A stretch of 64,000 bases of DNA. Source: Acidobacteriota bacterium. GTDB lineage: Bacteria; Acidobacteriota; Thermoanaerobaculia; Gp7-AA8. The notes beneath the pieces were generated by a model. The model was not told the DNA's origin and did not search any database. It saw nothing but the letters and a program-made list of their open reading frames with translations. The DNA lies in NCBI GenBank assembly GCA_021325515.1, contig JAJPHC010000034.1, forward strand, positions 1 to 64,000. Direction: 5' to 3'. Below, piece by piece: positions 1 through 64,000 of this stretch (the stretch's first letter is position 1; each line of letters starts with the position of its first letter). A program made the position numbers and the translations under genes.

Positions 1-2340
1 GCCCTGCTCGTGTGCGGCTTCGAGCCCGCGGCTGATCTGCCGCGCGAGGCCGACAGCGAGCCGCGGCGCCATCTGTTTGTTCGGCGCCTCATCCAGCAGC
101 TCGTTCAGGGTGTAGCCGCGCACGTACTCCATCGAGATGAAGTAGACGCCATCGGCCTCTCCGTAGTCGTACGTGCGAAGCACGTTGCGATGCGTGATCT
201 TGCGCGCGAGACGGATCTCGCGCTTGAAGCGCTCGAGCTCCTCGGGCGATTTCTGCAGGACGTCGCCCGGGAGCGTCTTGATCGCGACCGTCTCGTCGAG
301 CTGCGTGTCGATTGCCTTGTAGACGACCCCCATGCCGCCGCGCCCGAGGATCTGATCGATGCGATAGCGGTGGGCGAAATAGCTGCCGGCCGCGAGATCC
401 GCCGTTACCATTCCCGGCGCCGTCGGGCCCGGCGATGTGGCGTCCATCTTCATCGTCGTCGCGGAAATCGAAGCCGTCTGTGAGCCGAGCGACCGGAGCA
501 TTCCGGTCGTCATCGACACGAGCGGCACGGCGGCGACGACGAGCGGCTGCGGCACCCATTTCAACTGCACTTCCTCGCGCGTCGAGCTGGACATGATCTC
601 GCCGCCCGCGGTCTGTGCGGTCTCGTACGAGAGATAGGCATAACCGGCCGGGGCGTGCCACGCAAACAGCGATGCGAGGAGCGGCGCATTTCCGACGAGC
701 GCAACTCCCGTCTCTTCCTTCAACTCGACGGAGCCCGTCACGAACTGGCCTGTCGCGATTCCGACTCCCGCCGAAATCCCGTGGAGGTCCGCCTGCGATG
801 CGATCTCTTCGTTGATGGCGCGCGCTGCGCGGATCGCGTGAATGACTCCGCGGTCGCCGCGGAAAATACTGACGAGACGGTGGCCGACGATCTCGCGGAC
901 GAAGCCGTCCTGACGGCCCACTTCATCTTCCTGTAGCTTCATGATTCGCGAGACCATGCCGATGACGTTCGTCGCGTCATCCTGACCTGCAGCCGGCGGG
1001 AGGCCGCGGAGATCCGTGACCAGCACGGTTCCCTCTTCGATCTTCGGCGGCTCGAGATGCTTGACCGCCTCGCGTTCCGACACCTTCGCGGACATCTGCT
1101 CGTAGAGCTCTTCGAGCTCCGACTTGTCGCGCAGCGACGTGATCATCTTGGCGAAGGAGCGGCCGAGGATGCCGACTTCATCGCTGCGTTCGATGTCGGG
1201 ATGGACGCTGAGATCTCCGGCGGTAACCGCCTGTGCGATGCCCGCGAGCTCTTCGATCGGCGCGGTGAGCCGGCGCGCAATGACCCACGACAGCACGAAT
1301 GCGAGCAGCAGCGCAACGGCGCCGCCGGCGAACAGTGAGTTTTCGATTTCCTTGAACGGCGCAAGCTCACGGTCGAGCGAGCGAAGGAAGACGGCCGCGC
1401 CGACCGGCGTATTCACCGACATCAGCGGCTCGCCGGCCATGACGTAGGAGCTGTGATCGATCTCGACGTTCGACGCGGGCAGCATCTTGCCGCTGCTGAA
1501 GATCTGCGAGACGCCGGCCATCTGCTGCATGCCGGTGCTCGGCGCGTTGCTGGAGCGGGTCGCCGTGCCGCCGGTCGCGCGCGGAACGAACGCGACTCCC
1601 GCATTGGTCGACTCCGCGATTCGATTCGCGAACACGTCGTCGATGGCGTACGCGTTCAGAAGGTAGCCGACGCGCACTTTGGTCGCGCCGGCACCGACGG
1701 GAGCAACCGCCGCGTGATAGAGCTTGTTGCCGTAAACGAAGACGCCGGTTGCCGGTTGCGGAATCGGATCGTCGACCGCCTTTTTCACGAGCGGTGACTG
1801 TTCGTACAGGTCATCGCCCCGGGGCTTCGTCACGGCCGGTTGATCGGTTCCGGCGACGAGATGTCCCTGGTCGTCGATGAGCATCAACAGATCGCTGCCG
1901 AGCGACTCGCGGCGCTGCGTCAACTGATCGATGATGCTGACGAGATCGAGATTCGCATTCCCCGCGGCGGGCGGGGCACCGGCATTGGTGACCACCGCAG
2001 CCTGCGGCATCAGAGTGCTCTGGATGTACGCGGCGAAGGAGGGATCCCCTCCGACGATCTGCGCCGCCAGCGCGAGGCGGCCGAGGCGCTGGCGCTCGAA
2101 ATCCTCGAAGAGCTTTGCGGCGCTGGAGATCGACTTGCTCACCGTCTCACGTGCGATTTTGTTCGCACGCTGAACCGTGATTCCGACGGCGATCGACACG
2201 ACGATCGCGATCAGCAGCGCCGTGACCAGGAAGAGCTTCCAGACGAGCGGAAACTTCGCCTTCTCGACAACGATCTTCTTGCCGACGGGCGCCGTGTGAT
2301 CCGTGATCGTCACTGCGGAAGAGAGAGTGTCAGCACTCAA
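1..2340 (-). CDS. Transmembrane receptor Ser/Thr kinase with HAMP and degenerate cyclase-like domain (3' end outside window)
   Basis: The frame stays open from about 2340 to position 1, giving 780 residues with the C-terminus missing. In order I see a transmembrane helix (about 33-55), a roughly 280-residue extracytoplasmic sensor region, a second helix (about 335-355), a HAMP-like linker, a class III nucleotidyl cyclase-like domain (about 435-600) and a Hanks kinase N-lobe from about 660 with the loop GRGGMGVVYKA and AIK lysine. The window ends before the catalytic HRD. The cyclase fold keeps its first metal Asp (VTDLRG, residue 443), but the second is His (VGHRL, residue 487), and the usual N...R pair is absent, so cyclase activity is unlikely. 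TTG at 2340 directly abuts the stop of the upstream cupredoxin gene and has GAGGG 8 nt upstream; GTG at 2313 is the alternative start. It probably senses an envelope signal and phosphorylates cytoplasmic targets. Confidence 0.85.
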   Translation of the reverse strand, partial: MSADTLSSAVTITDHTAPVGKKIVVEKAKFPLVWKLFLVTALLIAIVVSIAVGITVQRANKIARETVSKSISSAAKLFEDFERQRLGRLALAAQIVGGDPSFAAYIQSTLMPQAAVVTNAGAPPAAGNANLDLVSIIDQLTQRRESLGSDLLMLIDDQGHLVAGTDQPAVTKPRGDDLYEQSPLVKKAVDDPIPQPATGVFVYGNKLYHAAVAPVGAGATKVRVGYLLNAYAIDDVFANRIAESTNAGVAFVPRATGGTATRSSNAPSTGMQQMAGVSQIFSSGKMLPASNVEIDHSSYVMAGEPLMSVNTPVGAAVFLRSLDRELAPFKEIENSLFAGGAVALLLAFVLSWVIARRLTAPIEELAGIAQAVTAGDLSVHPDIERSDEVGILGRSFAKMITSLRDKSELEELYEQMSAKVSEREAVKHLEPPKIEEGTVLVTDLRGLPPAAGQDDATNVIGMVSRIMKLQEDEVGRQDGFVREIVGHRLVSIFRGDRGVIHAIRAARAINEEIASQADLHGISAGVGIATGQFVTGSVELKEETGVALVGNAPLLASLFAWHAPAGYAYLSYETAQTAGGEIMSSSTREEVQLKWVPQPLVVAAVPLVSMTTGMLRSLGSQTASISATTMKMDATSPGPTAPGMVTADLAAGSYFAHRYRIDQILGRGGMGVVYKAIDTQLDETVAIKTLPGDVLQKSPEELERFKREIRLARKITHRNVLRTYDYGEADGVYFISMEYVRGYTLNELLDEAPNKQMAPRLAVGLARQISRGLEAAHEQG

Positions 2341-3003
2341 TCAGTAATCCCTCGCCGGCGTGTACGGCTTGTTTTCTTTGTTCAGATGCGGCGTCTGGCG
2401 GTAGGCGTTGCTGTCGATGGTTAGAGCCACCTTGTTCGTTCCACCAGCCGGCACGTCGAGCTTCGACTGCGTCAGCCCTCCCTGTTCGTTCCACGCCATC
2501 AGGGTGTACGACCCGGGAGGAACATCGGCGAGGGAGAAGGCTCCGGTCGCGTCGGTGAACGTGTAATACGGCGTGGCCATCACGTGAATCACGGCCGACA
2601 TCGTCGGATGGACGTTGCAGTAGACGTTGACGAGTCCCGCGCTCTTGAAGGTGTACGCCTTGCCGGTTCCGCGGCGATAGAGGCCGAGATCGAAGTTGTT
2701 GCCGCTCGAGAGGGAGAAGAGATTGTGCGAGATGGGATCGTCGTTGGGAAACTGCACGGTGGACCCGACCGGGATGGCCAGTACATGCGGCAGCAGGGTC
2801 TTCCCTCGGGTCGTCATGGTGACGTTCTCGGCTTTGCGCGGCGAGCTCTTCCCTGCGGGCTCGAGCCAGACGAGGGTCTCTTCCATGACGGGATGCTGAC
2901 CCCGTTTCGTGGCCAGACTGATACGACCGCTCACCCCTGCAGCGCTCAGTCCGGTAGCGGCGAGGCTTACAACACACACCCAAACGGCCAGAAGTCGTTT
3001 CAT
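2341..3003 (-). CDS. Secreted cupredoxin-domain protein with carboxypeptidase-regulatory-like tail
   Basis: This 220-residue protein has an N-terminal signal peptide (MKRLLAVWVCVVSLAATG). Its plastocyanin-like domain shows the blue-copper ligand pattern: His in ISHNLF, then Cys, His and Met in VYCNVHPTMS. The last third (GAFSLADVPPGSYTLMAWNE) resembles a carboxypeptidase regulatory-like beta-sandwich, as in many extracytoplasmic methylamine-utilisation/plastocyanin-like proteins. It likely binds copper and shuttles electrons, or senses copper or redox state, in the periplasm. Its stop codon touches the start of the receptor kinase gene, so the two are probably one transcript and may work together, with the kinase ectodomain reading the state of this protein; that last point is inference. 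Confidence 0.85.
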   Translation of the reverse strand: MKRLLAVWVCVVSLAATGLSAAGVSGRISLATKRGQHPVMEETLVWLEPAGKSSPRKAENVTMTTRGKTLLPHVLAIPVGSTVQFPNDDPISHNLFSLSSGNNFDLGLYRRGTGKAYTFKSAGLVNVYCNVHPTMSAVIHVMATPYYTFTDATGAFSLADVPPGSYTLMAWNEQGGLTQSKLDVPAGGTNKVALTIDSNAYRQTPHLNKENKPYTPARDY

Positions 3004-3039
3004 TGCAATCAGCTCCGGGAACCTTGAAGTTTAGCACAG

Positions 3040-3055
3040 CGGTCGTGTCCGACCG
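3040..3055. promoter_or_regulatory. Operator-like palindrome upstream of the cupredoxin-kinase genes
   Basis: CGGTCG and CGACCG form a perfect 6-bp inverted repeat around a 4-nt spacer, 37 bp upstream of the cupredoxin start. It lies in the divergent region shared with the candidate RNA promoter, so it could be a repressor or activator site or a leader hairpin. Nothing shows which protein would bind. Confidence 0.25.
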
Positions 3056-3093
3056 GCACGCCAATTGAAGATTAAAACAGCGTCATTTTTGTA

Positions 3094-3121
3094 TTGCGAT
3101 TTGAAATGGAAAACGTATCAT
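3094..3121 (+). promoter_or_regulatory. Sigma-70-type promoter for the candidate structured RNA
   Basis: TTGCGA at 3094-3099 and TATCAT at 3116-3121 are separated by 16 nt in a locally AT-rich patch. Initiation would fall near 3128. TTGAAA at 3101 with a box near 3123 is an alternative reading. Confidence 0.5.
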
Positions 3122-3127
3122 CTAAAC

Positions 3128-3470
3128 ATGCACAAAACGGAGAGCGGCGGGGCGACGTGCAATAAACGCCGTCTGTCCGCGTTACTCTGACTATACGTTT
3201 CTGATGCGGCAACTGGCCGCCTGGTTTCTTTGAACAAGTTGAAAAGATCCCGCTCCTCCCTATCACCACGGGGCGAGAAGGAGCGGTCGATCCGGTCCGC
3301 AACGCCGGCGGGGTGAGTCATGACCATGGCGTGACGCTTGTTGCGGGGCCACCGGAAATTCATGGGGGAGGAGGTACACGCGTTCGCATGAAATGTTCCA
3401 ATAATACTCAGGGGGCTACGACATCGTAGCGACCCACCCCGGAAGGGCGTCCGAGAGGGCGCCCTTTTTG
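3128..3470 (+). ncRNA. Candidate structured non-coding RNA, family not recognised
   Basis: The stretch between a promoter-like element and an intrinsic terminator is full of local helices and carries no convincing ORF. Stems are GCGGC/GCCGC (3206-3220), an 8-bp CCGCTCCT/AGGAGCGG (3250-3257 with 3279-3286) enclosing CCC/GGG, a 7-bp CCGCAAC/GTTGCGG (3297-3303 with 3340-3346), TTCATG/CATGAA (3359-3364 with 3387-3392) extended by GGAA/TTCC, and GCTACG-ACAT-CGTAGC (3415-3430). About 340 nt long, it lacks the signatures I know for RNase P, tmRNA and SRP RNA, and I could not match it to 6S RNA. The next plus-strand gene starts 680 bp past the terminator, so it is unlikely to be a riboswitch leader. 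Confidence 0.5.
3445..3470 (+). terminator. Intrinsic terminator of the candidate RNA
   Basis: GGGCG (3445-3449) pairs with CGCCC (3460-3464), followed at once by TTTTTG and a second T-rich patch. The orientation fits a plus-strand transcript. Confidence 0.65.
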
Positions 3471-3507
3471 ATTTTTGGGAGAAGCCGCCTCCCGCGCACG
3501 CGCCCAC

Positions 3508-3626
3508 CCATTCTTCATTCTGAATTCTGTGATTCTGAATTCTGAATTTCGCTTTTCGTCCCCTTCCACCGAGAGTCAAAAGCAAAATTCAGAATTCAGA
3601 ATCACAGAATTCAGAATGAGGAATGG
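3508..3626. repeat. Long inverted repeat, 42-bp arms, AT-rich
   Basis: Arms 3508-3549 and 3585-3626 are reverse complements with a single mismatch. They are built from iterations of ATTCTGAATTC. The 35-nt centre begins with GCTTTT and ends with AAAAGC, so it pairs too. The base composition contrasts sharply with the GC-rich surroundings. It could form a cruciform or a very long RNA hairpin, or be a small non-autonomous mobile element; no transposase or clear target-site duplication is visible. Confidence 0.8.
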
Positions 3627-3642
3627 CCCCCGCCCCTCCCCG

Positions 3643-3909
3643 TCAGTCCATCCGCGGAATCACCACTCGCCCGCTTTCCACCACGACCTGGGGGCTGCCC
3701 GGCACGAGGATCGCGCGCAGGCGCGCGCGAAAGAGCTCTGCGGAATCCACATCGGAATCGATCAGCCGCAGGATCGCGTCGACGTCGGCCGCGCGGATCC
3801 GCCGCGGTTTCCGGTCGAGACAGGCATTCGTGCGGCAGCGCGGGGTGCAGTACTTCCGTGTGGCGCGCGTCAGAGGAAAGTTCCTACCGCAGTAGGTGCA
3901 GGTGCCCAT
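3643..3909 (-). CDS. Small zinc-ribbon-like protein
   Basis: An 88-residue protein starting MGTCTYCGRNFPLTRATRKY. Two knuckles, CTYC and CTPRCRTNAC, can supply four cysteines for one zinc site, followed by a basic patch (DRKPRRIRAAD) and a helical tail that ends in a short beta hairpin. ATG 3909 was chosen because GGGAGGGA lies just upstream; the longer open frame runs back into the tRNA-Leu gene. No family-level function can be given. A nucleic-acid-binding or regulatory role is possible. Confidence 0.65.
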   Translation of the reverse strand: MGTCTYCGRNFPLTRATRKYCTPRCRTNACLDRKPRRIRAADVDAILRLIDSDVDSAELFRARLRAILVPGSPQVVVESGRVVIPRMD

Positions 3910-3971
3910 CCGTCCCTCCCGTGTGAGTGCACAAAGATAAGGGCACTGCAGGAGATCGTCAAGTAGTTGAC

Positions 3972-4057
3972 TGCCCCGGGCCGGACTCGAACCGGCACGC
4001 CCCTCGCGGAGCAAGGGATTTTAAGTCCCGTGCGTCTACCAATTTCGCCACCGGGGC
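3972..4057 (-). tRNA. tRNA-Leu (TAA)
   Basis: The reverse strand folds as a class II tRNA of 86 nt. The acceptor stem GCCCCGG pairs with CCGGGGC, the anticodon loop ACTTAAAAT carries TAA, there is a long variable arm, and the T loop reads GGTTCGAGTCC. The discriminator is A and CCA is not encoded. Confidence 0.95.
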
Positions 4058-4155
4058 GCACTGCTCAAAGACGGCACCCGCGACTCTAACCGTGCGACCG
4101 GCCCCGCGCAATCCATGCGGTATCATTCGCCGCTAATCTACCTGGAGGCTTTCGC

Positions 4156-5334
4156 ATGACCACCACCACCGACATCACCGCCGGCGCTCCTCTCACTCTG
4201 CTCTCCGAAGACGAGCAGATGTTCCAGCAGAGCGTGCGCGAGTTCGCCATCGAGCGCATTCGCCCTCTCGTTCACCAGATGGATCACGACGCGAAGATGG
4301 ACGGCGATCTGATCAAGGCCTTCTTCGAGCTCGGCATCATGGGCATCGAAACGCCGGAGCAGTACGGCGGTGCAGGCTCGACCTTCTTCAATGCCGTGCT
4401 CGTGGTCGAAGAGCTCTCCCACGTCGACGCCGCCTGCGGCGTCCTCGTCGACGTCCAGAACACGCTCGTCAACAACGCGCTCATCCGCTGGGGCAACGAA
4501 GACCAGAAGTCGAAGTACCTCGCGATGCTCGCGCGCGACACCGTCGGCGCCTATGCGCTTTCCGAGGCCGGGTCGGGGTCGGATGCGTTCGCGCTGGCGC
4601 TGCGCGCCGAAGACAAAGGCGATCACTGGGTTCTGAACGGCCAGAAACTCTGGATCACCAACGCGGCCGAGGCAGGCATCTTCATCGTCTTCGCAAACGC
4701 GAATCCGGATGCCGGCTACAAGGGCATCACCGCTTTCATCGTCGAGCGCGACTTCCCCGGCTTCCGCGTCGGCAAGAAGGAAGACAAGACGGGCATCCGC
4801 GCCTCCTCAACCTGCGAGCTGATCTTCGAAGACTGCCGCGTTCCCAAAGAGAACGTCCTCGGCGAGCCCGGCAAGGGCTACAAGATCGCGATTGAAACGC
4901 TGAATGAAGGACGCATCGGAATCGGTGCGCAGATGCTCGGCGTCGCGCGCGGTGCACTCGAGCATGCGATCGCCTATTCGAAAGAGCGCAAGCAGTTCGG
5001 ACAGCCGATCTCCAGCTTCCAGGGCATTCAGTTTCAGATCGCGCAGGCGGCTACGGACCTCGAGGCAGCGCGCCTGCTCGTCTATAACGCGGCGCGCCTC
5101 AAGGATGCCGGCAGGCCGTTCCTCCGCGAAGCGGCGATGGCCAAGCTCTTCTCCTCCCAGGTGGCAGAGAGGGTGACGTCGGTGTCCGTCGAGATCTTCG
5201 GCGGCAACGGTTATACGCGTGAGTATCCGGTCGAGAAGTTCTGGCGCGATTCGAAGATCGGCAAGATCTACGAAGGGACGAGCAACATGCAACTGGCCAC
5301 GATCGCGAAGACGATCCTGACCGATCGGTTGTAG
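4156..5334 (+). CDS. Acyl-CoA dehydrogenase (short/branched-chain type)
   Basis: A 392-residue FAD flavoenzyme of normal family length that forms 2-enoyl-CoA from acyl-CoA in fatty-acid or branched amino-acid breakdown. Visible family signatures are ALSEAGSGSDAFAL (FAD/substrate region), WITNAAEAGIFIVFA, RKQFGQPISSFQGIQFQIA and the C-terminal IYEGTSNMQLATIAK, where the Glu is the usual catalytic base of short-chain members. TGGAGG precedes the ATG. The substrate cannot be fixed from sequence; butyryl-CoA or 2-methylbutyryl-CoA are the usual choices. It is followed 11 bp later by a small hypothetical gene, probably cotranscribed. Confidence 0.92.
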   Translation: MTTTTDITAGAPLTLLSEDEQMFQQSVREFAIERIRPLVHQMDHDAKMDGDLIKAFFELGIMGIETPEQYGGAGSTFFNAVLVVEELSHVDAACGVLVDVQNTLVNNALIRWGNEDQKSKYLAMLARDTVGAYALSEAGSGSDAFALALRAEDKGDHWVLNGQKLWITNAAEAGIFIVFANANPDAGYKGITAFIVERDFPGFRVGKKEDKTGIRASSTCELIFEDCRVPKENVLGEPGKGYKIAIETLNEGRIGIGAQMLGVARGALEHAIAYSKERKQFGQPISSFQGIQFQIAQAATDLEAARLLVYNAARLKDAGRPFLREAAMAKLFSSQVAERVTSVSVEIFGGNGYTREYPVEKFWRDSKIGKIYEGTSNMQLATIAKTILTDRL

Positions 5335-5345
5335 GACGAACGACG

Positions 5346-5804
5346 ATGGCTGATTTGTTTTCCATCCGTCCCGGTACAGGTGTAGGCGATCTGCGCTTCG
5401 GCGCGACGCGCGATGAAGTGCGCAAGCTGGCCGGCGAGCCGGCCGAGATCGTGAAGAGCGACGAAGATCCCGGCAGCGAGATGTGGATCTACGAGTCTGC
5501 GGCGATCGCCATCAACTTCGCCGCGGAAGAAGACATGCGATTCGTTTCGTGCGAAACCTTCAGCGCGAAGGCGAACTGGAACGGCGAGACCTTCATCGGA
5601 CTCGATCGCGAGGCCGCGGAAGCCGCGCTCGAACGCGCAGGTGCGGACGACGGCATGTTCGAAGAGGACGAAGAGGAGGAAGGCGACGGCCAGTTGATGG
5701 TGCCGCGGCTCGACCTCAGCCTCTGGTTCGTCGGCGGCGCCGTCGAGTCGATCGGCTGGGGCGTGCTCATCGACGAAGACGACAAGGTCGCCTGGCCTGA
5801 GTAG
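5346..5804 (+). CDS. Hypothetical acidic protein, 152 aa
   Basis: Not recognised. The N-terminal half (FSIRPGTGVGDLRFGATRDE) resembles small proteins that begin with a PGxGVGDLxFG turn and a two-layer fold. The middle carries a very acidic run (residues about 105-112), and the C-terminus is again globular (LDLSLWFVGGAVESIGWGV). There is no signal peptide or membrane segment. It lies 11 bp after the acyl-CoA dehydrogenase and ends at a strong palindrome. Confidence 0.75.
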   Translation: MADLFSIRPGTGVGDLRFGATRDEVRKLAGEPAEIVKSDEDPGSEMWIYESAAIAINFAAEEDMRFVSCETFSAKANWNGETFIGLDREAAEAALERAGADDGMFEEDEEEEGDGQLMVPRLDLSLWFVGGAVESIGWGVLIDEDDKVAWPE

Positions 5805-5810
5805 CGGCTG

Positions 5811-5839
5811 CTAGTGCTCTGTCCTCGACAGAGCACTAG
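5811..5839. terminator. Perfect 13-bp palindrome between convergent genes
   Basis: CTAGTGCTCTGTC (5811-5823) and GACAGAGCACTAG (5827-5839) flank a CTC loop. The element sits between two convergent genes and contains the stop codon of the minus-strand one. No T-run follows on either strand, so bidirectional termination is only likely. ACAGAGCACT also occurs in the tandem repeat at 7953-8075. Confidence 0.55.
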
Positions 5840-6309
5840 TGCGCGTCGCGTTGCCGGCGCGCCAGCCGCTGCAGAAAATCCCACGCGATTCCACCGCTCG
5901 TCTTCCGCAGCGTCATGAAGTACACCGCGATGGCGACCGCTCCGCCGATCCACGCCAGTGCTCCGAACTGCGTGCCGTGTGCCGTGAACGGCCACAGCAT
6001 GAAGAGCAGCGAGCCGATCACACCGATGAGCAGCAGCGCGATGCGCTGAGCCTTCGGCGCATCGACATCGCGGTCGCAGCGAAGCGTGACGCTCCCCTCG
6101 CCTTCATCCTGGAGTGCCCAGGAAACTGTGCACTCGATGGCGCCGGCCGCGGAGACGCCGCGCCGAAGCGGCAGCGTGAACACGCGCGAACGCTCGAGCG
6201 TCTCCGACATGCTGCCGCCATAAAGCTCCACCAGTTCGCCGATCGTCTCCTCGATTCCCGCGATCGGGATCCGGTCCTCGGTGAACTCCACCGGCTGCGC
6301 TTCCGTCAT
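5836..6309 (-). CDS. Small membrane protein with two C-terminal helices
   Basis: A 157-residue protein, not recognised. Residues 1-85 form a soluble beta-rich part, followed by two hydrophobic segments (IALLLIGVIGSLLFMLWPF and FGALAWIGGAVAIAVYFM) and a short basic tail. ATG 6309 overlaps the stop of the upstream M61 peptidase gene (ATGA) and has AGGAGAGA in front, so coupled translation is likely. It may be an accessory of the peptidase, but only gene order supports that. Confidence 0.75.
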   Translation of the reverse strand: MTEAQPVEFTEDRIPIAGIEETIGELVELYGGSMSETLERSRVFTLPLRRGVSAAGAIECTVSWALQDEGEGSVTLRCDRDVDAPKAQRIALLLIGVIGSLLFMLWPFTAHGTQFGALAWIGGAVAIAVYFMTLRKTSGGIAWDFLQRLARRQRDAH

Positions 6310-7916
6310 CCGTCTCTCCTGAGCCACGCATCGCGCAGCGCGTTGTCTGTATCGGCCATCTTCAGTTCGATGTCCACTGCATCCGAAGTGCGTGCCGCGA
6401 TCTGCCTCCGCAGGACCACGCCGCCATGCGCGAAGAGAATCTCGATCTCGCTCTCCCCTGCTCTCTTCACCGCGCGCTCCGCATCGGCAACCGTTCGCGT
6501 GCGGAATCCGTCGATCGACAGCACCTCGTCGCCGGCGAGCATTCCCGCACTCATCGCTGCACCACCGCGCATCACCGATTCCGCGAACAGCGCGCCGTTG
6601 CGTTCGGCAAGCTTCACGCCGAGTCCCGCCGGGCGTCTCCGCGACACGAACTCAACACCGGCCGCGGCAAACAATTCCTCGTAAGGAAGGGGATCGGTGC
6701 CGTCGACATACCGTGCGAAGAACTCCGGCAGACCAGCGATCCGTTCCACCGCATCCTCCTCCACTCCTCGTCCCGTCATCCCATAGTCGCGCCATAACGT
6801 GAGCATCACTTCATCGAGCGACCGCCCGCGTCTGCGCAGCTCGAGGTCGAGCAGTGCGCCGGCGATCTTTCCCTTGTCATAAAACGAGATCCACGCATTC
6901 GCGCGATCGTGCATCTGCTCCTGCAGCCATCCGTCGAAGCTTGCCTGCGAGAGTGAGAGCACTTCCTTGCCCGGAGCGCTCTCCAGCCGTTCGATTTCAT
7001 CGGCGAGATCGTCGAGGTAGCGCTGCGCTGTCCACACCCCCGAGCGCAGGAGCATGAGATCGCCGTAGTACGACGTCAGCCCTTCCATCACCCACAGCAG
7101 GCGTGTCGGCGTCTCGCGCAGGTAGTCATACGGCTTGAAGGCGGCGGGGATGATTCGCTTCACGTTCCAGAGGTGGAAGAGCTCGTGCGACACCATCGAC
7201 ACGAAGTGATCCGTCCCCTCGGTTTTCCGATTCATGATGATCGAACAGGAATCCTCGTGCTCGACGCCGTGCCAGCGATCTCCGGTGTGAAAGAGAAAGC
7301 GATACTCGCGCAGCGGCAGGCCGCCGAAGAATGCCGCCTGCGCGCGAACAATCTCTCGCACCGGCTCGACGAGCGCCTCTGTGTCCATCCGCTCCGGATT
7401 GCGAAAGACCATGTGCACCGTCGCGCCCGATTCCTCGAACGAGTGCACGTGCAGGTCGGGCGAGGCGATGATCGGCGAGTCGATCAGGTGGTCATAGTCG
7501 CGCGCTCTGAAATCGGTGAGCTGTGTCTCGATGCGCCACGTCGCTGGCGCGTCGATCGTCAGCGTGCATGGCTCGCTCCGGATCGCGTCGACGCACATGA
7601 AGAGATTCGACGGATTCACGTACGCTTCATCCTCAGCCAGAAACGAGGAGCCGGCATCGAGCGTTGCGGCGAAGAAGCGATACGTGACTTCGACTTCCTC
7701 GCCCTGTTTCGCCGCGGCGCGCCACTTCGACTTGTCGATCTTGCGGAGATTCGCGCTCCACTCGCGGACGTCGGCCGCGAAGTTCATGATGAGATAGCGG
7801 CCCGGCCTCCACGCCGGAAGCCACAGCAGCGGATCATCTTCCGGAGCGATGAATCGGATCGAGATGTCGTAGAGACGATCGTTCGGATTGCGCCACGAAA
7901 GTCGGTAATGCGGCAT
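6306..7916 (-). CDS. M61 family (glycyl aminopeptidase-like) metallopeptidase with PDZ domain
   Basis: A 536-residue peptidase. After an N-terminal beta domain, the zinc site HELFHLW is followed by MEGLTSYYGD, which supplies the third ligand Glu as in gluzincins of family M61. A PDZ domain with GLGVKL and AGDEVLSIDGF occupies about residues 435-520. ATG 7916 (MPHYRLSWRNPN) was chosen; the longer frame upstream reads through the tandem repeat at 7953-8075. There is no obvious signal peptide from this start, so it may be cytoplasmic. Family members release N-terminal Gly or Ala; the actual substrate is unknown. Confidence 0.88.
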   Translation of the reverse strand: MPHYRLSWRNPNDRLYDISIRFIAPEDDPLLWLPAWRPGRYLIMNFAADVREWSANLRKIDKSKWRAAAKQGEEVEVTYRFFAATLDAGSSFLAEDEAYVNPSNLFMCVDAIRSEPCTLTIDAPATWRIETQLTDFRARDYDHLIDSPIIASPDLHVHSFEESGATVHMVFRNPERMDTEALVEPVREIVRAQAAFFGGLPLREYRFLFHTGDRWHGVEHEDSCSIIMNRKTEGTDHFVSMVSHELFHLWNVKRIIPAAFKPYDYLRETPTRLLWVMEGLTSYYGDLMLLRSGVWTAQRYLDDLADEIERLESAPGKEVLSLSQASFDGWLQEQMHDRANAWISFYDKGKIAGALLDLELRRRGRSLDEVMLTLWRDYGMTGRGVEEDAVERIAGLPEFFARYVDGTDPLPYEELFAAAGVEFVSRRRPAGLGVKLAERNGALFAESVMRGGAAMSAGMLAGDEVLSIDGFRTRTVADAERAVKRAGESEIEILFAHGGVVLRRQIAARTSDAVDIELKMADTDNALRDAWLRRDG

Positions 7917-7952
7917 CGTTTGCAGATGATAGGTCTTGTTGGCCACGACGAC

Positions 7953-8075
7953 GCCAAGTGGAGTGCGGACGCCTCGTCCGCACTTGTTGGCTAACAGAGC
8001 ACTGCTGCCTCGCCGGACTGCCAAGTGGGGTGCGGACGCCTCGTCCGCACTTGTTGGCTAACGGAGCACTGCTGC
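7953..8075. repeat. Two 56-bp direct repeats, each containing a 9-bp hairpin
   Basis: Copies at 7953-8008 and 8020-8075 differ at two positions. Each holds GTGCGGACG-CCT-CGTCCGCAC, a perfect 9-bp stem with a 3-nt loop, and ends with AGAGCACTGCTGC. A related half-degenerate copy is at 17205-17262. The array separates the M61 peptidase gene from the giant kinase gene and is probably an intergenic REP-like family. Confidence 0.85.
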
Positions 8076-8094
8076 AGCGCTCCACCTCGGGGGG

Positions 8095-11000
8095 TCAATC
8101 ACGCGCGGAGATGTTGTATTTCTGGATCTTCGCCTTCAGCGTGTTGCGCGCGAGTCCCAGCCGCCGCGCCGCTTCCCGGATCCGGCCGCCTGACGTCTCC
8201 AGCGCGCGGACGATCAACTGCTTGTCGACCGTCGCCATCACCTCGTCATACACCTCGCTCGTGATGTCCATCTTGCCGATCATCGGATTGAGGATCGTCG
8301 CCGGCATCGGAATCGCGCTCGTGTCGTCGGCCGCGACGGGCACCATCTCGCCGAACAGCCCATAAAAATCGTGGCGCGTCACGACATCGCCATTCGACAT
8401 CACGATCGCGCGATGGAGCGTCGCTTCGAGCTCGCGCACATTCCCCGGCCAGTTGTAGCGCATGAAGAGATCGAGCACTCCATGCTCGAGCCTCTTGGTC
8501 TCGATGCCGAGGTCGTGACAGATCTTGCGGATGAAGTGCTCGGCGAGGAGAGGAATGTCGTCCTTCCGCTCGCGCAGCGGCGGAAGAATGAGCGGAATGA
8601 TGTTCAGTCTGTAGTAGAGATCTTCGCGGAACGTTCCATCCTCGATCGCGCGCTCGATATCGAGATTGGTCGCGGCGATGATCTTCACATCGGTCTTGAT
8701 CGTCTGCGTTCCGCCGACGCGCTCGAACTCCTTGTCCTCGACGACGCGCAGCAGCTTGGCCTGCATCGACAGATTGATCTTGCCGATTTCGTCGAGGAAG
8801 ATCGTCCCGTTGTTCGCGAGCTCGAAGCGGCCGAGCTTGCGCCGGTCGGCGCCGGTGAACGCGCCTTTCTCGTGGCCGAAGAGCTCCGACTCGGCGAGCG
8901 TTTCCGGCAGTGCGGCGCAGTTGAACTTGATGAACGGCCCGTTCCTGCGCGGCGAGACGTTGTGAATGATCCGCGCGATGAGACCCTTGCCCGTTCCCGA
9001 CTCGCCGCGCACCAGCACCGTGGAGTTCCCGCTCGACGCCTTGCGGATCGAAAACTGAATCTTCGCCACGGCCTCGCTCTGTCCGACGACGGAGTCGAGA
9101 TGCTTCTCCACGAGCACCTCGCGCCGCAGCGTCTCGTTCTCGAGCGAGAGCCGCGTCCGCGCTTCTTCCAGCTCTTCGTAAAGCCGCGCGTTCTCGATGG
9201 CGATCGCCGCCTGATCCGAGAACGCCTCGAGGAACGACAGGTCCTTCTGCGAGAAGAGATGCCGCGCCTGGCGGTGATCGACATAGATCGCGCCGGCAAT
9301 CCGGTCCTTGATGATCAGCGGCACGCAGAGAATCGAGAGGATGTTCTCCGCGATGACCGACTCCGACTCCACGAAGCGCGCATCGGCGCGCGCATCAGCC
9401 GACATCACCGACTGCCCGGACTGGATGACTTCCTTGACGATCGACTGCGGTGAGCGCTTCGAATCGCCTGCATCCTCCTTGATGTTGCGCACCACACGCG
9501 TGCGCAACGCGCTCGTGATCGGATCGAGCAGCAGGATCATTCCGCGCTCCGCGCGCAGGCGGCGGATCACGACGTCGAGCACGCGATTGAGCACTTCCTC
9601 GAGATTCAGCGTCGAGTTGATGATCTTGACGACTTCGTAGAGACCGACGACGGTCTGATCGGGCGCCTTGCCGGCCGGCTTGATGCGGAACAGCGCGCCG
9701 CGTGCGCGCTCCAGATCGTGCGAAGCCTCCAGCCGCTCGAAGATGCGGATCGCGCTTCGAATCGTGACCGTCGCCTCGTCAGGCTCGTTCTGCAGCAGTC
9801 CGACATCGAACAGCAGACGCCCCAGCTCGTACGGGGTGTCGAGGTCTTCGAACGTCAGGCGCGCCGACTCGAACTTCTGCGCGGCGCCTTCACGATCGCC
9901 CTGGAAGTAGAGCAGCTTGCCCCACATCCAGTCGTTCTTCGCGAGGTTGAAACGGTCGCCGAGCTCCAGCGCGTACTTCCGTCCCAGCTCCGCATGCTTC
10001 GCTGCCTCTTCGATCTTCTGCTGCCGGAAGAGGATGCTCGCGCTGGCAGTGTGCGCACGCGCCAGCCCCTGGACGGTGTGGTTCTGTTCGAAGATCGACA
10101 TCGCGCGCGCGAGATGCTTCTGGCTCTCGAGCATGTTCTCGCGCTCGTCCTCGATATTCGCGAGGATGTACGACGCTTCGGCGATCAGATCTTCGTCGCG
10201 GGCACGCTCCGCCGCGATCAGCGCTTTCTGTCCATACTCCAGTGCGCGCGCGATGTCGCCCTTCTTGTTCGTGAGTCGCGCCAGCGGCACGTAGACGGAC
10301 GTGCGCGACGCGCGCGACTCGTCGAAGCCTTCGAGCTTGATGCAGCGCGTGTAGTGCGTGAGTGCTTCGTTCCAGCGTCCGACGGCTTCGAGCGCCTCGC
10401 CGAGATTCTCGCGGGCCAGCGCCTCGTACTCGAGCGCGCCGATCTTCTCGTCGATGCGGACGCTCTTTTCGAAGTACGCAGCCGCGGCGTGGAAATTGCC
10501 GCGGCTGAACTCCACGACGCCGACGTTGTTGTACGCCGTCACGAGATCCCACAGATCGCCTTCGGCTTCGGAGAGCTCCAGGTTCTGCTTGAAGAAACGC
10601 AGAGCCGTGTCCCAATCGCCGAGTTTCCAGAGGGTGTTGCCGAGGTTCGTCGACGCGACTTTCTTGAGTTGATCGGAGCCGATCTTCGTGCCGATCGCCA
10701 CCGCTTCCATCAGCTTGTCGCGCGACTTCTGCCAGTCGCCCAGCACGTACTCGATGACGCCGAGCATGTTGAGCACGTAGCCGTAGACGATGGTCGGCTC
10801 CTCCATCGGATGGAGGATGGCCAGCGCCTTCTCCGCGCAGTCGCGCGCGGCGTTGAGATCGTCCTTGTCCTTGTAGAGCCACGACATGCGATTGAGGAGC
10901 TCGGCCACTTCGAGCGGATCGCCGAGCTTCTCGTAGATCGCCTGCGCGCTCTGGAAATACGACAGCGCCGCGTCCTGCTCGCCGCGTTTCGTCAGAACTT

Positions 11001-13401
11001 TGCCGATCTTCTTCATCACGCGCGCGACGTCGGCGTTCGGACCGGAATCGCGATGGCGCGACTGCACGCTCTTGAGGAGAAACTGATACGACTGCATGGC
11101 CGCGCGATAGTCGTCGCTGCGGTAATACGCATCGGCGAGCTTCTCTCGGACCTCCGCCTTCTTCGACTCGTCGACACCGGCGAGATCCATCAGCTCCAGC
11201 GCGGAGCGATAGAACTCCGTCGCCTCGGCGTGCGCGAGCGTGCGTGAGGCGATGTCGCCCGCCTCGATCGCGTAGCGCGTTCCCTTGTCCGCATCGTTGG
11301 CCCTCGCGAAGTGATAGGCGATCTGCCCCACGAGCTGCGAATCGCCGGCAAGCATCCGCTTCTCCAGCGCGGTACCGACGCGCGCATGGAGCTCGGTGCG
11401 ACGCCGGTCGGCCATCGTGTTGTACACCGCATCGCGCAGATGAATCTGCGGGAACTTCACCGACTTGCCATCCGCCGATTCGTCGAGGAGATTGCTGCGG
11501 ATCAACTGCCGCACCGTCTCGTACGTCTCTTCCGGCGGCAGTTCGGAGATCGTCGTCAGCAGATCGAGCTCGCTCACTTCGCCGCAGGTCGCAGCGACTT
11601 CGAGCATCGCGCGATGCGCCGGCTGGAGCGAATCGACCTTCTCCAGAAGTATCGACGCGGCGCCGCTCGGAATCCGCAGCGCGCGCAGGTGCTCCACATC
11701 CACCGACCATCCCTTCGGGCTCCACTGCAGATGATCGTGATTGATCAGATAGTCGATGATGCGCCGGATGTTGAGCGGCGAACCGGCCGACTCCCACAGC
11801 ATCCAGCGGACGAATTCGTCGGTCACGTTCTGTTCGCCGAGGAGCGACTGGATGTGCTCGCGGACGAGCGGCTCCGAGAGTGCATCGACGCGGATCAGCG
11901 GGAAGCCGCCTTCCTTCGCCTTCTGCTCCCAGAAGACCAATCCGGATGTCGCCCCTTCCAGCGCTGCTTCGCTCGAGTTCTCGAGCGTGAGCGTTCCGAT
12001 GACGAGCAGCTTGTTGTGCCTGGCTTCGCCGATGAGAAACGAGAAGAGCTCCGCCGTCGACGGATCGGCCCATTGCAGATCTTCGATGACGATGATCAGC
12101 GGAGTGCCGGTCGTGTCGCCATTCGCGTTGATGTAGCCGTAGATGTCCTGCATCGACTGCACGATGCGGTTGTAGAGGCGGTACTTCTCACCCTGATTGG
12201 CGGATGTCGGCGGCTCGGGATTCTGCACCGTGACCGGACGGAGGATGCGCCGGATCTCTTCCGAGACATCGGCCTCGGGATTCACGGCGGTCACGAGCTG
12301 GTGGAAGATCTCGAAGAACGGCGCGTAGATCGTCTTGCGGTTGACCGGGCAGCGTCCGCAGAAGACACGCGCACCATCCAGTTGCGCGCGCAGTGTCGCA
12401 TCGCGCACGATGCGCTTCTTCCCCATGCCCTCGTTGCCGGCGATGATGACGCCGTTGCCGCGTCCAGCGCGCGCTTCGTCGATCAATGTTCCGAGCTGAT
12501 TCACCTCGGTCCGGCGGCCGATCAGCGGCGCCGCGAACAGCTCACCGCGGCCGAGGAGCAGCGCGCCCGTCGGCGCCGTCTTGCCCGCGGCTTCGGCGAC
12601 TTCGAGCAGCAGCGCTGCCGCAGACGGATAGCGATCGCGCGGATCCTTCTCCAGCAACCGCATGATGATCCGCTCGATCTCCGCCGGCACGCGCGGATTG
12701 ATCGCGGACGGCGGACGCACGTCTTCGTCGAGGTGCATGCGGATGACGTCGATCGGTGCTTTTCCGTATCCCGGCAGCGCGCCGGTGACCGTCTCGTACA
12801 ACGTCATTCCGAGCGCATACAGATCCGCGCGCGAGTCGACGCGATCCTGTTTCAAGACCTCGGGCGCCATGTACTGCAGCGTGCCGCGGATCTTGCGATC
12901 GAGGACCTGGTGGCTTCCGATCGCGAGACCGAAGTCCATGATCTTCGCAACGCCGTGCTCATTGACGAGAACGTTCGACGGCTTCAGATCGAGATGGATG
13001 ATGCCGAGGTGGTGGATGTGATGCAGGGCGGATGCGATCTGGAGGATGACGTCGTAGAGCTCATCCCAGTTCTGGCCGTCGAAATACTCCGAGATCCGCT
13101 TTCCCGCAAAGAACTCCATCGTGAAGTAAGGAAAGCAATTCTGCAGGAGACCAAAATCGTACACCTTGATGATGCTGGGATGGTCGAGGGAGACGAGCGT
13201 CGTGAACTCGGCTTTGAAACGGAGCGTCTGCTGCGGGTCGGAGAGCTCGTGGCGGAGAATCTTGATCGCCTCGTCGCGCTTGTCGGAGACGTCGAAGACT
13301 CGATAAACGCACGTTCCCGGCGTATCTTTCAGAACCGTACGGATTTGATAGCGCGGCGGGAGCTGAAGCTCGGGCGCTGCGGTGAGTTCGCTCTTTGGCA
13401 T
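8095..13401 (-). CDS. Giant Ser/Thr kinase - ATPase - TPR - GAF - sigma-54 activator fusion
   Basis: 1768 residues. Domains in order: Hanks kinase (about 15-275; AIK lysine, HLDLKPSN with catalytic Asp, DFG, but no GxGxxG loop); AAA/STAND-like ATPase (about 295-600; Walker A GNEGMGKK, Walker B VIEDLQWAD); TPR solenoid (about 680-1190); GAF (about 1250-1410); sigma-54-interacting AAA+ domain (about 1430-1660; GESGTGKG, GAFTGA near 1512, DEIG); and a Fis-type helix-turn-helix at the extreme C-terminus (GGRIREAARRLGLARNTLK). The first three match PknK-like kinases and the last three match NtrC-type activators. It should couple a small-molecule or protein signal, and perhaps phosphorylation, to transcription from sigma-54 promoters. 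No transmembrane segment is seen. It diverges from another kinase gene at 13559. Confidence 0.9.
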   Translation of the reverse strand: MPKSELTAAPELQLPPRYQIRTVLKDTPGTCVYRVFDVSDKRDEAIKILRHELSDPQQTLRFKAEFTTLVSLDHPSIIKVYDFGLLQNCFPYFTMEFFAGKRISEYFDGQNWDELYDVILQIASALHHIHHLGIIHLDLKPSNVLVNEHGVAKIMDFGLAIGSHQVLDRKIRGTLQYMAPEVLKQDRVDSRADLYALGMTLYETVTGALPGYGKAPIDVIRMHLDEDVRPPSAINPRVPAEIERIIMRLLEKDPRDRYPSAAALLLEVAEAAGKTAPTGALLLGRGELFAAPLIGRRTEVNQLGTLIDEARAGRGNGVIIAGNEGMGKKRIVRDATLRAQLDGARVFCGRCPVNRKTIYAPFFEIFHQLVTAVNPEADVSEEIRRILRPVTVQNPEPPTSANQGEKYRLYNRIVQSMQDIYGYINANGDTTGTPLIIVIEDLQWADPSTAELFSFLIGEARHNKLLVIGTLTLENSSEAALEGATSGLVFWEQKAKEGGFPLIRVDALSEPLVREHIQSLLGEQNVTDEFVRWMLWESAGSPLNIRRIIDYLINHDHLQWSPKGWSVDVEHLRALRIPSGAASILLEKVDSLQPAHRAMLEVAATCGEVSELDLLTTISELPPEETYETVRQLIRSNLLDESADGKSVKFPQIHLRDAVYNTMADRRRTELHARVGTALEKRMLAGDSQLVGQIAYHFARANDADKGTRYAIEAGDIASRTLAHAEATEFYRSALELMDLAGVDESKKAEVREKLADAYYRSDDYRAAMQSYQFLLKSVQSRHRDSGPNADVARVMKKIGKVLTKRGEQDAALSYFQSAQAIYEKLGDPLEVAELLNRMSWLYKDKDDLNAARDCAEKALAILHPMEEPTIVYGYVLNMLGVIEYVLGDWQKSRDKLMEAVAIGTKIGSDQLKKVASTNLGNTLWKLGDWDTALRFFKQNLELSEAEGDLWDLVTAYNNVGVVEFSRGNFHAAAAYFEKSVRIDEKIGALEYEALARENLGEALEAVGRWNEALTHYTRCIKLEGFDESRASRTSVYVPLARLTNKKGDIARALEYGQKALIAAERARDEDLIAEASYILANIEDERENMLESQKHLARAMSIFEQNHTVQGLARAHTASASILFRQQKIEEAAKHAELGRKYALELGDRFNLAKNDWMWGKLLYFQGDREGAAQKFESARLTFEDLDTPYELGRLLFDVGLLQNEPDEATVTIRSAIRIFERLEASHDLERARGALFRIKPAGKAPDQTVVGLYEVVKIINSTLNLEEVLNRVLDVVIRRLRAERGMILLLDPITSALRTRVVRNIKEDAGDSKRSPQSIVKEVIQSGQSVMSADARADARFVESESVIAENILSILCVPLIIKDRIAGAIYVDHRQARHLFSQKDLSFLEAFSDQAAIAIENARLYEELEEARTRLSLENETLRREVLVEKHLDSVVGQSEAVAKIQFSIRKASSGNSTVLVRGESGTGKGLIARIIHNVSPRRNGPFIKFNCAALPETLAESELFGHEKGAFTGADRRKLGRFELANNGTIFLDEIGKINLSMQAKLLRVVEDKEFERVGGTQTIKTDVKIIAATNLDIERAIEDGTFREDLYYRLNIIPLILPPLRERKDDIPLLAEHFIRKICHDLGIETKRLEHGVLDLFMRYNWPGNVRELEATLHRAIVMSNGDVVTRHDFYGLFGEMVPVAADDTSAIPMPATILNPMIGKMDITSEVYDEVMATVDKQLIVRALETSGGRIREAARRLGLARNTLKAKIQKYNISARD

Positions 13402-13558
13402 CGGTCGGGTGCGTTTATTCGGGCGTGCTCAGAATATCACCCATCGCGGGTCTCGTGGGGTCAAGAACATGCCCATGGGTCAGGATCAGACAGCCGTGAA
13501 CCGTCGGCCGCCAGTGGGGAAGGCGTTCTGTTATCGTGTCATCGATTACCGAATCTGA
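13402..13558. other. Divergent intergenic region between two kinase genes
   Basis: This 157-bp stretch must hold the promoters of both kinases. On the minus strand TTGACC and an AT-rich box (TGATATTCT) lie roughly 19-22 nt apart, wider than ideal. GCCCATGGGT is a small palindrome near the middle. I saw no GG/GC (-24/-12) sigma-54 element that would show autoregulation. Confidence 0.35.
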
Positions 13559-16018
13559 ATGACTGATTTTCCGCCGTCACTCGAGCGTTTCGAGATCGTT
13601 CGCATCCTGGGCCGAGGCGGGATGGGCACTGTGTATCTTGCCCGCGATCAACGACTTGGACGCCACGTCGCACTCAAGGTGCTGCACGCGGAACAGCTCG
13701 CCAGCGAAGAGAGGCGCGCGCGATTTCTGCGCGAGGCGCGAGCGGTCGCCGCGATTCGGCATCAGAACGTCGCCACGATCTACGAGGTCGATGAAACGGA
13801 TGAGGGCGTTCCCTTCCTCGTCATGGAGTTTTGTGAGGGGGAGACGCTCTCTCAGCGGATGCGGCGTCGTCCGCTGGATTCGCACGAGTTCCTCAGCATC
13901 GCGAGGCAGATTGCGGCGGCGGTGAGTGCCGCGCACGACAACGGCGTCGTGCATCGCGACATCAAGAGCGCCAACATCATCATCGAGCCGACCGGAATCG
14001 TGAAGATTCTCGACTTCGGTCTCGCCAAGCTCGTCCATCAGAACGTGAGCCTGTCGCGCGAATCGACGACGGGCCAGCTCTTCGGAACGCTGCACTATCT
14101 CTCTCCCGAGCAGGCGCGCGGCGGCCAGGCCGACGAGCGCAGCGATCTCTTCGCGATCGGCGTCGTGTTGTACCAGATGGCTTCGGGCCATCTGCCGTTC
14201 AACGGCGAAGCTCCGCTCGAGATCCTGGAGAAGATTCGCGAAGGCGAGCCCGATCCGTTCGTGCCGCTCGATCCTGCACTCCCCTCGCCCGTTCTGAAGA
14301 TCATCAGCCGCCTGCTGCAGAAGGATCCGAAGGACCGGTATCAGAATGCGCGGACGCTGCTGCAGGATCTCGATGACATCGAGACGCCGACGGTTCTGCT
14401 CAACACCTCGACGACGCGAACGATGCTGCGGCGGACGACGCGCAAGCCGCGCAAGCTGCAGATCACGCTGATCGCGGCCGCCTTCATCGCGTTCGTCACG
14501 GCGATCGTGCTGACGTACAGACATCCCACGGCCGACCGGTCGAAGGCGAGCGCCGCATCGTCACCGCCGGCGGGATCCACACCGATCCGATCGCTGGCCG
14601 TGCTTCCGCTCGACAATCTCGCGAACAACGCGCAGGACGATTTCCTCGCCGTCGGTCTCGCCGATGCACTCGTCACGAAGCTGCAGCAGGTGCCCGCGCT
14701 CCAGGTTCGTCCGACTTCCGCAGTGCTGGAGTTCCGCAACAAGAAGGTGGATGTTGGCGCTGCGGCGCAATCGCTGCAGGTCGAGGGAATCCTCGCCGGA
14801 CGTTTCCTCGCGGCGGGCGATCTCGTTCGCGTCACGCTGCAGCTCACCGACGCGCGAACCGGCTACAACGTCTGGAGCGACTCCGTCGATGGCAAGCGCA
14901 AGGATCTGCTGAAGCTCATCGACGATGTCTCGACGCACACCGTGGAGGCGATCGGCTCGAAGATGTCGATGCGGCCCACGGCCGCCACTCTCGCGCAGTC
15001 GCAGCCGCGCTCGACGAATCCGAAAGCGTATGAGCTCTACCTCAAGTCCCGCGCGCTGACGGGCAGCTTCTTCCCCGAAGATCACAAGGCGCAGATCGAC
15101 TTTCTGAAGAAGGCGATCGATCTCGATCCGAACTTCGCCGCCGCATACGCGGATCTCGCAATCGCACTCTCGCTCGGCCAGGCGCGCGGACTCGCCGCAG
15201 ATGACCAGACGCTGCAGCGCGCGCAGTGGTACGCGCGCCAGGCGGTGCGCATCGATCCGAATCTGGAGGCCGGCCATCTCGCGCTGGCGCGAGTCTTCGT
15301 ACGGGATCCCGACCGCTATCGCGAGTCGGTGCGTGAGAATCTCGCGGCGCTTCGCCTCAATCCGAATGACTCGCAGGCACTGACGCAGCTCGCCAATCAT
15401 TTCGTCGCCACAGGAGACATGACCGAGGCGAAGTGCATCGTCGATCGGATGGTGGCGATCGATCCATCATCGAACGAGTCACGCACGCGCGCCTACTGGA
15501 ACATCAACATCGTCGATCCCGACGGCGCGCTCAAGAATGCCGAGTCGGCGCTGGCGAACAAGAATACCGAGGTCGCCGGACACGACGTGCGCGCCCTCGC
15601 CTATCTGTTGCGCGGCAACGACTCCGCAGCAGACAAGGAAGCCGACCGCGTCCTCGAGCTCGTCCCTGCCAGCTATCTCGGCAAGGGACTCAAGGCGATG
15701 ATCGCTGCGGACCACGGCGATCGCGCCACTGCCGAAGCCTACATCCGGATGTTCGAATCCGACGCGCGGCGTTATCACTGGGCCGCGATGCGCCTCGTCC
15801 TCATCTACGCACGTCTCGGCGATCGCGACAAAGCCATTCAGTGGCTGAAGATCTCCTACGACCTCGGCAATCACTCCTGGTACCAGCTCGTGAAACACCC
15901 GTGGCTCGCGTCACTGCAGAGCGATCCCGACTTTCAGAAGATGGTCGTGAAGATGAAGCAGGACCTGGACGACGTCAACGACGATGTTACAGGCGTGTAT
16001 CAGTTGATCTGCAAGTAG
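13559..16018 (+). CDS. Membrane Ser/Thr kinase with FlgO-like and TPR extracytoplasmic region
   Basis: 819 residues. The kinase domain (about 10-270) is complete: GRGGMGTVYLA, ALK lysine, HRDIKSANI, DFGLAK and an activation segment ending GTLHYLSPEQARGG. One transmembrane helix (about 303-322) follows. The distal part starts IRSLAVLPLDNL, resembling the FlgO/TolB-N-like fold that often follows this kinase type, and continues as TPR repeats (about 490-800). By topology the kinase is cytoplasmic and the TPR part outside. The architecture is common in Acidobacteriota. It diverges from the giant kinase on the other strand. Confidence 0.9.
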   Translation: MTDFPPSLERFEIVRILGRGGMGTVYLARDQRLGRHVALKVLHAEQLASEERRARFLREARAVAAIRHQNVATIYEVDETDEGVPFLVMEFCEGETLSQRMRRRPLDSHEFLSIARQIAAAVSAAHDNGVVHRDIKSANIIIEPTGIVKILDFGLAKLVHQNVSLSRESTTGQLFGTLHYLSPEQARGGQADERSDLFAIGVVLYQMASGHLPFNGEAPLEILEKIREGEPDPFVPLDPALPSPVLKIISRLLQKDPKDRYQNARTLLQDLDDIETPTVLLNTSTTRTMLRRTTRKPRKLQITLIAAAFIAFVTAIVLTYRHPTADRSKASAASSPPAGSTPIRSLAVLPLDNLANNAQDDFLAVGLADALVTKLQQVPALQVRPTSAVLEFRNKKVDVGAAAQSLQVEGILAGRFLAAGDLVRVTLQLTDARTGYNVWSDSVDGKRKDLLKLIDDVSTHTVEAIGSKMSMRPTAATLAQSQPRSTNPKAYELYLKSRALTGSFFPEDHKAQIDFLKKAIDLDPNFAAAYADLAIALSLGQARGLAADDQTLQRAQWYARQAVRIDPNLEAGHLALARVFVRDPDRYRESVRENLAALRLNPNDSQALTQLANHFVATGDMTEAKCIVDRMVAIDPSSNESRTRAYWNINIVDPDGALKNAESALANKNTEVAGHDVRALAYLLRGNDSAADKEADRVLELVPASYLGKGLKAMIAADHGDRATAEAYIRMFESDARRYHWAAMRLVLIYARLGDRDKAIQWLKISYDLGNHSWYQLVKHPWLASLQSDPDFQKMVVKMKQDLDDVNDDVTGVYQLICK

Positions 16019-16067
16019 GTTCCTCCTCGACCCGGCCCTGCGTCTAAATGGGAAACGGAGGACATCC

Positions 16068-17189
16068 ATGAACATCTCCCGCTCTCTTGTCGCCGCAGCG
16101 TCGGCGTGTTGTCTGGCGGCGGCACCGGCGTTCGGCAATGCGGTCGTAAGGAAGCCGGTCATTCAGGTCGCGATCCTGCTGGACACGAGCAACAGCATGG
16201 ATGGCCTCATCGATCAGGCGCGCAAGCAGCTCTGGCGCATCGTCAACGAGCTGGCCACCGCACGCAAAGATGGCAAGGCGCCCGAGCTTCAGGTCGCGCT
16301 CTACGAATACGGCAACGACAGCCTGTCGAGCGAGAGCGGCTACATCCGCCGCGTCCTTCCGCTCACGACCGACCTCGATCGCGTGTCCGAAGAGCTGTTC
16401 GCGTTGAAAACGAACGGAGGACAGGAGTATTGCGGCCAGGTCATCGGCGCAGCGGCGAAGGGACTCGAATGGAGTCACTCGGCGAACGACATGAAGCTGA
16501 TCTTCATCGCGGGCAATGAGCCGTTCACGCAGGGCAGCGTCGACTTCCATGCGACCTGCCGCAGCGCCGTGGCGAACGGCATCGTCGTCAACACGATCTT
16601 CTGCGGCGAGCGGCAGGAAGGCATCAACACGCACTGGAAGGAAGGGGCCGATGTCGCCGACGGCCGCTACATGGCGATCGATCAGAACTCCAGAGTGCCG
16701 GAGATCGCGGCGCCGCAGGACAAGGAGATCGCCGCGCTCGGGCTCGAGTTGAACAGGACCTACATCAGCTATGGCGTTCATGGTCGCGAAGGAGCAGCGA
16801 GGCAGGAAGCGCAGGATGCGAATCTCGCGGCCGCACCCGCGGCGAACGTGCAGCGGCAGGTCGCAAAAGCCGCGGCGGTCTATTCGAATACTTCATGGGA
16901 TCTCGTCGATGCCGCGAAGGAAGGCGTCGTCGATCTCGACAAAGTGGCGGAGAAGGATCTGCCGGCCGAGATGAAGAAGATGACTCCGGCGCAGCGAAAG
17001 ACCTACGTCGCGGAGAACGCGAAGAAGCGGGCCGAGATTCAGGCGAAGATCAAGTCCCTCGATGACCAACGCAAGAAGTACGTCGCGCAGGAGCTGAGGA
17101 AGCTTCCCTCGGCCACCAGCACCCTCGACGCTGCCGTCATCTCCACCGTTCGCGACCTCGGAACGAAGAAGGGATACAAGTTCCCATGA
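16068..17189 (+). CDS. Secreted von Willebrand factor A domain protein
   Basis: 373 residues with a signal peptide (about 1-23, cleaved after APAFG). The vWA domain starts at about 30; its metal-ion adhesion site reads DTSNSM, matching DxSxS. The C-terminal third is charged, helical and rich in Lys/Glu/Ala, probably coiled coil. GGAGG precedes the ATG. The next gene, another vWA protein, begins at this gene's stop (ATGA), so the pair is likely cotranscribed and may act together at the cell surface or in the periplasm. The ligand is unknown. Confidence 0.85.
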   Translation: MNISRSLVAAASACCLAAAPAFGNAVVRKPVIQVAILLDTSNSMDGLIDQARKQLWRIVNELATARKDGKAPELQVALYEYGNDSLSSESGYIRRVLPLTTDLDRVSEELFALKTNGGQEYCGQVIGAAAKGLEWSHSANDMKLIFIAGNEPFTQGSVDFHATCRSAVANGIVVNTIFCGERQEGINTHWKEGADVADGRYMAIDQNSRVPEIAAPQDKEIAALGLELNRTYISYGVHGREGAARQEAQDANLAAAPAANVQRQVAKAAAVYSNTSWDLVDAAKEGVVDLDKVAEKDLPAEMKKMTPAQRKTYVAENAKKRAEIQAKIKSLDDQRKKYVAQELRKLPSATSTLDAAVISTVRDLGTKKGYKFP

Positions 17190-19408
17190 GGCCTTCATGT
17201 GGAGCGCGGTCGTCCTCGTCCGCTCGAGGTGACTTGCAAAATGCGCGGGCGAGGCGTCCGCACACTGCCCTCTTTCTCCTGCTGGGTCTTCTCTCCGTCC
17301 GCGCCTTCGCGGATGGAATGATCGTGATCCCTGCTCCCGTCCCGGTTCGCGATCCCTTTCCGCTCGCGGTGAAGTATCACCACGTCGAGGTCGCGATTCA
17401 CGACTCGATCGCGAAGACGTCCATCGATCAGGAGTTCTTCAATCCGAGCGGAGCGCGGCTCGAGGGGATGTACATCTTCCCGCTGCCGAAAGGTGCGGTG
17501 ATCCGCAACTTCACGATGGAGATCGACGGGAAGATGATCGACGCGGAGCTGCTCGACGCGGCGAAGGCGCGCGGCATCTATGAAGACATCGTCCGCCGCA
17601 TGCGCGACCCGGCGCTGCTGGAGTACCTCGGCAATGGCGCGTTCAAGGTCCGCATCTTTCCGATCGAGCCGCGCAGCACGAAGCGCGTGAAGCTCACCTA
17701 CTCTGAGGTTCTGGCATCGGATGCCGGCGTCTATCGGTACACGTATCCGCTGAACACGGAGAAATTCTCGTCGGCGCCGCTCGACGACGTATCGATCCGC
17801 GTCGCGATCGATTCGGAGCATGGGCTGAAGACAATCTTCTGCCCGACGCACGACGTCGAGATCCGGCGCAAAGGCGCGCGATCGGCAGTCGTCGGTTTCG
17901 AATCGAAGCACACGAAGCCCGACACCGACTTCACGCTTTATTACAGCGCCGACGAAAAAGGCGTCGGTCTCTCGCTTCTCTGTCACCGCGTTCCGGGTGA
18001 GAACGGCTACTTCCTGCTGAGCGTCACGCCCGCGTATGAATCAAGCCGCAAGGTGCAGCCGAAGGACATCACGTTCGTGCTCGATGTCTCCGGCAGCATG
18101 GCGGGCGAGAAGCTGGCGCAGGCCCGGCGCGCCCTCCGCTTCTGTCTCGCGAATCTGAATCGCGAGGACCGCTTCGAAGTCATTCGCTTTTCGACGGAAG
18201 CGGAGGCGCTGTTTGGGCACCTCGAGGATGCGGATGAGGAGCACGTGCGCCGCGCGCGTGAGTTCGTCGATGGCCTGCGGGCGATCGGCGGGACGAATGC
18301 GGAGGAGGCGCTGACCCTTGCGATGAAGGTGAACCGCGAAGAGTCGAGCCGCGCGGCAGTCGTGATCTTCATCACGGATGGCAAACCTACGGTCGGTGAA
18401 ACGGACGAGAACCGGCTGGTGCAGCGCGTGGTTGAGGCCAACCGCATTCATCTGCGCGTCTTCACGTTCGGCGTCGGCGACGATCTCAACACGCATTTCC
18501 TCGACAAGCTGACGGAGGCGACGCGCGCCGCGCGGACGTATGTCAGCGAGAAGGAGGACCTCGAAGTCCCGGTCTCCAGTTTCTTCGAGAAGATCAAGGC
18601 GCCGGTGCTCGTCGATCCGCAGCTCGAATTCGGCACGGGCCTGCGGATCACGCAGACGTATCCGAAAGATCTCCCCGATCTCTTCAAGGGCTCACAAGTC
18701 ACGGTGCTCGGCCGCTACAGCGGCAGCGGCGACAGCATCACGCTGACCGGAAGCGTCGACGGCAAGCGGGTACGGATTCCGTATGCGGCGAGCTTCGCGG
18801 CGCGCGAAGACGGCAACGAGTTGATCGCGCCGCTCTGGGCGGCGCAGCGCATCGGCTATCTGCTGGACGAGATCCGGCTGCACGGGCAGGAGCGCGAGCT
18901 GATCGAGGAAGTGACGGAGCTCGCGCGGCGCTTCGGCATCGTGACGCCGTACACGAGCTATCTGATCATGGAAGACGAGCGCGCCAATGTTCGCCGCCAG
19001 GATCAGACATTCGTCGCCGCACCGCAGGCAGCGGCTTCGCTGCGCGGCGAATACGACGCGATGAATGCGGCGGCCGGCGCATCGAGCGTGCAGGCCAGCA
19101 AGGAAGTGGCGGCGATGAAGAGCGCGCAGAATCTCGCGCAGGCGAATCAGGGGCGCACGCGCGTCGAGAGCGCCAATGCGCAACAGTCGCGCAACATCCA
19201 GGGCCGCGCGATCTACCAGGTGGGCAACAACTGGATCGACTCGAAAGTGCAGGCGATGAAGCAGCAGAACGTCCGGAGGATCCAGTTCGCCAGTGCCGAT
19301 TGGTTCGATCTGCTGCACAAGGAACCTCAAGCTGCTCAGTTCCTGGCCCTCGGGAAGAACATTCGGTTTGCGTTGAACGCGACCGATGTCGTGGAGGTGT
19401 ACGAATAG
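17186..19408 (+). CDS. VIT and von Willebrand A domain protein (inter-alpha-trypsin inhibitor heavy chain-like)
   Basis: 740 residues. A signal peptide (TALFLLLGLLSVRAFA) is preceded by about 30 residues encoded by a copy of the hairpin repeat. The VIT domain lies at about 55-170 (IDQEFFNPSGARLEGMYIFP), the vWA domain at about 290-460 with metal site DVSGSM, and a Gln/Ala-rich C-terminal region follows. ATG 17186 overlaps the previous stop but has no ribosome site. TTG 17234 has GAGGTGA in front and would give a shorter leader; I suspect that is the real start. Proteins of this type are exported, and their role in bacteria is poorly known. Confidence 0.85.
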   Translation: MRPSCGARSSSSARGDLQNARARRPHTALFLLLGLLSVRAFADGMIVIPAPVPVRDPFPLAVKYHHVEVAIHDSIAKTSIDQEFFNPSGARLEGMYIFPLPKGAVIRNFTMEIDGKMIDAELLDAAKARGIYEDIVRRMRDPALLEYLGNGAFKVRIFPIEPRSTKRVKLTYSEVLASDAGVYRYTYPLNTEKFSSAPLDDVSIRVAIDSEHGLKTIFCPTHDVEIRRKGARSAVVGFESKHTKPDTDFTLYYSADEKGVGLSLLCHRVPGENGYFLLSVTPAYESSRKVQPKDITFVLDVSGSMAGEKLAQARRALRFCLANLNREDRFEVIRFSTEAEALFGHLEDADEEHVRRAREFVDGLRAIGGTNAEEALTLAMKVNREESSRAAVVIFITDGKPTVGETDENRLVQRVVEANRIHLRVFTFGVGDDLNTHFLDKLTEATRAARTYVSEKEDLEVPVSSFFEKIKAPVLVDPQLEFGTGLRITQTYPKDLPDLFKGSQVTVLGRYSGSGDSITLTGSVDGKRVRIPYAASFAAREDGNELIAPLWAAQRIGYLLDEIRLHGQERELIEEVTELARRFGIVTPYTSYLIMEDERANVRRQDQTFVAAPQAAASLRGEYDAMNAAAGASSVQASKEVAAMKSAQNLAQANQGRTRVESANAQQSRNIQGRAIYQVGNNWIDSKVQAMKQQNVRRIQFASADWFDLLHKEPQAAQFLALGKNIRFALNATDVVEVYE
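17205..17262. repeat. Degenerate copy of the GTGCGGACG hairpin repeat
   Basis: GCGAGGCGTCCGCAC and a mirrored CGGTCGTCCTCGTCCGC match the hairpin units at 7953-8075 closely. It lies inside the 5' end of the VIT/vWA reading frame and probably extends that frame artificially. Confidence 0.55.
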
Positions 19409-19608
19409 GACGATGGGAGGACGGCTCCAGACGCTGAGCATTCAAAATGCCGCACGAGAGGCGCCCCCCTACCATCATCCTCGAGCACGTTGCGCGACTG
19501 CGCGTCATCCAAAGCTTCCGATCGGCCCGGCTTCTTCGCAGGCAGGATGCGTCCGCGCGCAATTACCGCGGTCAGACATTTGCTACGCGGAGCGTGCGTG
19601 AGCAGCGT

Positions 19609-20868
19609 CTACACAGTGTGAGGCTTTTTTGCGAGAACCTGCTCGGTCACCTCGACAGCAAATACCAGAATATCCGTCGTCTCGGGCGAGTCACCTGGAA
19701 GTTGCTGCACGACGAAGCTCCAGTAAGTCTCTTGCCGCTCCCCGGTACCATCACGGTCGAACTCGACACGCATCTCGGAGGTCTGGAACATCTCGCCGGT
19801 GGTGAACACGCGGTCGAGCAGTTCGAGCACGCCCTGCCCCTCCAGTTCTGGGAAGACATCCCTGATCGGGCGACCGATGACTTCGCGCTTTCCGACGAAG
19901 CGTTCCCACATCGGATTGACCAGAGTGACGACATGCGATGGCCCGCGATAGACGGCCATGACTGCCGGGGCACTGTTGAACACGCGCAGCAGCCTTTCGC
20001 GTTCGATGCGCGCGATCGCGAGTGCGGCGTCGCGGACTTCCGTCGCCCTTTTCTCTCCATCGATGTCGGAATTCGTGCCGATCCACTCGGTAATCCGGCC
20101 GTTGTCGTCGCGGCATGGCACGGCACGTATGATGTGCCACAGATATTTGAAATCAACGCCGCGCAACAGACGCGCTTCCAACGCCAGAGGGGTTCCGTCG
20201 GCCAGGGCTTTTTGCCACGCGCTGCGAATGGAGGCAGCGTCAGCCGGGTGTGCCATCTCCGTCAGGCCGCCGGCAATGACTGCCTCGGCCCGCTTGCCCG
20301 CAAACGCGGCCATGCGGCTGCTAACGAACGACAGCGATCCGTCGGGCGTCGCCGTCCAGACGTGGACGGGCATCGCCTCGATGAGGGACATGTAGCGCTC
20401 TCGCGCATCCTCTGCTTCGGCCCGCGCAGCGCGTTCGGCAGCGAACAGCCGCTCACGCTCTTCGTTTGCCATCTTTGCCGCAGTGATGTCGCGGAAAACG
20501 AGTACCGCGCCGGCAATCCTTCCATCGACCATGAGCGGAGCGGAGGTGTACGCTACGGGCATCAGCTTCCCCCCGTTTGTGACAAACACGTCGTCATCCG
20601 CCCGCACCTCAGCGCCGGTCGAGAGAACCGACAGGAGTCTGCATTCGGAAGCGCCCTGCGTCGAACCATCGGGCCGGAGGTAGTGGATGACATCGTGCAT
20701 CTCGCGGCCGTACAGCTCAGAAGTCGAGTAGCCCAGCATCCGCTCTGCCGCGGCGTTCATCAGGATCACCCGCCCGCTGTCGTCCAGCATGTAGACGCCG
20801 TCGGCAATGCACGACACTAATGCCGTCGCGAGATTCTCCGACGGCGTGGTAATGAAATTTTCGCTCAT
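19609..20868 (-). CDS. Triple PAS domain protein without a visible output domain
   Basis: 419 residues with three PAS domains: about 10-130 (DDSGRVILMNAAAERMLGYS), about 150-275 (a PAS-PAC with GRITEWIGTNSDI) and about 295-415. The linkers are helical (ERLFAAERAARAEAEDARER). The protein stops six residues after the third PAC motif (VTEQ), where a histidine kinase, GGDEF or similar domain would normally begin. The 200 bp downstream does not encode a recognisable kinase in any frame. It may be a stand-alone sensor that binds partners, or a truncated sensor kinase. Cytoplasmic; no membrane helices. Confidence 0.85.
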   Translation of the reverse strand: MSENFITTPSENLATALVSCIADGVYMLDDSGRVILMNAAAERMLGYSTSELYGREMHDVIHYLRPDGSTQGASECRLLSVLSTGAEVRADDDVFVTNGGKLMPVAYTSAPLMVDGRIAGAVLVFRDITAAKMANEERERLFAAERAARAEAEDARERYMSLIEAMPVHVWTATPDGSLSFVSSRMAAFAGKRAEAVIAGGLTEMAHPADAASIRSAWQKALADGTPLALEARLLRGVDFKYLWHIIRAVPCRDDNGRITEWIGTNSDIDGEKRATEVRDAALAIARIERERLLRVFNSAPAVMAVYRGPSHVVTLVNPMWERFVGKREVIGRPIRDVFPELEGQGVLELLDRVFTTGEMFQTSEMRVEFDRDGTGERQETYWSFVVQQLPGDSPETTDILVFAVEVTEQVLAKKPHTV

Positions 20869-21419
20869 TCCTGGATTCTTCCCGCCGTGTCACAGAGCAA
20901 GAGGTGCGCCCTATTCGTGCCAAAGGAGAGAGGAGCCGGCGCCGTCGACCGCAACCTGACCGGCCGAGTGATTACGCCGTCACATTCGCTGCGAATCCCC
21001 CGATCGAGCAGCCGGCTCTGAAACTCCGCGCCGTCTGTTCCGCCGCGCGTGATGATCCTCAGGCGCAGTGCGCGATCGAACGAAAGGAAAAGAAAGAAGG
21101 TGCGCGTTCGCCAGCGTGTCCGAGTTCCCTTAGCCAGCTGTCACCCAGCTTCACGCCAGTGCTGCATTACCGCCGTGTTGATCTGCGCTTTCAGAAAGTC
21201 TCGGCCTCGTTGCATGGAGTTTCTCCGTGTGTGATCGAGTGCACCGCGCGTGCCGCGCCGCAATCATCGGGGTTGAAGCGACCGGCCTTCAGATCGTCGG
21301 ATTCGTGGGCAGCAGCGATAGCCGGCGCTCCATGACAGCCGGCACTTCGACTGCCGTCGCTGCCGCGATCCTGCTTGTCTTGCGTACAGTGCGCGCTCTT
21401 CGAGTGCCGGTTGATCGCC
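20869..21419. other. Non-coding or decayed stretch, no gene recognised
   Basis: About 550 bp between the PAS protein and nadA. The open frames here are short, lack ribosome sites and have repetitive Arg/Ala/Ser translations typical of non-coding high-GC DNA. I see no tRNA, clear terminator or repeat. The PAS gene promoter must lie at its left end. Decay of an older gene is possible but cannot be shown. Confidence 0.5.
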
Positions 21420-22433
21420 TCAGCAATTCGAATTCGACGGCCTCTCTCCCTCCGTCGCCTCGAACATCCTCTGCAGCGCGCGCTCGGCCGGGACGCGAAT
21501 CTCCTCCGGCACTTCGATCTCGTACTTCATGTCCCGCAGCGAATCGCGCACGTCCTCCAGCGTCGTCACCTTCATGAACGTGCAGAGCTTGCAGCCCTTG
21601 AGAAACGTCTTGTCCGGCACTTCCATCGCCAGACGATCCGACAAGCCGCACTCGGTGACCACCAGGAATCGCTGAGCCGGGCGCTCCTTCGCGTACCGCA
21701 CCATCCCTGACGTCGACAGCACCGCGTTCGCCAGATCCGCAACGTCCTTACGGCACTCCGGATGGACGAGAATCTCGAGCTCCGGATCCGCTTCACGAAT
21801 CCGCCCGATCTCCTGCGGCGTGATCTGCTGGTGCACGTAACAGAAGCCTTCCCACGGAATGATGTTCTTCTCCGGCACCTGATCGGCGACGTGCCGCGCC
21901 AGATTCCGGTCCGGCACGAACAGGATGTTCCTGTTCGGCAGCGTCCGCACGACCTTCCCTGCATTCGCCGACGTCACGATGATGTCCGAAAGAGCCTTCA
22001 CGGCGGCAGTCGTATTGACGTAGCTCACGACTGCGAGATCGTCATACTGCTTCTTCAGCTCGTCGATCCTCGCCTCGAGATCTTCGGCCGGCGCCGAATC
22101 CGCGAGCTGACATCCGGCCAGCAGATTCGGCAGCAGCACCGTGCGCGACGGATTCACGATCTTCGCGGTCTCCGCCATGAAGTGCACGCCACAGAACTCG
22201 ATCACGCCGGCATCGCGCACTTTCGCCGCCATCAGCGCGAGCTCGAGTGAGTCGCCGACGAAGTCGGCAATCTTCAGAATCTCCGGACGGTAATAGTTGT
22301 GCGCGACGATCACCGCGTTGCGCTCCTTCTTCAGCGCCCGGATCTCCTCGTGCAGCGCCTCATATCCGCGCACTTCCTCTTCGGTGTACTCGTGAGTCGT
22401 GACGCGGCTCAGTTCCTCGAACAATGTCGGCAT
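21420..22433 (-). CDS. nadA: Quinolinate synthase NadA
   Basis: 337 residues. NadA condenses iminoaspartate with dihydroxyacetone phosphate to quinolinate in NAD synthesis, using a [4Fe-4S] cluster. Family motifs are VIVAHNYYRPEI, VGDSLELA, FCGVHFMAETAKI, HPECRKDV and GCKLCTFMK; these include the three Cys expected to bind the cluster. ATG 22433 follows AGGTAGGT; it starts a few bases after the stop of the upstream Smr gene, so the two form an operon. No nadB or nadC is visible in this window. Confidence 0.95.
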   Translation of the reverse strand: MPTLFEELSRVTTHEYTEEEVRGYEALHEEIRALKKERNAVIVAHNYYRPEILKIADFVGDSLELALMAAKVRDAGVIEFCGVHFMAETAKIVNPSRTVLLPNLLAGCQLADSAPAEDLEARIDELKKQYDDLAVVSYVNTTAAVKALSDIIVTSANAGKVVRTLPNRNILFVPDRNLARHVADQVPEKNIIPWEGFCYVHQQITPQEIGRIREADPELEILVHPECRKDVADLANAVLSTSGMVRYAKERPAQRFLVVTECGLSDRLAMEVPDKTFLKGCKLCTFMKVTTLEDVRDSLRDMKYEIEVPEEIRVPAERALQRMFEATEGERPSNSNC

Positions 22434-22438
22434 AGCAC

Positions 22439-22711
22439 CTACCTGAACAACACGACGGTCGATCCCCATCCACCGCCCGAGGGATCCGCATCGGTGAAGC
22501 TGGCCACGAAATCGAGCGACGCGAGGAGCGAGCGAATCCTCTCCCGTTGCACGCCGATGCCGCGGCCGTGAATGAGCCTCACCTGTTTGAATCCGCGGGC
22601 GTGGGCCTCGCGCAGATATTCGAGAGCGGCGTCGCGAATCTCCGCCGGCTGGAATGGATGCAGATCGAGAGTGTCCTCGATCGGAATCTCAATCGGCTCG
22701 CCGTCGCTCAC
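22439..22711 (-). CDS. Small Smr (MutS2 C-terminal-like) domain protein
   Basis: 90 residues from GTG 22711. The Smr fold is plain: LDLHPFQPAE, a helix, then VRLIHGRGIGVQRERI and a C-terminal GGGWGSTVVLF. Stand-alone Smr proteins of about 85-90 residues are known and are nucleic-acid-binding or nuclease-like. The frame extends upstream to 22816, but that would overlap the divergent GTPase gene, and homologues usually begin just before a PIED-type segment, so the short form is preferred; GTG 22768 is another option. It is followed by nadA. Confidence 0.8.
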   Translation of the reverse strand: MSDGEPIEIPIEDTLDLHPFQPAEIRDAALEYLREAHARGFKQVRLIHGRGIGVQRERIRSLLASLDFVASFTDADPSGGGWGSTVVLFR

Positions 22712-22802
22712 AGATCCGAATTCTATGGTGAGAAGCGCTCCAAACTTCCGTTCTCGTGCGATACTCACAGGCAAAACTTCGCGTATTGCTGAGGTTAACT
22801 CG

Positions 22803-23933
22803 ATGGTCCTGTTCAATCACGCTACCCGTGAGATGACGGCCAAGATCGTGTATTACGGCCCCGGTCTCTGCGGCAAAACGACCAATCTCATGGTCATCTT
22901 CGACAAGCTCGCCCCCGAGCAGAAGGGGAAGATGCTGTCGCTCGCAACGAAGACCGACCGCACCTTGTTCTTCGATCTTCTTCCCGTCGACATCGGCAAA
23001 GTCGGCGCCTTCAATCTGAAGATCCAGCTCTACACGGTTCCCGGCCAGGTTTTCTACAACGAGACGCGCAAGCTCGTGCTCAAGGGTGCGGACTCCGTCG
23101 TGTTCGTCGCCGACTCGCAGCCCTCGATGGTCGAGTCCACGCGCGAGAGCTATCACAACCTCCTCGAGAATCTGCAGCAGAACAACATCGATCCGAATGA
23201 CACGCCGATCGTCATTCAGTTCAACAAGCGCGATCTCCCCGGAGTCCTTCCCGTCGAGCAGCTTCAGGAAGCGCTCGGCTTCGAAGGTTTCCCGTACACC
23301 GAGGCTTCCGCTCTCAAGGGCGACGGCGTGATGGAGACGTTCAAGCTCGTCACCAAGATCACCGCCAAGCACCTTCTCGGACGCCTCAAAGGGAAGAGCG
23401 AGCCGGTGGAACGCGTCGCGGAGAAGAAGAAACCGGCAGCGGTCCCGAAGGTCAGTGCGAAAGCACCGCCGGCGCCGAAACCCGAGCCGGAGCCGGCTCC
23501 GGCGATGAATCCATTCGCCGACTCCGTTCCCTTCCCCGACTCCGGACCTCTCGACACCGGCTACGAGAAGATGGAAGAGGTCTCGCTCGAGCAGCTTCTG
23601 TCCGAGGGACGCGAACGGCCGGCGACGATGAGCGGAACGATTCCGGTGCCGGTGTTCCCTGAAGCCGACGACGTCGAAGAGCTCGCACCCGATCAGATGG
23701 TCGCGGTCGAGGAATCGCCCGTCGCCGTCGCGGTCATGGACGACTCTCCGGTCGCGATCGAAGAGCCCGCATCTGTGGAGGCCGACAGCGGCCTCGTCGC
23801 CGAGCTCGAGGCCGAAGTATCCGCGCTGCACGAGAGGATGGACGTCCTCAAGAAGGAAAAGCGCGCGGCACTGGAGACGATTCTTCACGACCTCGAAGCG
23901 CTCGCGGCGCGTGTGCGCGCACAACTCAACTGA
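22803..23933 (+). CDS. MglA-like Ras-type GTPase with long C-terminal extension
   Basis: 376 residues. Residues 1-195 match MglA, the small GTPase controlling polarity and gliding in Myxococcus: P-loop GPGLCGKTT, TVPGQ switch region and NKRD specificity motif. Unlike the roughly 195-residue MglA, it continues with a Pro/Ala/Glu-rich low-complexity linker (about 200-345) and ends in a coiled-coil-like segment (about 340-376, ELEAEVSALHERMDVLKKEK). It probably recruits partners at the cell pole or couples to pili. No MglB-like activator is next to it. ATG 22803 was chosen because the protein begins exactly like family members (MVLFNHATREM). Confidence 0.9.
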   Translation: MVLFNHATREMTAKIVYYGPGLCGKTTNLMVIFDKLAPEQKGKMLSLATKTDRTLFFDLLPVDIGKVGAFNLKIQLYTVPGQVFYNETRKLVLKGADSVVFVADSQPSMVESTRESYHNLLENLQQNNIDPNDTPIVIQFNKRDLPGVLPVEQLQEALGFEGFPYTEASALKGDGVMETFKLVTKITAKHLLGRLKGKSEPVERVAEKKKPAAVPKVSAKAPPAPKPEPEPAPAMNPFADSVPFPDSGPLDTGYEKMEEVSLEQLLSEGRERPATMSGTIPVPVFPEADDVEELAPDQMVAVEESPVAVAVMDDSPVAIEEPASVEADSGLVAELEAEVSALHERMDVLKKEKRAALETILHDLEALAARVRAQLN

Positions 23934-23999
23934 CATCCAGCCTGCGGGCGGCAGACGATCGTCTGCCGCCTTCATTCACAAACACAAACCGGAGGAATC

Positions 24000-24785
24000 A
24001 TGCGCAGAACTCTCGCAGCAGTTGCCATTGCCGCCGTTGCTCTCGGCGGCTGCAAAGCCAAGGAAGCCATCGACAAAGCAGCGATCGCGAATGATCTCGA
24101 CAAGCGCGGCACCGTCGATCTCATGAAGGAAGTCGCGAACGACAAGTACACGCCGCCCGCCGACGGCAAGCTCACGGACGCCCAGGTGCAGATGTATCTG
24201 AAGGTCCGCGAACACGAGAAGGACATCGCCCAGGTCGCCAAGGCGGAGGCGCAGCAGCATGCGGACGCGGCGAAGAAGGCGGGCGATAACTCGATCGGCG
24301 GGCTCATGGAAGGCATCAAGACCATGAGCTCGGCGGCACAGATGGTGACCGCCGACATCCGCGCCGCGAAGGATCTTCACTACAACACGCAGGAATACCT
24401 CTGGGTGAAGGGTCAGATCCTCGCCGCCAGCGTCTCCGCGATGACGCAGCAGTCGACGAAGGCCATGAACGCGTCGATGGACGCCGGCTACGCGCAGGCG
24501 AAGAAGGCCTACGACGAAGCGAAGGACGAGCAGACGAAGAAGGTCTACGCCGACATGCTCGCCAATATGGAGAAGTCGAAGCAGGAGATGCAGCAGAACC
24601 AGGAGAAGCAGGATCCTGCAATCGAGTACAACCGCCAGCTCCTCAGCAAGTATGAAAACGCGCTGAACGCCCTGACCAACGAGATGGCGAAGTGGGAAGA
24701 CAAGAAGGGCGAAGCGCAGAAGAGCATGGATCAGTACCAGCAGAACGTGAACAAGGCCGTCGAAGACGCGAAGAAGGGACAGTAA
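24000..24785 (+). CDS. Helical lipoprotein
   Basis: 261 residues. A type II signal ends in the lipobox LGGC at Cys18, preceded by GGAGGA at the ribosome site. The mature part is almost wholly charged helix rich in Gln, Lys and Ala, probably long coiled coils in the periplasm. Not assigned to a family. It ends three bases before the threonine synthase gene, which suggests cotranscription, although a functional link is not obvious. Confidence 0.8.
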   Translation: MRRTLAAVAIAAVALGGCKAKEAIDKAAIANDLDKRGTVDLMKEVANDKYTPPADGKLTDAQVQMYLKVREHEKDIAQVAKAEAQQHADAAKKAGDNSIGGLMEGIKTMSSAAQMVTADIRAAKDLHYNTQEYLWVKGQILAASVSAMTQQSTKAMNASMDAGYAQAKKAYDEAKDEQTKKVYADMLANMEKSKQEMQQNQEKQDPAIEYNRQLLSKYENALNALTNEMAKWEDKKGEAQKSMDQYQQNVNKAVEDAKKGQ

Positions 24786-24788
24786 CGC

Positions 24789-25907
24789 GTGACACTCGCC
24801 TGCTCCCGTTGCGGCCAGACGCATCCGAACGATGCGTTAATTAACGTTTGTCGCCACTGTGGAGCGCCGGTTCTCGCTCTCTACGATCTCTCGCCGCGGC
24901 CGGAGCTGCGGCGGGAGATCGCTTCCCGCCCCGCGAACATGTGGCGCTACCGCGAGGTGCTGCCGCCGGTTAGTGACGCCGACATCGTCACTCTCGGCGA
25001 AGGGATCACGCCGCTCCTACCGTCGCGAGTTCAGCCAAATCTCTACATCAAGGACGAGTCGAAGAATCCGACGCGCTCGTTCAAGTCACGCGGAATGGCC
25101 GCGGCCGTCACGATGGCGAAGAAGCTCGGCGCCAGGAGCCTCGGTGCGCCGACGGCAGGCAATGCGGGAGCCGCACTCTCCGCCTACGGCGCGCGTGCCG
25201 GCCTTCCGGTCTTCGTCGCGATGCCGCGCGACACGCCGCGCTCGATCGTCGACGAATGCCTCAGCTACGGCGCACAGGTGGAACTGGTCGCCGGAGTCAT
25301 CACCGATGCCGCGAAGCGCGTCGCGCAATACCTCGGCGAGACCGGCGGCTTCGACCTCTCGACGCTGAAGGAGCCTTATCGGGTCGAGGGAAAGAAGATC
25401 ATGGGCTATGAGCTACTCGAAGATCTCGGGCGGCTCCCCGATGTCATTCTCTATCCCACTGGCGGAGGGACCGGACTCATCGGCATGTGGAAGGCGTTCG
25501 ACGAGATGCAGCGCCTCGGCTGGATCGGTGCGGAGCGGCCGCGCATGTACAGCGTCCAGTCCGCCGGTTGTGCACCCATCGTCCGCGCCTTCGAACAGGG
25601 GCTCGATCACGCGCCCGAGTGGGAGTCGCCGCACACGGAGGCATGGGGACTGCGCGTTCCGCGCGCGATCGGCGACCGGCTGATGCTTCGTGCCCTGCGC
25701 GAATCGCGCGGCGGCGCAATTGCGGTCGACGAGAGCGCGATCGAGCCGGCGGCTGCGGAGTTGCGATCCCGAGAAGGAATTGATGCGGGTCCCGAGGCGG
25801 GTGCTGCGCTCGCAGCGCTGCGGAAGTTGAAGGAACGCGGCGAGATCCGCGATACCGAGCTCGTCGTTCTCTTCAACACCGGGGCGAACAAGTATCGCGG
25901 CCTGTGA
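24789..25907 (+). CDS. thrC: Threonine synthase
   Basis: 372 residues, PLP fold type II. It converts O-phosphohomoserine to threonine. The PLP lysine is in NPTRSFKSRGMA, the phosphate-binding glycines in LYPTGGGTGLIGMWK, and AGNAGAALSAYGA is also typical. The N-terminus has a small zinc ribbon (CSRCGQ and CRHCGA), as in some bacterial and archaeal threonine synthases. It starts at GTG 24789 just after the lipoprotein gene. Related pyridoxal enzymes (threonine dehydratase, cysteate synthase) are less likely given the N-terminal ribbon and length. Confidence 0.88.
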   Translation: MTLACSRCGQTHPNDALINVCRHCGAPVLALYDLSPRPELRREIASRPANMWRYREVLPPVSDADIVTLGEGITPLLPSRVQPNLYIKDESKNPTRSFKSRGMAAAVTMAKKLGARSLGAPTAGNAGAALSAYGARAGLPVFVAMPRDTPRSIVDECLSYGAQVELVAGVITDAAKRVAQYLGETGGFDLSTLKEPYRVEGKKIMGYELLEDLGRLPDVILYPTGGGTGLIGMWKAFDEMQRLGWIGAERPRMYSVQSAGCAPIVRAFEQGLDHAPEWESPHTEAWGLRVPRAIGDRLMLRALRESRGGAIAVDESAIEPAAAELRSREGIDAGPEAGAALAALRKLKERGEIRDTELVVLFNTGANKYRGL

Positions 25908-25926
25908 CCCCCCTCACGGAAGTGGT

Positions 25927-25949
25927 GTCAACGTTTCGTTACCGTTGAC
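25927..25949. promoter_or_regulatory. Inverted repeat in the leader of the giant Ig-repeat gene
   Basis: GTCAACG (25927-25933) and CGTTGAC (25943-25949) form a 7-bp inverted repeat with a 9-nt spacer, about 50 bp before the start at 26001. The right arm contains TTGACC, which could act as a -35 box. It could be an operator or a leader hairpin. Confidence 0.35.
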
Positions 25950-26000
25950 CGTCAAGGTAGCTAAGGACAGTTTCATCTTTTAGTCGCCGCAGGAGCCTGC

Positions 26001-29000
26001 ATGCTTTCCATTCGCCGTCTGCTGTTCGTTTTTCTGGCCGGTCTGACTTCCCTTCCGCTCGCCGCCCAGACGCAGTGTCCATCGAACCTCACAGCGGCGC
26101 AGCCCTCCTCGCCGAGCGGAACGAACTTCGCGCCGGGCGACAACGTGACCTTCACCTGGACCGCCTCGAGCGTCAGCGGCGTCACCTACGACGTCGTTGC
26201 CTGGCAGACGATCGCCAATCCGATCACCGTCTGCGCCGATACCACGGCGACGGCCTGCACAGGGCAGTTCACCCCGAGCGGACAATGGAACTGGGTCGTA
26301 AAGACGAAAAAGATCTCGTGCACCGATCAGCCCTCGACGCAGAAGACCTTCACCATCGGCTGTCTCTCGGCTAACCCTTCGTTGCAGTCGCCGTCGAACA
26401 ACGCGACGAACGTTCCGGCGAACGTCACCCTGACGTGGAGCGCCGTCGCCGGAGCGGATAGCTACGACATCTACGTCTCTCCGACCGCGAGCGGCAGTTG
26501 CGGATCGAACGGCCAGCTCGCCTCATCGAACACGACGTCGTTCACTCCTCCCACGTTGCAGGACGGAACGCAGTATGGCTGGCGCGTGGTCGCGAAGAAG
26601 AGCGGTTGTCCCAGCACGACGTCAACCTGCGGCACGTTCACTACCGCCGCTTCGACATGCAATCTGCCCGGCGCATTCGACCTTCGCGCGCCAAACAACC
26701 TGACGGTCGGATCGACGCCTCAACTCTCCTGGAACGGCGCGAACAACGCGTTCAAGTACATCGTCCACATCGGCACGAGCAATCCCCCGCAGCCGAGTGC
26801 GAACGATCCTCTGGTCAGCGGCACGAGTTACACCCCTACGACTCCCCTGAGCCCCGGGACGTACTACTGGAATGTCGATGCCTATGCATCGTGCAACACC
26901 AGCTCACCCACGCGCAGCACATCGACGTACACATTCACGGTCCGCAGTTGCCCGACCGCCGCGGCGAACCTCACGTCGCCGGCCGACGGCGCATCGATTC
27001 CTTCGTCGACTCCCGTCACCTTCAACTGGATCGGAACCGTATCGGCGCTCTCCTACGACGTGATGGTTTCGAACGACGGAGGCGCGACGTTCACGAGCGT
27101 CGGCAACTCCACGAGCTCCAGCTTCACGAAGTCGCTGCTCGCCGGAAACTACGTCTGGTACGTGCGCACGAACTACGACTCCGGCTGCGCGTCCGTGAAC
27201 TCCCAGGCCTCGCGCTTCAGCGTGACGCAGACGACCTGTCCGACGACTCCGCCCGTGCTCACATCTCCCGCGGACAAAGCGGTGAATGTCACTCTGCCTG
27301 TGACTCTGACCTGGAACGGAGTGGCAGGAGCGACCGGCTACCGGATCTTCGCAAGCCAGAACGGCAACGTGACGCTTCTCGGTTCGACGACCGACGCAAC
27401 GCGGTTCATCACGTCCGCAGTTCCGACCGGCACCGTGACCTGGTGGGTCGTCGCACTCTTCGACAACTGCGCGAGCCTCGAGTCGTCGAAGTTCACGTTC
27501 ACGACCGCAACGACAAACTGCCCGACGACTCCCGCCACGCTCATCGCGCCGGCCAACGGCGCGGCGAACGTGACGAACCCGGTGAAGTTCGACTGGAACG
27601 ACGTGAGCGGTGCGTCGAGCTATCGCGTGCTTGTCTCGATCGACGGCGGGGCGTCCGCCCCGATCGGCGTCACAACGGACAGCGAGTTGATCACGAGTGT
27701 TCCCGGCTCATCGATCGAGTGGTGGGTCGAGGCGAACTTCGGCACAGCGTGCCCTGCGGTCGCTTCTCAGCACTTCCGCTTCACGACGACAGGCTGTCCG
27801 GACAATCCGGGAACGCCGGCGATCATCGCGCCGGCGGATGGCGCGACGAATCTGTCGTCGCCCGTGACGCTGCAATGGAGTCCGGTTGCTGGTGCGAAGA
27901 GCTACGTCATCAACGGCTCGTTCAACGGCGGCCCCTCGGTTGTGCTCGCGTCGACGACGGCGACACAGATTACGGCACCCCTTCCTGCCGGCAGTTACAC
28001 CTGGGTCGTGCAGGCGAAATTCGGGGACGATTGCCCGGCGACGATTTCGCCTCGCGCTTCCTTCACGGTCACCACCGGAAAGTCGTGCAACTCGAACACG
28101 GCTCCGTCGCTCACGTCTCCCGCCAACAACGCGACGAATGTGCCGCCGCAGATCACATTCGACTGGACCGACGTGCAGGGTGCGGTCGGCTACAACGTCT
28201 ACGCGGGCGCGAGTGACACGACGCTGAATCTGATCGGCAGCACGACCGACAGCAATCTCACCAAGGTGGTTCCGGCCGGCACCACGAGCTGGCAGGTCGA
28301 GGCGCTCTTCTTCGGTTGCGATTCGATGAAGTCGGCCATCTCGCACTTCACACTCGCGGCCGCAGTCGACTGCGACTCGCTGAAAGTCTCGCGCACGGCC
28401 CCGGCCGATGGAGCGACGGTGACGTCGCCCGTCACCTTCCAGTGGAGCGCTGTCACGAACGCGACGGTGTACCGGCTCTGGATCGCCAACGAGGACGGAG
28501 CTGCGGCGATCGCCGCGCGCACGACCGACACGAAGGCCACGATCTCCGTCCCCAGCGGCAACGGCGCGTGGTATGTCGAGGCCGTACTGCCGGCGTGTCC
28601 CGCTGTGCTCTCGTCCGTCGGCCGCTTCGTCGTTGCGAAGTCGGCGACTTGCGATGGACACGCGGCGCCCACGCTCGTCGCGCCGACCGGCAACATTACC
28701 GCGGACAAGGTCACGTTCCAGTGGAGCGCGGCCGCGAACGCGAAGGCGTATCGCGTCTGGCTCTCAGGCAACAACCAGCCATTCGCCGAGATCGCAACCA
28801 CGACGGATACGAAGTTCGATCGCGCGCTTCCCGCGGCGACGTACACCTGGTTCGTCGATGCGATTTACGACAACTGCCCTGTCGTCGCATCGGCACGCGC
28901 GTCGTTCGTTCTCGAGAACTCGACGCCGCGCTGCGGCAACACGGCACCCTCGCTCGTCTCCCCCGCCGACAAAGCGGCGAACCTCTCGTCGCCGGTAACC

Positions 29001-31871
29001 TTCCTCTGGTCGAGCGTGCCGAACGCGATCGAATATCGCATCTACGCATCGGTCGACAACGGGAAGGCGAAGCTCATCGCTGCGACGCCTGAGACCTCGC
29101 TGACCGAGCCGGTGCGTCCCGGCACGATCGCCTGGTACGTCGAGGCGGTGTTCCGCGGCTGTCCGGCGACGCAATCCGCAACGCAGACATTCACAGTGGC
29201 GAAAGCGCCCAACTGCCGCGGCGATAAACCGCAGCTCGTCTCTCCCGCCGACGGATCGCAGAACGTCCCCTCCCCGGTTCTCCTCGCGTGGAATCCCGTG
29301 AGCACCGCGACCGGCTACGTCATCTTCGCGAGACATGGTGACGGCGAGCCGACCGTCATCGGCAGAACCACGGACGAGACGACGCTCAACCGTACTTTCC
29401 CCGAGGGCCGCATCGAGTGGTGGGTCGTGGCGTTCATCACGGGATGCGATCCAGCCGAGTCGAAGCACTTCACCTTCACTGTTGCTGTTCCGAACGGTTG
29501 CAGTACGAAGAAGCCTGTGCTGCTCGCGCCCGAGCCCGGCGACGTCCTCTCGCCGGTTCGCTTCGCGTGGACGCGCGTCGCGGGCGCGACGAGCTACAGC
29601 GTCTGGATCAAACAGGGCACGGCCCAGCCGGCCGTCATCGCGACGAGCACCGATCCTCACGCGCGTGCGGACATTTCGCCCGGCCCGGCGTACTGGTTCG
29701 TGGAGGCGAAGTTCACAGGCTGTCCCTCCACCTTCTCCGCCATCTCCAACTTCAACGTGCTGAAGTCGCCTCCGCCATGCGGCACGCCGGCGAAGCCTGT
29801 CGCGCGCGTTGCCGGACAGGTGCACTCCGGCACGAGCTTCACCGTGCGATGGACGCCGCTGGCGAACGTCGGTCACTACGAACTGCAGGAATCGACCACC
29901 GCGGACTTCGCGAATCCGACGACGTATTCGTCAACCGACGCTGCGCAGTCGTTCAAGTACGACGTGACGGCGGCGACGCAATATCTCTATCGCGTGCGCG
30001 GCGTCAGCTCGTGCAGCGATGAAACGGGCCCATGGTCCGATGTCGTCGGGGTCCTCATCGTTCCCGTGAATGTCGATGCGAAGAATGCGAAGTCGAGCAC
30101 CGAGGCTGGCGAGCAGGGCAACGTCGTGCAGAAGATCAAGCTCCCCGGCCAGCCGGTTACTACGACGTTCAACGCAACCGTGGACAAGCCGTGGCTCACG
30201 GTGACGCCGTCATCCGGACAGATCGGACCTGATGGAGTCACTCTCACCGTCACCGCCGCGCCGGGCACGCTCAACCTCGGTACGAACACCGGAACCGTCA
30301 CCGTCACGTACGGTGCCGCGGGCAAGACCGGCAACGATGCGACGACGAAGACGAGTGTTCCCGTCTCGGTGAGCGTCGTGACGCCTGTTTCGCCGGTGCC
30401 GCGCAATACGCCACAGCAGGACTCGCTCATCATCCCCGGAATCTCGCACGCGAATGGCGCGAACAACTCGCTCTTCGAGAGTGATGTGCGCGTGGCGAAC
30501 GTCTCGGCGCAGACGATGAAGTATCAGTTGAACTTCACGCCGATTGCCACCGATGGAACGCAGACCGGCAGTTCGACGACGATCGAAATCGAGCCGGGGG
30601 CGACCACGGCACTCGACGACATCCTCTCCAGCTTCTTCGGCTCATCGATCAGCGGCGGAACTCTCGAGATCCGTCCACTGACGACGAGCAGTTCCACCAG
30701 CGGATTCGTCAGCAGCACGTCGGGCGTCACTCTGCCGACCGTTGCCTCGAGCCGCACCTTCAACATCAATCCCGACGGCGGCACGCTGGGACAGTACATC
30801 CCGGCGATTGCCTATTCGAACTTCATCGGCAAGTCTTCGGGCGCGGTGGCGAGTGTGTTGTCGCTCCAGCAGGTTGCGGCTTCCTCTGCGTATCGCACGA
30901 ACATCGGCCTCATCGAGGCGTCGGGCCAGGCAGCGAGCGTCGTGCTCCGCGTCTTCGACGACAACAACACGCTGCTCGCGGAGATCCCGGTGAATCTGCG
31001 CGCCGGCGAGTATGTCCAGGACAACTACTTCGCGAAGAATGGCCTCGGCTTCGATGACGGACGCGCGGAGATCCAGGTGACGTCGACGAACGGCCGCGTC
31101 ACCGCGTATGCATCGACGATCGACAACAGGACGAACGATCCGCTCCTCGTGCAGCCGGTGTTGAAGTCATCCATCTCTTCGACGCATTACGTGCTGCCGG
31201 GCATCGCCGCGCTGAACACCGGCATCAACAACTGGCGCAGCGACGTGCGCGTCTACAACGCCGGTGCGAGCGATGTGTCCGCGACCTTGTCGTATGTGCC
31301 GATGCCGGGTGATGCGGCTGCAGCGAATCCGCCCGCGCCGGTGACGGTCTCGTTGAAAGCGGGCGAAGTCGCCGCCTTCGACGACATTCTGAAAAACAAG
31401 TTCGGCCTCGCCTTCAACAGCGGTGGCGCGCTCTCGATCTCGACTTCCAATCCATCGTCGCTCGTCACGTCCGCGCGCACCTACAACCTGACGTCGACAG
31501 GAACGCTCGGCCAGTTCATCCCCGGCGTCACACCCGCCGATTCCGTCGGCAGCGGCGAGCGCTCGCTGCAGATCCTGCAGCTCGAGCAGTCGGACCGTTA
31601 CCGGACGAACATCGGCGTCGCCGAGACGAGCGGCCAGCCGGCGGTAGTCGAAGTCTCGCTGTTCCTCCCCGATTCGAAGGTCACGCCGATCTACACGGTC
31701 AATCTCGACGCCAATCAGTTCGTGCAGTTCCCGCTCACGGTCTTCAATTCGGGAACGGTGTACGACGGGCGCGTCTCGCTGAAGGTGATCAGCGGTTCGG
31801 GCCGCGTCACCGCGTACGGATCAGTGATCGATGCCGTCACGGGTGACCCCACATACGTTCCTTCGTTGTAA
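26001..31871 (+). CDS. Giant secreted protein with about 13 Ig-like repeats, BACON-like and C-terminal beta modules
   Basis: 1956 residues with a signal peptide (cleaved after LPLAAQ). About thirteen tandem repeats of some 90 residues follow, each opening with a Cys-Pro-like start, then SPADGATNV, PVTFxWxxV, an YRI/YRV strand and a WxVEA strand, and each with conserved Cys at both ends. Next comes an Fn3-like domain, a BACON-like domain (about 1350-1450, WLTVTPSSGQIGPDG) and about 480 residues of repeated beta units (SDVRVANVSA, YRTNIGLIEASG, GRVTAYASTIDN). There are no sortase, Por or transmembrane signals at the C-terminus. It is probably an adhesin or cell-surface protein. GGAG precedes the ATG. 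A shorter paralogue follows directly. Confidence 0.88.
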   Translation: MLSIRRLLFVFLAGLTSLPLAAQTQCPSNLTAAQPSSPSGTNFAPGDNVTFTWTASSVSGVTYDVVAWQTIANPITVCADTTATACTGQFTPSGQWNWVVKTKKISCTDQPSTQKTFTIGCLSANPSLQSPSNNATNVPANVTLTWSAVAGADSYDIYVSPTASGSCGSNGQLASSNTTSFTPPTLQDGTQYGWRVVAKKSGCPSTTSTCGTFTTAASTCNLPGAFDLRAPNNLTVGSTPQLSWNGANNAFKYIVHIGTSNPPQPSANDPLVSGTSYTPTTPLSPGTYYWNVDAYASCNTSSPTRSTSTYTFTVRSCPTAAANLTSPADGASIPSSTPVTFNWIGTVSALSYDVMVSNDGGATFTSVGNSTSSSFTKSLLAGNYVWYVRTNYDSGCASVNSQASRFSVTQTTCPTTPPVLTSPADKAVNVTLPVTLTWNGVAGATGYRIFASQNGNVTLLGSTTDATRFITSAVPTGTVTWWVVALFDNCASLESSKFTFTTATTNCPTTPATLIAPANGAANVTNPVKFDWNDVSGASSYRVLVSIDGGASAPIGVTTDSELITSVPGSSIEWWVEANFGTACPAVASQHFRFTTTGCPDNPGTPAIIAPADGATNLSSPVTLQWSPVAGAKSYVINGSFNGGPSVVLASTTATQITAPLPAGSYTWVVQAKFGDDCPATISPRASFTVTTGKSCNSNTAPSLTSPANNATNVPPQITFDWTDVQGAVGYNVYAGASDTTLNLIGSTTDSNLTKVVPAGTTSWQVEALFFGCDSMKSAISHFTLAAAVDCDSLKVSRTAPADGATVTSPVTFQWSAVTNATVYRLWIANEDGAAAIAARTTDTKATISVPSGNGAWYVEAVLPACPAVLSSVGRFVVAKSATCDGHAAPTLVAPTGNITADKVTFQWSAAANAKAYRVWLSGNNQPFAEIATTTDTKFDRALPAATYTWFVDAIYDNCPVVASARASFVLENSTPRCGNTAPSLVSPADKAANLSSPVTFLWSSVPNAIEYRIYASVDNGKAKLIAATPETSLTEPVRPGTIAWYVEAVFRGCPATQSATQTFTVAKAPNCRGDKPQLVSPADGSQNVPSPVLLAWNPVSTATGYVIFARHGDGEPTVIGRTTDETTLNRTFPEGRIEWWVVAFITGCDPAESKHFTFTVAVPNGCSTKKPVLLAPEPGDVLSPVRFAWTRVAGATSYSVWIKQGTAQPAVIATSTDPHARADISPGPAYWFVEAKFTGCPSTFSAISNFNVLKSPPPCGTPAKPVARVAGQVHSGTSFTVRWTPLANVGHYELQESTTADFANPTTYSSTDAAQSFKYDVTAATQYLYRVRGVSSCSDETGPWSDVVGVLIVPVNVDAKNAKSSTEAGEQGNVVQKIKLPGQPVTTTFNATVDKPWLTVTPSSGQIGPDGVTLTVTAAPGTLNLGTNTGTVTVTYGAAGKTGNDATTKTSVPVSVSVVTPVSPVPRNTPQQDSLIIPGISHANGANNSLFESDVRVANVSAQTMKYQLNFTPIATDGTQTGSSTTIEIEPGATTALDDILSSFFGSSISGGTLEIRPLTTSSSTSGFVSSTSGVTLPTVASSRTFNINPDGGTLGQYIPAIAYSNFIGKSSGAVASVLSLQQVAASSAYRTNIGLIEASGQAASVVLRVFDDNNTLLAEIPVNLRAGEYVQDNYFAKNGLGFDDGRAEIQVTSTNGRVTAYASTIDNRTNDPLLVQPVLKSSISSTHYVLPGIAALNTGINNWRSDVRVYNAGASDVSATLSYVPMPGDAAAANPPAPVTVSLKAGEVAAFDDILKNKFGLAFNSGGALSISTSNPSSLVTSARTYNLTSTGTLGQFIPGVTPADSVGSGERSLQILQLEQSDRYRTNIGVAETSGQPAVVEVSLFLPDSKVTPIYTVNLDANQFVQFPLTVFNSGTVYDGRVSLKVISGSGRVTAYGSVIDAVTGDPTYVPSL

Positions 31872-31912
31872 TCTCGCCAGTGCGGTGCTTCGGCACCGCA
31901 CTGGAGGCCGCG

Positions 31913-34900
31913 ATGGCTCAACGATCCGTTGCACTCGTTCTTCTGTTTCTCGTTGCTGCGTTCGCGCACGCGCAATGTCCGACGGATCAGGCCGCGCTCG
32001 TCGCACCGCATGCCGGAGCCACCGGCCTCGCTTCGCCGGTGTCCTTCGAATGGACTCAGGTGCCGAACGCCATCGGCTACGAAGTCTGGGCTTCAATCGA
32101 CGGCAGCGAGTTCGATGAGATCGGAGAGACGGACGAGACGAACCTCCTCGCCGACGTCGATCCAGGTGTCTCGATCGAGTGGTACGTCGTCACCGATTTC
32201 GCCAACGACTGCTCAACGTCTTCCGCACATGCGACGTTCACGACCGCGGGCTGCGGCACCGCAGCGGCCGTGCTTCTCTCACCGCAGAACGGCGCATCCG
32301 TATCGGCACCGGTCACTTTCACGTGGAATCCTGTCGCGGACAACCTCGGGTACCGGCTCTGGATCGCGCCGGAGAACGAAGACTTCGACGTCTACGATGA
32401 GACCGACGGAACGTCATCGGAGATTCACCTTCCGCCGGGCAACTACCGCTGGTTCATCGAGACCTTCTTCGATCTCTGCGACTCGACCGAGTCGAACGTG
32501 TCGCAGTTCGCCGTGGCGCGCAATGCAAACTGTCCGACGACGCCGCCCGTTCTCCTGACGCCGGCAGAAGGATCGACCGTCACGTCTACGCCCGTGACGT
32601 TTTCCTGGCAGGCGGTGTCCGGCGCCATCGGCTACGAGGTCTGGGCCGAGATCGACGACGGCGACTACTCGATCGTCGACGTGACGGACGGTGCGACTTC
32701 GGTCACCGCAGACCTCGGCAGCGGCGATGTCGAATGGTTCGTCGTTGCACTCTTCAACGGGTGCGACGATCTTCCATCCGCCGACGGCAAGTTCACCATT
32801 CCCTACAACCCGGAGTGCGACATCAGTTCGCCGCTCCTCATCTCGCCGGGCGACGGCGACAAGGACGTCCCCACGAACGTGCAGTTCATCTGGACTCCCG
32901 CCGACCGTGCGATTGCGTACAAGGTGTGGGCATCGGTGAACGGTGGCGCGGCGCAGGTCATCGGGACCTCGAGCACGGCGCGGCTTTCGGCGCTCGTGCC
33001 CGCGGGCGAGATCGCATGGTTCGTCGAGACGAACTTCGCATCGTGTCCCGCCGACTTCTCGCCGGAGAGCATCTTCACGGCGTCCGCCTCTTCAGCGTGT
33101 ACGGCGCCGTCTGCGCCGGACATTTACGTGGATCCCGAGGCGATGTCAGATGATGACTACACGCTGATCTGGAGTCCGGGACTCAACACCGCGGCCTACG
33201 AGATTCAGGAAGCGACGAACGACAACTTCACGAATGCGGTGAGCTTCACCACAACGGACATCGTGCGCACGTTCCGGCACCAAGTCACGCAGCCGACGCG
33301 CTACTACTATCGTGTTCGTTCGCAGAGCAGTTGCGGACTCGCGGCCGGCCCGTTCTCCGATTTCGTGTCGATGGTCGTCGTTCCCACGGCAACGGATGCG
33401 GAAAACGCCGAATCCGTCGCGTCGCTCGGACAGCAGAACGCCGTCGTGCAGAAGATTCACATTCCCGGCAGCGGCTCGAGTGTCATCGGCAAAACGGCGC
33501 TCGCCGGCTCGACATTCAACGTGAGCGCGGACAAGCCGTGGCTCAAGGTCTCCCCTTCGTCCGGCACGATTCCTCCCGAGGGAATCGACCTCACCGTTAC
33601 GGCGGATCCGAAGTCGCTGCCGCCCGGTACGAATACCGGCACGCTGCAGTTCAACACCACGGCACAGGCAACCGGTGCGGCGATCCCCGTCTCCGTGAGC
33701 GTGGTGACGCCAGTGACGCCGACTGCGAGCAACTCACCCATTCCCAACTCGTTGATCATTCCGGCCGTGGCGCATGCGGCCGGTGCGAATGCGGTGTTCG
33801 AGTCCGACATCCGCATCGCGAACGTCTCCGCGCAGGCGATCCGCTATCTGCTCAACTTCACGCCGACGAACAGCGATGGGACGAAGAACGGGCAGCAGGC
33901 GACGATTCAGATCGATCCGGGCGACACGACCGCACTGGACGACATCATGAAGAACTTCTACGGCTACGCCGGCGCGGCGGACAACATCCTCGGCACGCTC
34001 GAGATTCGCCCGCTGCCGCAGCAGAACGGCTCGCCCGCGCCGGCGAACGTCACCTTCGCGTCGAGCCGCACGTTCGCGTCGACGGCGACCGGCACGTTCG
34101 GACAATTCATTCCGGCGATCCCCTATTCGCAATTCATCGGGCAGGGAAAGACGCTGAGCCTGCAGCAGATCGCCGACTCGGTGAAGTACCGCACGAACCT
34201 CGGTCTCGTCGAAGGCTCGGGCTCGCCGGCGAAAGTGCAGATCACCGCGTTCGACGACAAGCACACGCAACTTGGTCAATATGTTGTCGATGTGCCGGCG
34301 GGAGGACACGTGCAGCTCGCGCGGTTCCTTTCCACGCGAGGCTTGACGAATGTCGAAGACGGACGTCTCGAGATCCAGGTGCTCTCTTCCACGGGAAAAG
34401 TCACGGCGTATGCGTCCGTGCTCGACAATCAGACGACGGATCCGCTGCTCGTCATGCCGGTCGACGCTTCGCAGGTGAACGCGAGCCGCTACATCCTGCC
34501 GGGCATCGGCGACGTGACGAATGCGATCGCCTCATGGCGAAGCGACGTCCGCCTTTACAACGGCGGGAACACGCCTGTCCCGATCGGAATCGCATACTCG
34601 CCGCAGGGCGATCCGGCAAACCTCGTCAACGGAACGCCGATCACGATCCAGCCGGGCGAAGTGAAGGCGATCGACAACATCGCCCAGTCTCTTTTCGGCA
34701 GGCAGAACACCGTCGGTTCGGTGATCGTGACGGCGCCGGCGGGCTCGAAGCTCGTGGCAACGGCGCGGACGTACGACCAGACGCCGGGCGGCACCTTCGG
34801 CCAGTTCATTCCGGGGCTCACGCCCGCGGACGGCGTCGGCGTCAACGATCGCGCCCTGCAGATCCTGCAGGTCTCCCAGTCGCCGCACTTCCACACGAAC

Positions 34901-35167
34901 CTCGGTCTCGTCGAGCTGACCGGCAATCCGGTGACCGTCGAGATCAACATCGCCGTTCCGCAGTCGAAGGTCACAGCCGTGGCGCAGGTGACCCTGCAGG
35001 GGAACGAGTTCCGCCAGATTTCATCCGTGCTCGCCGCGTACGGCTACAACAACGTCTACAACGCGAGAATCGCACTGAAGGTGATCAGCGGAACCGGCAG
35101 AGTCGGAGGCTACGCGTCCATCGTCGATGAGCGGACGCAGGACCCCACGTATGTGATGGCGCAGTAG
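31913..35167 (+). CDS. Secreted Ig-repeat protein, shorter paralogue of the preceding gene
   Basis: 1084 residues; ATG 31913 follows GGAGGCCGCG and opens a clear signal peptide (MAQRSVALVLLFLVAAFAHA). It carries only four of the Cys-bounded Ig-like repeats, a fifth Fn3-like unit, the BACON-like domain (WLKVSPSSGTIPPEG) and the same C-terminal block as its neighbour (FESDIRIANVSA, YRTNLGLVEGSG, GKVTAYASVLDN). The two genes lie 41 bp apart in the same orientation. The shared C-terminal architecture implies a tandem duplication followed by gain or loss of repeats. Its Ig repeats are markedly more acidic than those of the first protein. Confidence 0.88.
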   Translation: MAQRSVALVLLFLVAAFAHAQCPTDQAALVAPHAGATGLASPVSFEWTQVPNAIGYEVWASIDGSEFDEIGETDETNLLADVDPGVSIEWYVVTDFANDCSTSSAHATFTTAGCGTAAAVLLSPQNGASVSAPVTFTWNPVADNLGYRLWIAPENEDFDVYDETDGTSSEIHLPPGNYRWFIETFFDLCDSTESNVSQFAVARNANCPTTPPVLLTPAEGSTVTSTPVTFSWQAVSGAIGYEVWAEIDDGDYSIVDVTDGATSVTADLGSGDVEWFVVALFNGCDDLPSADGKFTIPYNPECDISSPLLISPGDGDKDVPTNVQFIWTPADRAIAYKVWASVNGGAAQVIGTSSTARLSALVPAGEIAWFVETNFASCPADFSPESIFTASASSACTAPSAPDIYVDPEAMSDDDYTLIWSPGLNTAAYEIQEATNDNFTNAVSFTTTDIVRTFRHQVTQPTRYYYRVRSQSSCGLAAGPFSDFVSMVVVPTATDAENAESVASLGQQNAVVQKIHIPGSGSSVIGKTALAGSTFNVSADKPWLKVSPSSGTIPPEGIDLTVTADPKSLPPGTNTGTLQFNTTAQATGAAIPVSVSVVTPVTPTASNSPIPNSLIIPAVAHAAGANAVFESDIRIANVSAQAIRYLLNFTPTNSDGTKNGQQATIQIDPGDTTALDDIMKNFYGYAGAADNILGTLEIRPLPQQNGSPAPANVTFASSRTFASTATGTFGQFIPAIPYSQFIGQGKTLSLQQIADSVKYRTNLGLVEGSGSPAKVQITAFDDKHTQLGQYVVDVPAGGHVQLARFLSTRGLTNVEDGRLEIQVLSSTGKVTAYASVLDNQTTDPLLVMPVDASQVNASRYILPGIGDVTNAIASWRSDVRLYNGGNTPVPIGIAYSPQGDPANLVNGTPITIQPGEVKAIDNIAQSLFGRQNTVGSVIVTAPAGSKLVATARTYDQTPGGTFGQFIPGLTPADGVGVNDRALQILQVSQSPHFHTNLGLVELTGNPVTVEINIAVPQSKVTAVAQVTLQGNEFRQISSVLAAYGYNNVYNARIALKVISGTGRVGGYASIVDERTQDPTYVMAQ

Positions 35168-35168
35168 C

Positions 35169-35174
35169 TATAAT
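35169..35174 (+). promoter_or_regulatory. Consensus -10 box upstream of lpd
   Basis: TATAAT lies 33 bp before the lpd TTG start, right after the stop of the upstream gene. No good -35 is seen 17 nt upstream, so an activator may be required. It would drive the 2-oxoacid dehydrogenase and lipoate genes. Confidence 0.45.
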
Positions 35175-35206
35175 GCGCGCCGCGCATCACACCTGGAGGT
35201 CATTTC

Positions 35207-36592
35207 TTGGAACAGAATTACGACGTCATCGTCATCGGAAGCGGTCCCGGCGGTTATGTGGCGGGGATTCGCGCCGGACAGCTCGGACTCAAAGTCGGTG
35301 TCATCGAGAAGGATCCCTTCCTCGGCGGCACCTGTCTTCACCGCGGTTGCATCCCCACAAAATCGCTGCTGGAGAATGCCGACGTCTGGCAGAAAGTCCA
35401 GAAAGCAAAGGATTTCGGCATCACCATCGGCGACGCAAAGCTCGACTTCAGCGCCGTGCAGACCCGCAAGCAGGGCGTCGTCGATCAGAACGCGAAAGGC
35501 ATCGAGTTCCTCTTCAAGAAGAACAAGGTCGAGCGCATCACCGGCATGGGTACAGTGATCGACGCGAAGACGGTCGAGGTCGACGGCAAGCGCCTCTCGA
35601 CGAAGAACATCATTCTCGCGATGGGCTCCGTGCCCAAGGACCTTCCTCACATCAAGGCGGACGGCAAGCGCATCATCAACTCCGATCACATCCTCCGTCT
35701 CACCGAAGTGCCGAAGTCGATGCTGGTCATCGGCGCGGGTGCAGTCGGTTGTGAGTTCGCGTCGATCTTCGCGCGCTTCGGCGCGAAGGTGACGATCGTC
35801 GAAGTGATGCCGCAGCTCCTGCCGATCGAGGATGAGGATATCGCGAAGGAGTTCACGCGCGTCTTCAAGAAGAAGGGAATCGACGTCTACACCGACTCGA
35901 AGGTGCTCTCGTGTGAGGTCACCGATTCCGGCGTGAAGTCGACGATCGAGTCGAAGGGCAAGCAGGTCGTCATCGAGACCGAGCTCGTCCTCTCCGCGAC
36001 CGGCCGCCGCGCCGTGACGGAGACGGCGGGCCTCGACAAGACGCAGGTCAAGATCGATCAGCGCGGCTTCATTCAGGTCGATGAATTCATGCGCACGAAC
36101 GTCCCGGGCATCTATGCGATCGGCGACATCGTGCCGACGCCGGCCCTCGCCCACTGCGCGTCCGCCGAAGGCATTCTCGCAGTCGAGCACATCAAGGGCA
36201 TGCCCGTCCGTCCGATCAACTACGACCACGTGCCGAACTGCACATACACCGATCCCGAAGTCGCTTCCGTCGGTCTCACGGAGAAGAAGGCGAAGGAGCG
36301 CGGCTACGACGTCAAGATCGGCAAGTTCCCCTTCACCGCGAATTCGAAGGCGAAGATCATCGGCGAAGCGAACGGCCTCGTGAAGTACGTCGTCGATGCG
36401 AAGTACGACGAGCTCCTCGGCGTTCACATCGTCGGACCGAAGGCGACGGAGCTGATCGTGGAGGGATGCGCGGCGCTCGAGCTCGAGGCGACGAGCGAGT
36501 CCATCGCGAAGACGATTCACGCCCATCCGACATTGTCCGAGGCGCTCATGGAAGCGGCCGAGGATGTGATGGGGCATTCGATCCACCAGTAA
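35207..36592 (+). CDS. lpdA: Dihydrolipoyl dehydrogenase (E3)
   Basis: 461 residues, FAD/NAD disulfide oxidoreductase that reoxidises dihydrolipoyl groups of 2-oxoacid dehydrogenases. It shows the N-terminal FAD motif GSGPGGYVAGIRAGQLG, redox disulfide GGTCLHRGCIPTK, NAD motif GAGAVGCEFASIF, second FAD motif YAIGDI and the C-terminal base in AHPTLSEAL. TTG 35207 is preceded by GGAGGT. It is first in the E3-E1-E1-E2-lipB-lipA run. Confidence 0.96.
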   Translation: MEQNYDVIVIGSGPGGYVAGIRAGQLGLKVGVIEKDPFLGGTCLHRGCIPTKSLLENADVWQKVQKAKDFGITIGDAKLDFSAVQTRKQGVVDQNAKGIEFLFKKNKVERITGMGTVIDAKTVEVDGKRLSTKNIILAMGSVPKDLPHIKADGKRIINSDHILRLTEVPKSMLVIGAGAVGCEFASIFARFGAKVTIVEVMPQLLPIEDEDIAKEFTRVFKKKGIDVYTDSKVLSCEVTDSGVKSTIESKGKQVVIETELVLSATGRRAVTETAGLDKTQVKIDQRGFIQVDEFMRTNVPGIYAIGDIVPTPALAHCASAEGILAVEHIKGMPVRPINYDHVPNCTYTDPEVASVGLTEKKAKERGYDVKIGKFPFTANSKAKIIGEANGLVKYVVDAKYDELLGVHIVGPKATELIVEGCAALELEATSESIAKTIHAHPTLSEALMEAAEDVMGHSIHQ

Positions 36593-36605
36593 CTCGGGCG
36601 CCAGT

Positions 36606-36657
36606 CGCCAGGCGCGAGGCGCATGGGACGGGCGCCCAGCGCCGAGCGCCTCGCGCC
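36606..36657. repeat. Intergenic palindromic repeat between lpd and E1 alpha
   Basis: GGCGCGAGGCGC (36611-36622) and GCGCCTCGCGCC (36646-36657) form a perfect 12-bp inverted repeat. The 25-nt block 36606-36630 recurs with one mismatch at 40075-40099. The transcript would fold here just before the E1 alpha ribosome site. Confidence 0.8.
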
Positions 36658-36678
36658 CTGACGAGTAAGGATGAAGGT

Positions 36679-37680
36679 TTGGTAGAGACTTACGGCCTCA
36701 CACGAGATCAGCTTCTCGACATCGAGTATTACCTCCGATTGACGCGCTCTCTCGAAGAGCGCGTCGTCGCGTTGTTCCGGCAGGCGAAGGTCATCGGCGG
36801 GCTTTACCGCTCGCTCGGACAGGAAGGCGAATCGGTCGCGGCGGCGTACGCGCTTGATTACAAGCAGGGCGACGTGGTGCAGCCGCTGATCAGGAACGTC
36901 GGCGCGATTCTCGTCGCCGGCGCGAAGCCGGTCGACATCCTTCGCCAGTACATGGCGAAAGGCAACTCGCCGACGCGCGGGCGCGAGCTGAACATTCACT
37001 TCGGCAACCCGCAGACCGATGGATTCATCGGCCAGATCTCGATGCTGGGCGACATGATCCCCGTGATGGCCGGCATCACGCTCGCGGGGCGGATGCAGAA
37101 GAAGAACCTCGTCGGCCTCGCGTTCATCGGCGATGGCGGCTCATCGACGGGCGCATTCTGGGAAGGGATGAACTTCGCGTCGGTGCAGCGTCTGCCGCTC
37201 GTCGTGATCATCGAGGACAACGGCTACGCCTATTCGACGCCGACGTGGAAGCAGAGCGCGGCGCGGACGCTGGCCGACAAGGCGTATGCCTTCGGCTGCA
37301 CGGGCGAGACGGTCGATGGTAACGACGTGCTCGCGGTGTACGACGCGACGAAGCGCGCCGTCGAGCGCGCGCGCAGCGGCGGCGGAGTCACGCTGCTCGA
37401 GGTGAAGACCTTCCGCATGAAGGGCCACGCCGAGCACGACAATCAGGCCTATGTTCCGAAAGAGCTGATCGAGCAGTGGCGGGAGAAGGATCCCGTCGTC
37501 CGCTTCGAGCGAATGCTCATCGAGAACGGGTTCGCCACACAGGAAGACATCACTGCGATCGAGCAGCGCGTCAAGCGCGAGATCGACATCGCGACGGACG
37601 AAGCGGATGCTTCGCCGATGCCGACGCCGTCCGATGCGGCGCTCGGACTCTTCGATGGGGATGGATACTGGAATGCCTGA
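36679..37680 (+). CDS. 2-oxoacid dehydrogenase E1 component, alpha subunit
   Basis: 333 residues. It binds thiamine diphosphate through GDGGSSTGAFWEGMNFA...NGYA and starts decarboxylation of pyruvate or a branched 2-oxoacid. Other family signatures are GGLYRSLGQEGES, SPTRGRELNIHFG and the phosphorylation-loop-like FRMKGHAEHDN. TTG 36679 is used because AAGG lies 7 nt upstream; longer readings run through the palindromic repeat. It overlaps E1 beta by 8 nt. The substrate (pyruvate or branched-chain) cannot be decided from sequence. Confidence 0.9.
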   Translation: MVETYGLTRDQLLDIEYYLRLTRSLEERVVALFRQAKVIGGLYRSLGQEGESVAAAYALDYKQGDVVQPLIRNVGAILVAGAKPVDILRQYMAKGNSPTRGRELNIHFGNPQTDGFIGQISMLGDMIPVMAGITLAGRMQKKNLVGLAFIGDGGSSTGAFWEGMNFASVQRLPLVVIIEDNGYAYSTPTWKQSAARTLADKAYAFGCTGETVDGNDVLAVYDATKRAVERARSGGGVTLLEVKTFRMKGHAEHDNQAYVPKELIEQWREKDPVVRFERMLIENGFATQEDITAIEQRVKREIDIATDEADASPMPTPSDAALGLFDGDGYWNA

Positions 37681-38647
37681 GACCACGTACATCGAAGCAA
37701 TCACTCAGGCCATGGCGGAGGAGATGGCGCGCGATGAGCGCGTGTTCCTCATCGGCGAAGACGTCGGCGTCTACGGCGGCGCGTTCAAGACGAGCTACGG
37801 GCTGATCGACAAGTTCGGTCCGGAGCGCGTGATCGACACTCCGATCTCAGAAATCGCGATCATCGGCGCGGCATCCGGCGCGGCGATCATGGGGATGCGG
37901 CCGATCGCCGAGATGCAGTTCATCGACTTCATCACCTGCGGCTACGACATGCTCGTCAACTTCGCCGCGGTGAATCGCTATCTGTTCGGGCGTGCATGTC
38001 CCATGGTCGTGCGCGGTCCGGCGGGTGGCGGCACGCATGGCGGTCCGTATCACTCGCTGAATCCCGAGGCGATGTTCATGAACCGGCCGGGGCTGAAGAT
38101 CGTTGCGCCGGCGACCGCCTACGACGCGAAGGGGCTGCTGAAAGCCGCCGTTCGCGATGACGATCCGGTGCTGTACATCGAGCACAAGTATCTCTATCGC
38201 CGCATCAAGGAAGATCTTCCGGCCGAGGACTACATCGTGCCGCTCGGAAAAGCGGCGGTGCGCCGCAAGGGAAAAGACCTCACGATCATCACCTGGGGTG
38301 CGATGTTGTACGTAGCGCTCGATGCGGCGAACGAGCTCGCCGCGGATGGCGTCGACGCCGAGGTCATCGACCTGCGCTCGATCATTCCATTCGATGAAGA
38401 AGCGATCCTCGAGTCGGTTGCGAAAACGAATCGCGTGATCATCCTGCACGAGGCGCCGCTGACCGGCGGCGCGGGCGCGGAGTTCGCCGCCCGCATCGCG
38501 GAAAAGGCATTCGACTATCTCGATGCACCGATCAAACGGGTGGCGGCACTCGATGTGCCGACGCCGTATTCGCCTCCGCTGGAAGCGTTCGCGCTGCCGG
38601 ACAAGGCGAAGGTGTTGAAGGCGGCGAGAGAGCTGCTCGCTTACTAA
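37673..38647 (+). CDS. 2-oxoacid dehydrogenase E1 component, beta subunit
   Basis: 324 residues, normal for the family. It begins MPETTYIEAITQAMAEEMA and shows GEDVGVYGGAFKTS, PISEIAIIGAASGAAIMG, QFIDFITCGYD, the metal/loop region GTHGGPYHS and HEAPLTGGAGAE. It forms an alpha2beta2 heterotetramer with the preceding subunit, consistent with the overlapping genes. The ATG at 37673 lies before the alpha stop. Confidence 0.93.
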   Translation: MPETTYIEAITQAMAEEMARDERVFLIGEDVGVYGGAFKTSYGLIDKFGPERVIDTPISEIAIIGAASGAAIMGMRPIAEMQFIDFITCGYDMLVNFAAVNRYLFGRACPMVVRGPAGGGTHGGPYHSLNPEAMFMNRPGLKIVAPATAYDAKGLLKAAVRDDDPVLYIEHKYLYRRIKEDLPAEDYIVPLGKAAVRRKGKDLTIITWGAMLYVALDAANELAADGVDAEVIDLRSIIPFDEEAILESVAKTNRVIILHEAPLTGGAGAEFAARIAEKAFDYLDAPIKRVAALDVPTPYSPPLEAFALPDKAKVLKAARELLAY

Positions 38648-38688
38648 CGAAATTTTGCTTTTTCAATTTTGCATTTTGCATTCTCCGA
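38648..38688. repeat. AT-rich intergenic island
   Basis: AATTTTGCTTTT and two iterations of ATTTTGCATT stand out from GC-rich surroundings between E1 beta and E2. AATTTTGCTTTT also occurs, inverted, in the right half of the long inverted repeat at 3508-3626. A perfect ribosome site (AAGGAG) follows. Confidence 0.5.
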
Positions 38689-38699
38689 AGGAGTAATCA

Positions 38700-40034
38700 A
38701 TGGCCACAGATGTCGTCATGCCGCAGATGGGTGAATCAATCGCTGAAGGGACCGTTGTCCGCTGGCTGAAGAAGCCGGGAGACAAAGTCGAACGCGATGA
38801 GCCGCTTCTCGAGATCTCGACCGACAAGGTCGATGCCGAGATTCCATCGCCGGCCGCCGGCACGTTGTCCGAGATCCTCGCGCAGGAAGGTCAGACCGTC
38901 GGAGTCAACTCCGTGATCGCGCGCATCGCCATCGAAGGCGAGAGTGTAGGACAGGCGCCCTCGCCTGTCGCCCCGGCTCCGGCTCCCCAACCAGCCGCTG
39001 CACCAAAGCCCGAAGCTGTAGCTGCACCCGCGCCGGCACCGGAACCCCAGCGCCCCAGTGCGCCGGCGCCGGCACAGCCCGTCGACGATCTCGACGAGCG
39101 CCGCCGCACGAAGTCGAGCCCGCTCGTTCGCAAGATTGCGAAAGAGAACGACATCGACATCTCGCAGATCAAAGGCTCCGGCATCTCGGGCCGTGTCACG
39201 AAGAACGACATCCTCGACTACCTGCAGCAGCCGGCACCCGCCGCACGACAGGCGGAAGCGCCTGCCGCTGCACCGCAGAGCTTCGCTCCGGCACCGCCGC
39301 CGCCAGTGAGGCCTGCGATGACGTTCGCTGCCGGCGAGAGCACGCGCATCGAGCCGCTGTCGGTCATGCGCAAGAAGATCGCGCACCACATGGTGCAGTC
39401 GAAGCAGACCTCGGCTCACGTCACGACCGTGTTCGAAGTCGACTTCACGGCGATCGACAAGCTGCGCAGGCAGAACAAGGACGGCTACGCAGAGCGCGGC
39501 GTCAAGCTCACCTACATGCCGTTCATCGTCCAGGCAGTCATCGCCGGCCTGCGCGAGTTCCCGATTCTCAATTCGTCGATGGACGAGAACAACGTCCTCT
39601 ATCACCGCGACCTGAACATCGGGATCGCGGTCGCACTCGATTGGGGTCTCATCGTTCCTGTTCTCAAGAATGCCGACGAGAAGAACACGTTGGGCCTGGC
39701 CCGCGCGATCAACGATCTCGGCGAGCGCGCGCGCACGAAGAAGCTCTCGCCCGATGAAGTGCAGGGCGGCACCTTCACCATCACGAACCCCGGCATCTAC
39801 GGGGGTCTCTTCGGTACGCCGATCATCAATCAGCCGCAGGTCGCGATTCTCGGCGTCGGCGGCGTGAAGAAGCGTCCCGTCGTCGTCGAGACGAAAGAAG
39901 GAGACTTCATCGCCATCCGCTCGATGTGCTATCTCGCCCTGACGTTCGATCACCGCTTGATCGACGGCGCAGTCGCCGATCAGTTCATGGCGCGCGTGAG
40001 GCAGATCATCGAGAGCGGCCAGTTCACGATGTAG
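38700..40034 (+). CDS. Dihydrolipoamide acyltransferase (E2) of a 2-oxoacid dehydrogenase complex
   Basis: 444 residues. The lipoyl domain (1-80) has the lipoylated Lys in EISTDKVDAEIPS. A Pro/Ala linker, a peripheral-subunit-binding domain (about 138-175, SSPLVRKIAKENDIDISQI), a second linker and the catalytic domain (about 215-444) follow, with the active site FDHRLIDGA. It transfers the acyl group to CoA and forms the complex core. The N-terminus is of the succinyl/branched-chain type often mislabelled SucB; the neighbouring alpha/beta E1 argues for pyruvate or branched-chain oxoacids. AAGGAG precedes the ATG. Confidence 0.92.
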   Translation: MATDVVMPQMGESIAEGTVVRWLKKPGDKVERDEPLLEISTDKVDAEIPSPAAGTLSEILAQEGQTVGVNSVIARIAIEGESVGQAPSPVAPAPAPQPAAAPKPEAVAAPAPAPEPQRPSAPAPAQPVDDLDERRRTKSSPLVRKIAKENDIDISQIKGSGISGRVTKNDILDYLQQPAPAARQAEAPAAAPQSFAPAPPPPVRPAMTFAAGESTRIEPLSVMRKKIAHHMVQSKQTSAHVTTVFEVDFTAIDKLRRQNKDGYAERGVKLTYMPFIVQAVIAGLREFPILNSSMDENNVLYHRDLNIGIAVALDWGLIVPVLKNADEKNTLGLARAINDLGERARTKKLSPDEVQGGTFTITNPGIYGGLFGTPIINQPQVAILGVGGVKKRPVVVETKEGDFIAIRSMCYLALTFDHRLIDGAVADQFMARVRQIIESGQFTM

Positions 40035-40036
40035 TT

Positions 40037-40150
40037 GGACGGGGCGCTGGGCGCGCCAGTGCACGGGCGCTGGGCGCCAGGCGCGGGGCGCATGGGACGA
40101 AGATCCAGCTGCGCCTCGCGCCCAGCGCCTCGCGCCTTGCCTCGCGGGAC
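40037..40150. repeat. Second copy of the GGCGC palindromic repeat, between E2 and lipB
   Basis: The block 40075-40099 matches 36606-36630 with one mismatch. GGCGCTGGGCGC and GCGCCCAGCGCC-type arms allow a large hairpin. It may attenuate or stabilise the transcript between the complex genes and the lipoylation genes. Confidence 0.75.
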
Positions 40151-40182
40151 TTTCCAACCCGCGCGAGGAGTTATTCCCCACC

Positions 40183-41349
40183 GTGCGCCGCTGCGATATC
40201 CATCGGCTTCACCTCGTCACGTACGAGAACGGGTTGAAGCTCCAGCAGAAGCTCGTCGAGATGCGCCAGCAGGACGAGATCGCGGATCAGTTCCTCCTGC
40301 TCGAGCATCCGCCCGTCATCACGCTCGGCCGCGGCGGCGATGCGGCGAATCTCCTGGCGACGCCGGAGGCGCTCGGACGTGAGCGCGTGCGGTTCTTCGA
40401 GACCACGCGCGGCGGCGACATCACCTATCACGGTCCCGGACAGCTCGTCGGCTATCCGATCCTCCATCTCGGCGAAGGCAATCGCGACGTGCGCAAGTAC
40501 GTCACGAACCTCGAAGAAGTCTTGATCCGCACCGTCGCCGACTACGGCATCACCGCCGCGCGCGTCGAAGGCAAGCGAGGGATCTGGGTAGGCAACGACA
40601 AGATCGCCGCGATCGGCGTCCGCATCGCGCGCTGGGTGACCTCGCACGGCTTCGCGCTCAACGTCAGCACGAATCTCGATCACTTCCGGCTCATCACTCC
40701 CTGCGGCCTGCATGGCACGGGAGTCACGTCGATCGAAAAGCTGACAGGGCGCACGGTGCCGCTGGCGGAAGTCCGTGAAAAGGTCGAGAGGCATTTCGCA
40801 GACGTGTTCCAACGCGAGCTCGTGGAACGCGCGGCGACGATTCGCCTGATCAAGATCCTCGTGCACGACGGCGATCGCGTGCTGCTGCTGCACCGCCGTC
40901 CCGAGCGGGGCAACTTCTGGCAGCCGATCACCGGCTCGATCGAAGATCGAGAATCGCCGCTCGAGGCAGCGCATCGCGAGCTGCACGAAGAGACCGGAAA
41001 CGGCGGCGTACCCGAAGGGATGAACCTTACGCAGTCGTTCATGATCGAGTCGCAGTACCTCGCGTCGCGCTTTCCGCAACCGATCATCGCCAGTGAAGTG
41101 ACCTACTCCGCCCGCCTCGACTCCACGCTGCCGATTCGGATGGATGCCGAAGAGCACGACGAGCACGGCTGGTTTACATTCGCCGAGGCGTATGCAAGGA
41201 TCAAATGGAGCGACGACCGCGAGGCGCTCGAGCAACTGGAAGCCGGGTTGCGAGGTCACGCGGGTGCGCGGGCACTCTTCAGCGACGTGCACGAATCAAC
41301 CCGGCACCGCGAGCCTTCGAGCCCGCTAGTCCGCGAAACCAGCGAATGA
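40183..41349 (+). CDS. lipB: Octanoyltransferase LipB fused to a Nudix hydrolase domain
   Basis: 388 residues. The first about 215 are LipB, which moves octanoyl from acyl carrier protein to lipoyl domains: RGGDITYHGPGQLVGYP, the catalytic Lys region VGNDKIAAIGV and catalytic Cys in TPCGLHGTGVTS. Residues about 222-370 form a Nudix domain with the box GSIEDRESPLEAAHRELHEE; the spacing G-x5-E-x7-RE-x2-EE is correct. Stand-alone LipB is usually 200-250 residues. Start is GTG 40183. Its stop overlaps the lipA start (ATGA). The Nudix substrate is unknown. Confidence 0.9.
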   Translation: MRRCDIHRLHLVTYENGLKLQQKLVEMRQQDEIADQFLLLEHPPVITLGRGGDAANLLATPEALGRERVRFFETTRGGDITYHGPGQLVGYPILHLGEGNRDVRKYVTNLEEVLIRTVADYGITAARVEGKRGIWVGNDKIAAIGVRIARWVTSHGFALNVSTNLDHFRLITPCGLHGTGVTSIEKLTGRTVPLAEVREKVERHFADVFQRELVERAATIRLIKILVHDGDRVLLLHRRPERGNFWQPITGSIEDRESPLEAAHRELHEETGNGGVPEGMNLTQSFMIESQYLASRFPQPIIASEVTYSARLDSTLPIRMDAEEHDEHGWFTFAEAYARIKWSDDREALEQLEAGLRGHAGARALFSDVHESTRHREPSSPLVRETSE

Positions 41350-42218
41350 GCACGAATCCCATCAACAAGCGCGCCGGCCATCGTCCCGAGTGGCTCAAGA
41401 TCCGCGTCCCGGGCGGGCTCGATCAACTTCCGGTCGCGGGACTGATGAAGGATCTCGCGCTGAACACGGTCTGTCAGGAAGCGCGCTGCCCGAACATCTT
41501 CGAGTGCTGGAGTGCCGGCACCGCGACGTTCATGATCCTCGGCGAGATCTGCACGCGGCGCTGTACGTTCTGCGCGGTCGGCCGCGGCACACCTGCAATC
41601 GCGGATGCCGATGAGCCGCGCCGCGTCGCCGAGGCGGTGCGCAAGATGGGCGTGAAGCACTGCGTCATCACGATGGTCAATCGCGATGACATGCCCGACG
41701 GCGGCGCCGCGCACGTGGCGCGAACGATCGCTGCCGTGCGCGAGGAGACCGGCGCCGCGGTCGAAGTGCTCATCTCCGACCTCGACGGCAATCGCGAGGC
41801 GCTGCAGACGGTCATCGATGTGCGGCCGGAAGTGCTGGCGCACAACGTCGAGACGATTCCGCGTCTCTATCCGCAGGTGCGGCCGGTGGCGAAGTATCAG
41901 CGCTCGCTCGACATCCTGAGGTGGGCCGCCGGCGGCGGGATGCTCACGAAGTCGTCGATCATGCTCGGCCTCGGCGAGAACGAAGATGAGGTGCTCGCCG
42001 TCGCAGCGGATCTGCGCGAAGCGGGTGTCGGAATCTTCACCATGGGCCAGTACCTCGCACCCAGCGAGCACAATCACCCTGTGCGCCGCTACTACACTCC
42101 GGAAGAATTCGCGGAGCTCGGCCGGCGCGCCATGGAGCTCGGCTTCCGGCACGTCGAATCCGCGCCGCTCGTGCGTAGTTCCTACATGGCGCATCGTGCC
42201 GTACAATCCCCCGCTTAG
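41346..42218 (+). CDS. lipA: Lipoyl synthase LipA
   Basis: 290 residues. Radical SAM enzyme that inserts two sulfurs into octanoyl-lipoyl domains. The auxiliary cluster motif C-x4-C-x5-C (CQEARCPNIFEC), the radical SAM motif CTRRCTFC and the C-terminal RSSYMA serine are all present. It overlaps lipB by 4 nt and is followed with no gap by a ferredoxin gene. Confidence 0.96.
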   Translation: MSTNPINKRAGHRPEWLKIRVPGGLDQLPVAGLMKDLALNTVCQEARCPNIFECWSAGTATFMILGEICTRRCTFCAVGRGTPAIADADEPRRVAEAVRKMGVKHCVITMVNRDDMPDGGAAHVARTIAAVREETGAAVEVLISDLDGNREALQTVIDVRPEVLAHNVETIPRLYPQVRPVAKYQRSLDILRWAAGGGMLTKSSIMLGLGENEDEVLAVAADLREAGVGIFTMGQYLAPSEHNHPVRRYYTPEEFAELGRRAMELGFRHVESAPLVRSSYMAHRAVQSPA

Positions 42219-42497
42219 ATGCCCCGCGTGATCTTCGTCGATGAGGGGAAGAGCGCCGAGTTCCCCACGGGTAAGACGCTCCTCTCCTGCGCTGGGGAGA
42301 TGGGTGTGCGCGTCAGCCACGTGTGTGGCGGCGACGGGGCATGCGGCACGTGCCGCATCGAAGTGGTCGAAGGGTGGGATAACCTCACGCCGCCGACACC
42401 GGATGAAACCTACAAAGAGCTCGATCCTCCCTACCGGCTGAGTTGCCAGGCGAAGCTGAAGGGTGATGTGATCGTCAAAGTCGCAAAGATTGATTGA
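42219..42497 (+). CDS. [2Fe-2S] ferredoxin
   Basis: 92 residues, plant/adrenodoxin-type beta-grasp fold. The cluster cysteines are in VCGGDGACGTC plus LSCQAK (C-x5-C-x2-C...C). It starts one base after the lipA stop. Inference: it may be the electron donor for LipA radical chemistry or cluster repair. TACAAT at 42203 inside lipA could be a weak internal promoter. Confidence 0.9.
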   Translation: MPRVIFVDEGKSAEFPTGKTLLSCAGEMGVRVSHVCGGDGACGTCRIEVVEGWDNLTPPTPDETYKELDPPYRLSCQAKLKGDVIVKVAKID

Positions 42498-42504
42498 GGC
42501 CAAG

Positions 42505-43017
42505 ATGACAGTCGCTACCGAAACCCAAGCCCGCGCTCTCGATGAGAAAGACCTCGGCGTCCTGATGCAGTACACGGTCGAGGCCTACAAGACGTTCGAG
42601 AAGCTCGCGGAAAATCTCCCGAATCCGATGACCGCGCAGATGTTCAAGGCGTTCGCCGTCGACGAGCGCGAGACGCGCGATCTGATCGACATGAAGATCG
42701 CCGCGAATCAGGGCACGCGCGTGCGCATCACGCTTGCCGGCGACCTTCGCTTCCAGGACATTATCGAAGGCGAGATGTCGTATCGCGAAGCAACCGAGGC
42801 GCTGATCGCTCGTGAGAAGGCGATGGAGAATCGCCTGCGCGCGATGGTCAGCGGTTCCGCCCAGACGGACCGGAATCTGCTGATCTATATCGCCGCGACG
42901 AAGCGCGCGCACGTCGTCGAGCTCGAGCGCGAGCTCGAGCTGCTGAAGTTCGACGCGCAGTGGTACCGCCGTGAGGATGCCGAGTACCGCATCGTGCACG
43001 GCCCCAAGAGCGAATGA
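42505..43017 (+). CDS. Ferritin-like four-helix protein
   Basis: 170 residues, all helical. The arrangement (QYTVEAYKTFEKLAE, FAVDERETRDLIDM, a short beta-like insert, then AREKAMENRLRAM and AATKRAHVVELERELELL) looks like a rubrerythrin/ferritin-like bundle. The classic ExxH pairs are not intact, so diiron binding is uncertain. ATG 42505 follows TTGAGG. The gene overlaps the A-type carrier gene by 4 nt. A role in iron supply or oxidant protection for the Fe-S proteins encoded beside it is inference. Confidence 0.7.
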   Translation: MTVATETQARALDEKDLGVLMQYTVEAYKTFEKLAENLPNPMTAQMFKAFAVDERETRDLIDMKIAANQGTRVRITLAGDLRFQDIIEGEMSYREATEALIAREKAMENRLRAMVSGSAQTDRNLLIYIAATKRAHVVELERELELLKFDAQWYRREDAEYRIVHGPKSE

Positions 43018-43301
43018 ACATTTCCCTCTCCCCCGATGCAGCGGAGCATCTGCGGAACGACCTGAGCGGCCGCATGCTGCGGATTGCATTCACGACCGGC
43101 TGCGGAGGCAGTGGCTATCGCCTGAGCTACGCCTCCGAGCCGAATGAAGGCGATCTACTCGTCACGCTCGGAAACGTGACGATCGCGCTCGACGACATGG
43201 CCGCATCGAAGCTCGACGGCGCGGTGATCCGTTACGACGAGGATGAAGATGGCTATCTCCTCGACCATCCCGATGCCGTGACCGCGGTCTGGTGCGGGTG
43301 A
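43014..43301 (+). CDS. Divergent HesB/IscA-like A-type Fe-S carrier
   Basis: 95 residues. The fold matches the HesB-like family: LSPDAAEHLRN, then TTGCGGSGYRLSY with the first Cys, VTLGNVTIALDD, and a C-terminal AVWCG. Canonical carriers end CGCGxSF; here the chain stops after WCG, so one of three cluster cysteines is missing. It overlaps both neighbours (ATGA in, TGATG out). Likely a cluster carrier or scaffold that needs a partner or dimer for the missing ligand. Confidence 0.75.
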   Translation: MNISLSPDAAEHLRNDLSGRMLRIAFTTGCGGSGYRLSYASEPNEGDLLVTLGNVTIALDDMAASKLDGAVIRYDEDEDGYLLDHPDAVTAVWCG

Positions 43302-43654
43302 TGCGCCGGACGATCTTCATCATGCTGACAGCGATGCTCATCGCCGGCTCGATGGAGTGGCCCCTCACCTGTTCCCGAGAACGAACGCTTCCGGATTGCT
43401 GCCGCGGCGGAGCCTGCATGATGAAGATGCATCGCGACATGGATCGCGCCTGCCTGTGCAGCCGGGACGCGTTGTCGAAAGAGATGCTCGTCGCCGTTCG
43501 AGGAATCCTGGCTCCGGTCGTGGAACTGGGTTCGCCTGACTTCGTGGCGCTCGCCGAGAGCTTCGGAGAGGCGGCGCTCGATCGGCGTACCTTGCCCACC
43601 GAGCGCCCTCCTAAGCGAGACGCGGACTTTCTCCTCCGCACCTGCCGCGCGTAA
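43301..43654 (+). CDS. Exported Cys/Met-rich small protein, possible metal binder
   Basis: 117 residues with an N-terminal hydrophobic signal (MRRTIFIMLTAMLIAGSM). The next 40 residues are dense in Cys, Met and His (LPDCCRGGACMMKMHRDMDR, then ACLC). The rest is an ordinary helical tail ending LLRTCRA. The pattern suggests copper or other soft-metal binding in the periplasm, by analogy only. Its ATG overlaps the stop of the A-type carrier gene. It is followed 40 bp later by an outer-membrane barrel gene. Confidence 0.65.
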   Translation: MRRTIFIMLTAMLIAGSMEWPLTCSRERTLPDCCRGGACMMKMHRDMDRACLCSRDALSKEMLVAVRGILAPVVELGSPDFVALAESFGEAALDRRTLPTERPPKRDADFLLRTCRA

Positions 43655-43694
43655 CCGCGGCAGTCATCTGCACCCACGAAAGGAGAACATCCCG

Positions 43695-44621
43695 ATGCGT
43701 ACGCTCATGGCGTTCGCTGTTGCTTTGCTCTGGCCTCTTTCCGCCTTCGCGAGCTGCGGCTCGGCGTCCTGCCCGCTGGACTTGCATTCTCTCAATCAGC
43801 CGGCGCCCGGCGGCTTCACGCTCGATCTCTCATTCGAGTACATCGATCAGAATCATCTGCGCGGCCAGGCGGCCTTCGAGCCCGATCATGCCGAGCGACG
43901 CACGATCAATCGCACCGCAACCCTGTCGCTTCGCTATGCGCCTAACGATTCGTTGCAGCTGAGCATCGCGGCACCGTACATCGCACGGTCGCACCAGCAC
44001 GTTCATGGCAGCGAGCTGGAGTCGTGGAACATTCATGGCGCCGGCGATCTCATGCTCCAGGCACGAACACGCGCCACGAAGCACGTCTGGTTGCTGGGAG
44101 GCGTCGAGTTGCCGGCAGGTACCACGAACGTGCGCGATGTCGAAGGCGAGCGCGCCGAGATCCCGATTCAGCCCGGCAGCGGCTCCACGGACTGGGTCGC
44201 AGGCATCGCCTTCGAGCGCAACATCAGGCGAGCGTCACACATCGAAGGCTCGATGGGCAACGTGGCGCTGATTCCGATGTTCTCGAGCCTCACCTACCGG
44301 CGCAACGGAACCGGCGCACTCCATCACCGGGCCGGAGACGAGTGGCAGTGGAATGGCGGCACCTCGTATCCACTGTCTGGGAACCTCGAGCTGCTGGGGC
44401 AGATGAACGTTCGCCACCGCGAACGCGACACCTCCCCCGATGATCCGCAGGACGCGTTCTTCACAGGCGGCACATACGCTTTCGCGTCGCCGGGTGTGCG
44501 CATGACACGCGGATCGGGCGCGGCTTACATGCTGCTGCAGCTTCCGCTGTTTCAGCGCGTAAACGGCATTCAGCTCACCGCGAAGCGCAACTGGCTCGGC
44601 GGCGTGCAGTGGCGCTTCTGA
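43695..44621 (+). CDS. Outer-membrane beta-barrel protein
   Basis: 308 residues with a signal peptide (cleaved near SAFASCG). The rest is alternating strands and turns (FTLDLSFEYIDQNHL, ATLSLRYAPNDSLQLSIAAPY, HVWLLGGVELPAG) and ends with an aromatic strand (WLGGVQWRF*), typical of C-terminal phenylalanine barrels; it resembles the phenol-degradation MetA/transporter-like barrel group. Cys residues just after cleavage (CGSASC) could bind metal. GGAG precedes the ATG. It lies downstream of the Cys/Met-rich exported protein, and a joint metal-uptake role is inference. Confidence 0.75.
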   Translation: MRTLMAFAVALLWPLSAFASCGSASCPLDLHSLNQPAPGGFTLDLSFEYIDQNHLRGQAAFEPDHAERRTINRTATLSLRYAPNDSLQLSIAAPYIARSHQHVHGSELESWNIHGAGDLMLQARTRATKHVWLLGGVELPAGTTNVRDVEGERAEIPIQPGSGSTDWVAGIAFERNIRRASHIEGSMGNVALIPMFSSLTYRRNGTGALHHRAGDEWQWNGGTSYPLSGNLELLGQMNVRHRERDTSPDDPQDAFFTGGTYAFASPGVRMTRGSGAAYMLLQLPLFQRVNGIQLTAKRNWLGGVQWRF

Positions 44622-44639
44622 CGCGTCACGGCTCCGCGA

Positions 44640-45686
44640 TCAGGCGGATTTGAACTGCGCGGCGAACTCCACGGCGTGATAGGTGATGATGAGATCCGCT
44701 CCCGCGCGTTTGATCGACGTGAGGATCTCGTTCATGATCCGCGGGCCGTCGACCCATCCGCGCTCGGCGGCGGCCTTCACCATCGAGTACTCACCGCTGA
44801 CGTTGTAGGCAGCCACGGGCAGGTTGAAATGATCGCGTGCCTGGCGGATGACATCGAGATACGACAGCGCTGGCTTGACCATGATCATGTCGGCGCCTTC
44901 GAGGACATCGAGCTCGATCTCGCGCAGCGCTTCGCGCGCGTTGGCCGGATCCATCTGATAGCTGCGGCGATCGCCGAACTGCGGAGCGGATTCCGCCGCT
45001 TCGCGGAACGGACCGTAAAACGCCGAGGCGAATTTCGCGGAGTAGGCCATGATCCCGATATCGGTCATTCCGCGATCATCGAGCGCATTCCGGATCGCTC
45101 CGATGCGTCCGTCCATCATGTCCGACGGCGCCACGAAGTCTGCACCCGCTGCAGCGAAGGAGATCGCCTGCCGCATCAGCAGGGGCAGCGTCTGATCGTT
45201 GTCGACTTCCTTCACTCCGTTGTGATCGACGATCACGCCGCAATGCCCATGATCGGTGTACTCGCAGAGGCAGACGTCGGCCATGACGGTCATCTGCGGG
45301 ATCGCGCGCTTGATCGCTTCGATCGCCGACTGGACGGGGCCGGATGGATCCCAAGACGACGAGCCAATCGCGTCCTTGTACTCGGGAAGGCCGAACAGAA
45401 GCACGGAGCGAATGCCGAGGTCGAACGCGCGCCGGGCTTCGTCGACGGCTTCGCGAACGCGGAGCTGCCATACACCGGGCATCGAGCCGATTTCGACTTT
45501 GGGCCGTGTGTTGGGAACGACGAACAGCGGATAGATGAGGTCCTCGGGGCGCACGATCGTTTCGCGCACCATCGAGCGAAGGCCGTCGGTGCGGCGCAGG
45601 CGGCGCGGACGGCGAGTCAGGTCGGCACGGGTTGTGGCGGCGCTGGAAACAGCGTCAGTCGTCGTGGTCAATGTCTTCGTTGTCAT
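44640..45686 (-). CDS. hemB: Delta-aminolevulinic acid dehydratase (porphobilinogen synthase)
   Basis: 348 residues. It condenses two 5-aminolevulinates to porphobilinogen in haem synthesis. The Schiff-base lysines are in [14 protein letters not shown] and [12 protein letters not shown]; the zinc cysteines are in [13 protein letters not shown], so it is the zinc-dependent type. ATG 45686 is tentative: it lies inside the 3' end of the upstream zinc-ribbon gene, and the first about 20 residues are a Thr-rich tail not typical of the family. A TTG at 45671 is possible. Confidence 0.93.
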
Positions 45687-45867
45687 CGTCTTCGGGATCT
45701 CCGTAGCTGAACGTTCGTGCGCAGTTTCCACTGCAGAATCGGCGGCCGGACGCTTTGTAGGCGCAGTCGGGGCAGAACAATCTCGCGCAGATCGGGCACC
45801 GCTCGAGGCGCGCCATCTCCTCGGTATCGCCGCAGATCGTGCAAACGCGTTCGTAGGTAGAGGACAT
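45655..45867 (-). CDS. Small Cys-rich zinc-finger-like protein
   Basis: 70 residues from ATG 45867 ([14 protein letters not shown]). Four Cys pairs or near-pairs (CTIC, CPIC, CPDC, FCSGNC) could bind two zinc ions in a treble-clef or RING-like arrangement. The C-terminus is very acidic ([17 protein letters not shown]). Its last codons overlap the start of hemB. The function is not known; a chaperone-like or regulatory role is possible. Confidence 0.7.
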
Positions 45868-45910
45868 CGTCCTGAAAAAGGCGAAATTTCTCGCCGCGCG
45901 TAATGTTGAG

Positions 45911-45916
45911 TATAGT
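45911..45916 (+). promoter_or_regulatory. -10 element of tRNA-Met
   Basis: TATAGT lies 18 bp before the mature tRNA end, in the divergent region with the zinc-finger gene. The -35 region is not clear. Confidence 0.45.
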
Positions 45917-45933
45917 CCCTGACGCACTTTGCT

Positions 45934-46010
45934 GGCGGTGTAGCTCAGATGGTTAGAGCGGGCGTCTCATAAGCGCTAGGTCCCCAGTTCGACTCTGGGC
46001 ACCGCCACCA
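45934..46010 (+). tRNA. tRNA-Met (CAT), elongator type
   Basis: 77 nt. Acceptor GGCGGTG pairs with CACCGCC, the D arm is TAGCTCAGATGGTTAGAGC, anticodon loop CTCATAA carries CAT, and the T arm is CCCAG/CTGGG with loop TTCGACT. ACCA is encoded at the end. The fully paired first base pair (G-C) excludes the initiator type. An Ile tRNA with modified CAT is less likely. Confidence 0.93.
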
Positions 46011-46104
46011 ACTTCCCCTCCTGGCGATTCATTATCCCGAGCCGATTCATCCCGTTGCGCATGCGTGATCACGCGCTCTGGTGCGCACCGTCACACAGCC
46101 GAGA

Positions 46105-46602
46105 TCACTGCGTCTGGACGCCGTCCGGATAGACGATGAAGGACCCCGAGGTGTAGACGATGTCGCAATCGGGGTCGGTCGTCGGTCCGCCGGCATACGA
46201 CGAACCGGAGTATCTGCCGTCCGCTCCTGGCGACCGGATGCAGTACGTTTGCGCGGGTGTGGCCGAGCCGACGCCGGCATCCGCCGAGAACTCCAGCGGC
46301 CGGCCCCATCCGTCATTGACCGGCAGATCCTTGGCGTACGTCGGCACGAGCATCGTCTTCATCTGCGCCGCGGTGATCGGTGCGCCCGGCATCGTGAAGC
46401 CGGCCGCGTTGTACGCACGGATATCGACGGCGCGTGCTTCCCAAAGGACCGCGATCTCGCGGATGTCGGCCATCGTCTTCTTCTGTTTGGAGCGCGTGAG
46501 GGCGCCGAGGTAGTTCACGATCGCGATCGCTGAAAGCACGGCGATGATACCGAGCGCAATCATCAGTTCAACGAGTGTAAAGCCGCGATTTTTCCGGGAC
46601 AT
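46105..46602 (-). CDS. Type IV pilin / type II secretion pseudopilin
   Basis: 165 residues. The prepilin signature is clear: short basic leader MSRKNRG, then FTLVELMIALGIIAVLSAIA with the Glu at position 5 of the mature chain. The C-terminal half has GspG-like features (KDLPVNDGWGRPLEF, SPGADGRYSG), where an acidic loop often binds calcium. It probably forms a minor or major pseudopilin. No secretion or pilus machinery is adjacent, so it is an isolated gene. Confidence 0.88.
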   Translation of the reverse strand: MSRKNRGFTLVELMIALGIIAVLSAIAIVNYLGALTRSKQKKTMADIREIAVLWEARAVDIRAYNAAGFTMPGAPITAAQMKTMLVPTYAKDLPVNDGWGRPLEFSADAGVGSATPAQTYCIRSPGADGRYSGSSYAGGPTTDPDCDIVYTSGSFIVYPDGVQTQ

Positions 46603-46639
46603 CGGACCCTCTCTCCGCTAATACTACGATGACCACGAC

Positions 46640-47914
46640 ATGATCCGAGAAGCAATCGCGCGCTTTTTCGCCGCTCACCGGATCGAACTGCCGCTGGTCG
46701 CCGTCTCCGGCGGCGTTGATTCGACGGCGCTTCTCGTCGCTCTTGCCGAGTTGGGCGTCGACTGCATCGCCGCGCACGTCAATCACCATCTGCGCGGCGA
46801 AGAGTCCGACGAAGACGAGCGCTTCGTGCGCGAGCTCTGTGCGCAGCGAAGCGTTCGTCTCGAAGTGCTCGACGGCCGTGTGGACACCGCACTGGTGCGC
46901 GAACATGGTCTCGAGGGAGCCGCGCGCGACGTACGATTCGCGAGGCTCTTCGAGTTGCGCGAGCGGCTGGGCCTGCGCTGGATCGCGACCGCACATCAGC
47001 GCGACGACCAGGCCGAAACGGTCCTGATGCGCCTGATGACCGGCAGCGGCCTCGCGGGGCTGCGCGGCATCCATCCCCTGCGCGATGACGGCGTGATCCG
47101 TCCGATGCTCGAGGTCACGCGCGCAGAGATCGAGGAGTTCCTGCGCGAACGGAACATCGCGCCGCGCGTCGACAGCACGAATGCCGACCCCCACTTTCTC
47201 CGCAATCGCGTCCGCATGCTTCTGCGCGATCTGCCCGCGAGTGTCTCCGCGAACCTCGCAGCGATGGCGGGACAGGCCGAGGCGCAGTGGCGTGTCATCG
47301 AGGCGGTCCTCGACGAATATGAAATCGAAGCGACCGCGGACGAGACGCGCTTTCTCCGCTGGCCGGAGGACCCCTGGCTGAAACAGTCGCTGCTGCTGCG
47401 TCATATCCGCAGACTCGATTCGCACTCCCGCGACATCTCGCAACAGGATCTCGAGCGCCTGGCGAAGAGCACCAGGCGCACGAGCGTCACGAATGAGCTC
47501 GAACTGGAAGGTACCGTGCTGCGGCGGCGGAAAAGAGAGGCGGCCGAGCCGTTCGCATTCGAAATGAATGGGAACGAGTCGCGCTACATCGAACAGATCG
47601 GCTCCACGATCTCCATCGCGGCACCTCCGAGACTCCACGAAAAATCCCAACTCTTCCAGCTTCCAAAGGGCAGCGACCCGCGATTCACCGTTCGCAACCG
47701 GCGAGCCGGCGATCGCTTCCGCCCTCTCGGCATGTCCTGCGAGAAAAAGCTGAAGGATTTCCTCATTGATCGTAAAATCGCCCACGAGGTGCGAGACCGC
47801 ATTCCTCTCCTGATCTGGAACGGTGAGATCGTCTGGGTCGCCGGAGTCGAAGTCTCGGACCGGTTCAAGGTGACGGAACCCGCAGGCGAGCAGTTCGAAG
47901 TGTGGTTGGAGTGA
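46640..47914 (+). CDS. tilS: tRNA(Ile)-lysidine synthase TilS
   Basis: 424 residues. It changes C34 of tRNA-Ile(CAT) to lysidine using ATP. The N-type PP-loop SGGVDSTALL is at about 23, with HVNHHLRG, HQRDDQAETVLMRL and the C-terminal TilS domain (FTVRNRRAGDRFRPLG, KKLKDFLIDRKI). It is followed by an hpt-like gene (4-nt overlap) and ftsH, the classical order seen in Bacillus and others. Confidence 0.94.
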   Translation: MIREAIARFFAAHRIELPLVAVSGGVDSTALLVALAELGVDCIAAHVNHHLRGEESDEDERFVRELCAQRSVRLEVLDGRVDTALVREHGLEGAARDVRFARLFELRERLGLRWIATAHQRDDQAETVLMRLMTGSGLAGLRGIHPLRDDGVIRPMLEVTRAEIEEFLRERNIAPRVDSTNADPHFLRNRVRMLLRDLPASVSANLAAMAGQAEAQWRVIEAVLDEYEIEATADETRFLRWPEDPWLKQSLLLRHIRRLDSHSRDISQQDLERLAKSTRRTSVTNELELEGTVLRRRKREAAEPFAFEMNGNESRYIEQIGSTISIAAPPRLHEKSQLFQLPKGSDPRFTVRNRRAGDRFRPLGMSCEKKLKDFLIDRKIAHEVRDRIPLLIWNGEIVWVAGVEVSDRFKVTEPAGEQFEVWLE

Positions 47915-48447
47915 TCTTGGTGCGGCAATCGAAACCGAAGGTCAAGCGGGCGTTCACGGCGAAGCAGCTCGCGAAGCGCATCGAAGCGTTAGGCAAGGCC
48001 ATCCGCGACGATGCCGGCGACGGCGAAGTCTTCCTCCTCGGCATTCTGAAAGGCTCGAGCTGCCTGCTCGCCGATCTGATGCGCGTCATCCCCGGCGAAG
48101 TCGCCTACGGCTACATCGACGTGATCCGCGACCTCGCCGACACGGATACCGCCGCGGCACTCGAGATCGACTTCATCAGCTTCACCGAGATCGAGCGGCG
48201 GAACGTGTATGTGCTGAAGGACGTCGTCTCGACCGGAGTGATCGAGACGTACCTGCTGAATCAATTGCGGGAGCACGACCCGGCGAAACTGCATCTCGTC
48301 GCGTTGCTCGATCGGCCTGATCTGCGGACGGTGGCGCTGGAAACCGACTACCACGTGTTCAAAGTCGGTGAAGGCTCATTCGTCGGTTACGGATTGGAAA
48401 ATGACGGGCGGTTCGGCAACCTCCCCTACATCGCCCGCCTTTCTTGA
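47911..48447 (+). CDS. Hypoxanthine phosphoribosyltransferase-like protein with altered active site
   Basis: 178 residues from GTG 47911 (GTGA overlap with tilS; GTG 47920 with GGAG upstream is also possible). It clearly belongs to the HPRT family: LGILKGSSCLLADLMR, EIDFIS, LLDRPDLRTVALETDY and the ending FVGYGLENDGRFGNLPYI. However, the PRPP loop reads VYVLKDVVSTG where active enzymes have an acidic pair (EDIIDTG), and the flexible catalytic loop with SSYG between EIDFIS and the PRPP loop is mostly missing. It may be inactive, regulatory, or have another substrate. The usual name in this position would be hpt. Confidence 0.8.
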   Translation: MILVRQSKPKVKRAFTAKQLAKRIEALGKAIRDDAGDGEVFLLGILKGSSCLLADLMRVIPGEVAYGYIDVIRDLADTDTAAALEIDFISFTEIERRNVYVLKDVVSTGVIETYLLNQLREHDPAKLHLVALLDRPDLRTVALETDYHVFKVGEGSFVGYGLENDGRFGNLPYIARLS

Positions 48448-48606
48448 CGGACACCGCGGCCAAGCGCCGCAGAACCCCGGCGCCTCCGGTCCGTATGACT
48501 CCCCCATGCTCAGATTAGAATTTCCATTCCACCCGTCCGGTTCCGAAAGCTGTAGTGTAGGAGTGGCACGGCGGAAGCATCGCCGTTGCGCTTTGGAGGC
48601 CAATCG

Positions 48607-50553
<1,947 letters not shown>

Positions 50554-50561
50554 GAAAAATT

Positions 50562-50589
50562 GGACCGATGGGTAACGACCCATCGGTCC
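50562..50589. terminator. Perfect 12-bp hairpin after ftsH
   Basis: GGACCGATGGGT (50562-50573), loop AACG, ACCCATCGGTCC (50578-50589). The T-run that would make a terminator lies on the ftsH side, so it reads as a terminator on the minus strand, not for ftsH. It could still stabilise the ftsH mRNA 3' end. Confidence 0.55.
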
Positions 50590-50622
50590 CACGGGTCTCA
50601 TCCTGATGTATCTTCCGCGGCA

Positions 50623-51075
50623 ATGTCGAAATATCTGCCGCTTCTCCTCCTTGCCGCAGCGTGCGCGACCGCACCGCAGACCACGACACCCGTAGCCGCC
50701 CCGCCTCCGCAGCCGGCGCCTCAGGCGCAGACGAATGTCGATCGATACACGCTCGTCGGCGTCATCACGACGGCCAACACGTGCGAGGCGCCGACGCCTT
50801 CGGCCATCCACATGACGGTGACGCTCGCGAACGCCGCGCACACGCTCACCAGTCCGCCGAAGCGCATCGGACTCGAAGGACGCTCGTACACGTTTCAGCT
50901 CGAGTGGAAGAAGGAATGGGGCGCGCCGACGGAGTGGAAGAACATCGAAGTGACGCGCTTCGATGATTCCCCCTTCTGCAGCAACGGCGGCAAAGGCATC
51001 GAACCGTTCACGACGCCGGTGACCGGCACCCTCGTCATCCACGACATCACGCTGCGCTGCAGCTGCACGCAATAG
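50623..51075 (+). CDS. Small lipoprotein
   Basis: 150 residues. ATG 50623 starts a type II signal, MSKYLPLLLLAAACATAPQT, with lipobox AAAC. After a Pro/Thr/Gln-rich spacer, the mature domain is beta-rich and carries four Cys (ANTCEAP, SPFCSNG, RCSC) that could form two disulfides. Not recognised. It lies 8 bp before an asparaginase gene. Confidence 0.7.
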   Translation: MSKYLPLLLLAAACATAPQTTTPVAAPPPQPAPQAQTNVDRYTLVGVITTANTCEAPTPSAIHMTVTLANAAHTLTSPPKRIGLEGRSYTFQLEWKKEWGAPTEWKNIEVTRFDDSPFCSNGGKGIEPFTTPVTGTLVIHDITLRCSCTQ

Positions 51076-51083
51076 AACCTCCG

Positions 51084-52097
51084 ATGCGCAAGCGCGTTTA
51101 CGTCGCCTACACCGGCGGCACGATCGGAATGAAGCGCACCCGCAAGGGCTACGAGCCGAAGACCGGCTATCTGCAGGAGCAGATGGAAGGGATACCGGAG
51201 CTGCGGCATGCGTCGATGCCATCGGTGACCGTTCATGAATACGAGCCGCTGCTCGACTCCTCGAACATGACGCCGCGGCAATGGCTGGAGATCGCGCGCG
51301 ACATCGCCGCGCAGCATGACGACTACGACGGCTTCGTCGTCGTGCACGGCACCGACACGATGGCGTACACCGCCTCGGCGCTCCCCTTCCTGCTCGACGG
51401 CCTCGCGAAGCCGGTCGTCATCACCGGCTCGCAGATTCCGCTTTGCGAGATCCGCAACGACGCGCGCGAGAACCTCATCACATCGCTGATGATCGCGTCG
51501 GGTTACGCGATCCCCGAAGTCTGTCTCTACTTCGGCGGGAAGCTGCTGCGAGGCTGCCGCTCGGTGAAAGTGAGCGCGTCGGGATTCGCCGCATTCGATT
51601 CGCCCAATTTTCTTCCGCTGGGTGAAGCCGGCATCGACATCAACATCCGCTGGGAACTCGTGCGCAAACCGGGAAGAAAGAAGCGGGTGACGGTGCCTGA
51701 GCTCGGCACTCCCGTCGTGAGCGCGCTGCGGCTCTTTCCCGGCATCTCGCACGAGCATGTGCGCAATGTGCTCCGTCCGCCGCTGCAGGGACTCGTGCTC
51801 GAAGCGTACGGCGTGGGGAACGGCCCGGATCAGGATGCGGAGTTCATCGCTGCGCTGGAGGAGGCGGCAGCGCGCGATGTCGTCATCGTCGACTGCACGC
51901 AGTGTCTGGAAGGGCGCGTCGATCTCTCGGAATATGCAGCGGGCTCGGCGCTTGCGCGTGCCGGTGTGATCAGCGGCTTCGACATGACGGCAGAAGCCGC
52001 CGTGGCCAAGCTCTACTATCTGTTCGGCCGCGGCGATTCACCGGCGAAGGTGAAGCGCGAAATGCAGCGCGATCTCTGCGGCGAACTGACGCCGTGA
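51084..52097 (+). CDS. ansA: Type I L-asparaginase
   Basis: 337 residues, cytoplasmic type I asparaginase: hydrolyses asparagine to aspartate and ammonia. The catalytic threonines are in YTGGTIGM and VHGTDTMAYTAS, with TGSQIPL and RNDARENLI. There is no signal peptide, in line with the low-affinity cytoplasmic form. A weak GAACCTCCG precedes the ATG. Possibly cotranscribed with the small lipoprotein upstream. Confidence 0.93.
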   Translation: MRKRVYVAYTGGTIGMKRTRKGYEPKTGYLQEQMEGIPELRHASMPSVTVHEYEPLLDSSNMTPRQWLEIARDIAAQHDDYDGFVVVHGTDTMAYTASALPFLLDGLAKPVVITGSQIPLCEIRNDARENLITSLMIASGYAIPEVCLYFGGKLLRGCRSVKVSASGFAAFDSPNFLPLGEAGIDINIRWELVRKPGRKKRVTVPELGTPVVSALRLFPGISHEHVRNVLRPPLQGLVLEAYGVGNGPDQDAEFIAALEEAAARDVVIVDCTQCLEGRVDLSEYAAGSALARAGVISGFDMTAEAAVAKLYYLFGRGDSPAKVKREMQRDLCGELTP

Positions 52098-52127
52098 AGC
52101 GGCGCGCGCCATGCACTATGGAACGGT

Positions 52128-52964
52128 GTGCAGCGCGTTTTTCTCGCCGTTCTTCTCCTTCTGATCGCCATGCCGCTCTTTGCTGAAGTCAGCGACGAAC
52201 AGATGGTCGCGCAGTTGCGCGCGCATGGCGCCAGGATCGAGCGGCCGCGTGCGGTCATGTGGTACGACGAGAAAGAGCTTTCTCCCGGCGTCGCGGGCGA
52301 GTTCGCGTCGCGCCTCTCTTCGGGCGTCGACGAAGTCGAGGCGGTCAGCGAGTTGAAGTACGACGCGCGGCGTTATCGCCAGGAAAAGATCGAATGCTTC
52401 GTATCCGCCGACGCGGGCCCGTCGCACGCGTACATGGGACGCAAGCCCTACTTCTTCGTGACGCCGGAGCGGATCAGAAATCATGAGGTGCCCTACCGGC
52501 ACGAGCTGACGCACATCATCGCGTGGCGAAGCTGCGGCAGGGCGCTCTGGCTTCAGGAAGGCTTTGCCGACTATGTGAGCACGGAGGCGCGGCGGCGATT
52601 CCCGCATGCGCCGGAGTACGACATGAACGTCTTCAATCCGAAGGATGAAGACATCGACGCAGTCGCCGCACGTGTGGCGGCTGCACACGCGTCGGACAAA
52701 GTGCTGCCGCTGATCGGAGCGGATGCGACACCGCTGTCAGGCTGGCATCGCCGCGCCTTCGACGCGATCTTCGACGACCGCGAGATCACAGCCCCGGCGT
52801 TCTACAACCTTTCGCACTCCTTCATGCGCTACCTAGTCGCCCGCGCCGGCCTCGCGAACGTCGAAGCCGCATGCAGCGCCTGGCGCCCCAGCCGAGCGAT
52901 CGCAAAGAAACTGAAAGAGCCCATGACACAACTGAGAAGCGAGTGGCTAAAAACTTTGCAATGA
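52128..52964 (+). CDS. Secreted gluzincin-like metallopeptidase
   Basis: 278 residues with a signal peptide (VFLAVLLLLIAMPLFA). The zinc motif is HELTH (about 125) and the third ligand Glu is in LQEGFADY, about 20 residues later, the gluzincin arrangement. The rest is helical. It may be an envelope peptidase. GTG 52128 is the start, just after ansA. It is probably in the same transcript as ansA; the family is not named with certainty. Confidence 0.8.
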   Translation: MQRVFLAVLLLLIAMPLFAEVSDEQMVAQLRAHGARIERPRAVMWYDEKELSPGVAGEFASRLSSGVDEVEAVSELKYDARRYRQEKIECFVSADAGPSHAYMGRKPYFFVTPERIRNHEVPYRHELTHIIAWRSCGRALWLQEGFADYVSTEARRRFPHAPEYDMNVFNPKDEDIDAVAARVAAAHASDKVLPLIGADATPLSGWHRRAFDAIFDDREITAPAFYNLSHSFMRYLVARAGLANVEAACSAWRPSRAIAKKLKEPMTQLRSEWLKTLQ

Positions 52965-53028
52965 ATGGCCCAATCGTCGAATCCCTCTCTCAATTCTCCG
53001 TCCCGCGCATACTGCCGCTCTCTTCTCC

Positions 53029-53074
53029 CCATCCGTCCCATAGGTCCCATCCGTCCCATACGTCCCCTCCGTCC
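53029..53074. repeat. 18-bp tandem repeat
   Basis: Two 18-nt units, CCATCCGTCCCATAGGTC and CCATCCGTCCCATACGTC, and a partial third (CCCTCCGTCC) lie upstream of radA. One position differs. It could vary in copy number between strains and move the radA promoter, which lies just after it (TACAAT at 53100). Confidence 0.75.
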
Positions 53075-53111
53075 GCACTCCACCGGGTGTAGACACTCAT
53101 ACAATCAGCGC

Positions 53112-54458
53112 GTGCCAAAGAAAACCGCTCTCTTCTCCTGCGTCGAGTGTGGCGCGCAGTCGCCCAAGTGGATCGGGCGCTGTCCCGAGTGCAACGCGTG
53201 GAACTCGTACGCCGAGGAAGAGCGGGCGGAGAGCCCGCGGGCGAATGCGCTGAGCGTGGCCGGCGGCCCGATGCCGATCAGCGCGATCGAAGCCGATGTC
53301 GCGCCGCGCATCTCGACAGAACTGCCGAGTCTCGACCGCGTGCTCGGCGGCGGTCTCGTCATCGGCGCAGTCACGCTGGTGGGCGGCGAGCCTGGCGTCG
53401 GCAAGTCGACGCTGCTGCTCCAGGCTGCACAACAGCTCGCGCAGCATGGACCCGTGCTCTACGTCTCGGGCGAAGAGTCACCGCGCCAGATCGCGTTGCG
53501 GGCCCGCCGGCTCGGCACCACCAGCGACGAGATCCGTATCTTCACCGAGACTTCCGTCGAAAAGATCATCGCAGCAATCGAGAAGCTTCACCCCGTGGCG
53601 GCGATCATCGACTCGATTCAGACCGTTCATACCGTAACGAACGACTCTACTCCCGGTAGCGTCGGCCAGGTGCGGGACTCCGCCGGCTCGCTCATGGCCG
53701 CTGCGAAGCGTCTCTCGATTCCGATCTTCCTCATCGGCCACATCACGAAAGAGGGAACGATCGCCGGGCCGAAATCGCTCGAGCACATCGTCGACACCGT
53801 TCTCTATTTCGAAGGGGAGAAGTTTCAGAACTACCGCGTCGTCCGGGCGTACAAGAACCGCTTCGGCCCGGTGAACGAGGTCGCGATCTTCGAGATGCAT
53901 GACGATGGTCTCGAGGAAGTCCCGAATCCATCCGCGGCATTGATCTCCCAACGCAGCGCTGCACCCGGCTCGGCGATCGTCGCCGCGCTCGAAGGAACGC
54001 GGCCTCTGCTCATCGAGATGCAGGCCCTCGTCTCGACGACGCACTTCCCTTCTCCGCGCCGCATGGCGATGGGGATCGACTCGAATCGCGTGACGCTGCT
54101 GCTGGCGGTGCTGGAGCGCAAAGGCGGCGGCAACTTCGCGCAGCACGATGTCTACGTGAACATCGCGGGCGGGCTGGCGATCGACGAGCCGGCGCTCGAT
54201 CTCGGGATCGTGGCCGCGGTGCTCTCGTCGCAGAGAAATCGCGCTCTCCCCTTCGACGTCGCGATCTTCGGCGAAGTCGGCCTTCTCGGGGAGATCCGCA
54301 GCGTGTCGCAGGCCGATCTCCGCGCGCGTGAAGCTGCGGCCCTCGGCTTCCGCCGCGTGATCCTTCCGCAGGCAAACGCAGCCGAGATTCGCGCCGACAT
54401 CGAAGTCCTTCCCGTCCGGAAACTCGAAGAGTTCACCGGGATCGCCTTTACAACCTGA
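53112..54458 (+). CDS. radA: DNA repair protein RadA
   Basis: 448 residues. RecA-like branch-migration factor acting in recombinational repair. The N-terminal zinc finger is CVECGAQSPKWIGRCPEC, Walker A is GGEPGVGKSTLL, the RadA-specific motif is KNRFG, and a C-terminal Lon-like domain (about 345-440) follows. Start is GTG 53112; TACAAT at 53100-53105 would place the transcript start close to it, so the mRNA may be almost leaderless. No strong ribosome site is seen. Confidence 0.94.
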   Translation: MPKKTALFSCVECGAQSPKWIGRCPECNAWNSYAEEERAESPRANALSVAGGPMPISAIEADVAPRISTELPSLDRVLGGGLVIGAVTLVGGEPGVGKSTLLLQAAQQLAQHGPVLYVSGEESPRQIALRARRLGTTSDEIRIFTETSVEKIIAAIEKLHPVAAIIDSIQTVHTVTNDSTPGSVGQVRDSAGSLMAAAKRLSIPIFLIGHITKEGTIAGPKSLEHIVDTVLYFEGEKFQNYRVVRAYKNRFGPVNEVAIFEMHDDGLEEVPNPSAALISQRSAAPGSAIVAALEGTRPLLIEMQALVSTTHFPSPRRMAMGIDSNRVTLLLAVLERKGGGNFAQHDVYVNIAGGLAIDEPALDLGIVAAVLSSQRNRALPFDVAIFGEVGLLGEIRSVSQADLRAREAAALGFRRVILPQANAAEIRADIEVLPVRKLEEFTGIAFTT

Positions 54459-54494
54459 GTCTGGTTATTTACACTGCCAGCCGACCCGGTTCCT

Positions 54495-55271
54495 ATGGCT
54501 CTCGGACGCGTTCGCAGTGGGTGGGATGGCAGGCTCGCGCCGGTCGCCATCATCTTCGCGTTTGTCCTCTCGAGCTGCGCATCGCTCCCGCTGATCCCAG
54601 CGCTCTCCACCCCTGCGCCGGCTCCCATCGTCCATTCGGATGACGATGACTTCAGCGAGCTGATCGCGCAGATGCGTGCCGACCTCAACCGCTATACCTC
54701 GCGCGAGATCGTCCGCAAGCCGGCCATCGCGCCGCAGATGCAGAGCGCGAAAGCACGCGATCGCGAATTCGCGGAGCGCGCCCAGGCGCTCTTCTCTCCG
54801 CTTTCGCGAGCCGCCTTGCGCATGCCGGTCGTCGGAGTGAATCCTGAGGAGCTCGACGACTCGTGGCACGCCCCACGCGACGGAGGCTCGCGTCTCCACA
54901 AGGGTATCGACATCTTCGCGCGGCGCGGCACCGAGGTCGTCGCAGTCACCGATGGAATCATCAGCTACGTGGGAGATCAGCCGAAGGGCGGTCACTGCAT
55001 CTGGCTGACGACGGAGAACGGTTCCTCGTTCTACTACGCGCATCTCGATCACTGGGCGGCCGGCATCTACGAAGGGATGGAAGTTCAGAGCGGCGATCTC
55101 CTCGGTTACGTCGGCAACACCGGCAACGCCGTCACCACACCGCCTCATCTCCATTTCGCAGTCAATCAGAATGACGAGATGGTGAACCCCTATCCGATCC
55201 TCACCCGCGCGATGGTGACGAAGACCGCGCACGCGCATGTTGAGCTCGGCGGCGGTTTCGGCACGCACTAG
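54495..55271 (+). CDS. M23 family peptidoglycan hydrolase-like lipoprotein
   Basis: 258 residues. A lipobox-like LSSC at about 28 marks a lipoprotein. After a helical linker, the M23 (LytM) domain at about 125-245 has the zinc motifs HKGIDIFA and PHLHFAV, plus the middle YVGNTGNAVTTP. It probably cleaves peptide cross-links in the periplasm. A disordered stretch at residues 35-55 is acidic (SDDDDFSE). Ribosome site weak. Isolated gene after radA. Confidence 0.88.
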   Translation: MALGRVRSGWDGRLAPVAIIFAFVLSSCASLPLIPALSTPAPAPIVHSDDDDFSELIAQMRADLNRYTSREIVRKPAIAPQMQSAKARDREFAERAQALFSPLSRAALRMPVVGVNPEELDDSWHAPRDGGSRLHKGIDIFARRGTEVVAVTDGIISYVGDQPKGGHCIWLTTENGSSFYYAHLDHWAAGIYEGMEVQSGDLLGYVGNTGNAVTTPPHLHFAVNQNDEMVNPYPILTRAMVTKTAHAHVELGGGFGTH

Positions 55272-55280
55272 GACCCATCC

Positions 55281-55301
55281 ACCCTGAGCGAAGCGAAGGG
55301 T
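55281..55301. repeat. REP-like palindrome
   Basis: ACCCT...AGGGT flank GAGCGAAGCGA. The element resembles intergenic palindromes of the type CCCTGAGCGAAGCGAAGGG known from many genomes. It lies between convergent genes. Confidence 0.6.
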
Positions 55302-55337
55302 CAACGAAGGCGCCGCGGCAACCGTGCCTCCGGCACC

Positions 55338-56059
55338 TCAGTGCACAAGCACTCCTTCCTTCATCACGAATTTCACCCGCTGCACCGCATCGATGTCGAT
55401 GAGCGGGTTACCGTCGACAGCGATGAGATCCGCGAGCTTCCCCGGCTCGATCGCGCCGGCGTCGACGCCGGCAAGCGCGGCCGCGGACGACGTCGCCGCG
55501 CGCAGGACATCGACGTTCTTCATCCCGTACATCGCCATGTAGCGCAGCTCGATCGTGTTCGTGCCCGGCTTCTCGAATGTGTCACTGCCGAACGCAATCG
55601 TCACCGGCGTCGCGAGCGCGCGCTTGAACGATTTCGCATGTTCCTCGCACGTCTTCGCCAGCCGAGCCTTCATCTCCGGCGACGCCCCGCCGAACATCTC
55701 ACCGTCGCGCCAGAGCTCGTAGACCATGAGCGTCGGTACGTAGACGACGATCGAACGGAACTCCGGAGTCTCGCGCAGTATCTGCGCGTCATAGTCGCCG
55801 CCATGCAGAGCGATGTGCGTGTGACAGTCGATGAGACCCGGCATCAGGGTCGCCTGCCCAGATCGATCACCGCAGCATGGTCGGGCACGAGATTGCCGGC
55901 GCTCCTGATCCTCCCGTCTTCGACGACCACCATGACGTTCTCGCGCAACTGATCCGAGTGGCCGTCGAACATCCATCGCGCCTTGATCGCGATGAGTTGC
56001 TGGCCGAAGAGCGCGGGGGCGAGGAAAAACAGGAAGAGGATCGCGGCCCGCTTGATCAT
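55338..56059 (-). pseudogene. Imidazolonepropionase-like amidohydrolase, frameshifted and internally deleted
   Basis: The start (ATG 56059) gives a signal peptide (MIKRAAILFLFFLAPALFG) and the first beta domain of a secreted amidohydrolase, ending VIDLG then RRP-stop. The rest (ATLMPGLIDCHTHIALHGGD) continues in the +1 frame. One extra G in the GGG run at 55857-55859 would give an unbroken DLGQATLMPGLID. A second defect lies further on: after HGGDYDAQILRETPEF the sequence jumps straight to VPTLMVYELWRDG, so the middle of the barrel (about 170 residues in homologues, with most metal ligands) is absent. It overlaps folK by ATGA. Most likely dead; a sequencing error could explain only the first fault. 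Confidence 0.85.
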
Positions 56060-56466
56060 GCGAGCCAGTGCAGCGGGACTCCGATCGCGCGCAGCGGCTC
56101 GACGACGAATGCGCGTTCCTTTGCGCGCGGATGCGGAAGAGTGAGCTCGGCGGTGCGCATGCGGAGTGCGCCATACACGATGAGATCGAGGTCGATCACC
56201 CGCGGCGAGTGATATCCCCGCCTCACACGTCCCAGGCGCGTCTCGATCGCCAGGAGTGCGCGCAGCAGTTCGAGCGGCTCGCGCCGCGTCCACCCGAGCA
56301 CCACCATGTTGAGGAAGTCAGGCGGCGGCGCGTCGACTGGTTTCGTTTCGAAGATCGGGCTGATACGGACGATCGACATCACCTCGCTCAGCGCCCGCAC
56401 CGCTCGCCGGAGATTCAGCGCGCGGTTGCCGAGGTTGGAGCCGAGGGCGATGACGACGGTGTTCAT
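56056..56466 (-). CDS. folK: 2-amino-4-hydroxy-6-hydroxymethyldihydropteridine pyrophosphokinase
   Basis: 136 residues. HPPK transfers pyrophosphate from ATP to hydroxymethyldihydropterin in folate synthesis. Motifs are ALGSNLGNR, FETKPVDAPPPDFLNMVV and RVIDLDLIVYG, which carry the two magnesium-binding Asp residues, and LTLPHPRAKERAFVVEPL. Somewhat shorter than the usual 150-160 residues. It overlaps the amidohydrolase pseudogene at its 3' end. No folP or folB in the window. Confidence 0.94.
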   Translation of the reverse strand: MNTVVIALGSNLGNRALNLRRAVRALSEVMSIVRISPIFETKPVDAPPPDFLNMVVLGWTRREPLELLRALLAIETRLGRVRRGYHSPRVIDLDLIVYGALRMRTAELTLPHPRAKERAFVVEPLRAIGVPLHWLA

Positions 56467-56493
56467 GGGCGCTGCGAGAGAGATGTGCCGCCG

Positions 56494-56931
56494 CTACTCA
56501 TCGATGCTCACTTCGTTCGGCAACTCATCGACATCGTCGGCCTCGTGCGGGAAATACGTTCTCAGTTGCTCGCCCGCAGCAGTGAGCGCTGCGATGATTC
56601 CTTCCGTGAACTCGCCTGCCTTGAAGCGGATGGTCAGCTTCGCCGCAATCTCGTCCCAGAAACCGGCGGGCACACTCTCATCGATTCCCTTGTCGCCGAG
56701 AATCACGAAGCGATTCTCTTCCGAGGCGATGAAGAGCAGGACTCCGTTGCGGAGATTCGTCTTCGTCATGCCGAGACGCTCGAACGTACGCTCGGCGACG
56801 TTGCGAATATCGTCGCCGGCCTTCGGCTGGACATGCACGCGGATCTCGCCCGACGTGCGGCTCTCGGCTTCCGTGATCGCGTCGACGATGCGCTTCTGAT
56901 CGAGGCGCGCCAGAAACTCCTTCTGCTGCAT
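56494..56931 (-). CDS. TPM domain protein (TLP18.3/Psb32/MOLO-1-like), soluble
   Basis: 145 residues, no signal peptide. The TPM domain spans most of it: DAITEAESRTSGEIRVHVQP, RNGVLLFIASEENRFVILGD, FWDEIAAKL and EGIIAAL. TPM domains are found beside LemA and are linked to photosystem repair in plants, but their bacterial role is unclear. Its ATG overlaps the stop of the membrane TPM gene upstream (TGATG). Third member of the lemA cluster. Confidence 0.85.
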   Translation of the reverse strand: MQQKEFLARLDQKRIVDAITEAESRTSGEIRVHVQPKAGDDIRNVAERTFERLGMTKTNLRNGVLLFIASEENRFVILGDKGIDESVPAGFWDEIAAKLTIRFKAGEFTEGIIAALTAAGEQLRTYFPHEADDVDELPNEVSIDE

Positions 56932-57755
56932 CACCAGCCTCCAGTTGCACCGCCGCCGCCAAAGCTGCCGCCACCGCCGAAGCCGCCGCTGCTGAAGCCA
57001 CCGCCACCACCGCCTCCGCCGCCGAAGGTGATGCCGCCGCCCCCTCCTCCTCCACCGAGAAAGAACATCGGCCAGAAGCAGCCGCCGCAGCCGCTGCGGC
57101 CGCGCGTCAGCATCGGCAGGATGAAGAAGATGACGATGAACGCGATGACGACGAGCCAGCCGAGATCGAAGCCGCCGCCCTGATCGCCGGCATCACGGTA
57201 CGTGCGCCGCGCAGGCTGTTGGCTAACCATCCCCTGCACCCCGAGCCTCGTGCCGACGGCGTCGATGCCGGCGCCGATGCCCCCGGCATAGTCGTTCTGC
57301 CGGAAGTGCGGTGCGATCGTGTTGCGGATGATGTCCGACGATGCCGCGTCGGTGATCTTCTCCTCGAGCGGATAGGAAACCTCGAGGCGGATCTTGTGCT
57401 CCTTGACGAACACGGTCAGCAGGAGTGCGCGGTCTTCCTTCTTCGAGCGCCAGACCTTCCACTGCTCGGCGCAGCGGATCGTGAAGTCCGCCGGCTCCTC
57501 ACCATCGAGCGCCGGGAAGACGTAGACCATGAAGCGGACACCGCTCTGCTGCTCGAACGAGTGCAGCTTCTGGTTGAGCTGCTCCGCGTCGCTGCTGCTG
57601 ACGACACCGGCTGCGTCCGTGAACCAGTTCTTCGGCTCGGGCGGGATGTCGAGCGCGAGCGCGTTCGCCGCGATCGCGAACAGGAGGAACAGCAGCCAGC
57701 ATCGGGACAGCAGAGATCCCGCTGTCTGCTGCCTGCTGTCTTCTTTCTGCTTCAC
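56931..57755 (-). CDS. Membrane-anchored TPM domain protein with Gly-rich tail (YgcG-like)
   Basis: 274 residues. A signal peptide (WLLFLLFAIAANALALD), an extracytoplasmic TPM domain (about 40-170; VSSSDAEQLNQKLHSFEQQS, RALLLTVFVKEHKIRLEV), a transmembrane helix (WLVVIAFIVIFFILPML), then a tail that is almost pure Gly/Phe/Ser. This is the YgcG-like layout that nearly always accompanies lemA. GTG 57755 starts immediately after the lemA stop, so translation is coupled. Confidence 0.9.
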   Translation of the reverse strand: MKQKEDSRQQTAGSLLSRCWLLFLLFAIAANALALDIPPEPKNWFTDAAGVVSSSDAEQLNQKLHSFEQQSGVRFMVYVFPALDGEEPADFTIRCAEQWKVWRSKKEDRALLLTVFVKEHKIRLEVSYPLEEKITDAASSDIIRNTIAPHFRQNDYAGGIGAGIDAVGTRLGVQGMVSQQPARRTYRDAGDQGGGFDLGWLVVIAFIVIFFILPMLTRGRSGCGGCFWPMFFLGGGGGGGGITFGGGGGGGGGFSSGGFGGGGSFGGGGATGGW

Positions 57756-57756
57756 A

Positions 57757-58404
57757 CTAGTGCGAGGCCGCCGGCGCGCTCGTCGCCGGGTTGAAGTCGA
57801 ACTTCACCTTTGGCGCCTCGGCACTGCCGGTGACACCCTTGAAGTACTCCTTCGTGTGGAAGCCGCTCATCCCCGCGACCATGCTGTTGGGAAACTTGAG
57901 GATGTAGGTGTTGTACGTCTGCGCCGCGTCGTTGAAGCGCCGGCGCTCCACCGAAATGCGGTTTTCCGTCCCCTCGAGCTGCGACTGCAACTGGAGGAAA
58001 TTTTCGTTGGACCGCAGCTCGGGATAGCGCTCGACGACGACGAGAAGGCGCGACAGCGCGCTCGAGAGACCGGCCTGCGCCTGTTCGTACTGCTGCATCG
58101 CCTGCGGATTGTTCGGGATGTTCGCGCCCTGCATCGTCACCTGGCCGACCTTCGCGCGCGCCTCGGTGATCTCAGTGAGCGTCGACTTCTCGAAGTTCGC
58201 GGCACCCTGCACCGTCTGCACGAGGTTCGGGATCAGATCGAAGCGCCGCTGATAGTCATTCTCAACGTCCGACCACTGCTTCGCGACAGCCTGATCGAGC
58301 TCGACGATGTGATTGCGGATGCCGATGAACCACATGCCGGCGATCACGGCAATGAACAGTACGAACGCACCAACGACGAGACATCCGAGCAGGCCACGAC
58401 TCAT
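57757..58404 (-). CDS. LemA family protein
   Basis: 215 residues. An N-terminal transmembrane helix (GCLVVGAFVLFIAVIAGMWF) is followed by a long helical bundle with the family motifs NHIVELDQAVAKQWSDVENDYQRR, DLIPNLVQTV and RRFNDAAQTYNTYILKFP. LemA proteins sit in the inner membrane facing the periplasm. The order lemA - membrane TPM - soluble TPM is a common bacterial cluster. The C-terminal tail is Pro/Ala-rich (PATSAPAASH). Confidence 0.93.
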   Translation of the reverse strand: MSRGLLGCLVVGAFVLFIAVIAGMWFIGIRNHIVELDQAVAKQWSDVENDYQRRFDLIPNLVQTVQGAANFEKSTLTEITEARAKVGQVTMQGANIPNNPQAMQQYEQAQAGLSSALSRLLVVVERYPELRSNENFLQLQSQLEGTENRISVERRRFNDAAQTYNTYILKFPNSMVAGMSGFHTKEYFKGVTGSAEAPKVKFDFNPATSAPAASH

Positions 58405-58406
58405 GA

Positions 58407-58700
58407 CTAGTAATCCTCTTCTTCTTCGTCGTCGGCGTCTTCTTCGCGGTCGGCTTCGGGAACGATCTCTTCGTCCTCTTCGTCGCCGCCACCGACCGGA
58501 GCTGCCTCTTCAGGCCCGAACTCCGGCTCCTCGGCGACTTCCTCGACGATCCGGCGGCCGCGATGCGACGTGACAATCGGAGCCTCTTCGGCATCGCGCT
58601 GATCGGAACCGCACTTCGGACAGATCGGCTCCGGCTTACCGAGGTCGTAGAACTTCGTGTGGCAACTGTAGCAAGTATATTTTTTTCCCAGCTCCGGCAT
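58407..58700 (-). CDS. FYDLN-type zinc-ribbon protein with acidic tail
   Basis: 97 residues. The N-terminal ribbon [20 protein letters not shown], with CPKC after it, matches the small FYDLN_acid family: zinc ribbon followed by a strongly acidic low-complexity tail (from about 50 on, mostly Asp/Glu). The function of the family is not known; a nucleic-acid or protein interaction role is likely. Its stop lies just before lemA, so it may lead that cluster. Confidence 0.85.
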
Positions 58701-58741
58701 TCGTCAGAACTCTCCCCAGATCAAAAGCGGCGACACGTTAG

Positions 58742-58792
58742 CACAAAACAGACAACAGGCAACAGGAGACAGGCAGCAGAAGAAAAGAGCGG
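58742..58792. repeat. Low-complexity intergenic repeat (ACAGGCAACAGG type)
   Basis: Runs of ACAGACAACAGGCAACAGG and ACAGGCAGCAGAAG form imperfect short tandem units. A similar stretch, on the other strand, marks the lemA/YgcG junction at about 57722-57750 (CTGTCTGCTGCCTGCTGTC). Confidence 0.5.
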
Positions 58793-58832
58793 CGCCGGAG
58801 CGCCGCCCTGTGGTTTGTTTCTGTGGTGCTGC

Positions 58833-60503
58833 CTATCTTCCGTGCGGCACATTCGCCGCGGCGCGCGTGCCGGCATCGCCTGCCGGTCCGCTGGCCGCCT
58901 TTGCGCGCAGATCCGCGGCGAGCGTCGCAAGCTTCTGCGCTTCAGGGAAAAGTTCGAGAGCCTTCTCCACCTGCGTGTCGCCTTCGAGGCGGTACGGATA
59001 CGACTCCTCGTAGCCGAACTTCGCCGCGATGATCTCCGCCTTCAGCGAGCGCTCGATGTATTTCCGGTCGTCCGCTTTGTTGAGCGCGGCATGGATGTCG
59101 TCGAGCGGCGCGACTTCCTTCTCTGCTGCGTAGCGGGCGAAGTCTTCCAGAATCTGCGGCGTGATCTCGAAGCTCTGTTTCAACTCCGGATGCTTGTTCG
59201 CGTATTCGATCCCGTAGTTGAAGAGCGCGCTGCGAAGATCGAGAAGCTGCGTCGTCCGGAGGAGTGTCGGAGGCTTCACGATCACATCGGGCGTGATGCC
59301 GCCGCCGCCATAGACGACGCGGCCGGTGTCCGTCTTGAACTGCTTCCTGTCCTTGAGCGGCGTCTCCGCCGCATCGCCTTCCCCTTCGTCCGCGACGTAG
59401 TAGTCGTAGAACGAGGTGTAGTCGCGCTGGATGTTGCGGCCGGACGGCGTGTAGTACTTGGACGTCGTGAGCGCCAGCCCCGCGCCGTACTGCAGCGTGT
59501 AGACGCTCTGCACGAGACCCTTGCCCCAGCTCGTCTCGCCGACGACGAGACCGCGATCATGATCCTGAATCGCGCCGGCGACGATCTCCGACGCCGATGC
59601 GCTTCCGCGATTCACGAGGACGACGAGCGGCACTTCGAGATGATCGTGCTTGCCCGGCGCCGTGTAGTCCTGCGCCGAGTCGGCCGTGCGGCCCTTCGTG
59701 TAGACGATCATCTGTCCCTTGTCGAGGAAGTGATCGGCGACGCCGACTGCCGCATCGAGGAGACCGCCCGGATTCTGGCGAAGGTCGAGGACGAGCTTCT
59801 GCATCCCCTCTCCCTTCAGCTTGTCCACGGCTTCATCGAGCTCGCGGACGGTGGTCGACGTGAAATCCTTGATGCGGATGTAGCCGACGCCCGGGCGGAG
59901 CATCAGCACGTTGGAAATCGAATTCGTCGGGATGGCGGCGCGCACGATCGACAGCGCGATCGGCTCCTTCATCCCGTAGCGGATGATCTTGATGTGAACG
60001 GTCGAGCCCTTCGGCCCCTTCAGCTTCTTCACGACATCGTCGAGAGGAAGATCGTCCGTCGACACGCCTTCGACTTCGGAGATCACATCGCCCGCGCGAA
60101 TGCCGAGGCGCGCAGCAGGAGTTCCTTCGAGCGGCGTGATGACGGTGACCTGATCGTTGCGCTTCGTCACGAGGATGCCGAGACCGTAGAACGACCCCTT
60201 CTGGCGATCCTGCATGTCGGAGTACTCCTTCGGCTCGAGGAAGGATGTATGCGGATCGAGCGTGCGCGCCATTCCGTCAATCGACGAATAGACGAACTTG
60301 TCGGCCCCGACCTCTTCCGCAGAATTCGCCGTGACGGCGCTGAGCAGATCGGTGTACTCTCGCATTCGCTTTTGCAGATCACTCTGCATCGGCGAGCCAA
60401 AGAGTCGATTGCCGTACAATCCACCGAAGAGTGTTGCGCCGGCGATTGCCACGAGCAGAGTCAGCGAAAAGGTCCACTTCCTGTTGTTGTTCAGTTTTGT
60501 CAT
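58833..60503 (-). CDS. S41 family C-terminal processing peptidase
   Basis: 556 residues. Periplasmic serine protease anchored by an N-terminal helix (TFSLTLLVAIAGATLFGGL). A PDZ domain (about 100-185; GLGILVTKRNDQVTVITP) precedes the catalytic domain, with the nucleophile Ser in NRGSASASEIVAGAI and the Lys in SWGKGLVQSVYTL. The C-terminal 170 residues are helical, longer than in many CtpA. ATG 60503 has GGAA just upstream; the longer frame starts in the promoter region. Divergent from tatA. Confidence 0.93.
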   Translation of the reverse strand: MTKLNNNRKWTFSLTLLVAIAGATLFGGLYGNRLFGSPMQSDLQKRMREYTDLLSAVTANSAEEVGADKFVYSSIDGMARTLDPHTSFLEPKEYSDMQDRQKGSFYGLGILVTKRNDQVTVITPLEGTPAARLGIRAGDVISEVEGVSTDDLPLDDVVKKLKGPKGSTVHIKIIRYGMKEPIALSIVRAAIPTNSISNVLMLRPGVGYIRIKDFTSTTVRELDEAVDKLKGEGMQKLVLDLRQNPGGLLDAAVGVADHFLDKGQMIVYTKGRTADSAQDYTAPGKHDHLEVPLVVLVNRGSASASEIVAGAIQDHDRGLVVGETSWGKGLVQSVYTLQYGAGLALTTSKYYTPSGRNIQRDYTSFYDYYVADEGEGDAAETPLKDRKQFKTDTGRVVYGGGGITPDVIVKPPTLLRTTQLLDLRSALFNYGIEYANKHPELKQSFEITPQILEDFARYAAEKEVAPLDDIHAALNKADDRKYIERSLKAEIIAAKFGYEESYPYRLEGDTQVEKALELFPEAQKLATLAADLRAKAASGPAGDAGTRAAANVPHGR

Positions 60504-60611
60504 GACGTTCCGTTGTCGCGCCGTATGAAGGGGTAACTTCAATTATAGGGTGGAGTATTCACCGGCCCGTGAGTGTTCACCCACAAGTCACGTAGAAAGG
60601 CCTCACCGCAT

Positions 60612-60923
60612 ATGGGTCCCCTCGGTTTTCCGGAGTTGCTCCTCATCTTCATCGTTGCTCTGATCGTTTTCGGGCCGAAGCGCCTTCCCGAGATCGGAAA
60701 GTCACTCGGCAAAGCACTTGGCGAGTTCAAGAAAGCCTCTGACGAGCTGAAAAACACGATCGAGCGTGAAGTACGTGCCGAGGAGCTCAAACAGTTGACG
60801 ACGTTGCCCTCGGTCACTCCTCTCGAGCACGTATCAAGGACTGAGCCAGCGCCGGCGCAGACTGTGACCGTCGAGAGCAAGCCTGCCCCGAACGCGCCGG
60901 CGGATCCGACCGCGGCCGGATAA
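60612..60923 (+). CDS. tatA: Twin-arginine translocase subunit TatA/TatB
   Basis: 103 residues. Typical start [20 protein letters not shown] with one helix, the hinge [13 protein letters not shown], an amphipathic helix ([17 protein letters not shown]) and a Pro/Ala-rich tail. It forms the Tat pore. Assignment as TatA is preferred over TatB because only one such gene lies before tatC. It is followed 4 bp later by tatC. The frame extends 13 codons upstream, but family start and length favour 60612. Confidence 0.92.
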
Positions 60924-60927
60924 CCGA

Positions 60928-61707
60928 ATGGATTCGACCGCCGCGACGAATCTCGATTCCCCCGAATCGGCCAGCGAACACGATCTGCCGAAGATGACGT
61001 TCCTCGAGCATCTCGAGGAGCTTCGCAAGCGGCTGCTCCATTCCATCATTGCCATCACGGGCGGATTCTTTCTCTGCTGGTGGAAAGCGGAGGCGATCTA
61101 CGCCTGGGTCCAGAGGCCGCTCACGCAATTTCTGCCGAAGGACAATGCGCAGCTCGCCTACACGCGGCTGACCGCTCCCTTCTTCCTCTACATGAAGGTG
61201 GCGTTCTTCGCCGGTCTGTTCGTCGCCTCGCCGTTCGTTCTGCTGCAGCTCTGGCTGTTCATCGCGCCAGGTCTGTATCAGCGCGAGCGCCGCTACGCCG
61301 CGCCATTCATCATTTTCGCGTCGCTCTTCTTCATCGCCGGCGGCTACTTCGGCTATCGCTGGATTCTTCCCGCGACTTGCAAGTTCTTCGTGGAGACAGG
61401 CGCGCAGTTCAAACAGGTCGTGACGATCGATGACTACTTCTCGTTCGCCAGCACGATCATCCTCGCGGCGGGACTCGTCTTCGAGACGCCGATCCTCATC
61501 TTCTTCCTCGCGCGCCTCGGCATCGTCACACCTGCGTTCCTGATGCAGAAGTCGAAGTACGCGATCGTCCTTGCGTTCATCATCGCCGCGATCGTGACGC
61601 CGACGCCCGACATGGTCACGCAGACCGCGCTCGCCATTCCGATGATCGTCCTCTACTTCCTCGGCATCGGCATCTCGTACCTCTTCGGCAAGAAACACGA
61701 GGCGTGA
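60928..61707 (+). CDS. tatC: Twin-arginine translocase subunit TatC
   Basis: 259 residues. The signal-peptide-binding membrane subunit of Tat export. After a soluble N-terminus, MTFLEHLEELRKRLLHS is the TatC signature, followed by six hydrophobic segments and the conserved LFIAPGLYQRERRYAAPF. The C-terminal GIGISYLFGKKHEA faces the cytoplasm. Its stop overlaps the start of the next gene (GTGA). Confidence 0.95.
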   Translation: MDSTAATNLDSPESASEHDLPKMTFLEHLEELRKRLLHSIIAITGGFFLCWWKAEAIYAWVQRPLTQFLPKDNAQLAYTRLTAPFFLYMKVAFFAGLFVASPFVLLQLWLFIAPGLYQRERRYAAPFIIFASLFFIAGGYFGYRWILPATCKFFVETGAQFKQVVTIDDYFSFASTIILAAGLVFETPILIFFLARLGIVTPAFLMQKSKYAIVLAFIIAAIVTPTPDMVTQTALAIPMIVLYFLGIGISYLFGKKHEA

Positions 61708-62138
61708 AGCCGTTCCGGAGAATCGTCGTCGAGACACTGATCGCCGCACCGGTCGAGAGGGTGTTCGATCTGTCGCGCGACATCGACGCACACACGCGCA
61801 GCGCGTCATTTTCGAAAGAGCGTGCCGTGCCGCCCGGGCGGACGTCAGGACTGCTGAACGCGGGCGATACCGTGACGTTCGAAGGGCGGCACTTCGGAAT
61901 TCGCATGCGCTACTCCGTCACGATCACCGCGATGGAGCGGCCCTTCCGTTATGTTGACGAAGCGCTGCACCCTGCGTTCCGCCATCTCGAACACGTGCAC
62001 GAGTTCGAAGCGAGGGAAAACGCCACGTTGATGCGCGACACCCTGTTCTACGACTCGGGATTCGGCGCGATCGCGGGATGGTTCCTGCGCAGATTCGTCG
62101 TAAAGAAGCAGTCGCAGTTGCGGCGCTACATCGCCTGA
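61704..62138 (+). CDS. SRPBCC (START-like) ligand-binding protein
   Basis: 144 residues. It begins RIVVETLIAAPVERVFDLSRDIDAH, typical of polyketide-cyclase/START-like folds, then RMRYSVTITAMERPFRYVDEA, FRHLEHVHEFEA and LMRDTLFYDSGFG. It binds small hydrophobic ligands in this superfamily; the ligand here is unknown. GTG 61704 overlaps tatC by 4 nt; its 3' end overlaps the convergent PilZ gene by 13 bp. Confidence 0.85.
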   Translation: MKPFRRIVVETLIAAPVERVFDLSRDIDAHTRSASFSKERAVPPGRTSGLLNAGDTVTFEGRHFGIRMRYSVTITAMERPFRYVDEALHPAFRHLEHVHEFEARENATLMRDTLFYDSGFGAIAGWFLRRFVVKKQSQLRRYIA

Positions 62139-62782
62139 AGGACCGTCTGCACCAGATCGAGATCGATCTGCTCGCCGAGATACTCCCAGATCGCGAGCGC
62201 CTCTTTCTTGTGCATCACCGGCCGCTGCTGCTGCGCCAGCGAGAGCTTCGCCTGTTCGTAGTACTTCTGGGCGTCGCCCGCGGATTTCGCAAGACGGTTG
62301 TAGGCCTGCTGAATCATCAGCAATTGTTCCGGCGAGTATTTCGGCTTCGCCGGCTCTGCGGACGGCGGGACGTAGCCCTTCTGGCGCTGCATCAGCGCCT
62401 GCCGCTTGCGCTCCATCGAGTCCTTGTCGGCGCGGCCGAAGGTCCGAATCAGACGGCCGAGGAAACCGAGCGTTTCCGCCGAGGCATCGAGGATCGAGAG
62501 GCCCGACCGGTAAAGCATCTTCCCCTTGTCGTTCGTCGTGCTCGAGAGCTTGCTCCAGACGACCTTCGCGCGAAACGTGGTCTCTTCCTGGAGAGCTGCA
62601 GAGGCGATCCGGACGGAAGCGCTGCTGCCGACCTTGAATGCATCAGCATGTTCGAGCATGAGGCCGCCGCCGCTCAGGTTGAGGACTCGTACTTCGACGC
62701 CGTTGAACAGGGCGGGCATCGGGTCGTCGAAAATGAACCGCGGGTGCTTGCGCAGGTTCGCGACTTCGATTGCAGAGCTCAT
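62126..62782 (-). CDS. PilZ domain protein
   Basis: 218 residues. An N-terminal PilZ domain (about 10-120) with RKHPRF and NLSGGGLML; the pattern RxxxR-type (LRKHPR) plus D/NxSxxG matches c-di-GMP-binding PilZ domains, with Asn replacing the Asp. The C-terminal half is helical (RQALMQRQKGYV, YYEQAKLSLAQQQRP). It may link c-di-GMP to motility, which would fit the MglA-like GTPase and pilin found elsewhere in the window. Convergent, overlapping the previous gene. Confidence 0.85.
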   Translation of the reverse strand: MSSAIEVANLRKHPRFIFDDPMPALFNGVEVRVLNLSGGGLMLEHADAFKVGSSASVRIASAALQEETTFRAKVVWSKLSSTTNDKGKMLYRSGLSILDASAETLGFLGRLIRTFGRADKDSMERKRQALMQRQKGYVPPSAEPAKPKYSPEQLLMIQQAYNRLAKSAGDAQKYYEQAKLSLAQQQRPVMHKKEALAIWEYLGEQIDLDLVQTVLQAM

Positions 62783-62836
62783 AGCTGAGTTCGCGAGAAC
62801 CCCGGTGAAGGAAGAACTCTTCCCTCTGACGAATTT

Positions 62837-63049
62837 TTAACGTTCTACTTCGAAATCCGGCGTGATCGACGGCAGCGCTTCGTTGAAGATGAGCACAGTC
62901 TCAGCAACCGGGAAGAACACCGTGTGGTTCCGGCCCTGCACGTCCAGAACGATCTCGTAGTAATGGTCGCCGACCGCGATCAGAGTCGCAGCCTTGCCTT
63001 TGATCTCGAGCGTCCGATTGAAGACCGAAACCTTGGCCGGTATGTCCAT
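62837..63049 (-). CDS. Hypothetical 70-aa protein
   Basis: Not recognised. It is beta-rich (VSVFNRTLEIKGKAATLIAV, YYEIVLDVQGRNHTVFFPV), with no signal peptide or Cys. It lies between the PilZ gene and the isomerase gene on the same strand. Coding is likely from its codon pattern and from a clean start (ATG after GGCGGCAT); no function. Confidence 0.6.
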   Translation of the reverse strand: MDIPAKVSVFNRTLEIKGKAATLIAVGDHYYEIVLDVQGRNHTVFFPVAETVLIFNEALPSITPDFEVER

Positions 63050-63094
63050 GCGGCGGAAGATACACGACGCAAAGAAAAATGGCGAGCCGGGACG

Positions 63095-63128
63095 GCGAAG
63101 GACCCCCTTCGATCAGGGGATCCTTCGC
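63095..63128. terminator. Strong hairpin after the isomerase gene
   Basis: GCGAAGGA (63095-63102) pairs with TCCTTCGC (63121-63128), with CCCC/GGGG inside. On the minus strand it follows the isomerase stop and a TTTTT-CTTT run lies about 15 nt further on; termination is plausible but the T-run is offset. Confidence 0.5.
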
Positions 63129-63149
63129 GTCGCTCGGATGAAGAGGGAG

Positions 63150-64000
63150 TTACTGCTTCTTTGCCGGGGCCGGCGCCGGCGGCGCGGCCGCAGGCTCTGG
63201 CTTCGGGAAGTACGAGTCGCTGAAGGTCACCTTCGACTTCATCGCGTCGAGCGTCGAGCGCATCTTCGCGTCCTTCATCGTCTTCTCGATCGAAGCGCGG
63301 ACGTTCTCGAACGGCGTCGAGCCGTGCGACAGCACCTGAATCACGTGATAGCCGTACTGCGTACGGACGACCGGCGTGAGCTCGCCGACCTTCGCTTCGA
63401 ACGCGGCCTTCTCGAATTCCGGGACCATCTGGCCATGTCCGAATGAGCCGAGATCGCCGCCCTGCGCGCCGGAGCCGGTGTCATCCGATTCCTTCTTCGC
63501 CAGCTCTTCGAATTTCGCACCAGCCTGGATCTGCTTGCGAATGTCTTCCGCCTTCGCCTTCGCTTCTTCTTCGGTCAGCTCCTTCTTGCCGGTCTGTGCG
63601 GCGGGGCTGCCCTTGAAGGCGATGAGAATGTGACGGGCTTTGACTTCCTCGTAGTCGTTCTTGTGCGACTCGTAGTAGCTCTTCAGCTCTTCGTCGCTCG
63701 GCTTCATCGCCGCGTCCATCTTCTTCAGCTCAGCCTGCGCGATGAGGTTCTCGCGCATGAGGTTGAGCTGCGAGATGACTTCCGGATCCTTGTCGAGGCC
63801 CGTCTTCGCGCCTTCGGCTGCGAGGAGCTTCATCCGGACGTAGTCTTCCGCGAACTGGCGCTTGCCGGCCCCCATCGCGAACTGCTGGTACTCGGCGGGC
63901 AGCGACTTGAGCGCCAGCTCGAACTCCGACTTGTGGACCTGCAGACCTTCCGACGACATGATCACCGGATCATCGTTCGCCGGTGCTGCCGGCGTCGCTG
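63150..64000 (-). CDS. Parvulin-type peptidyl-prolyl isomerase (5' end outside window)
   Basis: 283 residues are visible; the frame is open to the right edge (APANDDPVIMSSEGLQ), so the N-terminus, probably a signal or lipoprotein leader, is missing. A SurA/PrsA-like helical part (SEFELALKSLPAEYQQFAMG) is followed by a parvulin domain (about KARHILIAFKGSP to GYHVIQVL) with the typical GGDLGSFGHGQMVPEFEKAAF. The C-terminus is Pro/Ala-rich (PAAAPPAPAPAKKQ). It likely helps fold exported proteins in the periplasm. Confidence 0.88.
   Translation of the reverse strand, partial: ATPAAPANDDPVIMSSEGLQVHKSEFELALKSLPAEYQQFAMGAGKRQFAEDYVRMKLLAAEGAKTGLDKDPEVISQLNLMRENLIAQAELKKMDAAMKPSDEELKSYYESHKNDYEEVKARHILIAFKGSPAAQTGKKELTEEEAKAKAEDIRKQIQAGAKFEELAKKESDDTGSGAQGGDLGSFGHGQMVPEFEKAAFEAKVGELTPVVRTQYGYHVIQVLSHGSTPFENVRASIEKTMKDAKMRSTLDAMKSKVTFSDSYFPKPEPAAAPPAPAPAKKQ

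Follow-up and report, generated by a model that had tools for sequence, protein, structure and literature searches.

The plus-strand segment at positions 3094–3470 of the window (a 64,000-nt stretch of contig JAJPHC010000034.1 from an Acidobacteriota bacterium of the class Thermoanaerobaculia; assembly GCA_021325515.1) is marked by conservation and covariation as the gene of a structured RNA of ~340 nt with its own promoter and its own terminator, and almost certainly represents a new family of conserved structured RNAs. Its covariation-supported core consists of a hairpin (P1), an arm (P2/P3), and a pseudoknot joining the two, and the molecule is most likely a dual-function or ribosome-engaging regulatory RNA. 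The original prediction of an unassigned structured RNA of this length is supported by the lack of an Rfam match and by clear covariation; it had missed the boxA-like element, the pseudoknot, the alternative pairing of the Shine–Dalgarno sequence, and the micro-ORF described below.

The σ70-type promoter (TTGCGA-16-TATCAT, 3094–3121), from which transcription would be expected to start near 3128, is the only promoter-like site on the plus strand of the 2000–5000 region. Most of the 16 relatives compared have a matching hexamer pair at the corresponding position, and the promoter is one of the better-conserved stretches 5′ of the core. At the other end, the intrinsic terminator (~3441–3469, plus strand) is the strongest terminator-like site in the same region, with the stem and T-run kept in all copies, copy L016 having the weakest T-run. 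Both signals, which had been proposed from the single sequence, are thereby borne out. Just past the terminator lies a near-perfect inverted repeat (3508–3626) with 49-nt arms that are 96% complementary and separated by 21 nt; it is built from TTCTGAATTCTG units found nowhere else in the window. Matches of microRNA models at 3508–3626 were dismissed as spurious, because this adjacent repeat causes them.

In a BLASTN comparison with relatives, nearly every genome of the organism's own family had the element, as did one genome of a sister family of the same order. The covariance model of the core (R1) identified 16 genomes with a single copy each (15 of the own family and one of the sister family), and nothing in the rest of 149 Thermoanaerobaculia genomes or among the others in a sample of 396 genomes from the phylum, under strict filters by which weak relatives could be missed. 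The RNA family thus appears to be restricted to one order of Thermoanaerobaculia within the class and phylum samples searched. Three genomes of the own family were found to be devoid of the RNA; the neighboring secreted protein (see below) was also sought in these three and not found, so that loss of the RNA is indistinguishable from missing sequence. Distant homologs were also sought next to rpoD in further families of the class, with nothing above noise except the known sister-family copy (best others, E of about 0.05 with filters off), and viral contigs searched for the RNA gave no match. Pattern matches in Nitrospira (L022, in a coding-like stretch) and Methanoculleus (L030) were rejected as chance, as neither has the fold or the other motifs.

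The proposed structure accounts well for the 16 distinct sequences, with 97.7% of the cells being standard pairs, as compared with 36–53% when the structure is slid along the alignment. The covariation check proposed earlier was run on these homologs and yielded 11 pairs in which both partners vary, compared with 4.3 ± 1.5 after shuffling. The folding energy is only modestly unusual relative to shuffled sequences (z, −2.2), and the case therefore rests on comparison, namely conservation and covariation. The P1 hairpin (3248–3290) is composed of the pairs 3248–3256/3280–3290 and an inner helix, 3258–3261/3269–3272; the two are 99–100% paired, with two pairs changed on both sides, and the 5′ strand contains the pyrimidine-rich CUCCUCCC. 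The P2 arm (3291–3356) comprises P2a (3291–3295/3352–3356), P2b (3297–3303/3340–3346), and the cap P3 (3317–3322/3330–3335), in which eight pairs are changed on both sides; P2b and P3 carry the majority of the compensatory changes in the structure. The pseudoknot (3263–3316) is formed between the P1 loop CCACC (3263–3267) and GGUGG of the P2 arm (3312–3316); it is 95% paired, and two genomes carry a double change of UA for CG. Among the stems listed in the original prediction, those of 8 bp at 3250/3279 (P1), 7 bp at 3297/3340 (P2b), and 6 bp at 3415/3425 (the upper part of P4, see below) are real and conserved, whereas the 6-bp stem at 3359/3387 is fully paired in just 5 of the 16 copies, the others having 4–6 of the 6 pairs, and shows no clear compensatory change.

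The domain 5′ of the core is mostly poorly conserved, except for the promoter, a hairpin loop, and the element TTCTTTGAA. The hairpin (P0, 3138–3186, plus strand) has the conserved loop GCAAUAA (3159–3165) on a stem whose sequence varies among genomes; it is predicted in most copies, the exceptions being L005, L007, and L016. TTCTTTGAA (3226–3234, plus strand) occurs once in the window and is, by its resemblance to boxA, a putative NusB/S10 site. Directly 5′ of it, most copies have a boxB-like hairpin, GCGGC-NNNNN-GCCGC (3206–3220). A boxA-like motif of the TC[TA]TT type is kept in 15 of the 16 copies; its core reads TCATTGA, with an A inside, in three genomes, and one further genome departs more. 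Since the assembly of the organism itself yielded no 16S, rrn leaders of relatives were used for comparison. Those of the family contain GGTTC[TC]TTGACAAC, and the leaders of four related genomes have a small hairpin followed by GGTTCTTTGACAAC or GGTTCCTTGACAAC. The core of the element in the RNA, TTCTTTGA, matches GGTTCTTTGAC of the rrn leaders of related genomes, apart from the three TCATTGA copies. The rrn leaders L069–L072 also share a common promoter and a hairpin–boxA block, GTCGGTTC[TC]TTGACAACTGAATAGGATAG. The element differs in its 3′ half from the gammaproteobacterial consensus GYTCTTTAANA. BoxA is known outside rRNA operons, for example in the suhB leader (PMC5725501), which likewise has a boxA-like element 5′ of an untranslated stretch and a Shine–Dalgarno sequence; in the present RNA, the Shine–Dalgarno sequence is located far downstream of the putative boxA. 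Such a signal behind a hairpin would probably recruit NusB/S10 and keep Rho from ending the long untranslated stretch.

Downstream of P2, the RNA continues with GGGGGAGGAGGTAC, followed 8–10 nt beyond that string by an ATG. The Shine–Dalgarno sequence GGGGGAGGAGG (3364–3374, plus strand) includes GGAGGTA, which is invariant in the 16 copies, and the ATG is equally invariant among variable neighboring positions; the GGAGG–ATG spacing is 11–13 nt in most copies, longer than usual. The ATG opens a micro-ORF of 13 codons (3388–3429, plus strand; MKCSNNTQGATTS and a stop), the commonest form in relatives being MDCSSKPEGASS and a stop. The earlier statement that no ORF is convincing had overlooked this frame behind a strong Shine–Dalgarno sequence. 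Among the copies, the ORF is 12–16 codons long and ends just before the terminator; several lineages have gained or lost codons, with length changes in multiples of three, and still end at the homologous in-frame stop. A column-shuffle coding test detected no significant protein-level constraint (conservative substitutions, P = 0.09; synonymous fraction, P = 0.36). The two most distant copies lack a conserved peptide, the sequence having diverged fully in the sister family and in genome G003. With an invariant ATG and an in-frame stop, but no significant codon signal and diverged distant peptides, translation of the micro-ORF is suggestive only. Its last codons and stop are spanned by the P4 hairpin (3411–3440, plus strand), which has a GGGG/CCCC base and a variable upper stem and forms, just before the terminator, in almost every individually folded copy, with widely differing stem sequences.

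The Shine–Dalgarno sequence is complementary to CUCCUCCC of P1, which gives this strand a choice between two partners, the 3′ strand of P1 and the Shine–Dalgarno sequence. In predicted ensembles, calculated with pseudoknot energies not included, the helix of the P1 strand with the Shine–Dalgarno sequence prevails in 8 of the 16 copies and P1 in 7, the remaining copy favoring neither. All copies keep U10 of the P1 strand, although the P1 fold does not pair it consistently; such invariance would be expected if the alternative helix matters. None of the pairs found only in the closed state is changed on both sides, and two genomes have lost one of them. Because of the dual pairing of its P1 strand, the RNA probably has two states, one open and one closed to 30S binding. 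The anatomy of this translational gate, which we infer from the predicted folds, would be such that the exchange of the two states controls 30S binding at the Shine–Dalgarno sequence, a step to which we give even chances. In the open state, ribosomes would, on a slight balance of probability, translate the 12–16-codon ORF ending in P4 just before the terminator.

The genes surrounding the RNA were compared among the 16 genomes. In 13 of them, the 5′ side is occupied by a divergent pair encoding a small secreted protein and a HAMP/kinase protein. The pair had been described as a copper protein and a receptor kinase; the pair itself and its HAMP/kinase member stand, while the copper label is unconfirmed by Pfam, the secreted protein having a sequence (VYCNVHPTM) that resembles a cupredoxin copper site. 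In the other three genomes, the 5′ genes include a primase-like gene (by sequence inspection) and rpoD (by Pfam). The RNA of the sister family lies directly 3′ of rpoD with a −10-like site of its own. At this locus (L051; G018:C2, ~5820–6290), the order is rpoD, the RNA, and tRNA-Leu(UAA), with a −10-like TATACT between rpoD and the RNA, and it is possibly the ancestral arrangement. A tRNA-Leu(UAA) is often found near the RNA on either strand. In the window, the next features 3′ of the RNA are a zinc-ribbon-like ORF and a tRNA-Leu, both on the opposite strand. The former (CTYC...CTPRC; 3643–4014, minus strand) is near the RNA in 8 of the 16 loci and has no Pfam match. The downstream genes differ among the copies in kind and strand, indicating that the RNA constitutes an independent gene rather than a leader attached to a conserved gene downstream.

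This variability also bears on the function. The bistable pairing of the Shine–Dalgarno sequence and the terminal hairpin are typical of leaders, but a riboswitch or attenuator leader of a downstream gene is very unlikely, given that these genes vary in identity and strand and in the window lie on the opposite strand; the synteny, in which no downstream gene is conserved, led to rejection of such a role for a neighboring gene. Nor is it at all plausible that the RNA is a housekeeping RNA (RNase P, tmRNA, 6S, or SRP RNA) in diverged form. The length, similar to that of RNase P RNA or tmRNA, and the proximity of rpoD in some genomes might suggest one; however, all four RNAs are found above the cut-off at separate loci of the same genome, in agreement with the original prediction, which had set them aside, and no model matches at 3094–3470. 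A search with the 4227 models of Rfam 15, the check that had been called for, gave no family reaching its gathering cut-off and, at E ≤ 10, no credible match inside the RNA.

Without a conserved gene behind the RNA, three outputs are left: the micro-peptide, ribosome binding as such, or a trans action of the core. A purely noncoding, trans-acting RNA, binding ribosomes or mRNAs through, for example, the G-rich GGGGGAGGAGG or the C-rich CUCCUCCC, with an accidental ORF, would fit the weakly constrained amino-acid sequence, the usual service of boxA-type antitermination to untranslated RNA, and the lack of a conserved downstream target gene. This is rather unlikely, considering that the ATG is kept in every copy amid variable neighbors and the homologous stop stays in frame through the length changes. 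Conversely, the strong Shine–Dalgarno sequence, the conserved start and stop, and the bistable pairing that precedes the ORF could be those of a micro-peptide gene, in which the RNA structure serves solely as the 5′ untranslated regulator and the 12–16-residue peptide is the whole product; the complete divergence of the peptide in the sister family and G003 makes this improbable. We lean, by a small measure, toward a regulatory RNA specific to this lineage that controls ribosome access through a bistable gate and may be of dual function. In its most explicit version, a stand-alone RNA would be transcribed with rRNA-type antitermination, its pseudoknotted bistable core would control the entry of ribosomes at the 12–16-codon micro-ORF, no gene would follow downstream, and ribosome binding or the micro-peptide would be the regulated output; taken as a whole, this version is doubtful.

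Several known systems resemble this regulatory RNA in part. The dual-function small RNAs SgrS/SgrT and SR1 are, like it, autonomous and structured, with a terminator and a short internal ORF. VcdRP of Vibrio cholerae (PMC8672173), another dual-function RNA, shares the same features. The present RNA has no homology to these three, its ORF of 12–16 codons is placed at the 3′ end, and it has a boxA-like element and a pseudoknot. Translational riboswitches and bistable leaders likewise have two exclusive helices, one covering the Shine–Dalgarno sequence, an arrangement that is predicted here; in contrast to them, the RNA has no conserved downstream gene, its micro-ORF is immediately followed by a terminator, and it has no Rfam match. 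The candidate structured RNAs found by comparative genomics (PMC2864571) are similarly intergenic, covarying, lineage-specific, and of unknown function, from which the present RNA is set apart by matching none of the Rfam models.

Altogether, a phylum of soil bacteria that are abundant but mostly uncultured gains a well-supported family of structured RNAs. The combination in this RNA of a boxA-like signal with a pseudoknotted core, for which two folds are predicted, and a terminator-capped micro-ORF is unusual. If the proposed gate is true, it would be a switch having a micro-ORF as its output instead of a downstream gene.
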